DNA from: Ensifer sp. IC3342
Lineage (GTDB): Bacteria > Pseudomonadota > Alphaproteobacteria > Rhizobiales > Rhizobiaceae
Assembly (NCBI RefSeq): GCF_020193655.1
Contig: NZ_JADYVE010000002.1
Coordinates: forward strand, 124,001 to 188,000
Direction of reading: 5' to 3'
Length of the DNA stretch: 64,000 nt
The position numbers and the translations under genes are program-made. Shown in pieces: positions 1 to 64,000 of the stretch. Position 1 is the stretch's first letter; every line of letters begins with the position of its first letter. The notes under the pieces were generated by a model. That model had not been told where the DNA came from, searched no databases, and saw only the letters and a program-made list of their open reading frames with translations.

Positions 1-1373
1 GGTTGTTCAAGTTCGCCGTTGAATGTCTGATTGAGAGCCTGGATTCCCTTGGACAAACGGACTGCGGCTGCCAGTGACTGAAGGCATGCTTCCTGGAACG
101 GGGTCTTCAGCCCGAAGATCGCAAGCGCACCGTCGCCGATGAACTTGTCGATCACGCCGCCCGAGCTTTCGACGGCTTCGCCGACCATCTCGAAGTAGCG
201 GTTGAGCAGAAACACTGTATCGAAAGGCAGCTTGTGTTCGGCGATGCGAGTGAAATCACGCAGATCGCAAAAGAGCACGGCGATCCGGCGCTCGCGGCCC
301 TCGCCGTCCTGCTGGGCGAGTTGCTTCTTTATCCCCAGGCTGTCGGTGTCGAGAATGGGGACGACGGTGACGCTGTGGACCGGCCGGAACTGGCAGGCGA
401 GCCGCACATTGTCTGGTGCGCCGATCCGGGTCAACGTCGCCCGTTCCGCGGCCTCCGCCGCCGGTTGGCCCTCGAGGCCCTGGATCACGCGGACCCGGCA
501 CGTCGAGCAGCGGCCACGTCCGCCGCAAACGGAGACGTGGGGAATACCCGCGGCACGGCTTGCCTCCAGCACGCTGAAACCAAGGCTGACCGCCGCGACA
601 CGACCGTCGGGATAACGGACGCGGATGCGTCCGCGCGTCGGCAGCGCGCGAAGGGCGAAAGTGCCGGCGATCAGGCCACCGAAGCCGGCGTAGAGCGCCA
701 GGCGGATGTTTTCCATGAGCGCCGCATCGACCCGGGGCTTCTGACTGACGTAAGCCGTGTCTCCATAGCCGCCATGTTCCGTGTAGACGCGCTCAAGCGA
801 CCGCGCCCCATTGACGAAACCGAGCAGCGCGAAGATCGGGACAAGCAGCGCGACCGTGTAGAGCAGGATCTCGTAACGCGGAAACCAAGCTCGACCGCGC
901 ATCCAGAACCAGGCGCCGAGACATCCATGACCCCAGGCGAGGAGAAGCGCCGCCGTTTGCCGGGTGGTATTGATGGAACTCGACCAAAGCGTTCGGAGGA
1001 TTTCGGGATAAGTCGCTTCAATCCCGGAGAAGATCGGTTCCACCCGGGCGGCGACCACATGCGCCATCAGCACAAATGGCAAGCTTAGGCCGAAGGCGAT
1101 TTTGAACGCCTCGCGGGCCGGCATTCTGAACGTCTGCCGCCGGTAGAGGCTGTCGAGCGCCGTCAAGAAATGCAGGAGCAATGCGCCGTAGAGCAGGATT
1201 GTCCCGGGTACGCTGTGCCAAAGGAGATTGAACGCCCGCCTGCCGGCTTCCATGGCGTCGATAGAGATCAGGCCGAGGGAATGATTGAAGAAATGGCAGA
1301 GGATGAACGTGCCGAGCACCGCCCCCGAGACCAGATGTGCCTTCTTGCGTGCGCTGGTGGAAAAGATCGTCAA
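1..1373 (-). CDS. Membrane-anchored class III adenylate/guanylate cyclase with [2Fe-2S] ferredoxin domain (3' end beyond window)
   Basis: Reading the minus strand from a TTG at 1373 gives an open frame to the left edge (about 457 codons). The N-terminal ~230 residues hold several hydrophobic segments containing histidines, resembling a heme-binding or succinate-dehydrogenase-type membrane anchor. A plant-type [2Fe-2S] motif follows (C-x5-C-x2-C within VCGGRGRCSTC, then a fourth Cys in RLAC about 38 residues on). The start of a class III cyclase domain comes next, with both metal-binding aspartates in FCDLRDFTR and KFIGDGALAIFG. Known family logic: it makes cyclic AMP (or cGMP) at the inner membrane, and the Fe-S domain suggests redox or oxygen sensing, which is inference. 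The start codon is uncertain: two in-frame TAA codons lie just upstream, there is no ATG near the first membrane segment, and the ribosome site is weak. Confidence 0.85.
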   Translation of the reverse strand, partial: MTIFSTSARKKAHLVSGAVLGTFILCHFFNHSLGLISIDAMEAGRRAFNLLWHSVPGTILLYGALLLHFLTALDSLYRRQTFRMPAREAFKIAFGLSLPFVLMAHVVAARVEPIFSGIEATYPEILRTLWSSSINTTRQTAALLLAWGHGCLGAWFWMRGRAWFPRYEILLYTVALLVPIFALLGFVNGARSLERVYTEHGGYGDTAYVSQKPRVDAALMENIRLALYAGFGGLIAGTFALRALPTRGRIRVRYPDGRVAAVSLGFSVLEASRAAGIPHVSVCGGRGRCSTCRVRVIQGLEGQPAAEAAERATLTRIGAPDNVRLACQFRPVHSVTVVPILDTDSLGIKKQLAQQDGEGRERRIAVLFCDLRDFTRIAEHKLPFDTVFLLNRYFEMVGEAVESSGGVIDKFIGDGALAIFGLKTPFQEACLQSLAAAVRLSKGIQALNQTFNGELEQ

Positions 1374-1532
1374 GCACTCTGCCCGGTATTTGCCGGTTCT
1401 GGCCGGCCATTGCTGATGCCGTTCTTATTAACCAGATCGCGGATACCGACAACTTACGTTTTCGACACAAACTGTTTCGATTTAGTGACTTGAGTCCCGT
1501 GGGCGGCGGCCTTACGCGACCGTTCCCCGATG

Positions 1533-2432
1533 CTACTCCATGATACGGGGTAGCCGCTCGGCGAGTTTGTCGATCACCACCCGGAGTTTTGGGCGCATAA
1601 GTTGTGTTTGCGGCCAGACGGCGTAAGCCTTGAAGATCTGTCCGGGCCGGTCCGTAAGCACCCTCACCAGTTCGCCGCGCTGCACGCGATCGCGCACCAG
1701 CCAGCATGGCAGCCAGGCGAGGCCGAGGCCATCGGCTGCGGCATCGGCGATGGCGGCAAGATCATCCAGCCGCAAACGGGTCTTCGGCGTCACGTCTTCG
1801 GTCGTATTCCCCTTGACCGGAAAGGACCACGGGCGCTGGTGACCGCTCCGCGCGTAGACGACGGCATCATGCATGGTGAGGTCATCAAGGCTTGTCGGTG
1901 TGCCGTGTGCTTCGAGATAGGCGGGCGCCGCGCAGACAGTCATGCGCTGATCGGCGATCGCACGTGCCATGAGGCTCGGGTCGGTGCCCGCGGAACCGTT
2001 GCGGACGGCGAGATCGAAACCCTCATCGAGGAGATCGACAATGCGGTCGTTGAAGGAAAGATCGAACTCCAGACGGGGATGCGCACGAAGCAGATCGTGC
2101 AGCAGCGGCGCCACGCATTGGCGGCCGAAGAGGACAGGCATCGAAATTCGCAGCCGGCCGCGAATTTCCTGCTTGCCGGATTCGAGTACGGCCTCGGCGT
2201 TCCGGACTTCGTCAAGCGCCTTCAGGCAGCTCCGGTAGAAGAGCTGGCCCTCGTCCGTCAGGCTTTGCGTCCGGGTGGTGCGATGAAAGAGGCGCACGCC
2301 GAGACGCTGCTCGAGCCGTGCCACCGTCTTGCCGACGGCCGAGCGGGTAAGGTTCAGCCGCTCAGCGGCGGCCGAGAAACCGCCGGCATCGGCGACCTCC
2401 ACGAATACAGAAATACCGTTCAGCCTTTCCAT
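1533..2432 (-). CDS. LysR-family transcriptional regulator
   Basis: About 299 residues, the normal LysR length. The N-terminal winged helix-turn-helix is clear (SVFVEVADAGGFSAAAERL, then SAVGKTVARLEQRLGVRLF), followed by a substrate-binding domain. The ATG at 2432 (MERLNG) fits the family better than an upstream in-frame TTG at 2456. It is transcribed away from the zinc-independent alcohol dehydrogenase at 2538, separated by about 105 bases. This is the usual arrangement in which a LysR protein represses itself and activates the divergent gene. The effector is unknown. Confidence 0.9.
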   Translation of the reverse strand: MERLNGISVFVEVADAGGFSAAAERLNLTRSAVGKTVARLEQRLGVRLFHRTTRTQSLTDEGQLFYRSCLKALDEVRNAEAVLESGKQEIRGRLRISMPVLFGRQCVAPLLHDLLRAHPRLEFDLSFNDRIVDLLDEGFDLAVRNGSAGTDPSLMARAIADQRMTVCAAPAYLEAHGTPTSLDDLTMHDAVVYARSGHQRPWSFPVKGNTTEDVTPKTRLRLDDLAAIADAAADGLGLAWLPCWLVRDRVQRGELVRVLTDRPGQIFKAYAVWPQTQLMRPKLRVVIDKLAERLPRIME

Positions 2433-2537
2433 AGATTGTATCCATTGAAGAACCAATAAGGGGAAATCTTATCGCAACTGGCGATGTGAATTCAACACTA
2501 TGCTCCTGCCATCACCATCCACGTGAAAGGAATGATC

Positions 2538-3560
2538 ATGACGAAATGGATGAGAGAATGGAGCATCGACGCGATCGGCCCGCAAAATCTCAAGATCGCC
2601 GAACGTCCCGTGCCGGATATCGGCGACCGTGATGTGCTCGTCCGGACGACGGCCGTGTCGCTCAACTACCGCGACAAGCTGATGCTTGAAACGGGCATGG
2701 GGCTGGATCTTGACTTCCCCTTCGTGCCGGCTTCGGACATGAGCGGCGTCGTTGAAAACGTCGGCAAAGGCGTGACGCGCTTCAAGCCCGGCGACCGCGT
2801 CATCTCGACCTTCCACCCTGGCTGGCTCGACGGCCTGCGGCCGGGAAGCGGCAGGGCGCCCTCCTACGCGACGCTTGGCGGCGTGCATCCTGGCGTCATG
2901 TCGGAATATGTCGCGTTTCCTGAAGACTGGTTCGTCGCCGCGCCGAAGAGCCTCGATGCAGCCGAGGCGAGCACGCTACCATGCGCCGGCCTCACCGCAT
3001 GGTTCGCGCTGATCGAAAAGGGCCGTCTCAGGCCCGGCGATCGCGTCGTCGTCCAGGGAACGGGTGGCGTCGCGCTGTTTGGCCTGCAGATCGCCAAGGC
3101 GAACGGCGCGGAGGTGATCGTCACGTCGGGAAGCCAGGAAAAGCTCACCCGCGCGTTGGCACTTGGCGCCGACCACGGCATCAATCGCAAGTCGGAGGAT
3201 TGGGTCGAGCGGGTCTATGAACTGACTGCAGATCATGGCGCGGACCACATTCTGGAAATCGCCGGCGGTGCCGGCCTTGGCCAGTCGCTAAGAGCCGTCG
3301 CCGCCGACGGGCGCATTTCCGTGATCGGCGTATTGGAAGGCTTCGAGATTTCAGGGCCGGCAGCGCCGCTGCTTTTGAAATCCCCGGTCCTGCAAGGCGT
3401 CAGCGTGGGACATCGCCGGGCGCTTGAAGACCTGGTCGGAGCAGTCGACCGCATCGACCTCAAGCCGGTCATCGACAAGCGATACGCGTTTGCCGGATTC
3501 CGCGAGGCGCTGGCGCATCTCGATCGCGGTCCGTTCGGCAAGGTGGTGATCGAATTTTAA
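2538..3560 (+). CDS. NAD(P)-dependent alcohol dehydrogenase / quinone oxidoreductase-like (MDR family)
   Basis: A medium-chain dehydrogenase/reductase of about 340 residues. It has the GroES-like N-terminal half (VSLNYRDKLMLETG, PASDMSGVVENVG, FKPGDRV) and a Rossmann half with GTGGVALFGLQIAKANGAEV. The Cys/His zinc ligands of classical alcohol dehydrogenases are not apparent, which places it with the zeta-crystallin/quinone-reductase-like members. The start at 2538 is chosen because AAAGGA at 2526-2531 lies 6 bases upstream; an in-frame GTG at 2523 precedes that ribosome site. It is divergent from a LysR gene that probably controls it, and a strong hairpin terminator follows. The substrate cannot be told from sequence. 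Confidence 0.88.
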   Translation: MTKWMREWSIDAIGPQNLKIAERPVPDIGDRDVLVRTTAVSLNYRDKLMLETGMGLDLDFPFVPASDMSGVVENVGKGVTRFKPGDRVISTFHPGWLDGLRPGSGRAPSYATLGGVHPGVMSEYVAFPEDWFVAAPKSLDAAEASTLPCAGLTAWFALIEKGRLRPGDRVVVQGTGGVALFGLQIAKANGAEVIVTSGSQEKLTRALALGADHGINRKSEDWVERVYELTADHGADHILEIAGGAGLGQSLRAVAADGRISVIGVLEGFEISGPAAPLLLKSPVLQGVSVGHRRALEDLVGAVDRIDLKPVIDKRYAFAGFREALAHLDRGPFGKVVIEF

Positions 3561-3577
3561 GGCACGCGACAAGGACG

Positions 3578-3613
3578 AAAGGCCGCCGGAGTTCCCTCCC
3601 GGCGGCCTTTCTC
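3578..3613 (+). terminator. Rho-independent terminator after the alcohol dehydrogenase
   Basis: A 12-bp perfect stem (AAAGGCCGCCGG at 3578-3589 pairing with 3599-3610) with a 9-base loop, ending in TTT-C-T. It lies between convergent genes (the alcohol dehydrogenase and preA). The arm-flanking A and T tracts could let it work in both directions. Confidence 0.8.
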
Positions 3614-3628
3614 TATCGTCGACCTGGC

Positions 3629-4942
3629 TTACTCGGCAGCTTGCCGAGCCATCGGGTTGTTAGGATGGGTCGTCCAGTTGGCATAGTTCGGGTCGACCGG
3701 CTTGCCGGTGCGCTTGTCGAGAGTGCCGGCGGCGAGCGGCTCCATCGTGATACAGTTCGAAACCGGACAGACGTTGACGCAGAGATTGCAGCCGACGCAT
3801 TCCTCTTCGATCACCTCGAAATGACGCACGCCATTGACGAACTGGGTGATCGCCTGGTGCGAGGTGTCCTCGCAGGCGATGTGACAGCGGCCGCATTTGA
3901 TGCAGGCATCCTGGTCGATCTTCGCCTTGGCGACATAGTTGAGGTTGAGGTACTGCCAATCGGTGACGTTCGGCACGGCACGACCGCATATGTCGTCGAG
4001 CGACCTGTGGCCCTTGGCGTCCATCCAGTCGGAAAGACCGGAAATCATTTCCTGGACGATCTTGAAACCGTAGGTCATCGCCGCCGTGCAGACCTGGACG
4101 TTGCCGGCGCCAAGCGCCAGGAATTCGGCCGCGTCGCGCCATGTGGTGATGCCGCCGATGCCGGAGATCGGCAGTCCATGGGTTTCCGGATCTCGGGCGA
4201 TCTCGGCCACCATGTTGAGCGCGATCGGCTTCACCGCCGGGCCGCAATAGCCGCCGTGGCTGCCGCGCCCGTCGATTGATGGCTCCGGTGAGAACGTGTC
4301 GAGATTGACCGAAGTGATCGAATTGATCGTGTTGATCAGCGACACGGCGTCGGTGCCGCCGGCCTTGGCGGCGCGCGCCGGCTTGCGGATGTCGGTGATG
4401 TTCGGCGTCAGCTTGGTGATCACCGGCATGCGCGTGTACTGCTTGCACCAGCGCACGACCATTTCGATATATTCCGGCACCTGACCGACCGCCGAGCCCA
4501 TACCGCGTTCGGACATGCCGTGCGGACAGCCGAAGTTGAGTTCGATGCCGTCAGCCCCGGTTTCTTCGACCAGCGGCAGGATCGCTTTCCACGCGTCCTC
4601 GACACAGGGCACCATGATCGAGGCGATCAGCGCCCGGTCGGGCCAGTTCATCTTGACCTGCTTCATCTCGCGCAGGTTCACGTAAAGGTCGCGGTCCGTG
4701 ATGAGCTCGATGTTGTTCAAGCCGAGCAGGCGCCGGTCGGCGCCCCAGATCGCGCCGTAGCGCGGCCCGTTGACGTTGACGACGGGCGGTCCTTCTTCGC
4801 CGAGCGTCTTCCAGACGACGCCGCCCCAGCCAGCCTTGAAGGCGCGCTCGACGTTATAGGCCTTGTCCGTCGGCGGCGCCGAGGCGAGCCAGAACGGGTT
4901 CGGGGATTTGATGCCGACAAAGTTGTTGCGAAGATCAGCCAT
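3629..4942 (-). CDS. preA: NAD-dependent dihydropyrimidine dehydrogenase subunit PreA
   Basis: 437 residues starting MADLRNNFVGIK. The N-terminal part is a dihydroorotate-dehydrogenase-like FMN barrel (NPFWLASAPPT, GADGIELNFGCPHG, SGIGGITTWRDAAEFLALGAGNVQVCTAAM). The C-terminus carries two 4Fe-4S ferredoxin motifs (CIKCGRCHIAC and CVGCNLCVNVCP). With PreT it reduces uracil and thymine to the 5,6-dihydro forms, the first step of reductive pyrimidine catabolism, in the cytoplasm. An in-frame start 99 bases upstream would run into the preT end and lacks family support. It lies 31 bases downstream of preT in the same direction, forming an operon. Confidence 0.95.
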   Translation of the reverse strand: MADLRNNFVGIKSPNPFWLASAPPTDKAYNVERAFKAGWGGVVWKTLGEEGPPVVNVNGPRYGAIWGADRRLLGLNNIELITDRDLYVNLREMKQVKMNWPDRALIASIMVPCVEDAWKAILPLVEETGADGIELNFGCPHGMSERGMGSAVGQVPEYIEMVVRWCKQYTRMPVITKLTPNITDIRKPARAAKAGGTDAVSLINTINSITSVNLDTFSPEPSIDGRGSHGGYCGPAVKPIALNMVAEIARDPETHGLPISGIGGITTWRDAAEFLALGAGNVQVCTAAMTYGFKIVQEMISGLSDWMDAKGHRSLDDICGRAVPNVTDWQYLNLNYVAKAKIDQDACIKCGRCHIACEDTSHQAITQFVNGVRHFEVIEEECVGCNLCVNVCPVSNCITMEPLAAGTLDKRTGKPVDPNYANWTTHPNNPMARQAAE

Positions 4943-4973
4943 TGTTTCGTCCTCTCGATCCTGTTCCGCTTTT

Positions 4974-6335
4974 TCACGCGACGGCGCTCGCCAGCGGCTG
5001 AGCCGCGGCGAAAGCCCGGTCGATCGATTCGGCTGCGTCACGCCCCATGGCGACGGCGGAAACGGTCAGGTCCTCTCCGCCGAGAACACAGTCACCGCCC
5101 GCCCAGACCTTGTCGAGCGATGTGCGGCCTTCGGCATCGGTGACGATGCGCCCGCTTTCCATCTGAAGCGCGCCGAGGCCTGATGCTTCGAAGGTCTGGC
5201 CGATTGCCTTGAAGACCTGGTCGGCTGCGATGATACCCGTTTCGCCGGTCGTCGTCAGCTGGCCGTTGTCGAGCGTTGTGTAGTCGAGCTCGATGCCGGC
5301 GATCCGGCCGTCCTTCAGCGCGATGCGCTTAGGCTGCAGCCAATGGCGAATGGTGACGCCCTTGGAGGTTGCCAGATCCTGCTCGAACTCGGAGGCATTC
5401 ATGTGTTCCTTGCCGCGGCGGTAGCAGATCGTCACTTCCTCGGCGCCGAGGAGCTTCGCCTGAACGGCCGCGTCGATTGCGGTCATGCCGCCGCCGAGCA
5501 CCACGACCCGCCGGCCGACCGGGATATCGGCCTTGGTCTTCGACTGACGAAGTGCGGCGATGAAGTCGACGGCGTCCTCGACTCCCTCCGCATTCTCGCC
5601 TTCGATCCTGAGCGCGTTGACGCCGGCAAGGCCGAGGCCGAGGAAGACGGCATCATATTGCTCGGCCAGATCCGCAAGCGAGAAGTCTCGGCCGAGCGCC
5701 TGGCCATGGCGCACCTCGATGCCGCCAATCGAGAGGACGTAATCGACCTCCTTCTGCGCGAAGTCATCCACGGATTTGTAGGCGGCGATGCCGTATTCAT
5801 TGAGCCCGCCGGATTTTTCGCGCGCATCGTAGACCACCACGTCGTGGCCTTTGACAGCGAGCCGGTGGGCGCAGGCGAGCCCCGCGGGACCCGCGCCGAC
5901 CACGGCCACCTTGCGGCCGGACGAGGCGGCCCGCGCGTAAAACTGCTTGTTCTCCTTCATTGCGACGTCGGTCGCGTAACGCTGCAGCCTGCCGATCTCG
6001 ACCGGCCGCTCCTCGGCGGTGTTGCGCACGCAGGCCTGCTCGCAGAGCGTTTCGGTGGGACAGACGCGGGCGCACATGCCGCCGAGAATGTTCTGGTCGA
6101 AAATCGTCTTTGCCGAGCCGATCGGATTGCCTGTGGCAATCTGCCGGATGAACATCGGGATGTCGATCGAGGTGGGACAGGCCGTCATGCACGGCGCATC
6201 ATGACAGAAGTAACAACGGTCGGAAGCGACCAAAGCCTCGTGTTTGTCGAGCGGCGGATGAAGGTCGCAGAAATTGTCTTCGTATTCCCTGAGCGGCAGT
6301 CGGCCGCCAAGGATCCCAGATTGCGTCGTTCCCAT
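4974..6335 (-). CDS. preT: NAD-dependent dihydropyrimidine dehydrogenase subunit PreT
   Basis: 453 residues with the GltD/DPD flavoprotein layout. A cysteine-rich N-terminal Fe-S region comes first (CYFCHDAPCMTACPTSIDIP, then GMCARVCPTETLCEQAC). An FAD-binding Rossmann motif (VAVVGAGPAGLACAHRLA) and an NAD(P)-binding motif (VVVLGGGMTAIDAAVQAKLLGA) follow. It passes electrons from NADH through FAD and Fe-S clusters to PreA. The ATG at 6335 has GGGAG 7 bases upstream. It is the first gene of preT-preA, reading away from the SorC-type regulator at 6538. Confidence 0.94.
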   Translation of the reverse strand: MGTTQSGILGGRLPLREYEDNFCDLHPPLDKHEALVASDRCYFCHDAPCMTACPTSIDIPMFIRQIATGNPIGSAKTIFDQNILGGMCARVCPTETLCEQACVRNTAEERPVEIGRLQRYATDVAMKENKQFYARAASSGRKVAVVGAGPAGLACAHRLAVKGHDVVVYDAREKSGGLNEYGIAAYKSVDDFAQKEVDYVLSIGGIEVRHGQALGRDFSLADLAEQYDAVFLGLGLAGVNALRIEGENAEGVEDAVDFIAALRQSKTKADIPVGRRVVVLGGGMTAIDAAVQAKLLGAEEVTICYRRGKEHMNASEFEQDLATSKGVTIRHWLQPKRIALKDGRIAGIELDYTTLDNGQLTTTGETGIIAADQVFKAIGQTFEASGLGALQMESGRIVTDAEGRTSLDKVWAGGDCVLGGEDLTVSAVAMGRDAAESIDRAFAAAQPLASAVA

Positions 6336-6368
6336 TTTTGGCTCCCAATGTTTTCTCAGGATGACAGA

Positions 6369-6411
6369 ACGGTAACACGCTTTATTTTTTTATCAAACGG
6401 TAAAATTTTAC
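6369..6411. promoter_or_regulatory. Repeat and palindrome in the preT upstream region
   Basis: The 202-base gap between preT and the SorC-type gene is AT-rich in its preT-proximal half. It holds two direct copies of AACGGTAA (6369-6376 and 6396-6403) and the perfect 12-bp palindrome GTAAAATTTTAC (6400-6411). These look like operator half-sites, but which regulator binds is unknown. Confidence 0.35.
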
Positions 6412-6537
6412 TTCGGCACCTGGCCGAACGCTCTGGGAACCGGGGCTTTCTCTCCACTCGCCCGAGTCAATCTGCACGTTTGTTTGACAGGGCAGGGCAA
6501 ATAGTGGCAGCAAATCAAAGGGGAAGGAGAAAATCGC

Positions 6538-7491
6538 ATGGCGCGCAGGCCCGAGACCAACAACAGGCTGGACGATGCTGCCCGCGCTGGCTGGCTATAC
6601 TATGTCGCCGGCCGAACCCAGGACGAGATTGCGTCGATCATGGGCATCTCGCGGCAATCGGCGCAGCGCCTCGTTTCCCTTGCCATGGCCGAGCGGCTGA
6701 TCAAAGTTCGGCTCGATCATCCAATTGCTGGCTGTCTCGAAGCCGCCGCCCGGCTCAAGGAAAAATATGAGCTGAAACACGTTGATGTCGTGCCGAGCGA
6801 TCCGGGGTCGAGTTCGACGACCGTTGGCATCGCCGAAGCCGGCGCGGTAGAGATCGAGCGTTGGCTGAAGTCGACGGACCCGGTGGTTCTGGCGATCGGA
6901 ACGGGGCGGACGCTGAAGGCGACGATCGACCAGCTGCCCTCGATGGAGTGCCCGCAGCATCGGATCGTGTCGCTCACCGGCAATATCAGGCTCGATGGCT
7001 CGGCGGCCTATTACAACGTCATCTTCAGCATGGCGGACACGATCAACGCGCGCCATTTTCCCATGCCCCTGCCGGTTCTCGTCTCTTCGCCCGAGGAGCG
7101 CGAGGTCCTTCACAATCAAAGTCTCGTAAAGATCGCCCTCAAGCTCGGTGCGGAAGCCAATGCCGCCTTCGTCGGCGTGGGCGAACTCGGGCCGGACGCA
7201 CCGCTCTGCGAGGACGGCTTCCTGGCGCGCGAGGAAATGGAGCGGCTGATGGCAGCCGGTGCCGCAGGGGAGATTTGCGGCTGGATGTTCGATCACGACG
7301 GCGAACTGCTGACGGGTAGCATCAACGAACGTGTCGCCTCCATTCCGCTTCCGCCGCGCGACCGGGCATCGGTCATCGGCATTGCCAAGGGCAAACGCAA
7401 ATACGAGGCGCTCCGTGCGGCGCTCAAGGGGCGCATCATTAACGGCCTTATCACCGACGAAACCACTGCCGACTTTCTGCTCGGCGCCTGA
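6538..7491 (+). CDS. SorC/DeoR-type sugar-sensing transcriptional regulator of the polyol operon
   Basis: 317 residues. An N-terminal helix-turn-helix (AGRTQDEIASIMGISRQSAQRLVSLAMAERLI) is followed by the SorC sugar-binding domain (VVLAIGTGRTLKATIDQL, NAAFVGVGELGPDAPL, GEICGWMFD). The family binds phosphorylated sugars and controls adjacent sugar operons. AAGGGGAAGGAG provides a good ribosome site before the ATG at 6538. It sits directly upstream of and codirectional with smoEFGK-smoS-mtlK, which makes it the likely regulator of polyol uptake; that assignment is inference from position. Confidence 0.9.
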   Translation: MARRPETNNRLDDAARAGWLYYVAGRTQDEIASIMGISRQSAQRLVSLAMAERLIKVRLDHPIAGCLEAAARLKEKYELKHVDVVPSDPGSSSTTVGIAEAGAVEIERWLKSTDPVVLAIGTGRTLKATIDQLPSMECPQHRIVSLTGNIRLDGSAAYYNVIFSMADTINARHFPMPLPVLVSSPEEREVLHNQSLVKIALKLGAEANAAFVGVGELGPDAPLCEDGFLAREEMERLMAAGAAGEICGWMFDHDGELLTGSINERVASIPLPPRDRASVIGIAKGKRKYEALRAALKGRIINGLITDETTADFLLGA

Positions 7492-7639
7492 TTCAAGCGA
7501 GATAGATTTGGGCGATAGGGCTTGGAGAACGCCGCCAGCCTAGGCTCAGGAGCGCATTCGATCCGGCGCACTCGATAAAAAATCCATAGCTAAAACAGTT
7601 CATTAACAGTTTCAGGTGCGTCGCAGCAACGAATGCGGA

Positions 7640-7693
7640 TTGACATTTTGCGTCAATAGATGAGTAATTGCCCATGAGCAAAGCAAATGCTCA
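7640..7693 (+). promoter_or_regulatory. Candidate operator/promoter region of the smo operon
   Basis: In the 222-base gap before smoE there are two inverted repeats. One is TTGAC-N7-GTCAA at 7640-7656, and the other is TGAGCA-N7-TGCTCA at 7675-7693, just before the smoE ribosome site (GGGAGG). The first also begins with a good -35-like TTGACA. They are plausible binding sites for the adjacent SorC-type regulator, but no experimentally known site was compared. Confidence 0.4.
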
Positions 7694-7713
7694 ATTCTTC
7701 TGGGAGGAAGTCG

Positions 7714-9024
7714 ATGAATTTGAGAACTTTCCTGCTGGGCACGTGCTCGGCAGTCGCTCTGGCGGGTCCGGCCCAAGCAGAAACCCTGACCATTGCGACC
7801 GTGAACAACGGCGACATGATCCGGATGCAGAAGCTGACGGATGATTTCACCTCGAAAAATCCGGACATTCAGCTCGAGTGGGTAACGCTCGAGGAAAACG
7901 TGCTGCGCCAGCGCGTAACGACGGATATCGCGACGAAGGGCGGCCAGTACGACATCATGACGATCGGCACCTACGAAGTGCCGATCTGGGCCAAGCAGGG
8001 CTGGCTCCTGCCGCTCGACAATCTTGGCGCCGATTACGATGTCGATGACCTGTTGCCGGCGATCCGCAGCGGCCTGACGATCGATGGCAAGCTCTATGCC
8101 GCGCCCTTCTATGGCGAAAGCTCGATGGTGATGTACCGCAAGGACCTGTTCGAGAAGGCTGGCCTCACCATGCCCGATGCCCCGACCTGGGACTTCATAG
8201 CGGAAGCTGCCCGTAAGATCACCGACAAGGATAGTGAAATCTACGGCATCTGCCTGCGAGGCAAGGCCGGCTGGGGCGAGAACATGGCCTTCCTGACGGC
8301 GACGGCGAACGCTTTCGGCGCGCGCTGGTTCGACGAGAAATGGCAGCCGCAGTTCGATCAGCCGGAATGGAAGAACGCGCTCGACTTCTACGTCAAGCTG
8401 ATGAATGACGCAGGCCCGCCCGGCGCTTCCTCGAACGGTTTCAACGAAAACCTATCACTCTTCCAGACGGGCAAGTGCGGCATGTGGATCGACGCGACGG
8501 TTGCCGCTTCCTTCGTGACCAATCCGAAGGAATCGACGGTTGCCGACAAGGTCGGTTTCGCGCTCGCGCCCGATACCGGCCTTGGCAAACGCGGCAACTG
8601 GCTCTGGGCATGGAACCTGGCGATCCCCGCAGGCTCGCAGAAGACGGAGGCGGCAGAAAAGTTCATCGCCTGGGCAACCGGCAAGGACTACCTGAAGCTC
8701 GTCGCAGAGAAGGAAGGCTGGGCAAATGTTCCGCCCGGCACCCGTACCTCCCTCTACGAGAACCCGGAATACCAGAAGGCCGCGCCGTTCGCGAAGATGA
8801 CGCTGGACTCGATCAATGCCGCCGATCCGAAGAACCCGGCGGTCAAGCCGGTGCCCTATGTCGGCGTGCAGTTCGTCGCGATCCCGGAATTCCAGGGCCT
8901 CGGTACTGCCGTGGGCCAGGTGTTCTCGGCAGCTCTTGCCGGTCAGATGAGCGTCGATCAGGCGCTTGCCAGCGCGCAGCAACTGTCGACCCGCGAAATG
9001 ACCAAGGCAGGTTACATCAAGTAA
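7714..9024 (+). CDS. smoE: Sorbitol/mannitol ABC transporter, periplasmic substrate-binding protein
   Basis: 436 residues; family-1 extracellular solute-binding protein. It has a signal peptide (MNLRTFLLGTCSAVALAG, cleavage near AQA-ET). The start at 7714 is fixed by GGGAGG 6-7 bases upstream; an in-frame ATG at 7687 lacks such a site. First gene of the transporter operon: it captures polyols (sorbitol, mannitol, probably arabitol) in the periplasm and delivers them to SmoF/SmoG. The symbol follows the Sinorhizobium/Rhodobacter smo operon, which this gene order matches. A stem-loop after the stop codon probably raises its level relative to the permeases. Confidence 0.92.
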   Translation: MNLRTFLLGTCSAVALAGPAQAETLTIATVNNGDMIRMQKLTDDFTSKNPDIQLEWVTLEENVLRQRVTTDIATKGGQYDIMTIGTYEVPIWAKQGWLLPLDNLGADYDVDDLLPAIRSGLTIDGKLYAAPFYGESSMVMYRKDLFEKAGLTMPDAPTWDFIAEAARKITDKDSEIYGICLRGKAGWGENMAFLTATANAFGARWFDEKWQPQFDQPEWKNALDFYVKLMNDAGPPGASSNGFNENLSLFQTGKCGMWIDATVAASFVTNPKESTVADKVGFALAPDTGLGKRGNWLWAWNLAIPAGSQKTEAAEKFIAWATGKDYLKLVAEKEGWANVPPGTRTSLYENPEYQKAAPFAKMTLDSINAADPKNPAVKPVPYVGVQFVAIPEFQGLGTAVGQVFSAALAGQMSVDQALASAQQLSTREMTKAGYIK

Positions 9025-9077
9025 GCTCCCAAGGGCCGGGGCGCTGGCCGGAAACGGCTGGCGTCCCGGCAACTCCC

Positions 9078-9132
9078 AGAGCGGGATGGGGAAAAGCGGA
9101 ACGGGTTTTCCGCTTCCCGCTCTGACTTTTTT
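9078..9132 (+). terminator. Intercistronic stem-loop with U-tract between smoE and smoF
   Basis: AGAGCGGGA (9078-9086) pairs with TCCCGCTCT (9115-9123), and an inner stem of AAAAGCGGA pairs with the TTTTCCGCT side. ACTTTTTT follows at 9125-9132. The sequence resembles a palindrome common between genes in Rhizobiaceae. It probably acts as a partial terminator or 3'-stabiliser, giving more binding protein than membrane subunits. Confidence 0.7.
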
Positions 9133-9214
9133 GGATCGGTCACGGCGCGTCCGGCATGCGCGGTAAGCCGCGCCAGCTTTCATGGGACAGCGTTGATAAT
9201 TACGGGAGGACGCC

Positions 9215-10087
9215 ATGGCGACCTTGCACACCCGCTCCGCCGCGCGGCTGATGATCGCGCCCTCGGTGCTTCTGCTTTTGGCCTGGATGATCGTTCCGCT
9301 GGCCATGACCATCTATTTCTCGCTTCTGCGCTACAATCTGCTGATGCCCGGAATGGAGGAGTTCGCGGGGCTCTCCAACTACACCTACTTTCTGACCGAT
9401 CCGGCATTCTTCCAGGCCATCTTCAACACGCTCGCGATCGTCCTCGGCGTGCTGTTCATCACGGTGATCGGCGGTATCGCTCTTTCGCTTCTTCTCGACC
9501 AGCCGATGTTCGGGCAGGGGATCGTGCGCATCCTGGTGATCGCGCCCTTCCTGATCATGCCGACCGTTGCGGCACTCGTCTGGAAGAACATGTTCATGAA
9601 CCCGGTGAACGGGCTTTTCGCCTGGCTCGCCAAGCTCGTCGGCCTGCAGCCATTCGACTTCCTCGCCAATGCGCCGCTCTTCTCGATCATCCTCATCGTC
9701 GCTTGGCAATGGCTGCCCTTTGCGACGCTCATCCTGCTGACGGCTCTGCAGTCGCTCGACGAGGAACAGAAGGAGGCCGCGCAGATGGACGGCGCCGGCG
9801 CCTGGAGCCGCTTCTTCTATCTGGTGCTGCCGCATCTCTCACGGGCGATCACCGTGGTAATCCTGATCCAGACGATCTTCCTGCTGTCCGTCTTTGCCGA
9901 AATCCTTGTCACTACCAACGGTGGCCCGGGCACGCAGAGCACGAATCTCACCTTCCTCGTCTATGCGCAGGCTCTCCTGCAGTTCGACGTGGGCGGCGCG
10001 TCTGCCGGCGGCATCATCGCGGTCATCCTCGCCAACATCGTCGCATTCTTCCTGATGCGCATGATCGGCAAGACGCTGGAGGCTTGA
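9215..10087 (+). CDS. smoF: Polyol ABC transporter permease
   Basis: 290 residues with six predicted membrane helices and the binding-protein-dependent transport signature near the C-terminal third (EEQKEAAQMDGAGAWSRFFY, the EAA loop that contacts the ATPase). MalF-like in sequence type. The ATG at 9215 has GGGAGGA upstream. Forms the membrane channel with SmoG; smoG starts 5 bases after its stop. Confidence 0.93.
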   Translation: MATLHTRSAARLMIAPSVLLLLAWMIVPLAMTIYFSLLRYNLLMPGMEEFAGLSNYTYFLTDPAFFQAIFNTLAIVLGVLFITVIGGIALSLLLDQPMFGQGIVRILVIAPFLIMPTVAALVWKNMFMNPVNGLFAWLAKLVGLQPFDFLANAPLFSIILIVAWQWLPFATLILLTALQSLDEEQKEAAQMDGAGAWSRFFYLVLPHLSRAITVVILIQTIFLLSVFAEILVTTNGGPGTQSTNLTFLVYAQALLQFDVGGASAGGIIAVILANIVAFFLMRMIGKTLEA

Positions 10088-10092
10088 TAGTC

Positions 10093-10923
10093 ATGGCACG
10101 CAATGTTTCGACCCGACGCAAGCTCGCAGTCACCGCCGTCGCCTGGACGATCGGCATCCTCATTTTCTTCCCGATCCTCTGGACGTTCCTGACGAGCTTC
10201 AAGACGGAGGCGCAAGCGATCGCCTCGCCGCCGGCATTCCTCTTCTTCGACTGGACGACCGAGAACTACTTCGAAGTGCAGAGCCGATCGAATTACTTCA
10301 AGCACTTCCTGAACTCGGTGGTCGTCTCCTTCGGCTCGACGCTGCTTGGTCTCATCGTCGCCATTCCTGCGGCCTGGGCCATGGCTTTTGCCCCGACGAA
10401 GCGCACCAAGGACGTGCTGATGTGGATGCTGTCGACGAAGATGATGCCGCCCGTTGGCGTACTGGTGCCGATGTATCTGATGTTCCGCAACTCGGGGCTT
10501 CTCGACACCCGCACCGGCCTGGTAATCGTCCTGACGCTGATCAACCTGCCGATCATCATCTGGATGCTCTACACCTACTTCAAGGAGATCCCTGGCGAGA
10601 TCCTGGAGGCGGCGCGCATGGACGGCGCCTCGCTTTCCAAGGAAATCATCTATGTACTGACGCCGATGGCGATCCCTGGTATTGCCTCGACGCTGCTCCT
10701 CAATATCATTCTCGCCTGGAACGAGGCGTTCTGGACCTTGAACCTGAGCGCGGCGAAAGCAGCACCACTGACCGCCTTCATCGCCTCCTATTCGAGCCCG
10801 GAAGGTCTCTTCTACGCGAAGCTTTCGGCCGCCTCCACGATGGCGATCGCCCCCATCCTCATTCTCGGCTGGTTCTCGCAGAAGCAGCTTGTACGCGGCC
10901 TGACCTTCGGCGCGGTCAAATAA
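10093..10923 (+). CDS. smoG: Polyol ABC transporter permease
   Basis: 276 residues starting [11 protein letters not shown]. It is a MalG-like permease with an N-terminal membrane helix ([19 protein letters not shown]) and the EAA loop ([19 protein letters not shown]). A longer open frame extends upstream through smoF in another reading frame, but the start is placed 5 bases after the smoF stop, as expected for coupled subunits. It pairs with SmoF. Confidence 0.93.
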
Positions 10924-10933
10924 GGATACGACC

Positions 10934-11931
<998 letters not shown>

Positions 11932-11935
<4 letters not shown>

Positions 11936-12705
11936 AACGTCTTGAAGGGAAAAGCGCGCTGATCACCGGATCCGCGCGGGGTATCGGCCGTGCCTTCGCC
12001 GAGGCTTACGTGCGCGAGGGGGCAACCGTCGCGATCGCCGACATCAATATCGACCGGGCGAAGCAGACGGCTCGGGAAATCGGACCGGCTGCCTATGCCG
12101 TGCAAATGGACGTGACCCGACAGGAATCGATCGATGCGGCGATCGCTGCCGTTGTCGAGCATGCGGGCGGCCTGGATATCCTGGTCAATAATGCCGCTCT
12201 TTTCGATCTGGCGCCGATCGTAGAGATCACCCGAGACAGCTACGAAAGACTGTTTTCGATCAATGTCGCCGGCACGCTCTTCAGCCTGCAGGCCGCGGCC
12301 AAGCAGATGATCGCGCAAGGGCGCGGCGGCAAGATCATCAACATGGCGAGCCAGGCGGGCCGCCGCGGCGAGGCGCTGGTGGCCGTCTATTGCGCTACGA
12401 AGGCGGCCGTCATCAGCCTTACCCAATCGGCCGGCCTCAATCTCATCAAGCACCGGATCAATGTGAATGCCATTGCCCCCGGCGTCGTCGACGGCGAACA
12501 CTGGGATGGCGTCGATGCGCTCTTTGCCAAGTACGAGAACCGTCCGCTCGGCGAAAAGAAGCGCCTGGTTGGCGAGGAGGTGCCCTACGGACGGATGGGC
12601 ACAGCCGAAGATCTCACCGGCATGGCAATTTTCCTGGCCTCATCGGAAAGCGACTACGTCGTCGCCCAGACCTATAACGTCGATGGCGGCAACTGGATGA
12701 GCTGA
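11932..12705 (+). CDS. smoS: Sorbitol dehydrogenase (SDR family)
   Basis: 257 residues; classical short-chain dehydrogenase. It has the [15 protein letters not shown] cofactor motif, the NNAA motif and the catalytic YCATK (Tyr-x3-Lys) preceded by a serine in NMASQAGRR. Oxidises D-sorbitol to D-fructose (and galactitol-type polyols in relatives) with NAD in the cytoplasm. Four-base overlap with smoK. Name based on the conserved smo gene order. Confidence 0.92.
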
Positions 12706-12744
12706 GGCTTCGTTGCAGGACGAGTCCTCGAAAGGAACGATAGG

Positions 12745-14229
12745 ATGACGACTAAACTCTCCCTTGCCACACTCGACACAGTCAAGGCCAAGGCCGGCGT
12801 TCCGAAATATGGTCGGCACGATCTCCGCGCCGGTATAGTCCATTTCGGCGTCGGCAACTTTCACCGCGCCCACGAGGCCGTCTATCTCGACGATCTCTTC
12901 AACCTGGGGCTCGACCGTGACTGGGCGATCATAGGGGCCGGGGTATTGCCGTCGGACGAGGTCATGCGCGCGAAGCTCGAAGCGCAGGATTTCCTGACGA
13001 CGGTGGTCGAGCAGGACAACAACCGGACGGCCGCGCATGTCACCGGCGCGATGATCGCCTATCTCAAGCCCGGTGATACGCCGGCCATCGTGGCGCAGCT
13101 CGCCAGCCCGTCCATTCGCATCGTATCGCTGACGATCACCGAAGGCGGCTATTTCATCGATCCGGCGTCCGGCGTCTTCAATCCTGCCCACCCGGCCATC
13201 GTCGAGGACGCGCGCAATCCGACTTCGCCGAAGACGGTCTTCGGCCTCATCCTGGCGGGCCTTGCCGAGCGCAGAGCAAGGGGCATACCGCCCTTCACCA
13301 TCATGTCCTGCGACAACATCCCTGGCAATGGCGAGGTGACGCATGCGGCCGTTGCGGGCCTTGCGCGCCTCTCCGATCCCGCCTTCGCAGACTGGATCGA
13401 TGCCAATGTCGCCTTTCCGAACGGCATGGTCGACCGCATCACGCCCGCGACGGGCGCCCGCGAAATCGGTCTCGTCGCCTCGGAATACGGCATCGACGAT
13501 GCCTGGCCGGTCTTTTGCGAAGAATTCAAACAATGGGTGCTGGAGGACAATTTCCCGCAAGGCCGCCCATCCTTGGAAAAGGTCGGCGTCCAGTTCGTCC
13601 CCGACGTCGCTCCCTATGAGCACATGAAGATCCGCATCCTCAACGGCGGCCACGCCGCAATCGCCTATCCGGCGGCATTGCTCGATATCCATTTCGTCCA
13701 CGAGGCCATGGAGGAGCCGTTGATCCGCGGCTTCCTGGCGAAACTCGAGCACGACGAAATCATCCCGGTCATCCCGCCTGTCCCGGATACGGATCTCAAG
13801 GACTACTACCGGCTCATCGAGACGCGCTTCGCCAACCCCAAGATCGGCGACACGATTCCGCGGCTGGCTCAGGATGGTTCGAACCGGCAGCCGAAATTCA
13901 TCCTGCCGTCGACCGCCGACCGCCTGCGTCGCGGCGAAGATGTGGTGGGGCTTTCGCTGGTCTCTGCCCTCTGGTGCCGCTATTTCGCCGGCAAATCGGA
14001 CAGCGGCAAGGATATCGTCTTCAATGACGCAAGCGCCGATCGACTGCACGCTGCCGCCCTGGCGGCGAAGGAAGACCCGATGGCCTTCCTCGCTCTTTCC
14101 GATATTTTCGGTGACGTCGCTCGGTCCGACCTCTTCCGGCGCCGCTTCAGTCATGCATTGAAAACCCTCTGGGAAAAGGGTACGCGCGCAACGCTCCAAC
14201 TCTATCTGGACGACAAACTCGAGGGATGA
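12745..14229 (+). CDS. mtlK: Mannitol 2-dehydrogenase (polyol dehydrogenase)
   Basis: 494 residues, the usual length of long-chain mannitol dehydrogenases. It has the N-terminal NAD motif (GIVHFGVGNFHRAHEAVY) and the catalytic region with the conserved Lys in MKIRILNGGHAAIAYPA. Oxidises D-mannitol to fructose; relatives also accept D-arabitol (to D-xylulose) and sorbitol. AAAGGA precedes the ATG. The next gene overlaps its stop by four bases (ATGA). Confidence 0.94.
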   Translation: MTTKLSLATLDTVKAKAGVPKYGRHDLRAGIVHFGVGNFHRAHEAVYLDDLFNLGLDRDWAIIGAGVLPSDEVMRAKLEAQDFLTTVVEQDNNRTAAHVTGAMIAYLKPGDTPAIVAQLASPSIRIVSLTITEGGYFIDPASGVFNPAHPAIVEDARNPTSPKTVFGLILAGLAERRARGIPPFTIMSCDNIPGNGEVTHAAVAGLARLSDPAFADWIDANVAFPNGMVDRITPATGAREIGLVASEYGIDDAWPVFCEEFKQWVLEDNFPQGRPSLEKVGVQFVPDVAPYEHMKIRILNGGHAAIAYPAALLDIHFVHEAMEEPLIRGFLAKLEHDEIIPVIPPVPDTDLKDYYRLIETRFANPKIGDTIPRLAQDGSNRQPKFILPSTADRLRRGEDVVGLSLVSALWCRYFAGKSDSGKDIVFNDASADRLHAAALAAKEDPMAFLALSDIFGDVARSDLFRRRFSHALKTLWEKGTRATLQLYLDDKLEG

Positions 14230-14900
14230 CAATGGCGGGCGGCGCCTCCAGGCTGGTGATCTTCGACTGCGACGGCGTCCTGGTCGACAGCGAACCGATC
14301 TCGCTTGCCGTTCTTGTCGAGGCGCTGGATGCCGCGGGGGTATCGATGACGACGGCCGAGGCGAGCGAACGCTTCCTCGGCCGCAGCCTTAAAAGCATGT
14401 CCGCCATCCTTCATGACGAACACGGTCTTGCGACCGACGACGCCTTTCTCGAAGGCATGCGCACGCGCCTTTATGCGCGTTTCCGCGAGGAACTGAAGCC
14501 CATTCGCGGTATTCGCCGGGCGGTCGAACAGCTCGACGGAGCCTGCTGCGTCGCGTCGTCGAGCCAGCCCGAGCGCATTCGTCTCTCCCTGACCGTGACC
14601 GGACTGATCGATCTCTTCGAGCCGCACATCTTCAGCGCCAGCATGGTCGCGCGCGGCAAGCCGGCGCCCGATCTCTTCCTCTATGCGAGCGAGCAAATGG
14701 GCTACGCGTCCGCCGATTGTGTCGTCGTGGAAGACAGCCCGGCCGGCATCGAGGCAGCGAAAGCGGCCGGCATGCGTGTCTTTGCCTTCGCCGGCGCCAG
14801 CCATGCGCGCAACGACCGGCACAGGCAGGCGCTGGCGCAACTTCACCCCGATGTCCTGTTTGACGATATGGGCGAATTGATACAGTTTGTCCGGCAATAA
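14226..14900 (+). CDS. HAD-superfamily sugar-phosphatase-like hydrolase
   Basis: 224 residues. Motif I IFDCDGVLVDSEP carries both catalytic aspartates, motif II is VASSSQ, and motif III/IV is KPAPDLFLYA...VVEDSPAGIEAA. A beta-phosphoglucomutase/phosphatase-like cap domain sits between. It is translationally coupled to mtlK, suggesting removal of stray sugar or polyol phosphates made during polyol catabolism (inference). An alternative start lies two codons downstream. Confidence 0.88.
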   Translation: MTMAGGASRLVIFDCDGVLVDSEPISLAVLVEALDAAGVSMTTAEASERFLGRSLKSMSAILHDEHGLATDDAFLEGMRTRLYARFREELKPIRGIRRAVEQLDGACCVASSSQPERIRLSLTVTGLIDLFEPHIFSASMVARGKPAPDLFLYASEQMGYASADCVVVEDSPAGIEAAKAAGMRVFAFAGASHARNDRHRQALAQLHPDVLFDDMGELIQFVRQ

Positions 14901-14986
14901 GTCAGAGCGGGATGGCGGCAATGCAGTGTACCCGATCCCATTTGACCTCTTAAATCATCGTGATCTCGGGACGGAGACATCCATTA

Positions 14987-16570
14987 ATGCGCGAATATGT
15001 CGTTGCGGTCGATATCGGCACCGGTAGCGCCCGTGCCGGCATTTTTGACCGGAAAGGCAAGCTTCTCGCGCGGGCCGACAGGCCGATTGCCATGAACCGG
15101 CCGGAAGAGAACCACGCCGAGCAGGATTCCGAGGACATTTGGGCGGCGGTCTGCGAGGCGGTGAAGGCGGCACGAGGCAAGGCCGGGATCGCCGCGGAGA
15201 AAGTCGCGGCGATCGGTTTCGACGCAACCTGCTCGCTGGTCGTGCGCGATCGTGACGGCGCACCGCTTTCGGTCAATCGTGCCGGTGACGAGCGCTGGGA
15301 CACGGTCGTCTGGCTCGATCACCGAGCGCTCAAGGAGGCCGATTTCTGCACTTCGACAGAACATCCCGTCCTTCACCATTCCGGCCGCGTGATGTCGCCC
15401 GAGATGGAAATGCCGAAGCTGATGTGGCTGAAGCGAAACCTTCCCGGGCAATGGGAAAGGGCCGGTTATTTCTTCGATCTTGCGGATTACATGTCCTGGC
15501 GCGCGACGGGCAGCACGGCGCGTTCGCGTTGCACCCTCACGGCAAAATGGAACTATCTTGCGCATAAGGAGAGAGGCTGGCAGCCGGACTATCTCGAACA
15601 GATCGGCCTTGCGGACCTTCTCGACCGAGGAGGATTGCCTGAGGAAACCCTGCCCGTCGGCAGTGCGGTTGGGCGCCTGACCGCGGCGGCGGCGAAAGCG
15701 CTTGGCCTCGACACGGAGTGCCGGGTTACACCGGGGCTGATCGATGCCTATGCCGGCGCGCTCGGCGTGCTCGGCAGGTTTGCCGCCGAGCCCGCAAACC
15801 TCGAACGGCAACTCGCGCTCATCGCCGGCACCTCGAGCTGCATTGTCGCCTTTTCACGCGAGATGAAGCCCGGCTTCGGCATGTGGGGGCCATATTTCGA
15901 GGCGGTGCTTCCGGGCTGCTGGCTGGTCGAGGGCGGGCAGTCGGCGACGGGTGCGCTCCTCGATCATATCGTGCGCGTGCATGGCGGAGGGCGGGAACCG
16001 ACCGCGGAGACGCACATGAAGATCATCGAGCGCGTGCAGGAACTGCGCTCATTGCATGGCCCGGCTTTCGCCGATCGGCTGCACGTCCTTCCCGATTTTC
16101 ACGGTAACCGGTCGCCACTCGCCGATCCGCACGCGCTCGGCGTCATCAGCGGTCTCGCGCTCGATGCATCGTTCGATGGGCTCTGCCGGCTCTATTGGCG
16201 CACCTGTGTCGCGATCGCGCTTGGAATCCGGCACATCCTCGAAATGATGAAAGAGGCGGGATACAATCTCGATACGTTGCATGTGACCGGCGGCCATATA
16301 CGCAATCCGTTGCTAATGGAGCTTTATTGCGACGCGACCGGCTGCCGCGTGGTTGCGCCCGAGACGCCCGATGCCGTGCTGCTTGGCACTGCGATGGCGG
16401 CTGCTGTTGCCGGCGGGCTTTATTCCGACCTCGCAGAGGCGGGGACAGCAATGGCGTCGGGCGGTCAGGAGCGTCTTCCCGATGCTGCTTCGTGCCACCT
16501 CTACGACCGAGATTATCGGCGGTTTCTTGCGCTTTACCGGCATCGCGCGGAGCTGGAAGCGATGGACTAG
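14987..16570 (+). CDS. FGGY-family pentulose kinase (ribulokinase-like)
   Basis: 527 residues. An N-terminal FGGY kinase domain (AVDIGTGSARAGIFD, IGFDATCSLV, VWLDHRA) is joined to a C-terminal domain with LHVTGGHIRNPLLMELYCDATG. Closest family by eye is the FGGY pentulose kinases that phosphorylate D-ribulose. In this operon it would trap ketopentoses released by MtlK/SmoS from ribitol or arabitol. The ATG at 14987 is preferred over an in-frame GTG at 14960, since the protein motif begins at MREYVVAVD. Last gene of the smo operon. Confidence 0.88.
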   Translation: MREYVVAVDIGTGSARAGIFDRKGKLLARADRPIAMNRPEENHAEQDSEDIWAAVCEAVKAARGKAGIAAEKVAAIGFDATCSLVVRDRDGAPLSVNRAGDERWDTVVWLDHRALKEADFCTSTEHPVLHHSGRVMSPEMEMPKLMWLKRNLPGQWERAGYFFDLADYMSWRATGSTARSRCTLTAKWNYLAHKERGWQPDYLEQIGLADLLDRGGLPEETLPVGSAVGRLTAAAAKALGLDTECRVTPGLIDAYAGALGVLGRFAAEPANLERQLALIAGTSSCIVAFSREMKPGFGMWGPYFEAVLPGCWLVEGGQSATGALLDHIVRVHGGGREPTAETHMKIIERVQELRSLHGPAFADRLHVLPDFHGNRSPLADPHALGVISGLALDASFDGLCRLYWRTCVAIALGIRHILEMMKEAGYNLDTLHVTGGHIRNPLLMELYCDATGCRVVAPETPDAVLLGTAMAAAVAGGLYSDLAEAGTAMASGGQERLPDAASCHLYDRDYRRFLALYRHRAELEAMD

Positions 16571-16588
16571 CCGGTGCTATTGGATGTT

Positions 16589-16685
16589 CTCTTAAAGCGT
16601 ACCCGATTTAAGAATAAGAATCTGCGGCAATTCAAAGTCCTGCAGCTTCCTTTGCGCGTCTGAAAAAGACGCGCGGCGCTGCAGT
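16589..16685. repeat. RIME-like palindromic intergenic repeat, copy A
   Basis: Contains TTAAAGCGTACCCGATTTAAG-like and CTTTGCGCGTCTGAAAAAGACGCGCGGCGCTGCAG-like parts; the latter forms a hairpin around GCGCGTCT/AGACGCGC. The same units recur at 18723, 40636, 52441 and 60317, some inverted. This matches the description of Rhizobium-specific intergenic mosaic elements. Confidence 0.75.
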
Positions 16686-16704
16686 CATAAAGTTCATTTT
16701 CTGT

Positions 16705-16729
16705 GGAACCTTTTTCCTCCTCGCGCGTT
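16705..16729 (+). promoter_or_regulatory. EcfG/RpoE2-type promoter upstream of the candidate small RNA
   Basis: GGAAC at 16705-16709, a 16-base spacer, then CGTT at 16726-16729. This matches the RpoE2 (EcfG) consensus exactly, and the same pattern occurs twice more in this locus before phyR and nepR. No protein gene follows on this strand; a three-hairpin region ending in a terminator does. Confidence 0.7.
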
Positions 16730-16735
16730 TCGACG

Positions 16736-16864
16736 AACAGCCGGACGGTGGCGCACATCGCCCCCAATGTGACGCCGGAGGCATACCGCCGGTTGCCAAC
16801 TCACATCCCCTCTGTGAGTTGATAAAGCTCAGCCAGTGCCTTTCCCTCGGCACTGGCTGTTTTG
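16736..16864 (+). ncRNA. Candidate general-stress small RNA with C-rich loops
   Basis: The region begins about 7 bases after the EcfG -10 element and ends at a rho-independent terminator, giving about 129 nt. Hairpin 1: GGCG+CACAT (16750-16758) with ATGTG+CGCC (16767-16776), one bulged A, loop CGCCCCCA. Hairpin 2: AACTCACA (16798-16805) with TGTGAGTT (16813-16820), loop TCCCCTC. Terminator: CAGCCAGTGCC (16830-16840) with 16849-16859, loop TTTCCCTC, then TTTT. All three loops are C-rich, as in sRNAs that pair with G-rich ribosome sites. Position beside phyR-rpoE2 recalls the Caulobacter stress sRNA GsrN. No good open frame lies on this strand. No transcript data were available. Confidence 0.55.
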
Positions 16865-16918
16865 CGTTAAGGCATGTGGTTTTTCGACGACGGGAACGCC
16901 GCCGCTTCCGATTGCGGC

Positions 16919-17713
16919 TCAGGCGGCCGCCTTCGTCGACTCATTGAAGAAGAGCGCCTGGCTGATAAGCGCCTTGACCATTTCCGGGTTGAAAGGCTTC
17001 GTGACGAGGAAGGTCGGTTCGGGCCGTTCGCCGGTCAACAGCCTCTCGGGGAAGGCGGTGATGAAAATCACCGGAATGGCGCTGCTCTTCAGGATCTCGT
17101 TCACGGCATCTATGCCGGAACTTCCATCGGCCAACTGGATGTCGGCGAGCACCATGTTCGGCTTTGTTTCCTTGTACAGCGCGATTGCCTCGTCCCGGGT
17201 GCGCGCAATGCCGGTGACGCGATGACCGAGACTTTTGACCATCTGCTCGATGTCGATCGCGATCAGCGGTTCGTCCTCGATGATCATTACATCGGTCGCA
17301 ACCTGACGGGAGATCTCCTGCGATGCCCGCTCGAGAAGCGCACTCAGTTTGCCCGCATCGACATCAAGCACCTCGGCAGCCTCGTTCGGACTGAAGCCTT
17401 CGACCGACACGAGCAGGAAGGCCTGGCGCGCCAGCGGTGACACCGCCGCAAGGTTGACCGATGCCCGCTGTTCCCAGGCAAAGGGTGAAACCGGCTCGGG
17501 GATCAGGACCGAGGATGAGCCGAACAACGACGTATAAAGGCGAAACAGGGCGACCCTGTCGTTGCTTGCTTCGGGAAAGATTGTTGTATCCGCGATAAGA
17601 GCCTCGAGAACCGCGGCCACATAAGCATCACCCGACGTTTGCGAGCCGGTCAGTGCGCGGGAATAACGGCGCAGATAGGGCAGGAGCGGCGCGATCCGGT
17701 TGGACAGTGTCAT
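16919..17713 (-). CDS. phyR: PhyR: anti-anti-sigma response regulator of the general stress response
   Basis: 264 residues. The N-terminal half is sigma-like (LLPYLRRYSRALTGSQTSGD, then a region-4-like LLVSVEGFSPNEAAEVLDV). The C-terminal half is a receiver domain (VMIIEDEPLIAIDIE, phospho-acceptor Asp191 in LADIQLADGSSG, FITAFPE, VTKPFN). On phosphorylation PhyR binds NepR through the sigma-like domain and frees the ECF sigma factor. It is divergent from nepR-rpoE2 and has its own EcfG-type promoter, so it is likely autoregulated. Confidence 0.96.
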   Translation of the reverse strand: MTLSNRIAPLLPYLRRYSRALTGSQTSGDAYVAAVLEALIADTTIFPEASNDRVALFRLYTSLFGSSSVLIPEPVSPFAWEQRASVNLAAVSPLARQAFLLVSVEGFSPNEAAEVLDVDAGKLSALLERASQEISRQVATDVMIIEDEPLIAIDIEQMVKSLGHRVTGIARTRDEAIALYKETKPNMVLADIQLADGSSGIDAVNEILKSSAIPVIFITAFPERLLTGERPEPTFLVTKPFNPEMVKALISQALFFNESTKAAA

Positions 17714-17758
17714 TCAGGACTCCCTCAGTCATGTCTTAGGCTTTTGTCTCGACGCGGA

Positions 17759-17783
17759 AACGTCCGGCCGAAAAAAAGGTTCC
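17759..17783 (-). promoter_or_regulatory. EcfG/RpoE2 promoter of phyR
   Basis: On the minus strand, GGAAC (complement of 17779-17783), a 16-base spacer, then CGTT (complement of 17759-17762), about 45 bases before the phyR start. It is a full consensus match. Confidence 0.85.
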
Positions 17784-17788
17784 GCGCT

Positions 17789-17814
17789 GGAACATTTCAT
17801 TTTTTTCCTGCGTT
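17789..17814 (+). promoter_or_regulatory. EcfG/RpoE2 promoter of nepR-rpoE2
   Basis: GGAAC at 17789-17793, 17-base spacer, CGTT at 17811-17814, about 35 bases before the nepR start. It indicates sigma autoregulation and is divergent from the phyR promoter, with only 5 bases between the two -35 elements. Confidence 0.87.
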
Positions 17815-17848
17815 ATGGTGCAGGCGAACTCTCAAGGTGACGATTGTA

Positions 17849-18061
17849 ATGAGATATAATTCAGGGGCAGGGCGGCCGATTGGCACAAGCTCGTCGACCG
17901 GTGATCCGAATGCACAGATCGCGGCGAAGCTGAAGGCGCTCTATCAATCAGTGCAAGAAGAGGCGATTCCAACACGGTTTCTTGATCTGCTGGAAAAGCT
18001 GGACGCGGCGGAACAGCACTCGACTCTGCAAAGCCAATCGGTTCTGCAAGGGAGGGAGTAG
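17849..18061 (+). CDS. nepR: NepR-family anti-sigma factor
   Basis: 70 residues, the usual size of NepR. The conserved core is NAQIAAKLKALYQSVQEEAIPTRFLDLLEKL (two short helices linked by a Pro), here quoted in part as IAAKLKALYQSVQEE and IPTRFLDLLEKLD. It sequesters RpoE2 in unstressed cells and is removed by phosphorylated PhyR. The ATG at 17849 follows the EcfG promoter by about 35 bases. It lies 8 bases upstream of rpoE2 in one operon. Called RsiA1 in S. meliloti. Confidence 0.93.
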   Translation: MRYNSGAGRPIGTSSSTGDPNAQIAAKLKALYQSVQEEAIPTRFLDLLEKLDAAEQHSTLQSQSVLQGRE

Positions 18062-18069
18062 GCGCCGGG

Positions 18070-18624
18070 ATGCCATCCGAAAACCAAGAATTCAAGCGCG
18101 AGATGCTCGCAGCACTTCCCAGTCTGCGCGCCTTTGCCATGTCGCTGATCGGCCGCCACGACCGAGCGGACGATCTCGTGCAGGACACGATCATGAAGGC
18201 CTGGGCGAAGCAGGATCACTTCGAGATCGGCACGAACATGAAGGCGTGGCTCTTCACGATCCTGCGCAACGAGCTTTATAGCCAGATGCGCAAGCGTGGT
18301 CGGGAGATTCAGGACAGCGATGGCCATTTCACCGAAACGCTTGCCCACCATCCCGAGCAATACGGTTCGCTCGATCTCCAGGATTTCCGGCGGGCCCTGG
18401 ATCAGTTGCCACCGGACCAGCGCGAAGCGATCATCCTGGTCGGTGCATCCGGCTTTTCCTACGAAGAAGCGGCCAAGATCTGCGGTTGCGCGCTCGGCAC
18501 CATCAAAAGCCGCGTCAATCGCGCGCGCCAGCGCCTTCAGGAAATTCTCCAGGTGCAAGGCGAGAACGACTACGGCCCGGACGAGACCTCGGCACCCATT
18601 ACCTCGCGCGCATTCGTTTCGTGA
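18070..18624 (+). CDS. rpoE2: ECF sigma factor RpoE2 (EcfG family), general stress response
   Basis: 184 residues. Region 2 is visible as LRAFAMSLIGRHDRADDLVQDTIMKAW (shown here as DRADDLVQDTIMKAW), and region 4 as GFSYEEAAKICGCALGTIK followed by SRVNRARQRLQE. It directs RNA polymerase to GGAAC-N16-17-CGTT promoters under stress and starvation. Cotranscribed with nepR. The three matching promoters in this locus fit autoregulation. Confidence 0.96.
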   Translation: MPSENQEFKREMLAALPSLRAFAMSLIGRHDRADDLVQDTIMKAWAKQDHFEIGTNMKAWLFTILRNELYSQMRKRGREIQDSDGHFTETLAHHPEQYGSLDLQDFRRALDQLPPDQREAIILVGASGFSYEEAAKICGCALGTIKSRVNRARQRLQEILQVQGENDYGPDETSAPITSRAFVS

Positions 18625-18722
18625 TCTGCGTGCGCTCTTGAGGCCAGACCGTTGCAAGTCGACGGCGGTCCTGCTTTTTTGCTTGGAGCACCAGTCACTG
18701 CGGTGAGGGGGCGGGAACCTTC

Positions 18723-18812
18723 TACAGCGCCGCGCGTCTTTTCAGACGTGCAAAGGACGCTGTAGCACTTTGAACTGCTGCATGTTGTAACCTTAAATCG
18801 GGTACGATTTAA
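18723..18812. repeat. RIME-like palindromic repeat, copy B
   Basis: Inverted relative to copy A: ACAGCGCCGCGCGTCTTTTC, then GACGCTGTAGCACTTTGAA, ending in TTAAATCGGGTACGATTTAA (its own hairpin). It lies between rpoE2 and the kinase gene, and its end sits next to the kinase ribosome site. Confidence 0.75.
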
Positions 18813-18823
18813 GGAGACGTGCA

Positions 18824-20380
18824 GTGGACCCTGATCGGTTCGGCTGCGGCGGGTGCGCGAGTTTGGAGTTGGACCGGATGCGCGAGAAGACCGAGGCGAT
18901 GCTTCCAACGGTAGCGCAAGTGCTCGATGCCCGCGAACGGCTTGGCGTGCTGCATGCCGCCGTGCCTGACATGGCGGTACCGGACAGCGATTTCGACGGT
19001 CTTGCGAAGCTCGCGGCAAGCCTGTTCAGCGCCCCGATTGCGCTCGTCAGCCTCGTTGATAATGAATGGCAATGGTTCAAGGCGGCCGTCGGAACGACGG
19101 AGACGCGGCGGCGCTGCGACGAATCTTTCTGCCTGCATACAGTCGCGGACCCCGACGGTGTTTTTGTCGTGCTCGATGCGTCCCGGCACCCGCTGTTTCG
19201 TTATCGGTCAAGGGTGACCGACGCGCCATTCCTGCGTTTCTACGCCGGTGCTTCCATTGTCCTAGACGGCCAGGCGGTCGGCACGGTCTGTGTCTTCGAC
19301 GTGGCTCCGCGTGAGGAAATCGCGCCGAAACTGATCGATGAGCTTCGCCGGATTGCCGGTATCGCGGCATCACTGCTCAAGCTCAAGGACGAGGCGCGCC
19401 GACGCGCGCTCAAGGAGGCGGCGCTTTCGCGCGAGGAACAGCGCCTTGCCATGGCGCTCGACGCAGCGAATGTCGGCAGCTGGCTTTGGGATATCCGCGC
19501 CGGCACGGTTGCGGGCAACAGCGCGATGATGCGCATGTTCGGACTGCCGGCCGAACGCTCGGTCGGCGCCAGGACTATCTTCGCCGCCATCCATCCCGAA
19601 GACCGTATCGCGACGTTTTCCAAGCTCAGGCAGGCTATGGCGGCGAACGAGGAATATGACGGCATGTTTCGCATCCGCGACAGCGGACGCTGGCTGCTCG
19701 GGCGCGGCAGGGTGCACGACCGCGACGGCAAAGGTGCTCCGCTGACCTTCCTCGGCATGACCATCGATGTCACGGACCAGCAGGCTTCGGTGCAGCGGAC
19801 GCGGCTTCTGCTCAAGGAGTTGAACCACCGCGTCAAGAATACTTTGGCGATGCTGCAGTCGCTGGCGCGTCAGACGCTTCGACAAACGAGCGATCCTGCC
19901 GAATTCATGGCTGCATTCGCCGGCCGTCTTCAGTCCATCTCGGACGCGCACGGGCTGCTTTCCGACTACGAATGGGGCACCATCCGCCTCTCCGAACTGA
20001 TATCGAAGCAGTTGCGCCCCTATGTCAGCGACTATGCCGAACAGGTCGAGATCCATAAGGACGAAATCCTGCTGGGGCCCGATCAGGCGGTTGGCCTTGG
20101 GCTGGTGCTGCACGAACTGGCGACGAATGCCTTGAAATACGGATCGCTTTCGGTCCCGAAAGGCAAGGTCGTGTTGACCGCGCGCGGTGTCGTCGAAGAC
20201 GGCTATTCCGTGCTGCACCTGACCTGGACCGAGGTGGGCGGCCCGCCGGTCCGGGAGCCGAGGCGACGTGGCTTCGGTTCGATCCTGATCGAGCGCAGCC
20301 TCGACAAGATCATCGGCAGTTCGGTCAAGGTGGAATATCTTCCGGCGGGCGTGACAGCGCTCATCCGGTTGCCTCTGTGA
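18824..20380 (+). CDS. HWE-family sensor histidine kinase (GAF-PAS-HWE), probable PhyR-pathway kinase
   Basis: 518 residues. The N-terminal GAF domain runs to about residue 180, a PAS domain from about 205 to 325 (ALDAANVGSWLWDIRAG, FLGMTIDVTDQQ), and a soluble HWE kinase core follows (phospho-acceptor His in LLLKELNHRVKNTLAMLQSL, HE in VLHELATNALKYGSLS, WxE in LTWTEVGGP). No membrane segment is seen. HWE kinases beside phyR-rpoE2 control PhyR phosphorylation; this one corresponds in position to RsiC of S. meliloti (from memory). The GTG start at 18824 is supported by AAGGAG 7 bases upstream; an ATG at 18878 is the alternative. Confidence 0.9.
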   Translation: MDPDRFGCGGCASLELDRMREKTEAMLPTVAQVLDARERLGVLHAAVPDMAVPDSDFDGLAKLAASLFSAPIALVSLVDNEWQWFKAAVGTTETRRRCDESFCLHTVADPDGVFVVLDASRHPLFRYRSRVTDAPFLRFYAGASIVLDGQAVGTVCVFDVAPREEIAPKLIDELRRIAGIAASLLKLKDEARRRALKEAALSREEQRLAMALDAANVGSWLWDIRAGTVAGNSAMMRMFGLPAERSVGARTIFAAIHPEDRIATFSKLRQAMAANEEYDGMFRIRDSGRWLLGRGRVHDRDGKGAPLTFLGMTIDVTDQQASVQRTRLLLKELNHRVKNTLAMLQSLARQTLRQTSDPAEFMAAFAGRLQSISDAHGLLSDYEWGTIRLSELISKQLRPYVSDYAEQVEIHKDEILLGPDQAVGLGLVLHELATNALKYGSLSVPKGKVVLTARGVVEDGYSVLHLTWTEVGGPPVREPRRRGFGSILIERSLDKIIGSSVKVEYLPAGVTALIRLPL

Positions 20381-20454
20381 CTGTGGCCCCCTCTCCGGCG
20401 TGGCGGCGAAGTTGAGGTCGCGGTGGCAGAATAGGCCGTTATGGGCGTGCTGGG

Positions 20455-20886
20455 TCAGCGCTTTTCATCGCGATGACGACCCGTGCCGAGACCGAGCAGG
20501 GCTCCGACCGCAACGGCGGTCGCCACGGCGAGCAGCGGCTGCGTTCGCAACATACCTGCGGCGGCGACGAGCGCCAGGTTCGTCTGCATCGCCGCGCGGC
20601 GCCGACGCTCTTCGGCGAGCCGCCGGTCGCGGGCGCGAAGCCCTGCCATCACCGCAACAAGGATCAATGCTGTCACGAACAGAACGATTGCCATCGTCGC
20701 AGCGGCAACTACCGGCGAATAACGCGTTGCAAGAAACAGCGTGACCGCTGCCAGGGCGAATACGTAAGCCGTGACGAGCAAGGTCGCGATGATCGCCCAT
20801 AACATCGCGTTACGCCTATAGCGTGAGGTGGCCGCAGCCACGTCGACTGCAAGCAAGGCGGACAAGGCGGCCCCAAGCGTTCCCAT
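20455..20886 (-). CDS. Small membrane protein (phage-holin-family-like / DUF1469-like)
   Basis: 143 residues. Two strong hydrophobic helices in the middle (WAIIATLLVTAYVFALAAVTLF and a second from about residue 60 to 85), a basic, Arg-rich linker, and a hydrophobic segment near the C-terminus (LLAVATAVAVGALLGLG). Stress-associated membrane proteins of this layout often pair with an ElaB/DUF883 protein, as here (next gene upstream, same strand). No catalytic motif is seen; function unknown. Confidence 0.7.
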   Translation of the reverse strand: MGTLGAALSALLAVDVAAATSRYRRNAMLWAIIATLLVTAYVFALAAVTLFLATRYSPVVAAATMAIVLFVTALILVAVMAGLRARDRRLAEERRRRAAMQTNLALVAAAGMLRTQPLLAVATAVAVGALLGLGTGRHRDEKR

Positions 20887-20962
20887 GCAAGCTACTCCGA
20901 TCGCGGTTCCAGCAATGCAGGAAGCGGCCTTCCTGCGGCGAGTCGTTCACCGAATGGACATG

Positions 20963-21325
20963 CTATCGGCGCAGAAACGCAGCCGCGATAACGCCTATCG
21001 CCGCTGCCGCGCCGAGCGTTGCGATCGGGTGCTCGCGCACAGCCCTGCGGAGCTCCCTTTCCGTCCCGGAATAGCGGTCGCGCAAATCCGAGAGCAGTTG
21101 CTCGCCGCTGGCCAGCAGGTTTTCAAGGTCGGCTTCGGCCCGATCGCGCGCGCCCTTTGCCTTGGTTTTCGCGTCTTGCGAAACGGCCGCCCCGCGCTCG
21201 CTGAGCAGTGCGACAAGCGCCGCAATGTCCGCTCGAATTTCCTGGAGTTGATCCTCGATGGGGGTTTCGCTGTGCCCGCCGTTGCGTTTCCTGGTGCTCG
21301 AACTCGAGAAGAGGCCCGTTGCCAT
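20963..21325 (-). CDS. DUF883/ElaB-YqjD-like membrane-anchored protein
   Basis: 120 residues starting MATGLFSSSSTRKR. A hydrophilic helical region rich in Ala, Glu and Asp (about residues 24-95, predicted coiled coil) is followed by a C-terminal membrane helix (HPIATLGAAAAIGVIAAAFLRR). This is the ElaB/YqjD layout, whose enterobacterial members bind ribosomes at the membrane in stationary phase. GGGAG precedes the ATG at 21325. It lies upstream of the small membrane protein, probably in the same transcript, next to the stress sigma locus. Confidence 0.82.
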   Translation of the reverse strand: MATGLFSSSSTRKRNGGHSETPIEDQLQEIRADIAALVALLSERGAAVSQDAKTKAKGARDRAEADLENLLASGEQLLSDLRDRYSGTERELRRAVREHPIATLGAAAAIGVIAAAFLRR

Positions 21326-21516
21326 GATGTGAAGCTCCCTTTCGCTGCAACGCCGGCCAAGATAGCCGGCGCATGGTCCACCCCCCTCGGGCAAGGAGTG
21401 TCTCGCCCGAGATTCAGCGGAACAACGCGCGAAGGCGAGATTTGTTTCGATAAATCCAGCCGTTACCGCAAACAGTTCCTGGGAGCAGCGAAAAAGCGCG
21501 TGCGCGCTCATCGCGA

Positions 21517-22308
21517 TCAGATCGCCACCGATTGCGGCAATACGAAGGGGATGTCTCGCGTCGGGGCGACATTGACCTGCATCCGGCACCCGAACACGGC
21601 TTCCATGGTTTCGTCGGTCAGGACCTCCCTTGGCGGTCCGCTCGCGCGGACGCGCCCGGCCCTCATCATGACCATCTGGTCCGCGAACATCGCGGTCAGA
21701 TTGAGATCGTGCATGATGGCGATGACGCCGCCCCCGCGTTCGCAGAATTGGCGTGCAAGCCGCATGATCGTCAGCTGGTGGCGGATGTCGAGGCTCGATA
21801 CGGGCTCGTCGAGCAGGAGATAGCGGGGTTCGCCATCGCTGACCGGGGCCGAGATTTGGCAGAGCACACGCGCAAGCTGGACGCGCTGTTGCTCGCCGCC
21901 CGAGAGCTCCTGATAGAAGCGTCCGGCAAAGCCCGCCAGGTCGACGGCCTCGAGCGTATCGTCGGCAATGCGGTCGTTGGCGGAGTGACTGACCGTGCCG
22001 CTGGCGGAAAGGCCGAGGCGGACGATTTCTCGCACCGTGAAGGGAAAGGAAATGATGGTCGATTGCGGCAGCACGCCGCGTTTCAGCGCAAGCTGCCACG
22101 GCCTGAGGGCGGCGAGATCATGGCCATTGATGGTGACCTTGCCGGATACAGGCGAGAGTTCGCCGGAAACCGCCTTCAGGGTGGTCGTCTTGCCCGATCC
22201 GTTCGGGCCGACGATCGCCGTCATCGTGCTCGGAGCAGCATCGAACGAGACGCCATGGATCACCTGCCTGCCGGCAAGGCGGACGGAGATATCGGAAACC
22301 TTGATCAT
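21517..22308 (-). CDS. hmuV: Hemin ABC transporter ATP-binding protein
   Basis: 263 residues. Walker A GPNGSGKTT, signature LSGGEQQRVQLARVL, Walker B LLLDEPVSSLDI, H-loop IAIMHDLNL. FecE/BtuD-type ATPase of the heme importer. It follows hmuU by 9 bases and is the last gene of hmuPSTUV. Confidence 0.96.
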   Translation of the reverse strand: MIKVSDISVRLAGRQVIHGVSFDAAPSTMTAIVGPNGSGKTTTLKAVSGELSPVSGKVTINGHDLAALRPWQLALKRGVLPQSTIISFPFTVREIVRLGLSASGTVSHSANDRIADDTLEAVDLAGFAGRFYQELSGGEQQRVQLARVLCQISAPVSDGEPRYLLLDEPVSSLDIRHQLTIMRLARQFCERGGGVIAIMHDLNLTAMFADQMVMMRAGRVRASGPPREVLTDETMEAVFGCRMQVNVAPTRDIPFVLPQSVAI

Positions 22309-22317
22309 GGCGCGCCC

Positions 22318-23442
22318 TCAAAGTCCCATGTTCGATCGGCCGCGCAGCAGGATCCAGAGGAAGAACGGCGCGCCGACGAAGGCCGTGATGATGCCGATCG
22401 GGAGTTCCGCGGGCGAAACGATCGTCCGGGCCAGCATATCGGCGAAGATTAGCATCGTGCCGCCGAGCAGCGCAGAGGCGGGCAGCAGGTAGCGGTGGTC
22501 CGGACCGATGACGAGGCGAAGAAGATGTGGCACGACAATGCCGACGAAACCGATACCGCCACTGACGGCAACGGATGCGCCTGTCGCAGCCGCTACACTG
22601 AGGATCGCAATGTTCTTGAGGCGCTGAACGGGAATACCCATGTGGAACGCCGCCGCTTCGCCGAGCGTAATCGCGTTGAGGCCCCGCGCCAGGAAGGGGA
22701 CCACGGCAAGCGACATGAGGATGATCGGAGCCGCGGCGAGGATCTTCGTCCAGTTGGCGCCGGCAAGCGAACCGAGGCCCCAGAAGGTCAGGTCCCGCAA
22801 CTGCTTGTCGTCGGCAATGAAGACGAGCACGCCGGTGACCGCACCGGTGAGCGCGCCGAGCGCAATGCCCGCAAGCAGCATTGTCGCCACCGAAGTCTGG
22901 CCGCCGCGCGTCGCGATGCGGTAGAGGAGCAGGGTGGTGGCAAGGCCGCCAAAGAAAGCGGCGACTGGAAGTGCGTAAAAACCGACGAGCGCAAAGAGTG
23001 GGCCGAACACGCTCGAACCGAGGACAATCAGCAGAACGGCACCAAGACTTGCGCCAGACGAGACGCCGACGAGGCCAGGGTCGGCGAGCGGGTTGCGGAA
23101 GAGGCCTTGCATCACCACGCCGGAGACGGCAAGCGCCGCACCGACGAGCAGGCCGAGCACCGCCCGCGGCAGGCGGATGTCGAGGATGATGATGCGGTCG
23201 CGGACACTCGGTGCCTGGTCGGCACCCTCCATGCCGGCCAGCCAATGAACGACATTGGAGAGAGAGGCGTCGGCAGCGCCGGTCATGATCGACGTGACGA
23301 ATGTCGCGGCCGCGACCACCGCGAGCACGACAACCAGGAGACGCGCAAGACCCGAGCGGTTGCCGGCGCGCCATTCTCTGACGATATCGGCGGCGAAGGC
23401 AGGCGCGCGCATGCTGCCTTCCATCGCCTCACTGCGGGGCAT
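22318..23442 (-). CDS. hmuU: Hemin ABC transporter permease
   Basis: 374 residues; FecCD-family permease with about ten membrane helices. Typical motif: DIRLPRAVLGLLVGAALAVSGVVMQGLFRNPLADPGLVGVSSGA (cited in parts: RLPRAVLGLLVGAALAVSG; NPLADPGLVGVSSGA). The ATG at 23442 overlaps the hmuT end by 14 bases; MEGSMRAP offers later starts. Moves heme across the inner membrane. Confidence 0.95.
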   Translation of the reverse strand: MPRSEAMEGSMRAPAFAADIVREWRAGNRSGLARLLVVVLAVVAAATFVTSIMTGAADASLSNVVHWLAGMEGADQAPSVRDRIIILDIRLPRAVLGLLVGAALAVSGVVMQGLFRNPLADPGLVGVSSGASLGAVLLIVLGSSVFGPLFALVGFYALPVAAFFGGLATTLLLYRIATRGGQTSVATMLLAGIALGALTGAVTGVLVFIADDKQLRDLTFWGLGSLAGANWTKILAAAPIILMSLAVVPFLARGLNAITLGEAAAFHMGIPVQRLKNIAILSVAAATGASVAVSGGIGFVGIVVPHLLRLVIGPDHRYLLPASALLGGTMLIFADMLARTIVSPAELPIGIITAFVGAPFFLWILLRGRSNMGL

Positions 23443-24379
23443 GGGTCTTCCTTCCGTAAATTGCGGTATTCAGTTCGCGGATGGCGTCGGCGGTGCGGGC
23501 ACCGAAGCCGAGCAGATGCAGCCCGTCCATGCGGATCAGCGCCTTGTTCTTTGCAGCCGGCGTCAAGCTCATGGCCGGCATGGCGAACAGTTCGTCGGTG
23601 CTGGCCGTTTCGCCGCCGCCCCGCGTCATCATCAGGACGACATCCGGCTTGGCTTCGATGATCGCCTCGTCCGTTAGCGCCTTGTAGCCCGGAAACGCTC
23701 CGACGGCATTGATCGCGCCTGAGAGCTTGATGATCCCGTCTGCGGCCGTGCCCGTGCCCGATGCAAGGATCTTGCCGCTCTGCGTGCTGAGAATGAAGAG
23801 GACACGCTTGCGTTCATTTTCCGGACGCTTGGCCGCGTCCGCCAGCGCAGCATCGAGGTCCTTCTCCACGGATTGTGCAAGCGCTTCTGCCTTGTCCTTC
23901 ACACCAAGAAAGGCGCCGACGGCACGGATCTTCGCGACGATACCGTTTCTGTCGAAGGTGTCGGGAACGCTGGTGAAGGGAATCTTTGCTTCCTTAATTA
24001 CCGCGAGCGCCTCGGGCGGTCCGCTGCCTTCCACCGCGACGATCGCCGTCGGATTGACGGCGATGATGCCTTCCGGAGCCAGCTGCCGCATGTAGCCGAC
24101 GTCCGGCAGCTTCGTTGCCGCTTCCGGATAGGTGCTGGTGGAGTCGCGACCGACGAGGCGGTTTTCCTCACCGAGCGCGTAAATGATCTCGGTAATCGCG
24201 CCGCCAACCGACACGACGCGGGAAACGTCCGGTTGCTGCATGTCCTCGGCCATTGCCGGGCGCAGGAAGGAGGGGCTTCCGGGGGCGAGAGCTGGCAGCA
24301 ACAGGGGGGCGGAGAGCGCGAAAGCGGCAAGCGCCAGTTCCCAGCGGCGAAGGCGGCGGAAATCGAGACCGGTGAGCAT
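23429..24379 (-). CDS. hmuT: Hemin ABC transporter substrate-binding protein
   Basis: 316 residues with a long signal region (LRRWELALAAFALSAPLLLP) and predicted cleavage near AMA-ED. Class III binding-protein fold with VSRVVSVGGAITEIIYALGEENRLVGRDSTS. The Tyr in the STYPEAA region matches the heme-ligand Tyr of HmuT/ShuT. Periplasmic heme carrier between the outer-membrane receptor (not in this window) and HmuUV. Confidence 0.94.
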   Translation of the reverse strand: MLTGLDFRRLRRWELALAAFALSAPLLLPALAPGSPSFLRPAMAEDMQQPDVSRVVSVGGAITEIIYALGEENRLVGRDSTSTYPEAATKLPDVGYMRQLAPEGIIAVNPTAIVAVEGSGPPEALAVIKEAKIPFTSVPDTFDRNGIVAKIRAVGAFLGVKDKAEALAQSVEKDLDAALADAAKRPENERKRVLFILSTQSGKILASGTGTAADGIIKLSGAINAVGAFPGYKALTDEAIIEAKPDVVLMMTRGGGETASTDELFAMPAMSLTPAAKNKALIRMDGLHLLGFGARTADAIRELNTAIYGRKTHAPQ

Positions 24380-24388
24380 GATCGTTCC

Positions 24389-25450
24389 TCAGGCTGCGAT
24401 GATCGTGTTGAGCCGGGGCAGGCCTTCGACGAGGCCGCGCCACTCCGGCCGCTCGGCGTGGCCTTCCTTGCGCTTGCCGAAGAACTGAATGACCAACTCG
24501 CCCTTGGCGTCGAGTGCCTCGAGCGAGGTCACATGACCGTCGGTCGTCGGTTTGCGAACCGCCCACAACTCGGCGATATGGTCCGTGCGCAGATGTAGAT
24601 GGAACGTCGGATCCATGACGTTGAGCCACGGGCCCATCATCGCGATTTGGGCAACCGGACCGGAATGGATCTGGATGACGCCCCGGTTGCCGACGAAGCA
24701 CATGATCGGCAGCTCAATTTCGGCGCTGCCGCGCATCATTGCCTCGACGTCCGCCGGATCGAGGCGCCAGGCCAGATCCTCGCCGACGGCATGCAGGGCT
24801 TGGCGCCGGCCGATGTTCAGCATGTGCAACATGCCATGGAACTGGTGGGTGTCGGTCAGCTTCGACCAGCGGTCCCGAAGCTCCTCGGCATCGACCGCGC
24901 CATCGGAATGGTCGTCGCTCGTCGGTGTGCGCGCGTCGGCAGCGAAGTCCTGCGACTGATCGTCCAGGCGGAAATCTTCGACGATCCTGTCATAGGCCGC
25001 ACCCTTCGAGGCAAGGCGCAGGTGAACCTTGTGGACGGCGTTGCCCCATTTGTCGAAGAATTGCAGGCTGCGGCGGACGTCGCCGTTGGAGTCGGTCTTG
25101 GTGACGGCAAAGCCGTGGGCCCAGGCACCTGGGAAGATGCGGAGGTCGATTTCGGTCCCGAGTACCAGGGCAGCCGCTTTTCCTGTCTTGATGTTTTCGT
25201 AGACGCCGATCTTCTCGTGGACCGCACTTTCGTTGCGGGTCAGCGCGAGTACTTCACCCAGTCCCTCGGCCCGCTCCAGGAAGCGGTTCGCGTCGCTATC
25301 GATGCGAACCGTTGTGAGGCCGCATTCGGCAGCAACCAGCGCAGCTTCCGAGACGCCGAGTTGGGCAGCGATATCGCGCTCGCGCAGCTTCGGGTTCGCG
25401 GCGCGGTAGGCACGGATTTCGGAAGGGGTTGGGCGAATGCTCTCGATCAT
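24389..25450 (-). CDS. hmuS: Hemin degrading/trafficking protein HmuS (HemS family)
   Basis: 353 residues made of two related HemS/ChuX halves (about 30-175 and 205-345). The PSEIRAYRAANPKLRERDIA start and the MLHMLNIGRRQALHAVGEDLAWRL region are typical. HemS proteins bind cytoplasmic heme and either deliver or degrade it. Second gene of the operon, 11 bases downstream of hmuP. Confidence 0.95.
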   Translation of the reverse strand: MIESIRPTPSEIRAYRAANPKLRERDIAAQLGVSEAALVAAECGLTTVRIDSDANRFLERAEGLGEVLALTRNESAVHEKIGVYENIKTGKAAALVLGTEIDLRIFPGAWAHGFAVTKTDSNGDVRRSLQFFDKWGNAVHKVHLRLASKGAAYDRIVEDFRLDDQSQDFAADARTPTSDDHSDGAVDAEELRDRWSKLTDTHQFHGMLHMLNIGRRQALHAVGEDLAWRLDPADVEAMMRGSAEIELPIMCFVGNRGVIQIHSGPVAQIAMMGPWLNVMDPTFHLHLRTDHIAELWAVRKPTTDGHVTSLEALDAKGELVIQFFGKRKEGHAERPEWRGLVEGLPRLNTIIAA

Positions 25451-25461
25451 TGTCTTGTTGC

Positions 25462-25641
25462 CTATTTATTCAGGATCAGTTTGCCCTGACGGGTGATCTT
25501 CATCCGGTAGATCGTACCGTCATGGGAAATGAGGATCTCGCTATCGCCGCGGAAGAGATCGCGGCTCTCCACGATTCGCTGGTTTCGGTCGGCCAGGGTC
25601 GGCTGCGAGGGGCGCGCGGTATCGGTATCGTTAGGTGTCAC
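25462..25641 (-). CDS. hmuP: Hemin uptake protein HmuP
   Basis: 59 residues from a GTG at 25641. The conserved C-terminal block is plain: RIVESRDLFRGDSEILISHD, then GTIYRMKITRQGKLILNK. HmuP is a small activator needed for expression of heme-receptor genes in rhizobia and Bradyrhizobium. The start is uncertain: the frame is open upstream to about 25722 without an ATG, and the only strong ribosome site in that stretch (GGGAGGA) is followed by ATT. An overlapping 30-codon frame (25638-25730) ends in GTGA across this GTG. First gene of hmuPSTUV. Confidence 0.85.
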   Translation of the reverse strand: MTPNDTDTARPSQPTLADRNQRIVESRDLFRGDSEILISHDGTIYRMKITRQGKLILNK

Positions 25642-25714
25642 GGTTTCGGCCAGTTCGCGAGGGACGAACCGGCTGTTTTTCCGAATTCCTCCCGCGTATT
25701 CCCTTTTAGTATCT

Positions 25715-25729
25715 TGACTTCATTACTCA
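25715..25729. promoter_or_regulatory. Candidate IRO box (RirA site) upstream of hmuP
   Basis: TGA-N9-TCA (TGACTTCATTACTCA), the IRO-box pattern bound by the iron regulator RirA in Rhizobiales. It lies about 75 bases upstream of the assigned hmuP start, in an AT-rich stretch. A second match lies before the DUF2325 gene at 27306. The motif has only six fixed bases, so the location is the main support. Confidence 0.5.
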
Positions 25730-25830
25730 TATTTCTTTAAGGACGCAATACCGGATTATTACAGTCAAGTTTATGAGCGCGAGAGCTATTCGAGGATAGG
25801 GCGCGCGCGCAGATGTCGAGTGGAGTTACG

Positions 25831-26268
25831 ATGACGCAGCCTTTCCGTTTCGCTCTTTCGGCCGCATTCGCACTTTTTCCGGCAGTCGCGCCGGCCATCG
25901 CGCAGGAGCCTGCGGCCCCAGGCGGACTCGCCATCGAACTGAACGACGTCGCTCCATCGGAGAAGGGCTGCAAGCTGACTTTCGTCGCCGGCAACGCCCT
26001 GCCGCAGTCGCTTTCGAAAGTCTCGTTTGAATTCGTTCTCTTCGATCAGAAGGGATTGGTGGAGCGCATGGCCGTACTCGACTTCCGTGACCTGCCTGCC
26101 GGCAAGACAAAGGTCCGCCAGTTCGATCTGCCGGGAACGAAATGCGAGTCGGTGAAGAGTCTGCTGATCAATGATGCCCCGGCATGTGTCGGCGAGGGCG
26201 TCGATAAAAACGCCTGCATGACGGGCCTCAAGACCGGCTCCAAGTCGGCGGTCGAGCTCAAGGGCTGA
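25831..26268 (+). CDS. Conserved secreted hypothetical protein (Tat/Sec-like leader)
   Basis: 145 residues. A signal peptide (MTQPFRFALSAAFALFPAV, cleavage near AIA-QE) is followed by a beta-rich domain of about 120 residues with four cysteines (GCKLTF, TKCESV, APACVG, NACMTG) that could form disulfides. The start at 25831 has GGAG about 8 bases upstream. Function not recognised. It lies 36 bases upstream of tonB and is divergent from hmuPSTUV, so a periplasmic accessory role in heme uptake is plausible but inferred. Confidence 0.8.
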   Translation: MTQPFRFALSAAFALFPAVAPAIAQEPAAPGGLAIELNDVAPSEKGCKLTFVAGNALPQSLSKVSFEFVLFDQKGLVERMAVLDFRDLPAGKTKVRQFDLPGTKCESVKSLLINDAPACVGEGVDKNACMTGLKTGSKSAVELKG

Positions 26269-26304
26269 GCATGCCGGCCGGTCGGCGATGAAGGTAAGGC
26301 ATCG

Positions 26305-27225
26305 ATGAAGCAGACGGTGAAATGGACGGCGGCGATCGCGCTATCGCTTCTTGCGCATGCGAGCGGCGCGATGCTGTTTGGCTCCGGCGAGGAAGAGGTC
26401 CAGGTTGCTGGCGGCGCCGCCACGGAGGTGACGCTGCTCGGCGACGCCTTCGAGGAGACGCTTCAGGCCGGTGACCCTTCTGAGATCGTCGAGCCGGTGG
26501 AAGATATGGCCGAAGAGTTGAAGCCCGACGAGGTTCAGCCGACCGAGGAACTCAGTGAGGTAGTGCCGCCGACCACGCATGAGGTGGTGTCGCAGCAACC
26601 ATCCGACGTCACCCCCACCGAGGCGGACGTCATCCTGCCGGCGGAGGAGATGCCGACCCTTCAGCAGCCGGTGGCCGCGGTAACAGCCAGCGTAGCGCCC
26701 GTCGAGACCGTCGTTCCGGAGGAAAAGCCGGAGCTGGAAAAGGTCGAGAAGCCGACGGTGGAAAAACCGGAACCGAAGAAGGAACCGGTGAAGAAAAAGA
26801 AAGTCACCCGGAAAAAGACGGGTGATGGCGGCGAGCGAGCGAAATCACAGGTCAAAGGCACGGCCGACGGCGTGGAAAACGCCGCTGCAAGCGCGGCCAC
26901 AGGCAACAAGGGCCGCGTCTCGCAGCAATCCGGCAACGCGGCAGTGTCGAACTATCCTGGCAAGGTGCGTAGCAAGCTCAATCGCGCCTTCCGCTATCCC
27001 TCCGAGGCAAAGCGCCAGCGTCTGCGCGGCGTCGCCCAGGTTCGCTTCACCGTAACCTCCGGCGGCGGTGTGGCGGGTGTCAGTCTAGCAAAGAGCGCCG
27101 GTTCGCCGATCCTCGATCAGGCCGCGCTGGACGCCGTACACCGCGCGGCTCCGTTTCCGGCGATTCCCGCCGGTGCGGGTCGCGACAGTTGGGTTTTTAC
27201 CATCCCACTCGCCTTCAACCGGTGA
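26305..27225 (+). CDS. tonB: Energy transducer TonB
   Basis: 306 residues. One N-terminal membrane helix (WTAAIALSLLAHASGAMLF), a long Pro/Glu/Lys-rich periplasmic linker (about residues 50-190), and a C-terminal TonB domain (YPGKVRSKLNRAFRYPSEA, GVAQVRFTVTSGGGVAGVSL, DQAALDAVHRAAPFPAIP). It transmits the proton motive force from ExbB/ExbD to the heme receptor. Divergent from the hmu operon, as in other rhizobia. Confidence 0.95.
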   Translation: MKQTVKWTAAIALSLLAHASGAMLFGSGEEEVQVAGGAATEVTLLGDAFEETLQAGDPSEIVEPVEDMAEELKPDEVQPTEELSEVVPPTTHEVVSQQPSDVTPTEADVILPAEEMPTLQQPVAAVTASVAPVETVVPEEKPELEKVEKPTVEKPEPKKEPVKKKKVTRKKTGDGGERAKSQVKGTADGVENAAASAATGNKGRVSQQSGNAAVSNYPGKVRSKLNRAFRYPSEAKRQRLRGVAQVRFTVTSGGGVAGVSLAKSAGSPILDQAALDAVHRAAPFPAIPAGAGRDSWVFTIPLAFNR

Positions 27226-27305
27226 ATTGATGCGCGCGTGAGGGACGGCAGTTCGCCGTGTCCCGTTGCCACCGTTAAAGTTGGCAAATGGTGGGACTAA
27301 AAATA

Positions 27306-27320
27306 TGAGTTTAATACTCA
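27306..27320. promoter_or_regulatory. Candidate IRO box (RirA site) upstream of the DUF2325-hmuQ genes
   Basis: TGAGTTTAATACTCA: TGA-N9-TCA inside a larger inverted repeat ATGAGT-TTAAT-ACTCAT (27305-27321), in an AT-rich intergenic stretch of 235 bases between tonB and the DUF2325 gene. The rest of this gap shows no gene. Confidence 0.5.
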
Positions 27321-27460
27321 TGTTTATACTTTACTCTGATTATCAAGTTTAATAAGTTGCCGCCGTCACGCAACCGTTCGGTGTGTGCTCTGAAATCGAA
27401 AATCCAAAAGGGCGATCGCCGGCGAAGCGCCGGGACGCGGAACAAGATGGAGAGGAATGC

Positions 27461-27871
27461 ATGCGCGGCAAGCGGCAGAACGCAGGCAAAGGCAGCAAAG
27501 GCAACGCGAATGCAGCATCCGAACCGAGGCCCGATGCCGGTAAGGCGACGCTCGAGGGCCGCAGCTTCCTCTATGTCGGCGGTAGAGACTGCCAGGTTGC
27601 GCATCTGCGCGAGATCGCCAGTTCCTTCGGGGCGGAGTTGATCCATCACGATGGGGGGCTACGCGAAGCCGTGTCGCGCATCGACCGCGTGCTCCCGTCG
27701 GTCGACTGTGTCTTCTGCCCCATCGACTGCATCAGTCACGACGCGTGTCTTCGCGTGAAGACCGGCTGCAAGAAGTGGGGCAAAGCCTTCGTGCCGCTCC
27801 GCAACGGCTCGAAGTCGAGCCTGGAGCGGGCGCTGCAGGATCTGACCACGAGCAACAGCCGCGAAAGCTGA
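27461..27871 (+). CDS. DUF2325-domain protein
   Basis: 136 residues. A basic N-terminal tail (MRGKRQNAGKGSKGNAN) precedes a DUF2325 domain (about residues 38-130: SFLYVGGRDCQVAHLREIA, FGAELIHHDGG, CVFCPIDCISHDACLRVKTGCKKW). The last block holds five cysteines and a histidine, a possible metal or redox site. Function of the family is not established. The start at 27461 is set by GAGAGG; an in-frame start 78 bases upstream adds a non-family stretch. It lies downstream of a candidate IRO box, suggesting iron control. Confidence 0.8.
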   Translation: MRGKRQNAGKGSKGNANAASEPRPDAGKATLEGRSFLYVGGRDCQVAHLREIASSFGAELIHHDGGLREAVSRIDRVLPSVDCVFCPIDCISHDACLRVKTGCKKWGKAFVPLRNGSKSSLERALQDLTTSNSRES

Positions 27872-27929
27872 ACTAATTCGAAAAACAGCGGCACGCTTGC
27901 GCGAAGGCGCCGTGCCTGGAGAACTGACG

Positions 27930-28199
27930 ATGAATGACGAACGCCCCGATCAGATGATGCTGATCGGTCTGCATAAGCTGGCCTCCCAATTCGGCGATGG
28001 GTTGGTGCCTGAGCTTTACGAGTTGCTGACCCGCCGGGCCTGCATGCTGGAGGAAAGTCCGAACGTCGCCGAGTTCCCGACATGGCAGGCGCGGCAGCCG
28101 GGCAGGGATCCTCTCGGCCTTGCGTCACCGCTCGAGGGCGCTATCCTGCCGTTCCCGAGCGTCGTGACCGATGCTCCGTTGAAAAAAGATCGAGCATAG
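27930..28199 (+). CDS. Hypothetical protein, rhizobial, in iron gene cluster
   Basis: 89 residues starting MNDERPDQMM. The central helical segment (LIGLHKLASQFGDGLVPELYELLTRRACML) resembles a small hydrophobic-core helix pair, and the C-terminal third is Pro-rich. No recognised domain. It follows the DUF2325 gene by 58 bases and precedes the heme monooxygenase gene, so it is probably in the same iron-related unit. Confidence 0.65.
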   Translation: MNDERPDQMMLIGLHKLASQFGDGLVPELYELLTRRACMLEESPNVAEFPTWQARQPGRDPLGLASPLEGAILPFPSVVTDAPLKKDRA

Positions 28200-28265
28200 A
28201 GCAGTTCCAGGAAAGTGTTTAGGCTTTCCGTCCAGAATTGCGTAATTTCAAAGAGTTAGAGCGTT
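28198..28265. repeat. Common Rhizobiaceae palindromic repeat
   Basis: AGAGCAGTTCCAGGAAAGTG ... GGCTTTCCGTCC ... GAATTGCGTAATTTCAAAGA ... GTTAGAGC. The pattern is known from memory as abundant between genes in rhizobia; a fragment (GAATTGCGTAGTTTCAAAGA) recurs near 52367. It separates the hypothetical gene from hmuQ. Confidence 0.7.
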
Positions 28266-28308
28266 TCACCGTTCCGATGAAACCGTGAAATTTTCGGGAG
28301 CCGACGAC

Positions 28309-28623
28309 ATGTACTTCGCGATGAACCGTTTCCGCATTGCAATCGGTCAGGAAGAGGCGTTCGAGTCCGTCTGGAAGGGCCGGGACTCGAGCCTTGCCGA
28401 AATGCCCGGCTTTATCGCCTTCCATCTGCTTCGTGGAGAAAGCGTGCCGGAAGAGGGCTATACACCGTTCATTTCGAAATCGACCTGGGAAAGCAAGGAC
28501 GCTTTCGTCGCCTGGACAAAGTCGGAAAATTTCCGAGCGGCGCACCGGAGCGCGGCCGACAACAAGGCCATGTATCTCGGCCCGCCGAAATTTGAGGGCT
28601 ATTCCGTCGTCGAGGGCGCGTAG
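28309..28623 (+). CDS. HmuQ-like heme-degrading monooxygenase (ABM/IsdG-like family)
   Basis: 104 residues from the ATG at 28309, with GGGAG upstream; an in-frame GTG at 28285 is less likely. It is a single antibiotic-biosynthesis-monooxygenase (ferredoxin-like) domain: MNRFRIAIGQEEAFESVWKG, then PGFIAFHLLRG, and KSTWESKDAFVAWTKSENFRAAHR, where His in AAHR could be the heme ligand. HmuQ and HmuD of Bradyrhizobium are small heme oxygenases of this kind. Location beside hmu genes fits release of iron from imported heme. A generic ABM enzyme is the alternative. Confidence 0.8.
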   Translation: MYFAMNRFRIAIGQEEAFESVWKGRDSSLAEMPGFIAFHLLRGESVPEEGYTPFISKSTWESKDAFVAWTKSENFRAAHRSAADNKAMYLGPPKFEGYSVVEGA

Positions 28624-28652
28624 ATTATTGGGCGGCGCTGCTTTCGGTACTT

Positions 28653-29021
28653 TCAACTCGCCTTCGATGGAAGAAACGCGCCGAGCGCCACGGCGAGCCA
28701 GCCGGCCATCATGGTCAGGCCTCCGAGCGGCGCCGACATCGGGAAGAGGCCGTGGCCGAGAGTATGGCGCGCGGTGAGGTCGCCGGCGAAGAGCGCAGTG
28801 CCTGCCGCCAATAGCAGAGCGGCGATTGCCGCTGTCCGGAAATGGGCCCATCCGGCGTGGAGCGCCACGAGTGCCGGCGCATGGGCGAGGCACATGGCAG
28901 AGGCGCCACCGAGCAGCCGCGGATCTGCGCCGTGCGAGGCCGCTGCGGCAGCGGCGACACCGGTAATCCCCATCAGCCCGGCGATGAAAAGGACGGTCGA
29001 GCGCGCTCCGCTGTTCGGCAT
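28653..29021 (-). CDS. DUF423 small membrane protein
   Basis: 122 residues with four hydrophobic helices. Family motifs: LFIAGLMGITGVAAAAAASHG, ALHAGWAHF, GTALFAGDLTARHTLG, MSAPLGGLTMMAGWLAVALGAF (each cited in part). Inner-membrane protein of unknown function. It is convergent with hmuQ (29-base gap) and lies 6 bases downstream of the truncated hemoglobin gene on the same strand. Confidence 0.85.
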   Translation of the reverse strand: MPNSGARSTVLFIAGLMGITGVAAAAAASHGADPRLLGGASAMCLAHAPALVALHAGWAHFRTAAIAALLLAAGTALFAGDLTARHTLGHGLFPMSAPLGGLTMMAGWLAVALGAFLPSKAS

Positions 29022-29027
29022 CGAAGA

Positions 29028-29420
29028 CTATTCCTTGTTCTGCATGTGATGGGCGAGCCGTGTGATCGGTTCGAGAATGATCGCCCGCAATTTTGGATGG
29101 GCAACTGTCTCTTCGAGCGCCCGCGTGAAGCAGAGAAGCCATTCGTCGCGCTCGGCCGGCCCGATTTCCGCGATGAAATGCCGACGGCGCAGCATCGGAT
29201 GGCCGCGCTTTTCCACATAGATCGGCGGCCCGCCAAGCCAGCCGGTCAAATATTCGTAGAGTTTTTCTTCGCTGCCCGAGAGATCCGGCGGATGGACGGC
29301 CCGGCAGCGGGCGGCTTCCGGAAGGCTATCCATGAGCGCGTAGAAACGCCGTGTGAGCGCGCGAACCGTGGCGTCACCGCCGATCGCTTCATAGAGGGTT
29401 GTCGTTTCGTTTTCCGCCAT
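29028..29420 (-). CDS. Truncated hemoglobin, group II-like
   Basis: 130 residues from MAENETTTLYEAIGG. Globin landmarks: FYALMDSLPEA, PPDLSGSEEKLYEYLTGWLGG, the proximal-His segment RGHPMLRRRHF, and a terminal helix EPITRLAHHMQNK. Binds O2/NO; in bacteria usually linked to NO or oxygen handling. The start at 29420 has AAGGGA about 8 bases upstream; a start 48 bases further up adds a non-conserved tail. Pairs with the DUF423 gene. Confidence 0.88.
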   Translation of the reverse strand: MAENETTTLYEAIGGDATVRALTRRFYALMDSLPEAARCRAVHPPDLSGSEEKLYEYLTGWLGGPPIYVEKRGHPMLRRRHFIAEIGPAERDEWLLCFTRALEETVAHPKLRAIILEPITRLAHHMQNKE

Positions 29421-29520
29421 ATCGTCGTCCCTTGCCGGATTGGTATAACGCGCCCCGCCTTCCGACAATCTCTTTCACCGTCTTTTCTTTGCGGCGTTTC
29501 ATCGCGCTGGTCAGCCCACT

Positions 29521-29550
29521 CTTGACAAACCGTCCAGACGGTATCTTTAT
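29521..29550 (+). promoter_or_regulatory. Promoter with TetR-type operator before the TetR gene
   Basis: A -35 element TTGACA (29522-29527) is followed by the inverted repeat ACCGTC-CA-GACGGT (29529-29542), lying in the promoter spacer, then CTTTAT just before the start at 29556. A repressor there would block RNA polymerase, indicating autoregulation of the TetR gene and control of the downstream efflux gene. Confidence 0.6.
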
Positions 29551-29555
29551 ATGGC

Positions 29556-30110
29556 ATGACAAACGCGTATCAAAGAAAAAAGCAGCCGGAACGGGTTCGC
29601 CAGCAATTGCTGGAGGTCGCCGCGCGCCTGTCGCTGGAGCAGGGCATCGGTGCCGTGACGCTGGACGCGGTGTCACAGGCGGCAGGCGTCAGCAAGGGCG
29701 GGCTCCTGCATCATTTCCCGAACAAGCTCGCCCTCCTCGACGGCCTCTTCGACGAACTCGTCGCGCGTTTCGACCGGGCGATCGAGGAGGCGATGGAAGG
29801 CGACGATGTCGAGCGCGGGCGGTTTACGCGCGCCTATCTGACAGTCTGCTTCGCGCTTGAGGCGGAAGGGAAGGGATGGCAGGTGCTGACGATCGCATTG
29901 CTCGCCGAGCCGCATCTCAAGGCGCGCTGGCGCGACTGGGTGGCGCGACGCGCGGATGAGTTCGCAGCGACCGATTCCTCGCCGAATTGCCTGCTCGCCC
30001 GTTTTGCTGCCGACGGCGTCTGGCTGGCGGACCTGCTTGAGAGCCATGAGCTCGAAGCGCCTACTCGGGCGCTCCTGCTCGAGGAGCTCAAGGCGCTTTC
30101 ACTGCAATAG
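29556..30110 (+). CDS. TetR-family transcriptional regulator
   Basis: 184 residues. The N-terminal helix-turn-helix is clear (AARLSLEQGIGAVTLDAVSQAAGVSKGGLLHHFPNK, cited in part as LDAVSQAAGVSKGGLLHHF), with a C-terminal ligand domain (DUF/TetR_C type). It lies 49 bases upstream of an SMR efflux gene in the same direction and downstream of a palindromic operator. It probably represses both genes. Confidence 0.92.
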   Translation: MTNAYQRKKQPERVRQQLLEVAARLSLEQGIGAVTLDAVSQAAGVSKGGLLHHFPNKLALLDGLFDELVARFDRAIEEAMEGDDVERGRFTRAYLTVCFALEAEGKGWQVLTIALLAEPHLKARWRDWVARRADEFAATDSSPNCLLARFAADGVWLADLLESHELEAPTRALLLEELKALSLQ

Positions 30111-30159
30111 GCAAGAAAGTCGGAGCAAATCGCTCTCAACCTACCTACCGGAGTCGTTC

Positions 30160-30501
30160 ATGAACCCCGCCATGCTCTATACGGTCCTGGTTATTGCCAT
30201 CATCTTCGAGGTGCTCGGCACCTCCGCGATGCAGGCGGCGCAGCATTTCTCGCGGCTGGCGCCCACCTTGGTCATGGTGCTGTGCTATGGAATCGCGTTC
30301 TTTTTCCTGTCCTATACGCTGCGCTATATTCCGGTCGGAATCGCCTACGCGCTGTGGAGCGGTCTCGGCATCGTGCTGATCTCTGTCGCCGGCTATCTCG
30401 TATTCGGTCAAAAGCTCGACCTGCCGGCGGTATTCGGGCTGGCGCTCATCATCGCCGGTGTGTTGGTTCTCAATCTCTTTTCCAAATCGACATTCCACTG
30501 A
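30160..30501 (+). CDS. Small multidrug resistance (SMR) efflux protein, EmrE/QacE type
   Basis: 113 residues, four membrane helices. The essential Glu in helix 1 is present (IAIIFEVLGTSAMQAA), as are the helix-2/3 motifs (YTLRYIPVGIAYALWSGLGIVLI, cited in part). It is a proton-driven dimeric exporter of quaternary ammonium and other cationic drugs. Controlled by the adjacent TetR gene by position. The following 213 bases to 30714 show no gene. Confidence 0.93.
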   Translation: MNPAMLYTVLVIAIIFEVLGTSAMQAAQHFSRLAPTLVMVLCYGIAFFFLSYTLRYIPVGIAYALWSGLGIVLISVAGYLVFGQKLDLPAVFGLALIIAGVLVLNLFSKSTFH

Positions 30502-30714
30502 CCGTCGGCGGTGCCTTTCGCGCAGCGTTTCCCGTCATGCGCTACCGAATCCGTGCTGGGTCAATGCAACATTTCGCTACAGACTACGCTGGAAAAACCC
30601 CTGAAATTCATTGAAATGGCCGGTCTGTTTCAATAGCATCACCCGCGTCCTTTCTTTGATGCGGCATGGATGCATCCCATCCCATCTCCCTGATAATGCG
30701 AAGGAATTTTGGGA

Positions 30715-31770
30715 ATGCAGGCGGTTTTCGACGGCCACAACGACGTGCTTCTGCGCCTCTGGCAGCACGGGCGCAGCGGAGGCGATCCCGTAACCGAATT
30801 CGTCGAGGGAGCCGACAAGGGCCACATCGATGCGCCGCGCGCCAAACAGGGCGGACTCGCGGGCGGTATTTCGGCAATTTACATTCCATCGGGCGATCTC
30901 GTGCTGAAGACGCCGGACGAAAACGGCCACTACGCCACTCCTATGTCCGCACCGCTTGACCGTCTGCCGTCGCTTGCCACGGCGATGGAGCTTGCCGACA
31001 TCGCCATCAGGCTCGATCGCGCCGGGGCCTGGAGGCTTTGCCGCTCGACCGTGGAAATCCGGTCGGCGATCGCGGATGGTATCTTCGCCTCGGTCCTGCA
31101 TATGGAGGGCTGCGAGGCGATCGGGCCCGATCTGGCAGCGCTCGAAACCTTCTATGCGGCCGGACTTCGGTCGCTGGGGCCGGTCTGGAGCCGTCACAAC
31201 GTCTTCGGGCATGGCGTGCCGTTCGCCTATCCCATGTCTCCGGACACGGGCCTCGGTCTGACCGAGGCGGGGTTCGAGCTGGTGCGCGCCTGCAACAGGC
31301 TCGGCATCCTGATCGATCTGGCGCACATTACAGAGCAGGGCTTCTGGGATGTGGCGAAGACGACCGACCAGCCGCTTGTCGCCAGCCATTCCAATGCCCA
31401 TGCGCTGACGCCCGTCGCCCGCAATCTCACCGACCGGCAGCTCGATGCCGTGCGTGAAAGCCGTGGGCTCGTCGGCCTCAACTACGCGACGACGATGCTT
31501 CGCCCGGACGGGCAGGAGAATGCCGCAACGCCTCTGTCCGACATGGTGCGCCATGTCGATTACATGGTCGAGCGCATGGGGATCGACTGCGTCGCGCTCG
31601 GATCGGATTTCGACGGCGCGACGATCCCCGAAGAAATAGCCGACGCGGCGGGTAACCAGAGGCTCGTTGCAGCACTGGAAGACGCCGGATATGGTGAGGC
31701 CGAACTGGCAAAGATATGCCGGGAGAACTGGCTGAGAGTTCTGGGACAGGCGTGGCACGACGTTGCCTGA
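30715..31770 (+). CDS. Membrane dipeptidase (peptidase M19 family)
   Basis: 351 residues. Zinc-binding motifs: FDGHNDVL at the start (His-x-Asp), a glutamate in VLHMEGCEAIG, and ASHSNAHAL. The GSDFDGA motif near the end is typical of renal dipeptidase homologues. It cleaves dipeptides. AAGGA lies about 9 bases before the ATG at 30715; an in-frame TTG is two codons earlier. First gene of a dipeptidase-dppABCDF unit, coupling hydrolysis to import. Confidence 0.92.
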   Translation: MQAVFDGHNDVLLRLWQHGRSGGDPVTEFVEGADKGHIDAPRAKQGGLAGGISAIYIPSGDLVLKTPDENGHYATPMSAPLDRLPSLATAMELADIAIRLDRAGAWRLCRSTVEIRSAIADGIFASVLHMEGCEAIGPDLAALETFYAAGLRSLGPVWSRHNVFGHGVPFAYPMSPDTGLGLTEAGFELVRACNRLGILIDLAHITEQGFWDVAKTTDQPLVASHSNAHALTPVARNLTDRQLDAVRESRGLVGLNYATTMLRPDGQENAATPLSDMVRHVDYMVERMGIDCVALGSDFDGATIPEEIADAAGNQRLVAALEDAGYGEAELAKICRENWLRVLGQAWHDVA

Positions 31771-31818
31771 TCCTATGAAGAAAGCCCGGAAAGGGCATTA
31801 AACGAGGGAACTGCAAAA

Positions 31819-33459
31819 ATGATGCACAAGCTCAATGGACGTTTTCGACTGCTTGCCGCTTCGGCAGCACTTGCCATGGCGATGGGCGCCGCACAGCCTG
31901 TCTTCGCAGAAGCGCCGAAAGACACCCTGGTCGAGGGCTTCGCGTTCGACGACATCATCACGATGGATCCCGGTGAAGCCTTCGAGCTTTCGACCGCCGA
32001 GATGACCAGCAATACCTATAGCCTGCTCGTCCGTCTGGACCTCAATGACACGTCCAAGGTTGTCGGCGATCTCGCCGACAGCTGGACGGTCTCCGACGAC
32101 GGCCTGACCTATACGTTCAAGCTGAAGCCCGGCATGAAGTTCGCCTCCGGCAATCCTATCACCGCCGAGGACGTCGCCTATTCGTTCGAGCGCGCCGTCA
32201 AGCTCGACAAGAGCCCGGCCTTCATCCTCACGCAGTTCGGCCTTAACGGCGACAATATCACCGAGAAGGCGAAGGCCGTCGACGCTGAGACCTTCGTCTT
32301 CACCGTCGACCAGCCCTATGCGCCGAGCTTCGTCTTGAACTGCCTCACCGCGACGGTTGCTTCGGTTGTCGATAAGAAGCTGGTGCTGGAGCATGTCAAG
32401 GCCGTGACCCCGACCGAGGACTACAAGTATGACAACGACTTCGGCAACGAATGGCTGAAGACGGGTTATGCCGGTTCCGGCCCGTTCAAGCTGCGCGAAT
32501 GGCGGGCGAACGAAGTCGTCGTGCTGGAACGCAACGACAACTACTACGGCGAACCGGCGAAGTTTGCCCGCGTCATCTACCGCCACATGAAGGAGAGTTC
32601 CGGACAGCGGCTCGCGCTCGAAGCCGGCGATATCGATGTCGCGCGCAACCTCGAGCCTGGCGATTACGAGGCGGTGGCGAAGAACGGCGACCTGGCAACG
32701 ACGAGCGCAGCGAAAGGCACGGTCTACTACATCAGCCTCAACCAGAAGAACGAGAAGCTGGCGAAGCCCGAAGTGCGCGAAGCCTTCAAGTACCTCGTCG
32801 ATTACGACGCAATCGGCGCGACCCTGATCAAGGGCATCGGCGAGATCCACCAGAGCTTCCTGCCGAAGGGCGTTCTCGGCGCGCTTGATGAGAATCCCTA
32901 CAAGTTCGACGTCGCCAAGGCCAAGGAACTGCTGGCAAAGGCCGGTTATCCCGACGGCTTCTCAGTCACCATGGACGTACGCAACACGCAGCCGGTCACC
33001 GGCGTTGCCGAGTCCTTCCAGCAGACGCTGGGACAGGCGGGCGTGAAGCTCGAGATTATCCCCGGCGACGGCAAACAGACCTTGACGAAGTACCGCGCCC
33101 GCAACCACGACATGTATATCGGCCAGTGGGGCATGGATTATTTCGACCCGAACTCGAACGCCGAAACCTTCACCAGCAATCCGGACAATTCCGACGAAGG
33201 CAAGAACAAGACGCTTGCCTGGCGTAACGCCTGGGACGTTCCGGAACTGACGAAGAAGACCAAGGAAGCGCTGCTCGAGCGCGATAGCGCGAAACGCGCC
33301 GAGACCTACAAGGAGCTCCAGAAGACCGTTCTGGCAGAAAGCCCGTTTGTCATCATCTTCCAGCAGACGGAAGTTGCTGGCCTTCGCGGCAACCTCAAGG
33401 GGTTCAAGCTCGGACCGAGCTTCGACACCAATTACGTTTGGAACGTCTCCAAGGAATAA
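31819..33459 (+). CDS. dppA: Dipeptide ABC transporter substrate-binding protein
   Basis: 546 residues; family-5 solute-binding protein. It has a signal peptide (LLAASAALAMAMGAAQPVFA-EA), then the typical DLADSWTVSDDGLTYTFKL and RHMKESSGQRLALEAGDIDVA segments. Periplasmic peptide receptor. The start could be ATG 31819 or 31822. Upstream 48 bases separate it from the dipeptidase gene. The symbol follows the conserved dpp operon; the real ligand could be another small peptide. Confidence 0.9.
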   Translation: MMHKLNGRFRLLAASAALAMAMGAAQPVFAEAPKDTLVEGFAFDDIITMDPGEAFELSTAEMTSNTYSLLVRLDLNDTSKVVGDLADSWTVSDDGLTYTFKLKPGMKFASGNPITAEDVAYSFERAVKLDKSPAFILTQFGLNGDNITEKAKAVDAETFVFTVDQPYAPSFVLNCLTATVASVVDKKLVLEHVKAVTPTEDYKYDNDFGNEWLKTGYAGSGPFKLREWRANEVVVLERNDNYYGEPAKFARVIYRHMKESSGQRLALEAGDIDVARNLEPGDYEAVAKNGDLATTSAAKGTVYYISLNQKNEKLAKPEVREAFKYLVDYDAIGATLIKGIGEIHQSFLPKGVLGALDENPYKFDVAKAKELLAKAGYPDGFSVTMDVRNTQPVTGVAESFQQTLGQAGVKLEIIPGDGKQTLTKYRARNHDMYIGQWGMDYFDPNSNAETFTSNPDNSDEGKNKTLAWRNAWDVPELTKKTKEALLERDSAKRAETYKELQKTVLAESPFVIIFQQTEVAGLRGNLKGFKLGPSFDTNYVWNVSKE

Positions 33460-33477
33460 CCCGAAAGGACCGTTCCC

Positions 33478-34545
33478 TTGAGCATGAGCGGAACAGAACG
33501 ACTGAGCGGGCGCCGACGCGCCCGTTCCCGAAAGGCTGTGGCCTCGGTACTGCAATTCCTTGTCGTCGTGGCAACCACCTATCTGGGTCTTCTCGCCGTC
33601 ACCTTCTTTATCGGCCGCGTGATTCCGATCGATCCGGTGCTCGCCGTCCTCGGCGACCGGGCGCCTTCGCATGTGGTCGAGAGAACGCGTGAGGCGATGG
33701 GGCTCAACCTGCCTCTCTACCAGCAATTCGTCATCTATGTCCGGCAGGCGCTTGCCGGCGATTTCGGCGTTTCGGTGTTGACGACCAACCCGGTGATGAC
33801 GGATATCCGCCGCGTTTTCCCGGCGACGATCGAACTTGCGACTCTCGGAACGCTGATTGGCGCCTTCATCGGCGTGCCGCTTGGCGTGCTCGCAGCCGTC
33901 AAGCGCGGCAGCATCGCCGACCAGATCGTCCGCGTCATCGGCCTTGTCGGCTACTCGGTTCCGATCTTCTGGCTTGCGCTATTGGCCCTGCTTTTCTTCT
34001 ACGCGCGGCTGCAATGGGTCGCCTATCCCGGCCGCATCGATGTCGTCTACGAATATACGTTTTCACCGATCACCGGCTTTTACCTTGTCGATGCGCTCTG
34101 GCAGCGGCAGTGGGATGTCTTCCGCGACGTCTTCCGCCACATTATTCTGCCCGCGTCGCTGCTCGGCTATTTCTCGCTCGCCTATATCAGCCGCATGACC
34201 CGCAGCTTCATGCTGAACGAGCTGCAGCAGGAATATATCGTTGCCGCCCGCGCCAAGGGTCTTTCGGAAGCGCGGATCATCTGGGGCCACGCGTTGCGAA
34301 ACGCGGCCGTGCCCCTCGTGACGGTGATTGCGCTCTCCTATGCAGGCCTGCTCGAAGGCTCGGTGCTCACCGAAACCGTCTTCGCCTGGCCGGGGCTCGG
34401 CCTCTACATCACCAATTCGCTGCAGAATGCCGACATGAACGCCGTGCTCGGCGGAACGATCGTCATCGGGTCGGTCTTCATCGGCATCAATCTCCTGTCC
34501 GACCTCCTCTACCGGACGCTCGATCCAAGGACGCGCGCACGATGA
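33478..34545 (+). CDS. dppB: Dipeptide ABC transporter permease
   Basis: 355 residues; DppB-type permease with about six membrane helices (VVVATTYLGLLAVTFFIGRV near the start) and the EAA loop (AARAKGLSEARIIWGHALRNA). It starts at TTG 33478 (8 bases after AAAGGA) or ATG 33484 (14 bases), and the spacing favours the TTG. Its TGA overlaps the dppC start. Confidence 0.92.
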   Translation: MSMSGTERLSGRRRARSRKAVASVLQFLVVVATTYLGLLAVTFFIGRVIPIDPVLAVLGDRAPSHVVERTREAMGLNLPLYQQFVIYVRQALAGDFGVSVLTTNPVMTDIRRVFPATIELATLGTLIGAFIGVPLGVLAAVKRGSIADQIVRVIGLVGYSVPIFWLALLALLFFYARLQWVAYPGRIDVVYEYTFSPITGFYLVDALWQRQWDVFRDVFRHIILPASLLGYFSLAYISRMTRSFMLNELQQEYIVAARAKGLSEARIIWGHALRNAAVPLVTVIALSYAGLLEGSVLTETVFAWPGLGLYITNSLQNADMNAVLGGTIVIGSVFIGINLLSDLLYRTLDPRTRAR

Positions 34546-35474
34546 GCCTTGCCACCGAAACACGAGCGATGACACGCCGCGAATGGCTGCTGTCCGACCG
34601 GCCGCAATCGCGCACCCAGGCGCGTCTCGGCCGAGCCTACATGACCTGGCGGCGGTTCTCGGCCAACCGCCTTGCGGTTCTCGGCCTCATCATTCTGCTC
34701 GGACTGGTATTCGTGGCAGCCTTTGCCGATGTCCTTGCGCCGCATTCGCCGGTCGTCGGCAATCTGGCGGGCGCACGGTTGCTGCCGCCGGGAAGTGAGG
34801 GCTATCTGCTCGGCACCGACGATCAGGGTCGTGATATCCTGTCGCGACTGATCCACGGGTCGCGGCTGACGCTTGCGGTGGTCGTGCTCGTCGCGATCAT
34901 CGCCGCGCCGGTCGGCCTTATCGTCGGGGCTGTCGCAGGATACTCCGGCGGCTGGGTCGACGCGGTGCTGATGCGCATCACCGATATCTTTCTCGCCTTT
35001 CCAAAGCTCGTCCTGGCGCTTGCCTTCGTCGCGGCGCTTGGACCCGGCATCGAAAACGCCGTCATCGCGATTGCGATCACCTCCTGGCCGCCCTATGCGC
35101 GCATCGCCCGCGCCGAGACGCTGACGGTGCGCAATTCCGACTATATCGCCGCCGTTCAACTGATGGGGGCTTCGCCGGCGCGCATCATCTTTCGCCATGT
35201 CATGCCGATGTGTTTGTCGTCGCTGATCGTGCGCGTCACGCTCGACATGGCTGGCATCATCCTGACGGCGGCGGGTCTCGGCTTCCTCGGCCTCGGCGCG
35301 CAGCCGCCGCTGCCGGAATGGGGCGCGATGATCGCCTCCGGCCGCCGCTTCATTCTTGATCAATGGTGGGTCGCCACCATGCCTGGCATCGCCATCCTGA
35401 TCGTCAGCCTCGGCTTCAACCTGCTGGGCGACGGCCTGCGCGATGCGCTGGACCCACGGGAGAGCGGCCAATGA
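34542..35474 (+). CDS. dppC: Dipeptide ABC transporter permease
   Basis: 310 residues starting MSLATETRAMTRREWL. DppC-type permease: a first helix FSANRLAVLGLIILLGLVFVAAFADVLAPHSP (cited in part), LGTDDQGRDILSRLIHGSR, and the EAA loop AAVQLMGASPARIIFRHVMP. It overlaps dppB (ATGA) and dppD (ATGA), so the whole block is translationally coupled. Confidence 0.93.
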   Translation: MSLATETRAMTRREWLLSDRPQSRTQARLGRAYMTWRRFSANRLAVLGLIILLGLVFVAAFADVLAPHSPVVGNLAGARLLPPGSEGYLLGTDDQGRDILSRLIHGSRLTLAVVVLVAIIAAPVGLIVGAVAGYSGGWVDAVLMRITDIFLAFPKLVLALAFVAALGPGIENAVIAIAITSWPPYARIARAETLTVRNSDYIAAVQLMGASPARIIFRHVMPMCLSSLIVRVTLDMAGIILTAAGLGFLGLGAQPPLPEWGAMIASGRRFILDQWWVATMPGIAILIVSLGFNLLGDGLRDALDPRESGQ

Positions 35475-36304
35475 GCGCGCTTCTGACCGTCAACGACTTG
35501 AGGGTCCGGTTTCCGACACGAACCGGCGTGGTCGAGGCCGTGCGCGGCGTCTCCTTCACACTCGGACGCGAACGCCTCGGCATCGTCGGCGAGAGCGGGT
35601 CCGGCAAATCGCAGACGGGCAGGGCGATCATGGGGCTCACGCCCTCGCATGCCGAGGTTACGGCAAAGACGCTTTCGTTCGGCGGTATCGATTTGCTTTC
35701 CGCTCCGCCAAAAGTCCGCCGCGACCTTCGCGGCAAGCGCATCGCGATGATCCTGCAGGATCCGAAATATTCGCTGAATCCGGTGATGAGCATTGGTCGG
35801 CAGATCGTCGAGACGCTTCGGCGGCACGAGAGCGTCAGCCGCTCTGAAGCTCGGGAGCGGGCACTGGATATGCTCGCGGCAGTGCAGATCCGCGACCCGG
35901 CCCGCGTCTTCGACCTTTACCCGCACGAGGTTTCGGGTGGCATGGGTCAGCGCGCGATGATTGCCATGATGCTGGTTGCGGGGCCGGAGCTTTTAATCGC
36001 CGACGAGCCGACCTCTGCCCTCGACGTGACGGTGCAACTCGAAGTGTTGTCTATCCTCGACAAGCTGGTCGCGGATCGCGGCATGGGATTGATCTTCGTT
36101 TCGCACGATCTCAGGCTCGTCTCGTCCTTCTGCGACCGGGTGCTGGTGATGTATGCAGGCAAGATCGTCGAGGAAATCGCCGCATCGGATCTCGCCAGCG
36201 CCAAGCATCCCTACACGCAAGGGCTCCTGAACTGCATGCCCGTCATCGGGGCGGATCGCCACCCCTTGCCCGTCCTCGACCGCAAGCCGGAGTGGGCGCT
36301 ATGA
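35471..36304 (+). CDS. dppD: Dipeptide ABC transporter ATP-binding protein
   Basis: 277 residues. Walker A GESGSGKSQTG, Q-loop ILQDPKYSLNPVM, signature VSGGMGQRAMIAMML, Walker B LLIADEPTSALD, H-loop VSHDLRL. The C-terminal extension typical of oligopeptide ATPases is short. Walker A carries S-Q after GK where S-T is usual; the residue contacting phosphate is still Ser. Overlaps the genes on both sides by four bases. Confidence 0.93.
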   Translation: MSALLTVNDLRVRFPTRTGVVEAVRGVSFTLGRERLGIVGESGSGKSQTGRAIMGLTPSHAEVTAKTLSFGGIDLLSAPPKVRRDLRGKRIAMILQDPKYSLNPVMSIGRQIVETLRRHESVSRSEARERALDMLAAVQIRDPARVFDLYPHEVSGGMGQRAMIAMMLVAGPELLIADEPTSALDVTVQLEVLSILDKLVADRGMGLIFVSHDLRLVSSFCDRVLVMYAGKIVEEIAASDLASAKHPYTQGLLNCMPVIGADRHPLPVLDRKPEWAL

Positions 36305-37050
36305 CGACTGCTGTTTCCGTTCAAAACCTCACAGTGAGCTATGACGACTTCAAGGCGCTGGACGCGGTCGGCGTCGATGTGGTTGCCGGCGAGTCCTTCG
36401 GCCTCGTTGGCGAGTCCGGCTCGGGAAAATCGACGCTTCTCAGGGCGGTTGCCGGGCTTGCGCCGGTAACCGAGGGCACGATCCGCGTCGAGAACCGGCA
36501 GCTTAAAGGCGCGCGGCGCGACAAGGCCTTTTACCGTTCGGTGCAGATGGTGTTTCAGGACCCCTACGGCTCGCTGCATCCGCGCCAGACTGTTGATCGG
36601 CAATTGCTGGAGCCACTGGCGATCCACGGTGTCGGCGACGGCGAACGCCGCATCCTGAAGGCGCTGGACGAGGTGGGGCTCGGTTCGGGCTTTCGATTCC
36701 GCTACCCGCACCAGCTATCCGGCGGGCAGCGTCAGCGCATCGCCATCGCGCGGGCGCTCATCCTCGAACCATCGATCCTGCTGCTCGACGAGCCGACGTC
36801 GGCGCTCGATGCCTCTGTCCAAGCAGAGGTGCTCAACCTCCTTGAACAGGTGCGTCGCGACCGCAAGCTCACCTTCATCATGGTCAGCCACGATCTCGGC
36901 GTCGTCACTCATATGTGCGATCGGCTGGCGGTCATGCAGAACGGGCGCGTCGTCGAACGGTTGTCGGCGGCCGATCTCGTCGCCGGACGCATCGGCGAGG
37001 AATATACCCGCAACCTGATGGTGGCGAGCAAGGGGTTCCGGCGGGGGTGA
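36301..37050 (+). CDS. dppF: Dipeptide ABC transporter ATP-binding protein
   Basis: 249 residues. Walker A GESGSGKST, Q-loop VFQDPYGSLHPRQ, signature [15 protein letters not shown], Walker B LLLDEPTSALDA, H-loop VSHDLGV. Second ATPase of the transporter. The ATG at 36301 overlaps the dppD stop. It is somewhat shorter than typical DppF (about 320), lacking the long C-terminal extension. Last gene of the operon. Confidence 0.92.
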   Translation: MTTAVSVQNLTVSYDDFKALDAVGVDVVAGESFGLVGESGSGKSTLLRAVAGLAPVTEGTIRVENRQLKGARRDKAFYRSVQMVFQDPYGSLHPRQTVDRQLLEPLAIHGVGDGERRILKALDEVGLGSGFRFRYPHQLSGGQRQRIAIARALILEPSILLLDEPTSALDASVQAEVLNLLEQVRRDRKLTFIMVSHDLGVVTHMCDRLAVMQNGRVVERLSAADLVAGRIGEEYTRNLMVASKGFRRG

Positions 37051-37107
37051 ACTCTCGGAAGCGGCTAAACCTCTGGTCTCGTCGTCGGCCTCAATTTCCC
37101 TCTGAAA

Positions 37108-37145
37108 CGCAAAAAAACGCACCAGGACATTGTCTCGGTGCGTTT
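37108..37145 (-). terminator. Rho-independent terminator of the minus-strand sugar-modification operon
   Basis: On the minus strand AAACGCACC (37145-37137) pairs with GGTGCGTTT (37123-37115), and the T run continues to seven T's. It ends transcription from the methyltransferase genes and may also stop dppF read-through. Confidence 0.8.
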
Positions 37146-37168
37146 GCAGAAAAAGCGCCTTTCGGTGA

Positions 37169-37936
37169 TCACTTGCGCCGCAGGAAGCCGTCGGGAGCAA
37201 CCGTGATCATCAGTTTCTGGTCGATGGATCGGTCGATCTCAAATTCCGGGTGCGATTCGAGATATTTCCACACCGCCGTCTTAGGGTTGTTTCCCTTGCC
37301 CCAGGGACGGTCGGGGTAGGCCTCTTCCGGAAGGTCTTCGATGACGGTGTCGAACACGACGCAGTAGCTGTCCTTCGTCGTCAGCGGCGCGTAGGCCTCC
37401 AGTTCCGCTAACACATGATCATGCGTGTGGTTGCTGTCGAGGCAGACGAGGACGCGCGAGAACGGCTTTGCGAAGTCATGGACCCGTTCGACGACGTTGC
37501 GCTCGATGCTTGACCCCTGGATCATGTGGATCCGGGACGACATCGGGTGCGCCTCGATGGCCTCGCGGTTGTGGGGGCGGATATCGATGTCGACGCCCAG
37601 CACCTTCCTGCGCGGGGCCAGGGGGTCGAATGCCGTGCCCGCCTCGATCGCGTCGCTCATGTCGAGGAGCGCCAGGATCGATGCGCTCATGATGAGCGAA
37701 CCGCCGTGGGCGATGCCGGTCTCGATGATGAGATCGGGACGCGTTGCCCAGATGATCTCCTGCATCGCGACGATGTCCTGCGGATACTGGATGATCGGCC
37801 GGTCCATCCAGAAGTAGTTGTAGGAATATTTCGGACCGATCGACTGGCGCAGGAAATCCGCGGCACTCTTGCGGAACTCGCTGTTTGCTTCGATCTCGGA
37901 GATTCGCGCGGCGACCTCCTTTCGGAAATCAGTCAT
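37169..37936 (-). CDS. CmcI-family sugar O-methyltransferase (cephalosporin hydroxylase / rhamnosyl O-methyltransferase fold)
   Basis: 255 residues. SAM-binding region LIIETGIAHGGSLIMSASIL, acidic VLGVDIDIRPHNREAI, and the metal-site region VLVCLDSNHTHDHVLAELEAYAPL. The Pfam family of this fold includes a mycobacterial methyltransferase that adds a methyl to O-2 of rhamnose. With the neighbouring sugar genes, a 2-O-methyl (or other hydroxyl) transfer to a deoxyhexose is the best guess. It overlaps the upstream methyltransferase by 8 bases and is the last gene before a terminator. Confidence 0.85.
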   Translation of the reverse strand: MTDFRKEVAARISEIEANSEFRKSAADFLRQSIGPKYSYNYFWMDRPIIQYPQDIVAMQEIIWATRPDLIIETGIAHGGSLIMSASILALLDMSDAIEAGTAFDPLAPRRKVLGVDIDIRPHNREAIEAHPMSSRIHMIQGSSIERNVVERVHDFAKPFSRVLVCLDSNHTHDHVLAELEAYAPLTTKDSYCVVFDTVIEDLPEEAYPDRPWGKGNNPKTAVWKYLESHPEFEIDRSIDQKLMITVAPDGFLRRK

Positions 37937-38996
37937 GATCGACCTCGATATAGGTATATGCGTTGTTGGACATTCGCTTGATCTCGTCGAGATAATTGCG
38001 GTTCATCACGTAGATGCGCGAACCAGGCGGTAAATCCGCGAGCACCTCCTCCGGCGCGCGGACCCGTAGTCCGGTAATCGGCAGGTACTTGCCTTGCTTG
38101 GCCGGGTTGATGTCGATGACCGCCTTCACCGGCAGCCCTGCGCGCGTGCGCAGCAGCGAGAAGATGACCCCCTTCGACGCTCCGCCCCAGATTACCGCCG
38201 GCTCATGATCCGCCGTGTCCAGCGCGTCGAGCTTGCGAGTGAAGTCGTCCGGAATTCCTGCCCGGTCTTTCTCGTCGATGACGGGTTCGCGTAAGGAATT
38301 CAGTTCTGCGACCACGAACAAATATTGGCCGCCGAAGACGCGGCCGCTCGAAATGACGTTGCCGAAGATCCGGTGAAAATCGGACAGCCTGAAATAATTG
38401 ACGTGTTCGTAGAAGATGTCGAACCACGCCCGGCGTTCGCAGATCCAGTCGAAGCAGGGGACCTCGATATAAATCTTCCCATCGCCGCCGTTCGCCTCTT
38501 TCAATTGCTTGAGGAAGGCGACGGGATCGGGAATGTGCTCGAGCACATGGCGCAAGATGAGGCCCTTGGCCTCGATGCCCGAGCCGGGCTGGAAATATTC
38601 CCGGCGGACGCGAGGGTTGTCACCCTCATAGGCCGGGTCGAAACCGGTAATATCGACGCCCTCGGCGAGAAGTTTCTCGAGGAAAAATGCCTTGCCGCAT
38701 CCCACCTCGACAAGCTCGTGGCGTCCCATCGTGTCGAGAATGATCTTGGCGACGTCGTCGAGATGCCGCTGGAATGAAGGGCTGACGGCCTGCTCGTTCT
38801 GATAGCTCGTATCGTAGACCATCAGTTCCGGCCTGAAGGCCGCATTATGCACCAGCCCCGTGCCAAGATCCTCTACGAGGCGCATTTCCCCGCGTGGCGA
38901 CGATATCGCCTCATCGGCGCTGTCGTACATCTTGTTCTGAAAGATCGGCAACTCGCGCTGCTCGTAAAGCACCCGCGTAGCGTTTCCTGATGCCAT
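37929..38996 (-). CDS. SAM-dependent methyltransferase with TylC3-type C-terminal domain (paralogue of the gene at 40741)
   Basis: 355 residues from MASGNATRVLYEQ. Motif I LVEVGCGKAFFLEKLL, a YIEVPCFDWICERRAWFDIFYEHVNYF segment (cited in part), and a C-terminal NAD-like motif AVIWGGASKGVIFSLL. The same order of motifs appears in the C-methyltransferase at 40741-41979, but this protein lacks the N-terminal zinc-binding CxxC pairs. The start at 38996 follows GAGGG; a GTG at 39023 would overlap the epimerase gene. It is probably a sugar methyltransferase, but which atom it modifies is unknown. Confidence 0.82.
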   Translation of the reverse strand: MASGNATRVLYEQRELPIFQNKMYDSADEAISSPRGEMRLVEDLGTGLVHNAAFRPELMVYDTSYQNEQAVSPSFQRHLDDVAKIILDTMGRHELVEVGCGKAFFLEKLLAEGVDITGFDPAYEGDNPRVRREYFQPGSGIEAKGLILRHVLEHIPDPVAFLKQLKEANGGDGKIYIEVPCFDWICERRAWFDIFYEHVNYFRLSDFHRIFGNVISSGRVFGGQYLFVVAELNSLREPVIDEKDRAGIPDDFTRKLDALDTADHEPAVIWGGASKGVIFSLLRTRAGLPVKAVIDINPAKQGKYLPITGLRVRAPEEVLADLPPGSRIYVMNRNYLDEIKRMSNNAYTYIEVDHD

Positions 38997-39019
38997 AAGT
39001 GGTCCCTCAGCCTGTCGGT

Positions 39020-39847
39020 TCACCTGACGCCCACGACAAATGGCGGGTCGACGAGGTTTTCGGCTCGACCTCCGAAATTGAGCAGGTCCCGCCTACCATG
39101 TTCGTCGGCGATTCTCTCGGCAAATTCTCGGATCGTTACCGGTACGCCCGAACAAATATTGACCGCTCCTTGCGCGGTGCTGACCGAAGCGTCCACGATC
39201 ATCCTGGCGGCTTCGCTGACGTCGAGAAAATCGCGAACCTGGTGGCCTTGGGTCAAATCCGCTCTCTGCCCCGCGGCAAGGCTTTTTCTGAGATAGGGAA
39301 CGAAGCGCCGCTCGTCTTCTCCTTCGCCGTAAAGATAGAACAGTCGGCACCAGGCAAATTCGACGCCCGCCTGCGGCAGCCATTGTGAGAGCGCCATGAA
39401 GGCGGCCGCCTTGGCGCCCGCATAGGGTGTGAGTGGCTTGAGCGGCGTATCGATGGTGAGCGGCCGGCCGGTAAGCTCGTATTCAAAGCATGTACCTATG
39501 CCAACAAAGCGCCTGACGCCGGCGGCCGCAGCACCCTTGGCGATCGCCAGAGTGCCGGTGAGACAATCGAGATTGATGGGTGAGGTGAGGTATTTGCCGG
39601 GCTCGGCATACCATGCCAAGTGGATGATCGTGTCGATCCCGGCGAGCGCTTGCGTCCACCATTCCACCGACTCGGAAAAAAGCGCATCGGTTGAAACTAT
39701 GCGCCCGATTCCGACGGTGTCGGCGAGCCGATTCTCGCTTCCCCTGCGCACGACAGGGCACGCGACGATGCCGCGCTTGGCCACTTCGCGCAGGACATGG
39801 CGGCCAACAAAGCCAGTGGCGCCGGTGAGCAGGACTTGTTTGGTCAA
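39020..39847 (-). CDS. NAD-dependent epimerase/dehydratase (probable NDP-hexose 4-ketoreductase)
   Basis: 275 residues from a TTG at 39847 (GGAG 5 bases upstream). Extended SDR: cofactor motif LLTGATGFVGRHVLREVAKRG (cited in part), catalytic Tyr-x3-Lys in PYAGAKAAAF, and VRDFLDVSEAARMIV. Within the CDP-sugar cluster the likely role is to reduce the C-4 ketone of the methylated 6-deoxy sugar. The start codon is unusual, and an upstream in-frame ATG at 39928 would add 27 unrelated residues. It lies 23 bases upstream of the next methyltransferase gene. Confidence 0.86.
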   Translation of the reverse strand: MTKQVLLTGATGFVGRHVLREVAKRGIVACPVVRRGSENRLADTVGIGRIVSTDALFSESVEWWTQALAGIDTIIHLAWYAEPGKYLTSPINLDCLTGTLAIAKGAAAAGVRRFVGIGTCFEYELTGRPLTIDTPLKPLTPYAGAKAAAFMALSQWLPQAGVEFAWCRLFYLYGEGEDERRFVPYLRKSLAAGQRADLTQGHQVRDFLDVSEAARMIVDASVSTAQGAVNICSGVPVTIREFAERIADEHGRRDLLNFGGRAENLVDPPFVVGVR

Positions 39848-40070
39848 GCGGTCTCCATTCGCGGGCAAGGGCGATTTCTGTATGGGGTCGTGTTCATGGA
39901 ACCGATACGAGATTTCGGCGCAACCCATTGAAGCGATGCAATTGCGGACGAAAAACGGCTACACACCTCCCGTGGAATCGCTCTACCGTCTTTCGATCGC
40001 GCGGGAATGATGGTAGCGCCTCCAAACTCGCCGACCTGAGGAATCGTCTGGCTAGTTGAGAGGACATGCA

Positions 40071-40604
40071 ATGTCGCGCTTTAAGCGCATCGATACGGAA
40101 CTTCACGGCCTGATGGTGGTCGAGCGCAAGCAGTTTGGTGACGAGCGTGGTTTCTTCTCGCGTTTCTTTTGCCAAGAGGAGCTTTCCGAGCTTGGTTCTT
40201 CCGCCGCGATTGCACAAATCAATCATTCGATGACGCGTGCCAAGGGCGCCGTCCGCGGGCTCCATTTCCAGCGGCCCCCCTATGAGGAGGCGAAGTTCGT
40301 CTCGTGTCTGGCCGGTGCGGTCTTCGATGTCGCCGTCGACATGCGGCCGGATTCGCCGACCTATTTGCGCTGGCACGGCGAAATCTTGAGCGCCGAGAAC
40401 GCGCGGTCCATGATGATTCCCGGCGGCTTTGCCCACGGCTTCCAGACCCTTACCGAAAATTGCGAGCTGATCTATCTTCACGACAAACCCTTTGCGCCGG
40501 AGGCGGAAGGCGGCCTGAATGCGCTCGATCCGCGCGTGAATATCGTATGGCCGATCGAAATCACCCAGATGTCCGAGCGCGACCGGAACCTCGCCTTCAT
40601 CTGA
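40071..40604 (+). CDS. RmlC/RfbC-like NDP-4-keto-6-deoxyhexose 3,5-epimerase family protein, with altered catalytic Tyr
   Basis: 177 residues. Cupin motifs of RmlC are intact: FGDERGFFSRFFCQEEL, VRGLHFQRPPYEEAKFVSCL (catalytic His and Lys), VFDVAVDMRPDSPTY, MIPGGFAHGFQTL. The usual catalytic tyrosine in the [NTP]-Y-[YAHS]-P stretch is replaced: the protein reads DKPFAPEAEGG, so Phe stands where RmlC has Tyr. That suggests one-position epimerisation, isomerisation or another change from standard 3,5-epimerase. It is the only + gene in the cluster, divergent from the epimerase gene at 39847. GAGAGGAC precedes the ATG at 40071. Confidence 0.85.
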   Translation: MSRFKRIDTELHGLMVVERKQFGDERGFFSRFFCQEELSELGSSAAIAQINHSMTRAKGAVRGLHFQRPPYEEAKFVSCLAGAVFDVAVDMRPDSPTYLRWHGEILSAENARSMMIPGGFAHGFQTLTENCELIYLHDKPFAPEAEGGLNALDPRVNIVWPIEITQMSERDRNLAFI

Positions 40605-40635
40605 CCGCCGGCAGGGGGTTGGGGCGCTTACTGCA

Positions 40636-40733
40636 TTTGTCCTCAAATCGGAATCGATTTGAGGACAAAATCATCCAGCGATTCAAAGTGCTACAGCGAC
40701 CTTTGCGCGTCTCAAAAGACGCGCGGCGCCGTA
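40636..40733. repeat. RIME-like palindromic repeat, copy C
   Basis: Same orientation as copy A: the TTTGTCCTCAAATC ... GATTTGAGGACAAA hairpin, then GATTCAAAGTGCTACAGCG and GCGCGTCTCAAAAGACGCGC. It sits between convergent rfbC-like and methyltransferase genes, almost touching the stop codon at 40741. Confidence 0.78.
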
Positions 40734-40740
40734 GTCGCCC

Positions 40741-41979
40741 TCAGATTACCCGGACCTCCGGAATGGCTACTACGAAGCGGCCGCCCCAGGAGCGGACGTG
40801 GTCATTCGCAGCAACGATCTCCTCCGTCAGGTTCCAGGGAAGAATCGCGACGTAGTCGGGCTTGGCGGCCGCCAGCTCGTCCGGCGCGTGGATCGGGATA
40901 TGGCTACCGGGTGAAAGCTTGCCCTGCTTCAGGTCGTTGCGGTCGACGATGAAGGCTATGTCCTCGGAGGTGAGGCCGCAAACGTTCAGGAAGGTGTTGC
41001 CCTTGGCTGCCGCGCCGTAAGCTGCCACGGTCTTGCCCTCGGCTTTTGCGTCCGCGAGAAAAGCGCGGAACTCCTCGCAGACCGCTGCAATCCGCTTTCC
41101 GAACGCCATGTAGGTCTCCATGCGCATCAGACCGGCGGCAGCTTCGTCGGCGCGCACCTTCGCGAGGCCCGCGGTTTCCGGCCTCTTGCCGCCCGCCAGT
41201 TGCGCATAGACGCGGAGCGAGCCTCCATGGGTCGGCAGTTCCTCGACGTCGAACACGTGCAGGCCGCAGGTCTTGAAAATGCGCTCGACGGCGACGAGCG
41301 AAAGGTAAGAGTAGTGCTCGTGGTAGATCGTATCGAACTGGATGCCTTCGATCGTTTGCAGCAGATGCGGGAACTCGAAGGTCGCCACGCCGTCCGGCTT
41401 GAGCAGGATCGGGAAGCCGCTGACGAAATCTGCGATATCAGGCACGTGCGCCAAAACATTGTTTGCGGCCGTCAGGTCGGCGCGGATGCCGCGGGCGACG
41501 AGCTCGCTCGCGGTTATCTGTCCGAAGAAGGCGATGTGGGTCGGTACGTTGCGTCCCTCCGCTATCTTCGCGGCGTTGGCCGCCGGTTCGACGCCGAGCA
41601 CGGGAATATGCTTCTCGGCGAAATATTGCAGCAGATAGCCGTCGTTGGAGGCGACCTCCACCACTTGTGACGTGCCGTCGAGATTGAAACGGCCGATCAT
41701 CTTTTCGGCATAGCGCCGGGAATGATCCAGCCAGCTCGTCGAGAACGACGACAGGTAGTGATATTCCGCGTTGAAGATCTTATCGGCCGGTACCGTCTCG
41801 GTGGTTTGGACGAGCAGGCACTCCGAGCAGACCATCACCTGCAGGGGAAAGGCCTGCTCGCGCGCGATCGCTTCTTCGGTAGGCTCGAGAAACGAGTTGG
41901 ACCAGGGCGTCGCACCCAAGTCGGCAACGAGAGTTGCGAGCGGAGTCGAGCAGAATCGGCAGTGATGGGGCATTATCAT
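40741..41979 (-). CDS. NDP-sugar C-methyltransferase (TylC3-type, zinc-binding N-terminus)
   Basis: 412 residues. The N-terminal zinc-binding region has CRFC and CSEC pairs, the SAM motif is VVEVASNDGYLLQYFAEK, then FDTIYHEHYSYLSLVAVERIF, and the C-terminal domain has VAAYGAAAKGNTFLNV. The family adds a methyl to C-3 of 4-keto-6-deoxyhexoses (TylC3, mycarose; NovU uses C-5). The ATG at 41979 overlaps the rfbG stop (ATGA), so it is coupled to CDP-4-keto-6-deoxyglucose formation. The sugar nucleotide is therefore probably CDP-linked. Confidence 0.9.
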   Translation of the reverse strand: MIMPHHCRFCSTPLATLVADLGATPWSNSFLEPTEEAIAREQAFPLQVMVCSECLLVQTTETVPADKIFNAEYHYLSSFSTSWLDHSRRYAEKMIGRFNLDGTSQVVEVASNDGYLLQYFAEKHIPVLGVEPAANAAKIAEGRNVPTHIAFFGQITASELVARGIRADLTAANNVLAHVPDIADFVSGFPILLKPDGVATFEFPHLLQTIEGIQFDTIYHEHYSYLSLVAVERIFKTCGLHVFDVEELPTHGGSLRVYAQLAGGKRPETAGLAKVRADEAAAGLMRMETYMAFGKRIAAVCEEFRAFLADAKAEGKTVAAYGAAAKGNTFLNVCGLTSEDIAFIVDRNDLKQGKLSPGSHIPIHAPDELAAAKPDYVAILPWNLTEEIVAANDHVRSWGGRFVVAIPEVRVI

Positions 41980-43049
41980 GGGCGACCTTTCGTAAATGCG
42001 GCGATCTGGCCGAGCGTGAGCTGGCGCGCGGTCTCGCCCCGGCGCCAGCCGTTGTACCAGTGTGCGGTCCACTCGATCGCCTGTCGCTGCGTCAGTCGCG
42101 CGCCCCAGGCGAGGGTCTCGGCTGCGAGTGCCGGATCAAGACCGAGTGTCTGCATTTCGCGCGGTTGCGCGAGCGAGGAAACATCGTCCCATTGCGGGGA
42201 GAGGCCCATTACCGCCTGGATGGCGTTTGCCACATCGCGCACGGAAATGGGCTGTTCGGTGGGTGAGGGGCCGAAGTTCAGTGCATCGACGCTGGCTTCG
42301 CCCTTGTAGAGCGATTCGGCGAACAGGAAATAGCCGTTGAGACAGTCAAGTACATGCTGCCACGGGCGCGTCGCCGCCGGACTGCGGATATGGAGTCTTT
42401 CACCTGAAAGCGCTGCCCGCACGATATCGGGCACCAACCGGTCGGTCGAAAAGTCGCCGCCGCCGATCACGTTACCGCCGCGTGCGGTGGCGATGCGGAT
42501 GCCGCGCTCGCTGAAATAGGAACTGCGCCAGGTCGCGACCGCGATCTCGCACGCGGCCTTCGAGCCCGAATAGGGATCGTGGCCGCCGAGCGTATCGGTT
42601 TCCCGAAAGTGCCGGCCGCTCTCGTCGTTGCGATAGACCTTGTCCGTCGTCACCACGAGGATAGCCTTGACCGACGGCGCGGCGCGGGCGGCTTCCAGAA
42701 GTCGGATGGTACCCATGACGTTGACGTCGAAGGTTTCGGCGGGCGCCGCATAACTTTCCCGCACCAGCGGCTGTGCCGCCATGTGCAGAACGATTTCCGG
42801 CTCGCTCGTCCGCAGAGTCTCGGCAAGCGCCTCGCTATCGCGAATGTCTCCGAGCTGCCCGTCTGGAAATTCGCCCGGATGAAGCAGGGCGTGCAGTGAG
42901 GGTTGGGAGACCGGCGGCAGGGCGTAACCTGTGACATGCGCCCCCATCTGTCGCAGCCATAGTCCAGCCCAACTGCCCTTGAAGCCCGTATGGCCGGTGA
43001 GAAGGACGCGTTTTCCCGCCCAGAACTCTGGATCAGGCAGCCGGGTCAT
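41976..43049 (-). CDS. rfbG: CDP-glucose 4,6-dehydratase
   Basis: 357 residues; extended SDR. LLTGHTGFKGSWAGLWLRQMGAHV (cited in part LLTGHTGFKGSW), TTDKVYRN, and the catalytic Tyr-x3-Lys in HDPYSGSKAACE. Converts CDP-D-glucose to CDP-4-keto-6-deoxy-D-glucose. It overlaps rfbF and the methyltransferase gene by four bases on either side. Confidence 0.95.
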   Translation of the reverse strand: MTRLPDPEFWAGKRVLLTGHTGFKGSWAGLWLRQMGAHVTGYALPPVSQPSLHALLHPGEFPDGQLGDIRDSEALAETLRTSEPEIVLHMAAQPLVRESYAAPAETFDVNVMGTIRLLEAARAAPSVKAILVVTTDKVYRNDESGRHFRETDTLGGHDPYSGSKAACEIAVATWRSSYFSERGIRIATARGGNVIGGGDFSTDRLVPDIVRAALSGERLHIRSPAATRPWQHVLDCLNGYFLFAESLYKGEASVDALNFGPSPTEQPISVRDVANAIQAVMGLSPQWDDVSSLAQPREMQTLGLDPALAAETLAWGARLTQRQAIEWTAHWYNGWRRGETARQLTLGQIAAFTKGRP

Positions 43050-43813
43050 GACCAGACCTTCCAGGGCGCGCGGTTCTGCTGCCAGAGCTCTTCGAGTTGG
43101 TTCTTGTCGCGCAGCGTGTCCATCGGACGCCAGAAGCCGTCATGCGGGAAAGCCATCAACTGGCCGTCCTGCGCCAGGCCTTCGAGCGGCCCGTCTTCAA
43201 AAGGCGTGTGATCGCCTTCGATGCGATCGAGCACGGCACGGTTGAGCACGAAGAAGCCACCATTGATGCGGCCGTTGTCGCCTGCAGGCTTTTCGGTAAA
43301 GCTGTGGACCCGGCCAGCGTCTATCGCGAGCGCGCCGTATCGTCCCGGGGGCACGACGCTCGTCACGGTCGCATCTCGTCCATGCCGGCGGTGGAAATCG
43401 GTCAATGCGCGGATGTCGATGTCAGCGACGCCATCGCCGTAGGTGAGGCAGAAGGTATCGCCGAGATAATCGGCGACGCGCTTCAAGCGCCCGCCGGTCA
43501 TCGACTCCGCGCCGGTCTCGACAAGAGTTACCCGCCAGGGTTCTGCCTTGCTGGTATGATAAACTGTCTCTCCGGTCGCCATGTTGAAGCTGACGTCCGA
43601 GGAGTGCAGGATGTAATTGGAGAAATACTCCTTGATCATGTAGCCGCGGTAGCCAAGGCAGATCACGAAATCCGAAAAGCCGAAATGGCTATAGATCTTC
43701 ATGATGTGCCAGAGGATCGGGCGGCCGCCGATCTCGATCATGGGCTTGGGTCGCAGGTGGCTCTCCTCGGAGATGCGCGTGCCGTATCCACCGGCGAGAA
43801 TGACGACTTTCAT
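43046..43813 (-). CDS. rfbF: Glucose-1-phosphate cytidylyltransferase
   Basis: 255 residues, normal length. Nucleotidyltransferase signature LAGGYGTRISEESHLRPKPM, then IGGRPILWHIMK, YGDGVADIDI, and GGFFVLNR. Makes CDP-glucose from CTP and glucose-1-phosphate. First gene of rfbF-rfbG-methyltransferase. The 359-base gap upstream to 44172 holds a palindromic repeat and no gene that I can support. Confidence 0.96.
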   Translation of the reverse strand: MKVVILAGGYGTRISEESHLRPKPMIEIGGRPILWHIMKIYSHFGFSDFVICLGYRGYMIKEYFSNYILHSSDVSFNMATGETVYHTSKAEPWRVTLVETGAESMTGGRLKRVADYLGDTFCLTYGDGVADIDIRALTDFHRRHGRDATVTSVVPPGRYGALAIDAGRVHSFTEKPAGDNGRINGGFFVLNRAVLDRIEGDHTPFEDGPLEGLAQDGQLMAFPHDGFWRPMDTLRDKNQLEELWQQNRAPWKVWS

Positions 43814-43930
43814 GCCCGATCTGCCTCCAACGTGCGCACTTGCGCTCCGCTTTTCTCGTATTCCAGCCTTGCCCGGGGCTTGATTGGTGACGTCCTAAAG
43901 CGCGTCGCACGCGCTTAGGTCATTGCTTTT

Positions 43931-43979
43931 ATGCATGTCGTTGTCCCAAAACCGCTGCACACTTTTGGGCGACATGCAT
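43931..43979. repeat. Common Rhizobiaceae intergenic palindrome
   Basis: ATGCATGTCG ... CCCAAAA ... CTTTTGGG ... CGACATGCAT: a long hairpin in the gap before the FAD-oxidase gene. The sequence is familiar as a frequent rhizobial intergenic element; no second full copy is seen in this window. The rest of 43814-44172 shows nothing definite. Confidence 0.7.
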
Positions 43980-44172
43980 CATCTGAGGATTCGCCACGGA
44001 CCGCGGAGGCGTCCGCGCGCCGCCGGCGCTCCTTGGCGTATTTCGGTAAAATTTGCAACCATTGGGCGCGTTGAGGCCCGTTGATGCAGCCGCCCCGGCT
44101 GCTTGCGCGGGGTTGGGGAAAGGCGCAGAATGCCGGGCGCTGGGGCATGGTTCACCGTGGGAGGAGCGAATC

Positions 44173-45612
44173 ATGAACGATATGAGCCTCACCAATCTGC
44201 AAGCGGGAAAGACGACGGTTAAGGCGGAAGCAGTCGATGCGCTGGCGGGGCAATTGCGCGGCCGCGTGCTCACCGAGAACGACGCGCCCTATGACGAGGC
44301 GCGTACGATCTGGAACGGGATGATCGACCGCAAGCCCGCGCTCATCGTGCAATGCGCCGGAGCCGCCGACGTCGTCAATGCGGTTCGTTTCGCGGCCGAA
44401 AACGGCCTGCTCGTTGCCGTGCGCGGCGGCGGGCATAACATCGCCGGCAACGCCGTCTGTGACGGCGGCCTGATGATCGATCTGTCGCCGATGAAGTCGG
44501 TGCGCGTTGACGTCGCGACGAAGCGGGCATGGGTCGAGCCGGGGGCGACGCTCGCCGATGTCGACAAGGAAACCCAGGCTTTCCGGCTGGTGCTTCCGAC
44601 CGGCATCAATTCGACAACCGGCATTGCCGGCTTGACCCTTGGCGGCGGCTTCGGGTGGCTCACGCGCAAGTTCGGATTGACCTTGGACAACCTGCTTTCG
44701 GTCGATGTGGTGACGGCGAATGGCGAGCTTGTGCGCGCCAGCCCTACGGAGCATCGCGACCTGTTCTGGGCGCTACGCGGCGGCGGGGGGAATTTCGGCG
44801 TCGTCACGGCTTTCGAATTCCAACTCCACGAACTTGACACACAGGTCCTCGCGGGTCTCGTCGTTCACCCCTTCGCGGATGCGCAAGCGGTCCTTCAGCA
44901 ATACCGCGAGGCGCTCGAGACGGCGCCCGACGAACTTACCTGCTGGGCAGTGATGCGGCAGGCGCCGCCGCTGCCGTTCCTTCCAGAGGAATGGCACGGG
45001 AAGGAAATTCTCGTTCTGGCCATGTGCTACTCCGGCGATATCGCGGCCGGGGGGCAGGCAACCGCTGCCTTGCGCGCGATCGGCAATCCGATCGCCGATG
45101 TCGTTGGTCCCAGTCCTTTCGTAGGTTGGCAGCAGGCGTTCGATCCTTTGCTCACGCCAGGCGCTCGCAACTACTGGAAGAGCCATGATTTCATGGAACT
45201 GTCCGATACGACGATCGGCATCCTGCTGGAAGCCATTCGTCAATTGCCGGGACCGGAATGCGAAATCTTCATCGGCCACGTCGGCGGTGCGGCCGGCCGC
45301 GTCGCTGCAGAGGAGACAGCTTTCCCACAGCGCAGTTCCCATTTCGTCATGAACGTTCATGCCCGGTGGCGCGAACCGGAAATGGACCAGGTCTGCATAG
45401 ACTGGGCGCGCCGTCTTTTCGAGGCGGCCAAACCTTATGCGGCCGGAACGGCCTATATCAATTTCATGCCGGCCGACGAGGTCGACCGCGTCGAGACCGC
45501 CTATGGCAGCAATTACGGGCGGCTTGTCGAGGTCAAGCGGCGATACGATCCGCAAAACCTGTTCCGCATGAACCAGAACGTGAGGCCGATCGAGGAACGA
45601 GGGGCGGCATAA
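44173..45612 (+). CDS. FAD-binding oxidoreductase (BBE/PCMH family)
   Basis: 479 residues. FAD domain with the covalent-type His in VRGGGHNIAGNAV, PTGINSTTGIAGLTLGGGFGWLTRKFG (cited in part), and LRGGGGNFGVVTAFEFQL. The C-terminal BBE motif is NFMPADEVDRVETAYGSNY...RYDPQNLFRMNQN. Members oxidise sugars, alkaloids or related alcohols with O2. The start at 44173 follows GGGAGGAGCG; the open frame upstream to 44053 is non-family. The substrate is unknown. Confidence 0.9.
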   Translation: MNDMSLTNLQAGKTTVKAEAVDALAGQLRGRVLTENDAPYDEARTIWNGMIDRKPALIVQCAGAADVVNAVRFAAENGLLVAVRGGGHNIAGNAVCDGGLMIDLSPMKSVRVDVATKRAWVEPGATLADVDKETQAFRLVLPTGINSTTGIAGLTLGGGFGWLTRKFGLTLDNLLSVDVVTANGELVRASPTEHRDLFWALRGGGGNFGVVTAFEFQLHELDTQVLAGLVVHPFADAQAVLQQYREALETAPDELTCWAVMRQAPPLPFLPEEWHGKEILVLAMCYSGDIAAGGQATAALRAIGNPIADVVGPSPFVGWQQAFDPLLTPGARNYWKSHDFMELSDTTIGILLEAIRQLPGPECEIFIGHVGGAAGRVAAEETAFPQRSSHFVMNVHARWREPEMDQVCIDWARRLFEAAKPYAAGTAYINFMPADEVDRVETAYGSNYGRLVEVKRRYDPQNLFRMNQNVRPIEERGAA

Positions 45613-45758
45613 TCTCCGCCTCGATAGAAGGCAGGCTTCGGCCATGCGTGAACAAGCGCGGGGCCGGTCGATTGTCGTAACGGCAGAACAAGTGACATAG
45701 GGAGTTGCCACTGTGATTGGCCGAGGGCGATGTGGCGTCCTGGCAGGGAGGGGGTTAC

Positions 45759-47099
45759 ATGGGGGAACGGTCGGTCGATGGCCTGTTTCGGCGCGCGGCA
45801 GAACATGCCGTGCGCTTCCGCGATGGGACATCCGAGATTCCGCAAAAACCGCGGGTTTCCTATCTCGCATCACTGGAGGAATTTCGCGAGCCGCTGCCGA
45901 TTGAGGGGTGCGCCGGTCCTGGTGTCATCGACGAGCTTGTGGCGAAGGCGGAGCCGGGACTTCACACGATGACGGGTCCGCGCTTCTTCGGCTGGGTCAT
46001 CGGCGGGTCGCATCCGGTGGGTGTCGCCGCCGACTGGCTGACGAGCGCCTGGGGCCAGAATAGCGGCAACCACCACGCGACACCGGCTGCCGCAGCCGCC
46101 GAGGCGGTTGCCGGCAACTGGCTGCTCGACCTTCTCGATCTGCCGAGAGAGAGTTCCATCGGTTTCGTTACCGGCGCGACGGTCGCCAACTTTGTCTGCC
46201 TCGCCGCAGCACGCGGCGATGTGCTGCGAAAGGCTGGCTGGGATGTCGAAGGGCAGGGCCTGTTCGGCGCACCGCCAATCACTGTCCTGATTGGGGATGA
46301 TGCCCATGCCACGGTTTTCTCTGCTCTGCAGTTTCTCGGCCTCGGGCACGACCGGGTTGTCCGCGTGAAGACCGATGATGCCGGCCGCCTTGTGGTGTCC
46401 GATTTCGTCGATGCGGCTGGCAAGGTTTCCGGCCCCTGCATTGCCATCCTTCAGGCGGGGCAGATCAATACCGGTGCATTCGATGATTTCGACCGCATCA
46501 TCCCTATCGCCAGGGACATCGGTGCCTGGGTTCATGTCGACGGCGCGTTCGGCCTTTGGGCGCGCGCCTGCCCGCAGAGAAGCGGACTCGCCAAGGGCGT
46601 CGACGGCGCCGATTCGTGGGCGACCGACGGTCACAAATGGCTGCAGACGCCCTATGACTGCGGCTATGCCATCGTTCGCGACGAAGAGGCGCATCGCCGT
46701 GCGATGACGATCGCGGCGAGCTACCTGCCACCGAGCTACGAGGGCGAGCGGGATCCGAGCCATTTCGTGCCCGAATTGTCGCGTCGTGCGCGCGGCTTTG
46801 CCACCTGGGCAATGATCAAGCATCTCGGGCGTGACGGGATCGCCGCCATGGTCGAACGTCACTGCCGGATCGCCCATGCAATGGCCGAAAGGCTGAGGTC
46901 GGTGGAGGGAATCGCGGTACTGAACGACGTGGTGCTCAACCAGATCCTCGTGCGGTTCGGTGCGAAACACCCGGACGACGAGGCCGACCGGTTCACGCAG
47001 CGGACGATCGAGCGGATACAGGCCGACGGTGTCTGCTTCTGCGGCGGCGCCATCTGGCGTGGTCGCAAGGTCATGCGGGTATCGGTGATCTCGTGGTAG
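45759..47099 (+). CDS. Pyridoxal-dependent decarboxylase (group II), C-terminus truncated by an amber codon
   Basis: 446 residues to a TAG at 47097. PLP-enzyme landmarks: NNHHATPAA (as GQNSGNHHATPAAAAAEAV), GFVTGATVANFVCLAAAR, WVHVDGAFGLWARA, and the Schiff-base Lys in WATDGHKWLQTPYD. Relatives decarboxylate aromatic amino acids or glutamate, or cleave related substrates. After SVISW the frame continues as TDDLAGNVAADAIIAAWRVV and on to a TAA at 47190-47192, which reads like the missing C-terminal helix. The TAG therefore probably arose from CAG or TGG and removes about 31 residues. It may still be active. The start at 45759 follows GGGAGGGGG. Confidence 0.85.
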   Translation: MGERSVDGLFRRAAEHAVRFRDGTSEIPQKPRVSYLASLEEFREPLPIEGCAGPGVIDELVAKAEPGLHTMTGPRFFGWVIGGSHPVGVAADWLTSAWGQNSGNHHATPAAAAAEAVAGNWLLDLLDLPRESSIGFVTGATVANFVCLAAARGDVLRKAGWDVEGQGLFGAPPITVLIGDDAHATVFSALQFLGLGHDRVVRVKTDDAGRLVVSDFVDAAGKVSGPCIAILQAGQINTGAFDDFDRIIPIARDIGAWVHVDGAFGLWARACPQRSGLAKGVDGADSWATDGHKWLQTPYDCGYAIVRDEEAHRRAMTIAASYLPPSYEGERDPSHFVPELSRRARGFATWAMIKHLGRDGIAAMVERHCRIAHAMAERLRSVEGIAVLNDVVLNQILVRFGAKHPDDEADRFTQRTIERIQADGVCFCGGAIWRGRKVMRVSVISW

Positions 47100-47233
47100 A
47101 CCGACGATCTCGCCGGGAATGTTGCGGCAGACGCGATCATCGCGGCCTGGCGAGTAGTGCTTCGGGAGGGTGAGGCCTCGGCCTCTGCGTAAGTTTCACA
47201 CTATGCGGCGTTCAGAGGAATCCGAAACGCGCT

Positions 47234-47767
47234 ATGCAGCTAACCATCCGCACAGCAGTGTCGGCTGACGACTACGGCGCCTTTGGCGCACTGATCCGGG
47301 AGTATACGGACTGGTGCCGGGCTCGCTACGCGCATGACCGCTGGTTTGTGGACGCGGCGTTCGGCCATCAATCGCTCGACGCCGAACTACAGAATTTGCC
47401 GGCGGCGTACGGGCCACCGAACGGAAAAATGCTTCTTGCCGCAATCGGCGACCAGATCCATGGCGCGTGCGCCTACCGCAGGCTTTCCGACGAGATTTGT
47501 GAAATGAAGCGGCTTTTCGTTCCGGCGCGCTTTCAGGGGCATGGCATCGGCAGGCGGCTGGGCGAGGCGATCATGGCTGCGGCGAGCGCCGACGGCTATA
47601 CGCTGATGCGGCTCGACACGGCCAGCCGCCTGACGGAGGCGATCGCCTTGTACAAGTCGCTCGGGTTCCGCGACTGTGCTCCCTACGATCAATATCCGGA
47701 TGACCTCATGCCCCATATCGTCTTCATGGAGCGTGAGCTCGGCGAGCCGCGTTCAACCTCTGATTAA
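47234..47767 (+). CDS. GNAT-family N-acetyltransferase
   Basis: 177 residues. Acetyl-CoA motif A: EMKRLFVPARFQGHGIGRRLGEAIM (cited in part), with Q/RxxGxG as FQGHGIGRRL; then DTASRLTEAIALYKSLGFRDC. The acceptor is unknown. Its 3' end overlaps the convergent MarR-type gene by 15 bases. Confidence 0.88.
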   Translation: MQLTIRTAVSADDYGAFGALIREYTDWCRARYAHDRWFVDAAFGHQSLDAELQNLPAAYGPPNGKMLLAAIGDQIHGACAYRRLSDEICEMKRLFVPARFQGHGIGRRLGEAIMAAASADGYTLMRLDTASRLTEAIALYKSLGFRDCAPYDQYPDDLMPHIVFMERELGEPRSTSD

Positions 47768-48214
47768 CGCCTCCGTCTCTTCCGCCAGACGGCGTGCGAG
47801 GTCGTGGGAAAAGTGCGCGGCCAGCCTTTCCTGGGCGTGACGCCAGACCGGGATTGCCGCCTCAAGCCTTTGAGCGCCGGCCTCTGTCAGCCACACGGCG
47901 CGGCGACGCAAATCGGCCTCGACCACGGCGATCTCGATCAAGCCTTCATTCTCGAGCGTGCGCAGGTTCCGCGAAAGGGTGGATTGGTCAAGCCCGCTGC
48001 GCCGCGCCAGGGCGCCGAGCGTGTCGTCGGATGCCGCCGCGATCTGCGCCATCAGACCGAGTTGCGCGACGCTGAGTCCGCATCCCGCCATTTCGCGATC
48101 CATGAACTGGGTAATGCGCCGGGCAGCGAGCCGGCTGTTCAGACCGGCGCAGGTGTCTACCAGGGTAATGGCGTCGCTGCGGAGCGATTTTGGCGGTTGC
48201 TTCGTCTTTCCCAT
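47753..48214 (-). CDS. MarR-family transcriptional regulator
   Basis: 153 residues from ATG 48214. Winged helix-turn-helix: SVAQLGLMAQIAAASDDTLG, ALARRSGLDQSTLSRNLRTLENEGLI (cited in part). The upstream region carries two palindromes next to the start. Alternative in-frame ATGs (for example 48247, MYLHTMYMHTIMGK) would place the palindrome inside the gene, so the shorter form is preferred; no start has a strong ribosome site. Divergent from the DUF488 gene. Confidence 0.85.
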   Translation of the reverse strand: MGKTKQPPKSLRSDAITLVDTCAGLNSRLAARRITQFMDREMAGCGLSVAQLGLMAQIAAASDDTLGALARRSGLDQSTLSRNLRTLENEGLIEIAVVEADLRRRAVWLTEAGAQRLEAAIPVWRHAQERLAAHFSHDLARRLAEETEALIRG

Positions 48215-48217
48215 AAT

Positions 48218-48240
48218 TGTATGCATATACATAGTATGTA
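48218..48240. promoter_or_regulatory. MarR-type operator between the MarR and DUF488 genes
   Basis: Two overlapping palindromes: TGTAT-GCAT-ATACA (48218-48231) and TACATA-G-TATGTA (48228-48240). They lie 4 bases before the MarR start and 22 bases before the DUF488 start, ideal for control of both divergent genes. Confidence 0.6.
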
Positions 48241-48261
48241 GATACATGGAAAGCTTTTCTG

Positions 48262-48639
48262 ATGACCTTGCTGAAATTGAAGCGTGTCTACGAGGCGCCG
48301 GAGGCGAGCGACGGCACGCGCATCCTCGTCGACCGGCTTTGGCCACGCGGCATCGCTAAGGACAGGGCCGGGGTCGATCTCTGGCTGAAGGACATCGCGC
48401 CGAGCGATGCCTTGCGCAAACGCTTCCATGGCAAGCCGGATGCCTGGGAAGATTTCTGCACAACCTATGCGGCGGAACTGGAGGAAGCGGCGGCCCAGAC
48501 GGCGGTTCAGGAGCTTCAGGAGCATCTCGCAAAAGGGCCTGTGACGTTGCTTTATGCAGCGCGGAATGCGGAGAGGAATAATGCGGTGGCGCTGAAGGCA
48601 TGGCTCGAAGGGGGGCGGGGAGGGAACCAATCGCCATGA
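48262..48639 (+). CDS. DUF488 family protein (YeaO-like)
   Basis: 125 residues. Family motifs: LKRVYEAPEASDGTRILVDRLWPRGIAK (in parts: VYEAPEASDGTRILVDRLWPRG) and LLYAARNAERNNAVAL. The biochemical role is not established. It overlaps the next gene by four bases and is divergent from a MarR regulator, so expression is probably inducible. Confidence 0.88.
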   Translation: MTLLKLKRVYEAPEASDGTRILVDRLWPRGIAKDRAGVDLWLKDIAPSDALRKRFHGKPDAWEDFCTTYAAELEEAAAQTAVQELQEHLAKGPVTLLYAARNAERNNAVALKAWLEGGRGGNQSP

Positions 48640-49580
48640 GCGAGTTTCGGCGGAACATCTTGCACTGCATTGGCAACACGTCGCTGCTGGCGCTCCGGAA
48701 TATCGTTCCTGAAAACGGCGCGCGCATCTTGCTGAAGCTCGAAAGCGAGAACCCCACCGGCAGCATGAAGGACCGCATGGCACTCGCCATGATTGAGGCG
48801 GCGGAGGCGGACGGGCGCCTGAAGCCGGGCGGAGCGGTCGTCGAATATACCGGTGGCAGCACGGGTGTGTCGCTGTCGCTGGTCTGCGCCGTGAAAGGCC
48901 ATCCGCTCTATGTTGTGACCTCCGATGCCTTCGCCCAGGAAAAGCTTGACCACATGAAAATCCTCGGCGCCAAGCTTGAAATCGTGCCGAGTGATGGCGG
49001 CCGGATGACGGGAAAGCTGACGCGAGACATGATCGAGGCGGCGCGCATCATTGCGCTCGAGATCGGAGCCTTTTGGGCCGACCAGATGAAGAACGAGGAC
49101 CAGATCGTCGCCTATCATGCGATGGCGGAGGAAATCTGGGCCGATACGGCGGGGCGCATCGACGGTTTTGTCCAGAGCGTGGGAACGGCTGCATCCCTCC
49201 GTGGCATCGGCGAAGGCTTGCGCCGGCACAACGAGCAGGTTCGGGTCATCGCCGTGGAACCATCGGAATCCGCGGTTCTGTCGGGCGACGAGCCCGGTGC
49301 ACACAAGATCGATGGCGTGGGCGCCGGGTTCGTCGTGCCGCTCTGGCGCCACGACCTTGCTGACGAGATCGAGCGAGTCTCGACAGGCGAAGCAATCGCG
49401 ATGGCGATGCGACTCGCCCGCGAGGAGGGGTTGTTTGCCGGCACTTCGACCGGCGCCAACGTTATCGCAGCACTGCGACTGGCCGAACGGCTCGGGTCAG
49501 ACGCGACCATCGTCACGGTGATGTGCGATACAGGGATGAAGTATCTGCGGAATTACGGGGCGGCGCATCTGCCGGTTTGA
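48636..49580 (+). CDS. PLP-dependent cysteine synthase family protein
   Basis: 314 residues. Fold-type II PLP enzyme: IGNTSLLALRN, Schiff-base Lys in NPTGSMKDRMAL, GGSTGVSLSLVCAVKG, a phosphate-binding loop near QSVGTAASLRGIG, and GLFAGTSTGANVIAALRLA. Could be an O-acetylserine sulfhydrylase, cystathionine beta-synthase-like enzyme or another beta-replacing enzyme. Translationally coupled to the DUF488 gene (ATGA). Confidence 0.88.
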   Translation: MSEFRRNILHCIGNTSLLALRNIVPENGARILLKLESENPTGSMKDRMALAMIEAAEADGRLKPGGAVVEYTGGSTGVSLSLVCAVKGHPLYVVTSDAFAQEKLDHMKILGAKLEIVPSDGGRMTGKLTRDMIEAARIIALEIGAFWADQMKNEDQIVAYHAMAEEIWADTAGRIDGFVQSVGTAASLRGIGEGLRRHNEQVRVIAVEPSESAVLSGDEPGAHKIDGVGAGFVVPLWRHDLADEIERVSTGEAIAMAMRLAREEGLFAGTSTGANVIAALRLAERLGSDATIVTVMCDTGMKYLRNYGAAHLPV

Positions 49581-49590
49581 CTCCCGACGG

Positions 49591-50475
49591 TCACACCCGC
49601 ATCGCCTCGATCACGGCCCGCAGCCCGGCGGAAATGTTTCGGCGGCTCGGATAGTAGAGATAAAACCAGTCCTCCGGCGGGCACCATTCATCGAGGCAGC
49701 GGATCAGCCTGCCGTCGATGATCTCGCGTTGTGCGCGGTTTTCCCAGACATAGGCGAGCGCCACGCCAGAGAGCGCCACTTGGACCATGAGTTCCTCATC
49801 TTCGAGCGCGATCGGTCCGCTCGGGTGGAATGCGACAGCCTCGCCGCCGTGTTCGAATTCCCAGGGGTAGCGCACACCGCTCGGATACATGTTCTGGACG
49901 CAGACATGGTCCTTCAGTTCATGCGGCGTCTGCGGAATGCTCCGTTCGCGGAAGTAGTCCGGCGCGCCCACGACCGCGAAGCGCAGCCGAGGCCTGATCT
50001 TCACCGCCACCATGCCTTCCCGAAGGCTCTCGCCGAGGCGGACGCCGGCATCGAAACCTTCCTCGACGATATCCACCAGCCGGTCGGTCGCGGAGATCTC
50101 GAGTTGCAGATTGGGGTTGTCCCGGATGAGCGGCCCCATCACGCGTCCCAGGATGAAAGGCGCGATCGAATTCGGGACATTGATGCGCACCTTGCCGAAC
50201 GGCGTGTCGCGAAACCTGTTGAGTGCGTCGAGCGCCGATCCGATCTCACCGAAGGCCGGGGTGAGATGCGCTTGAAGCATCGTGCCGGCATCGGTCAGCG
50301 AGACGCTGCGGGTCGTGCGATTGAGCAGCCGAAGCCCGATCCGTTCCTCCAGGTTGCTGACGGCGTGGCTGATCGCCGAGGCCGTAACCCCACGTTCCTC
50401 AGCCGCCTTCCGGAAGCTTCGGTGTCGGGCGACGGCGTCGAAGGCCGCAAGTTCTGACAGATCGGTTGCGCGCAT
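49591..50475 (-). CDS. LysR-family transcriptional regulator
   Basis: 294 residues. Helix-turn-helix: [40 protein letters not shown] (cited in part: [18 protein letters not shown]). Substrate-binding domain follows. It is divergent from two tandem SDR genes (143-base gap) and likely controls them; LysR/SDR pairs of this kind are common. The effector is unknown. Confidence 0.9.
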
Positions 50476-50618
50476 AGATGAATCTTACTCAGCATTATTG
50501 AGAGAATTTCCATTCTAATCACGCAAATCGAATTGCGCCATTCTCCCCTTGTCGCCACGGGCAAGTCGGCCCCGGCCTCGAGGACCTGATCCTCATCCGA
50601 TCAAGGAAGGAGTTCGCA

Positions 50619-51464
50619 ATGGCACAGACATGGTTCATCACAGGCTGCTCGACCGGTTTCGGCCGCGCGCTCGCAGAGCACGTCATCGCGCTCGGCCACA
50701 ATGTCGTCGTCACCGCTCGTGATGCGGCGCAGGTTGCCGATCTATCGGCCCTCGCGCCGGACCGCACGCTCGCTCTCGCGCTTGACGTGACGAGAACAGA
50801 CGAAATTGCCTTGGCGACGCGCGCCGCCGAGCAGCGCTTCGGCCATATCGACGTTCTCGTCAATAATGCCGGTGTCGGTTACTTCGGCGCCTTCGAGGAG
50901 AGCGACATGGATGCGGTCCGCGCCATGTTCGAGGTGAATGTCTGGGGCCTCGCCAACATGACGCGCGCGGCCCTGCCTGGCATGCGCCGGCGCCGCTCGG
51001 GCACGATCGTCAACATTTCTTCGATCGGCGGGCTGCGGTCGGTACCGTCGCTGAGCTTCTACGCGGCCTCGAAATTCGCTGTCGAAGCCTTATCCGAGGG
51101 GCTGTCGAAAGAGACCGAGCCACTCGGCATCAAGGTGCTCATTGTCGAGCCCGGCCCCTTCCGCACCGATTGGGCGGGACGCTCCGCCGGCGAGGCCACC
51201 GTCTCGATCAACGACTACGAGGACACGGCGGGTGCCGTCTGGCGCCGGATCAGGGGTTACAGGGGCAAGCAGCCCGGCGATCCCGAACGGGCCGCGCGTG
51301 CGATCGTCATGGCGGTCAATGCCGCCGAACCGCCGCTGCGGCTGCTGCTCGGCCGCGAGGCTCTCGCCGGCGCTCGGGCGAAGCTCGATGCCTTGCGCAA
51401 GGATTTCGATGCCTGGGCCGAAGTGACTGAAGGGGCCGACTTCCCGGCCGCCGAATCGAACTGA
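50619..51464 (+). CDS. SDR-family oxidoreductase (first of tandem pair)
   Basis: 281 residues. ITGCSTGFGRALAEHVIALG cofactor motif, LVNNAGVGYFGAFEE, catalytic Ser in NISSIGGLRSV and Tyr-x3-Lys in FYAASKFAVEALSEGL. AAGGAAGGAG lies before the ATG at 50619. About 40-50% similar by eye to the next gene, so the pair probably arose by duplication. Substrate not known. Confidence 0.9.
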   Translation: MAQTWFITGCSTGFGRALAEHVIALGHNVVVTARDAAQVADLSALAPDRTLALALDVTRTDEIALATRAAEQRFGHIDVLVNNAGVGYFGAFEESDMDAVRAMFEVNVWGLANMTRAALPGMRRRRSGTIVNISSIGGLRSVPSLSFYAASKFAVEALSEGLSKETEPLGIKVLIVEPGPFRTDWAGRSAGEATVSINDYEDTAGAVWRRIRGYRGKQPGDPERAARAIVMAVNAAEPPLRLLLGREALAGARAKLDALRKDFDAWAEVTEGADFPAAESN

Positions 51465-51513
51465 TTGAAACTCGAAGAGAACATCCAACTCAACTCAAGG
51501 AAAGGATATTTCC

Positions 51514-52356
51514 ATGCGTATCTGGTTCATCACAGGTGCCTCCCGCGGCTTCGGCGCGCTGATCACGAAGGAGGCACTCAGTGCCGGAGATGCGGTGGTT
51601 GCCACGGCGCGCCGCGTCGAATCCCTCGATACCCTCGGCCAGCACGAAAATCTGCTTAAGTTGGCCCTCGACGTCACCAATGAGGAACAGGCCCGGGCGG
51701 CAGCCGCGGCAGCGGTAGAGCACTTCGGCCGGATCGACGTCCTGCTCAACAATGCCGGCTACGGCTTGCTCGGAGCCGTCGAGGAGGCAACCGCGGACGA
51801 AATCGAGAAGATCTATCGCACCAATGTCTTCGGCGTTCTCGCCGTCACCCGTGCTGTGCTGCCGCAGATGCGGAGCCAGCGCTCGGGCCATATCATCAAC
51901 ATCTCGTCGATCGGCGGCTATACCGCCTTTACCGGCTGGGGCGTCTACGGTTCGACCAAATTCGCGATCGAGGGGCTTACCGAGGCTCTTGCGCAGGAAT
52001 TGGCGCCGATCGGCATCAAGGCGACGGTGGTCGAGCCGGGTTTCTTCCGCACCGACTTCCTGGACGAGCAGTCGTTGGCGGTGAGCCCGCTGTCGATCTC
52101 GGACTATAGCGAGACCGTTGGCGCCATGCGTGAATTCGCCAAGACGGCAAACCATGCTCAACCCGGCGACCCGGCAAGGCTTGCAAAGGCCATGGTCGAA
52201 CTCGCCCATGCCGACAACCCGCCGCTGCGCATGCCGTTCGGAAGCGACACGGTTGCCGCAATTGAAGCCAAGAACGCGCATGTGGCAGGCGAACTCGCGG
52301 CTTGGCGGGAACTCGCGGTGTCGACGGATTTTCCGAAGGAAAGTGCATCCGCCTAA
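51514..52356 (+). CDS. SDR-family oxidoreductase (second of tandem pair)
   Basis: 280 residues. ITGASRGFGALITKEALSAGD, LLNNAGYGLLGAVEEA, NISSIGGYTAFTGWG, and catalytic YGSTKFAIEGLTEAL. It shares the motif spacing and the C-terminal RMPFGSDTV region with its neighbour upstream, 49 bases away. AAAGGA precedes the ATG. A terminator follows. Confidence 0.9.
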   Translation: MRIWFITGASRGFGALITKEALSAGDAVVATARRVESLDTLGQHENLLKLALDVTNEEQARAAAAAAVEHFGRIDVLLNNAGYGLLGAVEEATADEIEKIYRTNVFGVLAVTRAVLPQMRSQRSGHIINISSIGGYTAFTGWGVYGSTKFAIEGLTEALAQELAPIGIKATVVEPGFFRTDFLDEQSLAVSPLSISDYSETVGAMREFAKTANHAQPGDPARLAKAMVELAHADNPPLRMPFGSDTVAAIEAKNAHVAGELAAWRELAVSTDFPKESASA

Positions 52357-52389
52357 CGACCGGCGGAATTGCGTAGTTTCAAAGATCTG

Positions 52390-52430
52390 AAGGCCGGTGG
52401 CTGCGCGAAGCGGTCACCGGCCTTTGCTTT
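52390..52430 (+). terminator. Rho-independent terminator after the SDR pair
   Basis: AAGGCCGGTG (52390-52399) pairs with CACCGGCCTT (52415-52424), 10-bp stem and 15-base loop, then TGCTTTT. Confidence 0.75.
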
Positions 52431-52440
52431 TGCGAATACC

Positions 52441-52487
52441 GCTGCAGCGTTCTTTGCGCGCCTGAAATGACGCGTGGCGCTGTCGTG
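52441..52487. repeat. RIME-like palindromic repeat, copy D (partial)
   Basis: GCTGCAGCGTTCTTTGCGCG ... TGAAATGACGCGTGGCGCTG, the same hairpin unit as in copies A-C, shortened and diverged. The flanking gap (52357-52607) shows no gene. Confidence 0.6.
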
Positions 52488-52607
52488 GCGCCTGTAGAAT
52501 TGAAGTCGTGCCGGCGGCTGCCACGACCATTCGTCGTTGACTTCGCAGGTGATGAGAGGAAAATATCTCTCCTGATACGTCACTACGCAACATTGAGGGT
52601 GCCTACG

Positions 52608-53078
52608 ATGACGATCGCAAGAAAGCTTCAGGACTACATCGAAGGCGAGGGTGTGGCCTATGACACCGTCGCTCATCACCGCACGGCAACCACCAGCCAG
52701 TCGGCGCAGGCGGCGCATGTTCCGGGTAGCAGGCTGGCCAAGTCCGTGGTCGTGCATCACGAAATGGGATACTTTCTCGCCGTTGTTCCGAGCACGCATC
52801 GGATCGAGCTCTCCACGTTGCAGGACGTGATGAACAGGCGCCTTGGCCTCGCCTCGGAGGAGGAGGTCAGCACGCTTTTCGCCGACTGCGACACCGGAGC
52901 GGTGCCGCCCATCGGATCGGCCTACAATGTGCCGGTGGTCCTGGACGAAAGTCTCGGCAACGTCAGCGACGTCTATTTCGAAGGCGGCGACCACAAAACA
53001 CTGGTGCATGTCAGCGGACAAAACTTCCGCAGCCTGATGAAGGATGCGCAGGTCGCCCGCTTCAGCCATCCGTCATAA
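52608..53078 (+). CDS. Aminoacyl-tRNA deacylase, YbaK/ProX-like editing domain
   Basis: 156 residues from MTIARKLQDYIEGEGVAYDT. YbaK-fold motifs: ARLAKSVVVHHEMGYFLAVVP (as GSRLAKSVVVHH), RRLGLASEEEVSTLFADCD, TGAVPPIGSAYNVPVVLDESL. Family members hydrolyse mischarged tRNAs such as Cys- or Ala-tRNA(Pro). An open frame upstream to 52467 overlaps the repeat and is not conserved. Likely single-gene transcript. Confidence 0.85.
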   Translation: MTIARKLQDYIEGEGVAYDTVAHHRTATTSQSAQAAHVPGSRLAKSVVVHHEMGYFLAVVPSTHRIELSTLQDVMNRRLGLASEEEVSTLFADCDTGAVPPIGSAYNVPVVLDESLGNVSDVYFEGGDHKTLVHVSGQNFRSLMKDAQVARFSHPS

Positions 53079-53175
53079 GGGTCACGATCTCCGGACTCGC
53101 AACCGGACGCCGAACTGGCGGTTTCGGGGCCGACCGCGCGTGTATGACGCGGCGCAGGGCAGCGCCGCGGAGCCG

Positions 53176-54111
53176 TCACAGCACCAGTTCCCAATTCTGC
53201 CCGACCAGATCGTGCCCGAAGCTATGGTGCTTCTCCTCGTGCACGAGATGAAAGCCCGTTGTTTGGTAGATGTGCCTTGCGGCGGTCAGGATGTCATTGG
53301 TCCAGAGGGTGACCTTCGAATAGGCCGCCTGTCGCGCAAAGCGGATGCATTCCTCGACGAGCCGACGGCCGATCCCGAGACCTCTTGCGCTCGGCTCGGT
53401 GTAGAGGAGGCGCAGCTTGCCGACTGCCGCCGATTCTTCAACCAGGAAGACAGAACCGACGATCTCGCCGTTGCGCTCGGCGATCCAGCAACGCTCGCGG
53501 TTCGGCTTGAAGTTTTGAATGAAATCGGCCGTGATCTGGGCGACGAGGGCCTCAAACCTCTCGTCCCATCCGTATTCCTCGGAATAGAGCACTCCATGGC
53601 GATGGACGATCCAACCCATGTCTCCGGGCTGATGTGTGCGGAGGATATAGGGGACGCGAGCAGGCTCCGGTGTCGGACCCCCGAGCAGGCGCTCGGCCTC
53701 GGCAAGTGCCGTCGCGAGCTTCCGCCGCTCGGGCAGTGAGAGGCGAATGAGCATGGCGCTCACTTCGTCGCGCGAACGGGCGTCGATGGTGGCGAAGCTC
53801 TCGCGGCCCGCTGGGGTCAGCGAGATCAGAACCTGCCGGCCGTCCTCCTGCGACGGGCTTTTCGAGACTAGACCGCGCTCTTCAAGGCCCCGCAAGAGCC
53901 GGCTAAGATATCCGGAATCGAGTTCGAGCTCGGCGCCAAGCTCCTTGGCCATGGATGTCTTGCGCTGCGCCAGCTCGTAGACGAGGCGGCCTTCGGCGAG
54001 CGACAGGGGGCCGCCAAGCAGGCCTTCGTGCAGCAGACCGATGCGGCGTGTGTAGAAGCGGCTGAAGCGGCGCACCGCGGCCACATAATCTTCCTGATCG
54101 ACCTGCGGCAT
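53176..54111 (-). CDS. MarR-GNAT fusion: helix-turn-helix regulator with N-acetyltransferase domain
   Basis: 311 residues. The N-terminal MarR domain (about 1-150) has LAEGRLVYELAQRKTSMAKELGAELELDSGYLSRLLRGLEERGLV (in parts: AKELGAELELDSGYLSRLLRG). The C-terminal GNAT domain (about 160-311) has LRLLYTEPSARGLGIGRRLVEECIRFAR (acetyl-CoA motif GLGIGRRLVEEC) and ILTAARHIYQTTGFHLVHE. Such fusions act as regulators and acetyltransferases in one protein. Three TGAC-N3-GTCA sites lie upstream of its start, suggesting autoregulation. Confidence 0.9.
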   Translation of the reverse strand: MPQVDQEDYVAAVRRFSRFYTRRIGLLHEGLLGGPLSLAEGRLVYELAQRKTSMAKELGAELELDSGYLSRLLRGLEERGLVSKSPSQEDGRQVLISLTPAGRESFATIDARSRDEVSAMLIRLSLPERRKLATALAEAERLLGGPTPEPARVPYILRTHQPGDMGWIVHRHGVLYSEEYGWDERFEALVAQITADFIQNFKPNRERCWIAERNGEIVGSVFLVEESAAVGKLRLLYTEPSARGLGIGRRLVEECIRFARQAAYSKVTLWTNDILTAARHIYQTTGFHLVHEEKHHSFGHDLVGQNWELVL

Positions 54112-54127
54112 CGAATACTCATTTAGT

Positions 54128-54179
54128 TGACGTTGTCAGATATATCGCTGACTTTGTCATGTAATGCCTGACAATGTCA
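54128..54179. promoter_or_regulatory. Triple TGAC-N3-GTCA operator upstream of the MarR-GNAT gene
   Basis: TGACGTTGTCA (54128-54138), TGACTTTGTCA (54149-54159) and TGACAATGTCA (54169-54179). They share the same palindromic form and are spaced 21 and 20 bases apart, about two helical turns. They lie between the stop of the thioesterase gene and the MarR-GNAT start, so they probably form the promoter-operator of that gene. Confidence 0.65.
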
Positions 54180-54180
54180 A

Positions 54181-54618
54181 CTATCTCGCCTGGACGGCCT
54201 TGTCAGCCAATCGCCGGGTAAACCGGTTCAGGTCGATGATGGCACGACGATGGGTTCCTTCGCCGATCAGACCGGCTTCATCGCAGCAGGAGATTTTGAA
54301 GAGAAGCGACCTTTCGTCGACCGCGATCAGTTCGACATCCGCCGTGACGGACATGCCAACGGGTGTTGGCGCTACATGGCTGATATCGACATGGGTGCCA
54401 ACGGTGCGTTGTTCGTCGGTGAGATAGGGACGCAACGCTTCTATGCAGGTCTGTTCGATGAAGCCGATCATCATTGCTGTTGCGAACACAGGCGGCATGT
54501 CCCTGAAGCCCGGCCAGGCATCATCGACCTCGGGCACGGTGTGAAATGGGGTCACGGCCAGCCGTTCGCTATGGCGCAGGCCAGCCTCGAGTATCGGCAG
54601 TTCCCTGGTATCGCTCAT
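54181..54618 (-). CDS. Thioesterase family protein (hotdog fold, FlK-like)
   Basis: 145 residues from MSDTRELPILEAGL. Typical segments: PPVFATAMMIGFIEQTCIEAL, GTHVDISHVAPTPVGMSVTADVEL (cited in part), and LIGEGTHRRAIIDLNRF. FlK-like hotdog thioesterases hydrolyse small acyl-CoAs. The start overlaps the stop of the upstream methyltransferase gene by four bases. Longer open frames upstream are not family-like. Confidence 0.85.
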   Translation of the reverse strand: MSDTRELPILEAGLRHSERLAVTPFHTVPEVDDAWPGFRDMPPVFATAMMIGFIEQTCIEALRPYLTDEQRTVGTHVDISHVAPTPVGMSVTADVELIAVDERSLLFKISCCDEAGLIGEGTHRRAIIDLNRFTRRLADKAVQAR

Positions 54619-55376
54619 ATCGTCCCCAATCTCATGTTGATGGGCCACGACACCGGCCGTTTCTTCGTCGGGTCGCCCCAGAGTTCGGAAATATCCCGCA
54701 CGAAGGCAGTGAGAATGTCTTCGCGTCCGGCGTCGTTGACGTAGCGCACGGCGGACCACGTCGAAAGGTAACCAAGAAAATCGCCGAGCTCCCAGGCCCT
54801 GTAGATCTCCATCTCTGGTGCTGCGCGCTCATCGAAAGGAAAGCTGATACCGGCGTAGCCGGTGTCCACCAGCTTGCGCTCCGGCGGCCAATAGTGGCCG
54901 ATCTCGTTGCGGTAAAAATCAATGAACCGCTCCTGAAGATCGTCCGGTTCCAGCCGCAGGATCCCATAGCTGATGAGCGCGATCACGGCGTTCTCGACGG
55001 CGATCCGGCGGGCCTCGGCATAAAAGGTCGGGAGATCGAACCAGTGTGCCGCCTGTGCTGCCGTGATAAGGCTGGCCGTGTTGTCCGCAAGCGGCAGTCT
55101 CTCGGCCGGTGCGCAAAGATATCGCACCTTGTCCTCAGCCTGCGCGTTGGCGATCTGGTCTTCGCTGGAGTCGAGCCCTAGCACGCTGTCGAAATAGGGC
55201 GCCAGCTGCCGGGTCAGTTGCCCATTGCCGCAGCCGACATCGACGGCCAACTCACGGGCGGGGGAAACCCCCGCAAGAAACGTCGACAGACCGGCGGGGT
55301 ACTCCGGCCTGAACTGCGCATAGGCGCTGCCTCCTGCATCGAACCAGTTCTTGCGCGGCTCGGTATCATTCCGCAT
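54615..55376 (-). CDS. Class I SAM-dependent methyltransferase
   Basis: 253 residues. Motif I LAVDVGCGNGQLTRQLAPYF, then LGLDSSEDQIANAQ, AERLPLADNTASLITAAQAAHWFD. Methyltransferase type 11/25. Substrate unknown. Overlaps the 3' end of the MarR gene by 11 bases and the thioesterase start by 4; the three form a coupled operon under the MarR regulator. Confidence 0.88.
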   Translation of the reverse strand: MRNDTEPRKNWFDAGGSAYAQFRPEYPAGLSTFLAGVSPARELAVDVGCGNGQLTRQLAPYFDSVLGLDSSEDQIANAQAEDKVRYLCAPAERLPLADNTASLITAAQAAHWFDLPTFYAEARRIAVENAVIALISYGILRLEPDDLQERFIDFYRNEIGHYWPPERKLVDTGYAGISFPFDERAAPEMEIYRAWELGDFLGYLSTWSAVRYVNDAGREDILTAFVRDISELWGDPTKKRPVSWPINMRLGTI

Positions 55377-55857
55377 CGACGTGATCCTCGTTTGCGTGGT
55401 GTGCGGCGGCCCTCAGTCGGGCGGAAAATCCCTGCTGTTCCAGTGCGCGCGCGGTTTTTGCCAGCACCTCAAGAAGCGGATGGCCGATCTCCTTTTCCAA
55501 CGCGCCTATGGCTGTGAAGGTGATCGCCCAGTGGGGCTCGAGCCTCTTCAGCAGTTCCTGACCGCGCGACGTCAGATGAACACCGTTCTTGCGTCCATCC
55601 TCCAAGCCATGGCGTGCCACCAGGCCATCGACTTCCATCAGCCTGACCGACTGACTGATCGCGCCCTGGGTGAGGCTGCTGCGGGCGGTGATTTCGGTCA
55701 CGGTTTCTGCGCCCGCTGCAAGCGCTCGCATGACCGGGGTGTATCTGGCGCGATAAGGGAGGCTCATGGCGCGGTACTCTTCCTCCGCACCCTGATCGAC
55801 CAGTTCTCCAACGTAGCGGAGCAGTTCGCCGAGACCCGGCATCTGTTTATTGCTCAT
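55366..55857 (-). CDS. MarR-family transcriptional regulator
   Basis: 163 residues. Winged-helix region: TEITARSSLTQGAISQSVRLMEVDGLVARH (cited in part) followed by GRKNGVHLTSRGQELLKRL. It starts 6 bases from a perfect 26-bp palindrome. First gene of MarR-methyltransferase-thioesterase, suggesting autorepression and control of the downstream genes. Confidence 0.88.
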   Translation of the reverse strand: MSNKQMPGLGELLRYVGELVDQGAEEEYRAMSLPYRARYTPVMRALAAGAETVTEITARSSLTQGAISQSVRLMEVDGLVARHGLEDGRKNGVHLTSRGQELLKRLEPHWAITFTAIGALEKEIGHPLLEVLAKTARALEQQGFSARLRAAAHHANEDHVDAE

Positions 55858-55863
55858 GGCGGC

Positions 55864-55889
55864 AAATTACATTAGCGCTAATGTAATTT
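55864..55889. promoter_or_regulatory. 26-bp perfect palindromic operator of the MarR gene
   Basis: AAATTACATTAGC followed by its exact complement-reverse, with TTAGCGCTAA at the centre. It lies immediately before the MarR start at 55857 and must cover its promoter or leader. Autoregulatory by position. Confidence 0.75.
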
Positions 55890-56067
55890 CAAGCGGTGAA
55901 CTTGTGCGCACTTTATATTCCGCGATCTACCTATGGTGCGACAACAACCCCGCTACAGCCGCGTCTCTGGATTTGGATGCTGACAATCCCGGTGCTAGGC
56001 TTTGAGAGGCGCGACCGGCCCGGCTGATCATTCACGATCGCCACACTGTTCTCTTCGGGAGGAAATC

Positions 56068-56495
56068 ATGCCCCGTAGGATCTTCGTCAATCTGCCGGTC
56101 GCCGACCTTCCTAAGTCCAAGGCCTTTTACGAGGCGATCGGCGCGGTTACCAACCCAAGTTCACGGACGAGACCACCGCGTGCATGGTGTTCTCCGACAC
56201 AACCTTCGCGATGCTGTTAACGCACGAGAAGTTCAGTCAGTTCACGTCGAAGCGGATCGCGGATGCGCATTCGACGTGCGAAATGCTGCTCGTCATTTCG
56301 CAAGAGAGCCGCGAGGCGGTGGATCGGATCACCGAAAAGGCGGTGGTGGCCGGTGGACGCGAGGCGCGGGAAAAATCGCAGGATACGGCTTTCATGTACA
56401 GCCGCTGCTTCGAGGATCTCGACGGCCATGTTTGGGAGCCGCTGTGGATGCACCCCCAAGCGGCCGTCCAAGTGCCCGACGCATTCGCGCGCTAG
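56068..56495 (+). pseudogene. VOC/glyoxalase-family gene, frameshifted
   Basis: The ATG at 56068 (GGGAGG upstream) begins MPRRIFVNLPVADLPKSKAF, the usual VOC N-terminus. After AIGAVTNP (about 56155) this frame gives unrelated residues, while another frame continues the family sequence KFTDETTACMVFSDTTFAML to a stop at 56495, with [12 protein letters not shown] and [18 protein letters not shown] (the DxDGH...WE core). One base is missing around 56153-56158 (CAACCCAAG where CAACCCNAAG is expected). Restored length would be about 142 residues, normal for the family. A sequencing error is possible. Confidence 0.85.
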
Positions 56496-56551
56496 CCAAA
56501 CGGCGAGACGGCAGGAGGAGTTCTTTGGAAGCCATTCGATGGACGAAAAAA

Positions 56552-56628
56552 TGGCGCACCCGACAGGATTCGAACCTGTGACCTTTGGAATCGGAATCCA
56601 ACACTCTATCCAGCTGAGCTACGGGTGC
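56552..56628 (-). tRNA. tRNA-Arg (anticodon CCG)
   Basis: 77 nt with CCA encoded. Acceptor stem GCACCCG/CGGGTGC, D-loop AGCTCAGCTGGATAGAG, anticodon stem TTGGA/TCCAA with loop TTCCGAT (anticodon CCG, reads CGG), and the T-loop GGTTCGAATCC. All four arms pair normally. Confidence 0.97.
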
Positions 56629-56782
56629 ATCCGTTGGCGGCAGGGCCGCCGAAGCAGGCTGTGAGCGGTTCTTAGCCTAGCTTGCGCGCCGCTTCAATGG
56701 TGATTGAAGGAGTTTGCAGCGGAAATTTGCGTTCGCTGTTGGCGTCGGGCGGCAGTGCCGCTCGGGTAGGGGACGTCCGCGA

Positions 56783-56814
56783 AGAAAAAATGCCGCGTCC
56801 GGGGACGCGGCATT
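56783..56814 (-). terminator. Rho-independent terminator of the xylFHG-like operon
   Basis: 12-bp perfect stem (AATGCCGCGTCC, 56789-56800, with 56803-56814), two-base loop. On the minus strand it is followed by a T-tract (TTTTTT complementing the A-run at 56785-56790). Confidence 0.85.
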
Positions 56815-56838
56815 CGCGGTGTTTGCAGGGCTCTGGGC

Positions 56839-57627
<789 letters not shown>

Positions 57628-57639
57628 TCGTACTCCTGA

Positions 57640-58953
57640 TTATTTTGCGCGGGCGCGGTAGACGGTGTCGAGCCAGACGGCGGTGACCAGCACGACACCG
57701 ACGACGATCCGCTGCAGCGGGCTGTCGATGCCGAGCAGCACCATGCCGGACTGCAGCGACTGCATGACGAGTGCGCCGAGCATGGCGCCGGCGATCGTGC
57801 CCATGCCGCCGGCAAGCGAGGTGCCACCGATGACCGCCGCGGCGATCGTGTAGAGTTCGTCGAGCTCGCCCTGGGCATTGGTGGCGGCGTTGAGGCGCGC
57901 GGTTGAGATCGCGGCAGCGACGGCGCAGAGCATGCCCATCAGCGCGAAGATCCGGACGGTGACCCACCGCGTCTTGATGCCGGCGAGTTCGGCCGCTTCG
58001 GGATTGCCGCCAATCGCGAAGACGTAGCGGCCGAAGCGCAGGCGGGTGGCGATGAAGGTCATGACGATGCCGATGACGATCGCGATCAGCACCGGAATGG
58101 CGATGCCATGGGCGATGAAGAGGCCGCCTTCGGGCCAACTGATGCCGTTGGCTTCGGCGTATCTGCGGGCGATGTTGGTCGGCCAGGGGTAGCTGTTTAC
58201 GATCGCAACGGCGCCGAGAACGAGGGCGCAGCCAACTCCCGACAGGAAGTACTCGGCCCAGACCGGACGGCGGGGAAAGCCGAAGCGCTTGCGCTGCTTG
58301 CGGGCGTTGATGATGCTGGCGACGATCGCGAGGCAGGCAAGGAAGCCGACGATCCAGCTTGCTGTCGCGCCGATCGACCCTTCGGTGCCGCCGCCCATCA
58401 GGCGGAAGGTGGCGTCCATCGGCGCGACCGTGCGGCCGCTGGTCACGAACCAGGTGGCGCCGCGCCAGACGAGCAACCCGCCGAGCGTGACGATGAAGGA
58501 CGGCACATTCAGGAAAGCGATGATCATGCCATGGAGCGCGCCGATCGCGGCCCCGAGCGAAAGGCCGGCAAGCAGCGTGATGATCCACGTGGCGGGATGG
58601 TTGAAGCCGAGGACCTGCGGCAGCAGTTCGGCCTGCAGCACGCCCATGATCATGCCGACGAAGCCAAGGATGGAGCCGACCGACAGATCGATGTTGCGCG
58701 TGACGATGACGAGAACCATGCCGGTTGCCATGACGGCGACCGAGGCGGTCTGCACCGAAAGGTTCCAGAGGTTTCGCGGCGTGAGGAACAGGCCGCCGGA
58801 CAGGAAGTCGAAGCCGATCCAGATGATTAGCATCGCGCCGACCATGCCGAGCAGGCGGGTGTCGATTTCGGTGGCGCGGAAGAAGCGCTTCACCGGATTC
58901 TCAGCCGCGCTGCGCGCGCGATTAAAATGTGCGGTATTTGTCGTGTCGGCCAT
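57640..58953 (-). CDS. xylH: Sugar ABC transporter permease (XylH-like)
   Basis: 437 residues with about ten to twelve helices; BPD_transp_2 family. DFLSGGLFLTPRNLWNLSVQTASVAVMATGMVLVIVTRNIDLSVGS (cited in parts, NIDLSVGSILGFVG), then VFAIGGNPEAAELAGI and IAAAVIGGTSLAGGMGTI. Membrane channel for the sugar. It lies 12 bases upstream of the ATPase gene. A stem-loop separates it from xylF. Confidence 0.92.
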   Translation of the reverse strand: MADTTNTAHFNRARSAAENPVKRFFRATEIDTRLLGMVGAMLIIWIGFDFLSGGLFLTPRNLWNLSVQTASVAVMATGMVLVIVTRNIDLSVGSILGFVGMIMGVLQAELLPQVLGFNHPATWIITLLAGLSLGAAIGALHGMIIAFLNVPSFIVTLGGLLVWRGATWFVTSGRTVAPMDATFRLMGGGTEGSIGATASWIVGFLACLAIVASIINARKQRKRFGFPRRPVWAEYFLSGVGCALVLGAVAIVNSYPWPTNIARRYAEANGISWPEGGLFIAHGIAIPVLIAIVIGIVMTFIATRLRFGRYVFAIGGNPEAAELAGIKTRWVTVRIFALMGMLCAVAAAISTARLNAATNAQGELDELYTIAAAVIGGTSLAGGMGTIAGAMLGALVMQSLQSGMVLLGIDSPLQRIVVGVVLVTAVWLDTVYRARAK

Positions 58954-59057
58954 GGCCGCCGTCCCCCACTATTTCCATTTGCTCATGCGGTTTGTTTTCG
59001 CGCCGCGTTGCCGCGATCTTATCACCCGCATGCGAAGAGCGTCCCGACTTCAAGCAA

Positions 59058-59085
59058 ACGCCGCAACGGGTTCACGTTGCGGCGT
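59058..59085 (-). terminator. Intercistronic stem-loop between xylF and xylH
   Basis: ACGCCGCAACG (59058-59068) pairs with 59075-59085, 11-bp perfect stem, 6-base loop, followed on the minus strand by TTTGCTT. It probably gives more binding protein than permease, as does the smoE-smoF stem-loop. The rest of the 159-base gap shows no gene. Confidence 0.65.
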
Positions 59086-59112
59086 CTTGAGGTCAATTCA
59101 AATGCCGAGCCG

Positions 59113-60153
59113 TCAGTTGCACGCGGCGATGGTGCCGGCAGCAACGCCCTGGCAGGCTGCGTCCTTGGAAATCCAGCCGGCGTCGATGACGACGTTCAGA
59201 TTGTCCTTGGTGATGGCAAGCGGTGCCAGGAAGACCGACTTCATGGCAACGCCCTTCGGTCCGCCGTTGAAGGTTTGAACGCCCTCGATCTCGTCCATCG
59301 TCTTGCCGGCGGCGAGGGCGGAAGCGATTTCAGCAGCCTTCTTGCCGAGCTCACGCGCGTCCTTCCAGACGGAAACCGTCTGGGTGCCGAGCGCGACGCG
59401 GTTGAGCGCCGCAAAGTCGCCGTCCTGCCCGGAGACCGGAACCGAGCCTGCGAGGCCCTGTGCCGAAAGCGCGGCGATCGCGCCGCCGGCCGTGCCGTCG
59501 TTGGAAGCGACGACCGCGTCGACCTTGTTGTCGTTGGCGGTCAGGAACTGCTCCATGTTCTTCTGGGCGTTTTCCGGCTTCCAGCCGTCGGTGTAGGCTT
59601 CGCCGACATTCTTGACCTTGCCGCCGTCGACCGCTTCCTTCAGCACTTCCATCTGACCGGCGAAGAGGAAGTCGGCATTCGGGTCGGACGATGAGCCCTT
59701 GATGAAGACGAAGTTGCCTTCCGGCTTCACCTTGAAGACTTCGCGGGCCTGCATGCGGCCCACTTCCTTGTTGTCGAAGGTGATGTAGAAGGCGGCCGGA
59801 TTCTCGATCAGGCGGTCGTAGCCGACGACCGGGATGCCCTCTGCGGTGGCCTTTTCGATCGCCGGGGCGATCGCGTCGGAATCCTGAGCGAGCACGACCA
59901 AGGCATTTGCGCCCTGCGCGATCAGCGATTCGATGTCGGTGAGCTGCTTGGCGGCGGAAGACTGGGCATCGGCAGAGATATACTTGTCGCCGGAAGCTTC
60001 AAGCGCGGCTTTGATGGCAGCCTCGTCGGTCTTCCAACGCTCTTCCTGGAAGTTCGACCAGGAAACGCCGACGACAAGATCCTTGGCGATCGCCGCCGAA
60101 TGCATGGACGCGATGATGGCAGCCCCCGCCATCAACTTCAAAACGGATTTCAT
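59113..60153 (-). CDS. xylF: Sugar ABC transporter substrate-binding protein (XylF-like)
   Basis: 346 residues from [20 protein letters not shown], signal peptide to AIA-KD. Periplasmic ribose-type fold: [50 protein letters not shown]. Best match by eye is the D-xylose binding protein. GGGAGG precedes the ATG at 60153; the frame upstream to 60231 is not conserved. First gene of the operon, with a palindromic operator 103 bases upstream. Confidence 0.9.
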
Positions 60154-60255
60154 TTCATCCTCCCAAGTGGTTGCGCCGTGCGCACGAACCTCCCGCACGC
60201 CTCCTCGGCCAACCGTGAAGTGCTGTCGCAAACCCGCCGCAACCAGTGCGGACTT

Positions 60256-60276
60256 TTTTCTCGACAGTCGAGAAAA
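60256..60276. promoter_or_regulatory. Palindromic operator upstream of xylF (probable ROK-repressor site)
   Basis: TTTTCTCGAC-A-GTCGAGAAAA, a perfect 21-bp palindrome about one central base. ROK repressors such as XylR/Mlc bind AT-flanked palindromes of this size. It lies in the divergent region between the ROK gene (60498) and xylF (60153). Confidence 0.65.
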
Positions 60277-60316
60277 TAAATGTCAGAGTTTTAGCAGGCT
60301 GTCAACAAGGCCTCGT

Positions 60317-60380
60317 GCAGCGCCGTGAGTCTTTTCTACGAAGCGCGAAAGTCGCTGTAGCGCTTTGAAATGCTGTATGT
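60317..60380. repeat. RIME-like palindromic repeat, copy E
   Basis: GCAGCGCCGTGAGTCTTTTC ... GTCGCTGTAGCGCTTTGAAA ... TGCTGTATGT, same orientation as copy B. In the 344-base gap between xylF and the ROK gene; nothing else is clear there apart from the operator. Confidence 0.7.
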
Positions 60381-60497
60381 TTTTATCGTTAGCCGGCTGC
60401 GATCGATGGAAATATGCACGGCGCCTTGTCTTGCCGTTCGACAGGTGCTTTGGAGGAGGCATGGGGTTGAAGGATCCGTCATCGACAGGGACGCGTA

Positions 60498-61706
60498 ATG
60501 CTGACGAAGTCCAGCACTGAGCTTGTACGTCAGCAGAACAGCACGCTTGTCCTTGCGGCGCTCCGCCGGAAAGGTTCCTTGTCCCACACGGAAATCGCGT
60601 CGGAGACCGCTCTCGCCTCGGCTACCGTCTCCGCCATCACCGCGGAACTCGAACGCGCCGGAATCATCGCCAGAAGCGAGCAGCATGTTCAGGGCGGCCG
60701 TGGCCGGCCGCGTGTGCTTTTCATGCCGCGACGCGACTGCGGCCACGTAATCGTCGTGCGCATTTCGTCCGATATCGTGCAGTATTCGCTCGTCGATTAC
60801 GGCGGCACGCTGCTCGATCGGTTCGAAGAGGCCAGAAATCATGACCTGAAGGGAACCGCGGCTTTCGGCCAGATATTCGCCGCCGCGCTTGAACGGCTGC
60901 TCCAGCGCTCCCGCATCACGAAGGAAGACGTGCTTGCCGTCTCGATCAGCAGCAAGGGGCTTGTTGCCGCTGATGGAGCGCGACTGATCTGGTCGCCGGT
61001 TTTCGGCCGAGAGGAACTCGATTTCGAAGAACTGCTGCGCCCGGATTGGCGGGCCAAGATCATGCTCAGCAACGAGACGCTGCTGGTTGCCCAGGCGCTC
61101 GCTGTCCGAGCCGAGGAGGGGAGAGAAGACTGCAAGGCGCTTGCGGCCATATCGCTCGGACACAGCATCGGCCTCGGCCTTGCTCGGAAAGGGCGTTTCG
61201 GCGACCTCGATGTTTCGGCGCCGAATTTCGGGCACATGCTGCACACGAGTTCCGCCGGGCTTTGCCGGTGCGGCGGCCATGGCTGCATCGAAGCGGCTGC
61301 GGGTTTTTACGGAATCCTGCGCACGGCGTTCGAGGTGCCTTCCGACACGATCCCTGCGAAGTTCGTGCCGCTATCGGAGATGGACAAGATCGCGACCAGC
61401 GCGCGCCAGGGACACCGCATGGCCGGCTATGCCTTTCGCCAGGCGGGCATCGCTCTCGGCAACGGCATCTCCCGCATGCTCAGCCTCTACGAGCCGATGC
61501 CGATCTTCGTCACCGGGCCGGGGACACGTTACTTCGATCTCCTTCATAAGGGCTTGGAGGAGGGGCTCTCCCAGTCCCTGCAGGTGCGCCTGCAAGGACT
61601 GCCGGAAATCGCGGTGGCGGCTGACGAGCAGCGGCTCGTTTTCGATGGTCATCTCCATCGCGCACTCAGCACGATCGACGCCGACATTGCCAGTGGGCAC
61701 GGCTAA
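60498..61706 (+). CDS. ROK-family transcriptional repressor (XylR/Mlc-like)
   Basis: 402 residues. N-terminal winged helix (RRKGSLSHTEIASETALASATVSAI) and C-terminal sugar-kinase-like ROK domain with GLGLARKGRFGDLDVSAPNFGHM and the zinc-binding CRCGGHGCIEAAAG. Divergent from xylFHG, with a 21-bp palindrome between. It probably represses the transporter until its sugar binds. Confidence 0.9.
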   Translation: MLTKSSTELVRQQNSTLVLAALRRKGSLSHTEIASETALASATVSAITAELERAGIIARSEQHVQGGRGRPRVLFMPRRDCGHVIVVRISSDIVQYSLVDYGGTLLDRFEEARNHDLKGTAAFGQIFAAALERLLQRSRITKEDVLAVSISSKGLVAADGARLIWSPVFGREELDFEELLRPDWRAKIMLSNETLLVAQALAVRAEEGREDCKALAAISLGHSIGLGLARKGRFGDLDVSAPNFGHMLHTSSAGLCRCGGHGCIEAAAGFYGILRTAFEVPSDTIPAKFVPLSEMDKIATSARQGHRMAGYAFRQAGIALGNGISRMLSLYEPMPIFVTGPGTRYFDLLHKGLEEGLSQSLQVRLQGLPEIAVAADEQRLVFDGHLHRALSTIDADIASGHG

Positions 61707-61830
61707 GTTCGAGCATCGCCGCGGCATTCCGCGTCGCTCGGCGCCAAAATTTTGCAGGCGAATTCTGGTGCTTTTGCAATTTACGGTTATTTAGCGACTC
61801 CTTGCAAAGCTGTCCTTGACGGGGGCAGCC

Positions 61831-64000
61831 ATGTTTTCAGTGATTGCATGCATACGCAATGATCATGACTGGCGACTGATCGCCGTTGCCACGATCGTTT
61901 GTCTTGCCGGCAGCGTCGCCACGATGCTGCTCCTCATGCGCGCGCAGCGCAGCGCGGGCACCCAGCGACGCCTATGGACCGTCGCCTCCGCCTTTGCGTC
62001 GGGCGTCGGCATCTGGTCAACACACTTCATTGCGATGCTCGCCTACGACGGCGGCATACCGATCGCGTATGAGGTGCGAGGCACGACCCTCTCGGTACTG
62101 GTGGCGATCGCGGCGTCCTGGATTGCATTCACCGTGGCGCTGGCAGGAACCTTCCGTTACGCCTTCGCCGTCGGCGGCATCCTGCTCGGGCTCGGCATCG
62201 CAGCGATGCATTTCACGGGCATGCGCGCGGTGGAAACGCAAGGTAAGGTCACGTACGATCTTGGATCAACCGTGACCGCCATCATCTTCGGCACGCTGAT
62301 CGCGGGCGTCGCGCTTCATGCGTTCCGGACGCTGCGGGGTATTCGCAGGCTGGTCGTGTCGACGGTCTTGATCGTGCTTGCGATTTGCACGATGCATTTC
62401 AAGTCGATGAGCGGTGTCGGCCTCGTGCCGGACCCGAACGTTGCCGCCACCAACGCATTCGATCCCGCTTGGCTGGCTGGCGGCGTGATCGCCGCATCGA
62501 CGACACTCATCCTCATGGCTTTCGTTGCGCTCTTTCTCGACCGCCACCTCACCGATCTTCGGGGCCTCGTCAACGCGTCGCTCGAAGGCATGATGATCGT
62601 CAGCGGCGATGAAATCGTCGATGTGAACGAGCGTTTCGCCGATCTCTGCGGCCGGAGCGCAATCGAACTGGCAAGGAGAAATCTTGCGGAGCTCTTCGCG
62701 CAGGATCGAGAGCGGCCGGCGGAGCGTAGGGCGTTCGGCGGCTCATGCGAACTCGAATTGCTTCACGCGGACGGGAGTCGAATTCCCGTCGAATTCACGT
62801 GCCGCACGATCGAATACCGGGGCCGCGAGTGCGACGTGATTTTCGTGCGCGATCTCAGTCAGCGCAAGGAGGCGGAACGCACGATCGAGCACCTTGCGCA
62901 TCATGACGCGCTGACGGACCTTTCGAACCGCAGTTCGTTCGACCGCCGCATGGCGCAGGCGATCGCCGTGGCGAGCGCGAGGAACGAGCCGCTGGCCGTC
63001 CTCTGTCTCGACCTCGACCGCTTCAAGGCCGTCAACGATATTTTCGGTCACGGAGAAGGTGATCGCATCCTGCGCAAGGTGGCCGACATCTTGCGTAAAG
63101 CATGCGGGGAAGGCGACACGATCGCGCGGCTCGGCGGCGACGAATTCGCGATCATCCAGCCTTCCGCCGGACAGCCGGAGGCAGCACGGCAATTGTCGGA
63201 GCGCATTCTCAGGCTTTTCGCGGAGGAAATGGACACCAGCCGTGATCCGATGGCTGTCGGGGTCAGCATCGGCGTGGCGATTTATCCTACCGATGGGGCG
63301 ACGGTGGACCGGCTTTGCAACAATGCCGATACGGCGCTCTACAGGGCGAAGCGGACCGGTAAGGGCGTTGCCTGCTTCTTCGACTCCGAGATGGATGCAG
63401 CAGTGCGCACGCGCCGGCAGATGGAAAACGACCTTCGGCACGCGGTCGTCCGGCGTCAGCTTTTCCTCGAATACCAGCCGCTCGTCGATGTTCGTGACGA
63501 CAGCGTCGTCGGCTATGAAGCGCTGTTGCGCTGGCGGCATCCCGATCGCGGCCTCGTCAGCCCCGGTGTCTTCATTCCAATTGCCGAGGAAAGCGGCTCG
63601 ATCATCCAGATCGGTGAGTGGGTGCTCGAACAGTCCTGCCTTGAAGCAGTCCGGTGGAAGGAGCCGCTGGCGATTTCAGTCAATGTATCGCCGGTGCAGT
63701 TTCTGCTTCCCAACCTCTTTGACCAGATCGAAGGGATTCTGAAGCGCACCGGTCTCGAGCCGCGCCGGCTGGAACTGGAGATCACCGAAGCAGCCCTGAT
63801 GCACAACAGAGACGACGTGCTGGCGACGCTCGTCCGGCTGCGGCTGCTCGGCGTGCGAATCGTCATGGACGATTTCGGGACGGGCCATTCCTCGCTCAGC
63901 AATCTCCAGACCTTCCCATTCGACAAGCTGAAGATCGATTGCAGCTTCACGGCAGCTCTCGACAAGGATCCTGCGGCGCATGCCATCATCCGCGCGATCA
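61831..64000 (+). CDS. MHYT-PAS-GGDEF-EAL cyclic-di-GMP enzyme (3' end beyond window)
   Basis: The frame from ATG 61831 is open to the right edge (723 codons). The N-terminal MHYT sensor membrane domain (about 10-240) has its three signature repeats (STHFIAML, AMHFTGMR, TMHFKSMS), which may bind copper and sense O2, CO or NO. A PAS domain spans about 245-350. GGDEF is intact (ARLGGDEFAII), and an intact EAL start is GYEALLRW, with VMDDFGTGHSS later. The protein could make or break cyclic-di-GMP. GGGGGC is a weak ribosome site before the ATG. Confidence 0.9.
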   Translation, partial: MFSVIACIRNDHDWRLIAVATIVCLAGSVATMLLLMRAQRSAGTQRRLWTVASAFASGVGIWSTHFIAMLAYDGGIPIAYEVRGTTLSVLVAIAASWIAFTVALAGTFRYAFAVGGILLGLGIAAMHFTGMRAVETQGKVTYDLGSTVTAIIFGTLIAGVALHAFRTLRGIRRLVVSTVLIVLAICTMHFKSMSGVGLVPDPNVAATNAFDPAWLAGGVIAASTTLILMAFVALFLDRHLTDLRGLVNASLEGMMIVSGDEIVDVNERFADLCGRSAIELARRNLAELFAQDRERPAERRAFGGSCELELLHADGSRIPVEFTCRTIEYRGRECDVIFVRDLSQRKEAERTIEHLAHHDALTDLSNRSSFDRRMAQAIAVASARNEPLAVLCLDLDRFKAVNDIFGHGEGDRILRKVADILRKACGEGDTIARLGGDEFAIIQPSAGQPEAARQLSERILRLFAEEMDTSRDPMAVGVSIGVAIYPTDGATVDRLCNNADTALYRAKRTGKGVACFFDSEMDAAVRTRRQMENDLRHAVVRRQLFLEYQPLVDVRDDSVVGYEALLRWRHPDRGLVSPGVFIPIAEESGSIIQIGEWVLEQSCLEAVRWKEPLAISVNVSPVQFLLPNLFDQIEGILKRTGLEPRRLELEITEAALMHNRDDVLATLVRLRLLGVRIVMDDFGTGHSSLSNLQTFPFDKLKIDCSFTAALDKDPAAHAIIRAI

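Follow-up and report, generated by a model that had tools for sequence, protein, structure and literature searches.

What is encoded by the short stretch of DNA that separates a carbohydrate kinase gene from the general stress genes of Ensifer sp. IC3342? The general stress response serves alphaproteobacterial survival in soil and hosts, and under stress its sigma factor EcfG/RpoE2 is released from NepR via PhyR, an established pathway. The window that we analysed is a stretch of 64,000 nucleotides from a genome of 7.42 Mb in 115 contigs. In it an FGGY carbohydrate kinase gene (14960-16570, + strand; Pfam FGGY_N and FGGY_C; start codon uncertain) lies 5' of the element of interest, and phyR (rsiB1; 16919-17713, - strand; Pfam PhyR_sigma2, PhyR_sigma-like and Response_reg) converges on it from the other side. 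Beyond phyR follow nepR, for an anti-sigma factor of the rsiA1 type (17849-18061, +; Pfam NepR), the gene for the general stress sigma factor ecfG/rpoE2 (18070-18624, +; Pfam Sigma70_r2 and Sigma70_r4_2) and the gene for an HWE histidine kinase with PAS and GAF domains (18824-20380, +; Pfam HWE_HK); in the annotated S. meliloti locus, rsiA1 and rsiB1 adjoin a sigma factor. Both phyR and nepR have EcfG-type promoters of their own, GGAAC-N16-CGTT at 17759-17783 (-) and GGAAC-N17-CGTT from 17789 (+), which stand divergently, back to back, in the intergenic region at 17759-17814. A sequence-only reading had proposed that the element is an EcfG-dependent small RNA (sRNA) that pairs with G-rich ribosome sites.

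The predicted transcript occupies 16736-16864 on the + strand, with a 5' end that we infer to lie some 6-8 nt past the -10 element. These 129 nt fold at -63.1 kcal/mol, whereas shuffled versions average -39.1 (sd 3.3), which gives z -7.33; none of 200 shuffles folded as well, and six homologues of differing groups gave z between -4.1 and -7.4. The minimum free energy (MFE) and centroid structures concur on two hairpins followed by a terminator hairpin, thus recovering both the RNA of about 129 nt and the three C-rich loops that had been described from the letters. Hairpin 1 (16738-16795, +) consists of two stacked helices with the apical loop CGCCCCCA at 16759-16766 (loop 1), hairpin 2 (16797-16821, +) carries the loop UCCCCUC at 16806-16812 (loop 2), and the intrinsic terminator hairpin with its short T tail (16830-16863, +) carries the loop UUUCCCUC at 16841-16848 (loop 3). 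A pattern scan places the terminator at 16830-16859, with 11 pairs of which 8 are G-C; the T tail amounts to no more than TTTTGCGTT, and by chance one would expect 0.6 matches of this kind. The sole open reading frame of at least 50 amino acids that touches the element on the + strand (16836-17225, GTG start) runs antisense through phyR, and among 82 homologues the length ranges between 114 and 134 nt; the region therefore has no credible protein frame, as had been claimed. In a scan of the whole window against Rfam 15 the sRNA exceeded no family's gathering cut-off, and the only match at that level was a tRNA at 56555-56628 (-). RsaE/RoxS is a Firmicutes family with which the sRNA shares a UCCCC-rich unpaired motif ahead of the terminator hairpin; the score against that family (RF01820) was 24.3 bits against a gathering threshold of 79 (E 0.053), a resemblance only.

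An exact GGAAC-N16-CGTT promoter of the EcfG/RpoE2 type, GGAACCTTTTTCCTCCTCGCGCGTT, precedes the transcript at 16705-16729 (+), as had been claimed, with its -35 element GGAAC at 16705-16709 and its -10 element CGTT at 16726-16729, separated by a 16-nt spacer. The string occurs twice in the window, where 0.55 copies are expected and 7 of 100 shuffles contain at least two, and genome-wide it is found 100 times against 99 for a reversed control, which is chance level; we therefore dropped it as stand-alone evidence. The promoter is credible because it is conserved across loci, not because the string is rare. GGAAC was found upstream of the sRNA homologue at 62/62 aligned loci, C[G/A]TT followed at a spacing of 16 or 17 in 56/62, and the spacer letters between the two were variable, so that an EcfG-type promoter stands at the expected distance from the sRNA in the window and at most of the aligned homologous loci. 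In five distant relatives GGAAC is again present upstream, with a -10 element that matches a loose pattern only.

Conservation extends to the element and its place. DNA matches were obtained in 32 of 33 genomes of the genus, a count that takes in the window's own, and the lone genome without a match is 70% complete. The covariance model R1 matched 47 of 150 relatives (E <= 1e-3), 59 of 394 family genomes in 15 of 109 genera (E <= 1e-5) and 1 of 289 class genomes, the window's own; a narrower model, R2, which retains 89 of its 97 source sequences at 1e-8 (the other eight are absent from alignment A4), matched 4 among 297 genomes sampled from the order. At the window sRNA itself R1 scores 137 bits over 16736-16866, a value to be read with the fact that this sequence is a row of R1. 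Opposite-strand R1 matches at the same loci are put down to the near-palindromic terminator. Weak second R1 matches of 22.6-33.2 bits occur in seven genomes of the same genus; the three that were inspected have no EcfG promoter in the preceding 60 nt and by eye resemble transporter coding DNA, so we rejected them as extra sRNA copies and attribute them to chance. Since these inspected matches look coding, R1 counts near threshold include some chance matches.

The position of the element was assessed at phyR itself. At least 571 phyR-encoding stretches were confirmed in named genomes, and at all 80 of the best 80 that were kept the element lies 3' of phyR on the opposite strand. It was found at 24/24 of these loci by BLAST and at 56/56 by R1 (weakest match 39.8 bits), of which 20 had themselves supplied rows of R1 and two more duplicate such rows. 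In five of five distant relatives the element lies just beyond the PhyR gene (54-58% identity), again on the opposite strand; a scan for the motif VLADIQL missed phyR in these genomes, and tblastn recovered it in 5/5.

Since the genes on either side converge on the element and an intrinsic terminator is the strongest of its hairpins, it might be supposed that the hairpins simply stop transcripts coming from phyR and from the kinase gene upstream and that there is no separate sRNA. Given that termination requires no conserved EcfG promoter and no co-varying stems with unpaired CCCC patches, that the pattern scan shows no terminator on the - strand, that in 29 Rhizobium-type loci the element lies 1.2-1.3 kb beyond phyR, that an open reading frame which by eye encodes a histidine kinase stands between the two in R. 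aethiopicum, and that for the R. etli RNA ReC64 a 5' end has been mapped and a reporter found to depend on EcfG1 according to the accessible parts of PMC3892343, we regard this explanation as highly improbable. The element is a real and well-conserved general-stress sRNA gene.

Indeed, such an RNA has already been described in related root-nodule bacteria, and what is new here is its member in this species. ReC64 of R. etli is located 3' of phyR-tcrY, has an EcfG promoter and a 5' end mapped by RACE, and its reporter is abolished in an ecfG1 mutant, as given in the accessible parts of PMC3892343; Northern blots detected it in stationary phase as an 88-nt RNA plus a larger extra band (PMC2881028), and it is over-expressed on salt shock, with SigA and RpoH promoters predicted (PMC4167512), the latter two papers likewise being cited from the parts available. 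Like ReC64, the window sRNA would be trans-encoded from an EcfG consensus promoter, and loci of R. etli-type species, R. aethiopicum among them, match R1 over its full length at the corresponding place. Judged by this synteny and these relatives, the window sRNA is the orthologue of ReC64, the same gene in the same place; with the ReC64/SmelC601 family of the Rhizobiaceae, R. etli-type relatives included, it shares sequence and a three-hairpin structure. There are differences. The window sRNA directly adjoins phyR, unlike ReC64; its CGCCCCCA is apical in hairpin 1, whereas the ReC64-type RNA of R. aethiopicum has CCCCCA in an internal loop; and ReC64 was given as 88 nt with an unexplained larger band, against the 126 nt matched in R. 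aethiopicum.

The S. meliloti counterpart is very probably SmelC601 (SMc06778 in strain 1021), a chromosomal sRNA of 127 nt on the minus strand (2625313-2625439) with an RpoE2 promoter motif, reported from nodule zones ZII, IZ and ZIII in the accessible parts of PMC7143759; those of PMC3927594 give it relatives from S. medicae and S. fredii. In the available parts of PMC3616915, RpoE2 of S. meliloti is credited with 23 sRNAs with predicted motifs and eight rpoE2-responsive intergenic regions, and SMc_sRNA_298 or SMc_sRNA_259 of that paper may be the window sRNA; none of the locus names had a match in PMC2573895 or PMC2873474. The main texts of the literature that we found report no function or target for either ReC64 or SmelC601. 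As a ruler for the identity with SmelC601 we used the distance to rnTrpL/RcsR1, which is 49.5 kb for SmelC601 in Rm1021, 45.6 kb for the element in S. meliloti 4H41 and in genome G031, and about 47.8 kb in S. meliloti Ak57, where a copy of ISRm16 lies between. The additional 1.7-3.9 kb in Rm1021 is taken as insertion differences, and with distances that differ in this way the identity rests on synteny with insertions. The S. meliloti element is oriented like rnTrpL, the order rnTrpL, element, 6S RNA in G031 is that of Rm1021, and the other minus-strand sites of the promoter form in 60 kb of 4H41 were the nepR-rpoE2 promoter and one with CATT 9 kb away. From this comparison of distance, order and promoter sites, the identity is very likely rather than proven.

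The 5' end of katG mRNA in Caulobacter has a G-tract with which the C-rich loop of the sRNA GsrN pairs, and GsrN is cleaved to give a stable 5' isoform of about 50 nt. Its authors noted the C-rich 5' loop, obtained BLASTn matches confined to Caulobacteraceae, and predicted that R. etli and S. meliloti have homologues, on the basis of position, promoter and transcripts already published, as stated in the accessible parts of PMC5869019. The window sRNA resembles GsrN in being assigned to a general-stress sigma factor, in its C-rich 5' loop and in its terminator hairpin; it has the general-stress sigma promoter, lies close to the general stress response locus and exposes a C-rich loop near its 5' end, CGCCCCCA at 16759-16766. 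It differs from GsrN in that R1 reaches only the window's genome among the 289 class genomes (a count for the class as a whole), in having several C-rich patches where GsrN, in the part of the source available, has one 5' loop and an exposed 3' region, and in that pairing with katG is unsupported. The proposal of an EcfG general-stress sRNA is thus borne out by the promoter, the site at phyR, the likeness to GsrN (PMC5869019) and the dependence of ReC64 on EcfG1 (PMC3892343), the two papers being available in part; the pairing with ribosome sites that had been attached to it stays a hypothesis.

Which parts of the molecule are likely to do its work? The three loops are unequal, in that the patch of hairpin 2 is universal, the patch of five Cs and an A moves or is lost, and the terminator loop varies. 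The loop of hairpin 2 contains CCCC in 82/82 folded homologues (77 of them distinct) and in 5/5 distant relatives despite differing stem letters. The terminator loop contains CCC in 81/82 folded homologues but in only one of the five distant relatives. In hairpin 1, GCCCCCAA is invariant in all 50 rows of alignment A1, which holds 50 of 62 deduplicated sequences and is without Rhizobium sensu stricto (alignment A2 holds 50 of 56 loci). Grouping the homologues by genus from our interpretation of record titles, CCCCCA is apical in hairpin 1 in 55/55 outside Rhizobium sensu stricto (Sinorhizobium 20/20, Ensifer 10/10, Pararhizobium-like 25/25), with a mean unpaired probability of 0.87-0.95 by group; the MFE folds of these 55 expose all five Cs in 50, pair part of them in four and fold otherwise in one. 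A second copy of CCCCCA stands in an internal loop in four of the 25 Pararhizobium-like loci. In Rhizobium sensu stricto the apical loop has decayed (ACCCAA, UCCU, AGUU and others), and 18 of 27 homologues carry CCCCCA unpaired within an internal loop instead, with a mean unpaired probability of 0.97; the other nine lack it. The C-rich patches have thus stayed largely constant while the surrounding stems changed, which suggests that these single-stranded patches are working parts of the sRNA.

The stems themselves show strong compensatory change. A covariance search of the hairpins across Rhizobiaceae had been suggested as a check; in it R1 reached the 59 of 394 family genomes. When 74 distinct sequences were aligned to R2, 97.1% of cells paired, a value that falls to 41.6% or less in slid versions, and changes on both sides of a pair were found in 179 cells against 54.3 in shuffled alignments and in 18 pairs against 9.4, numbers to be read with the bias of an R2-fitted alignment towards its model. 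By helix, compensatory changes affect 6/6 pairs of the outer and 6/9 of the inner helix of hairpin 1, 2/8 pairs of hairpin 2 and 4/11 of the terminator. When 21 Pararhizobium-like sequences were aligned by MAFFT, unfitted to any model, 96.5% of cells were paired, and both-sided changes affected 13 cells where shuffling gives 3.3 (0/500 shuffles). Two of the five measures fail to stand out in the unfitted alignment, namely the number of pairs with both-side changes (5 against 2.9; 64/500 shuffles) and the number of pair types (17 against 15.6; 127/500). In the accessible parts of the literature that we found, neither the compensatory changes of this sRNA, nor the universal hairpin 2 patch, nor the relocation of the CGCCCCCA patch had been described.

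If the patches pair with mRNAs, their partners should be found among the genes of the genome. As background we used 712 script-called genes on 800 kb of the window's genome, with binding means taken over 400 of the 712. Each loop bound the ribosome-site window more strongly than the first codons (loop 1, -5.9 versus -4.0 kcal/mol; loop 2, -5.0 versus -1.9; loop 3, -5.1 versus -2.1), and permuted loops bound ribosome sites more strongly still in 2/12 cases for loop 1, 10/12 for loop 2 and 6/12 for loop 3. Conserved partners were sought among 137 of 363 genes, those with orthologous starts in three further genomes, on one 400-kb stretch, at a threshold mean of <= -10 kcal/mol and with one loop used for all four genomes as the control. 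Loop 1 had 22 such partners against a permutation mean of 9.8, a number matched by 2/55 permuted orders and by 0/17 in which the C run was kept, whereas loop 2 (7 against 6.2; matched by 9/20) and loop 3 (4 against 4.4; matched by 41/69) had no excess. An excess for loop 2 (0/40) that was obtained with permutations differing between species was gone with one loop for all and was rejected. The sole statistical hint of targeting is therefore the CGCCCCCA patch, and of the suggested target search with the C-rich loops only loop 1, among these 137 genes, returned a signal. Pairing with G-rich ribosome sites, as claimed from the sequence, consequently stays unproven: the excess of 22 over 9.8 for loop 1 speaks for it, and the results for loops 2 and 3 and for katG do not. 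Within 45 nt of the start, katG leaders showed no conserved G-rich site, with a plausible start at about 18 of 30 loci; katG/katB is thus unsupported as a conserved target, a weak negative given the wrong strand or start in about 12/30 loci. The 11-letter exact complement of loop 1 with its flanks occurs at three genome sites, one of which is the sRNA gene itself, and with at most one mismatch at 235 sites against 42 for a reversed control. The best conserved loop 1 partner among the 137 is a gene outside the window, G000:C38:328274-330610, which has TGGGGGT or CGGGGGT just 5' of its start in four of four genomes.

A lack of specific partners for loops 2 and 3 would also be expected if the C-rich patches did not address specific mRNAs but acted on a protein, or on numerous ribosome sites at once. 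The patches recur in the molecule and one shifts between apical and internal loops, and such repetition and shifting would follow if C content and a single-stranded state were decisive, which favours a general action of this kind. However, CCUCC permutations of loop 2 outbind the real loop at ribosome sites, so loop 2 is not tuned to the general Shine-Dalgarno sequence; GCCCCCAA is invariant beyond its Cs in 50/50 rows of A1; and loop 1 does show a partner excess. We therefore consider general action improbable, if somewhat less so than the feedback on phyR discussed next.

The sRNA could instead feed back on its own circuit, the loops of hairpin 2 and the terminator masking the GAGGGAG Shine-Dalgarno of phyR. 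Among the best 80 of the at least 571 phyR stretches, GAGGGAG is found at 48/51 loci outside Rhizobium sensu stricto and CGGGAG at 20/29 within it; by conserved pairing phyR ranks 5/137 for loop 3 and 8/137 for loop 2, and in one genome it ranks 28/712 for loop 3, tied with rpoE2. Yet the terminator loop pairs with this site at a mean of only -6.3 kcal/mol in the 25 Pararhizobium-like loci (loop 2, -8.1), where the site is nearly always unchanged, and in Rhizobium loop 2 averages -6.3 and loop 3 -7.6 kcal/mol. Furthermore, a general excess of conserved partners is lacking for loops 2 and 3, and the ribosome site of ecfG/rpoE2, which we rejected as a conserved target, is not conserved. Feedback of this kind is, in our view, unlikely.

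Based on these observations, we believe it likely that the window sRNA is a trans-acting general-stress sRNA, the orthologue of ReC64 and very probably SmelC601, whose C-rich patches pair with mRNAs. On release, EcfG/RpoE2 would read GGAAC-N16-CGTT and produce an RNA of about 129 nt ending at its own terminator. The RNA would then display its C-rich patches, CGCCCCCA of hairpin 1 and CCCC of hairpin 2, on stems that keep their shape while changing their letters. By analogy with GsrN and katG, the likeliest partners of the patches are G-rich stretches in the 5' parts of mRNAs, whose translation or stability may be altered by the pairing. More speculatively, and with rather less confidence than we place in mRNA pairing as such, the functional unit may be the single-stranded seed CGCCCCCA, under selection but free in position, which would make the sRNA a two-patch regulator whose seed was relocated while its targets, possibly including phyR, were kept.

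In the accessible literature that we found, the RNA arm of the general stress response is detailed only for GsrN of Caulobacter. Sinorhizobium, Ensifer, Pararhizobium-like bacteria and Rhizobium have one conserved RNA at the control locus of this response, and its patches can now be told apart as universal (hairpin 2), moving (the five Cs and A) and varying (terminator loop); such defined contact patches offer exact positions for mutation and for target capture.

Two further observations concern the surroundings of the gene. In the window, two genes of a neighbouring cluster assigned by comparison to polyol transport, at 6538-7491 and 9215-10087, carry ribosome sites rich in G, with which the loops pair in several of the four genomes compared. 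Inverted repeats at 16591-16684 and 18722-18813, about 2 kb apart, have arms of 44, 22 and 21 nt with 86-95% complementarity, and their 19-letter core occurs at just these two places in the window (<=2 mismatches). Since they bracket it, the block of sRNA, phyR, nepR and rpoE2 lies between two inverted copies of an intergenic element, which we take to be RIME-like.
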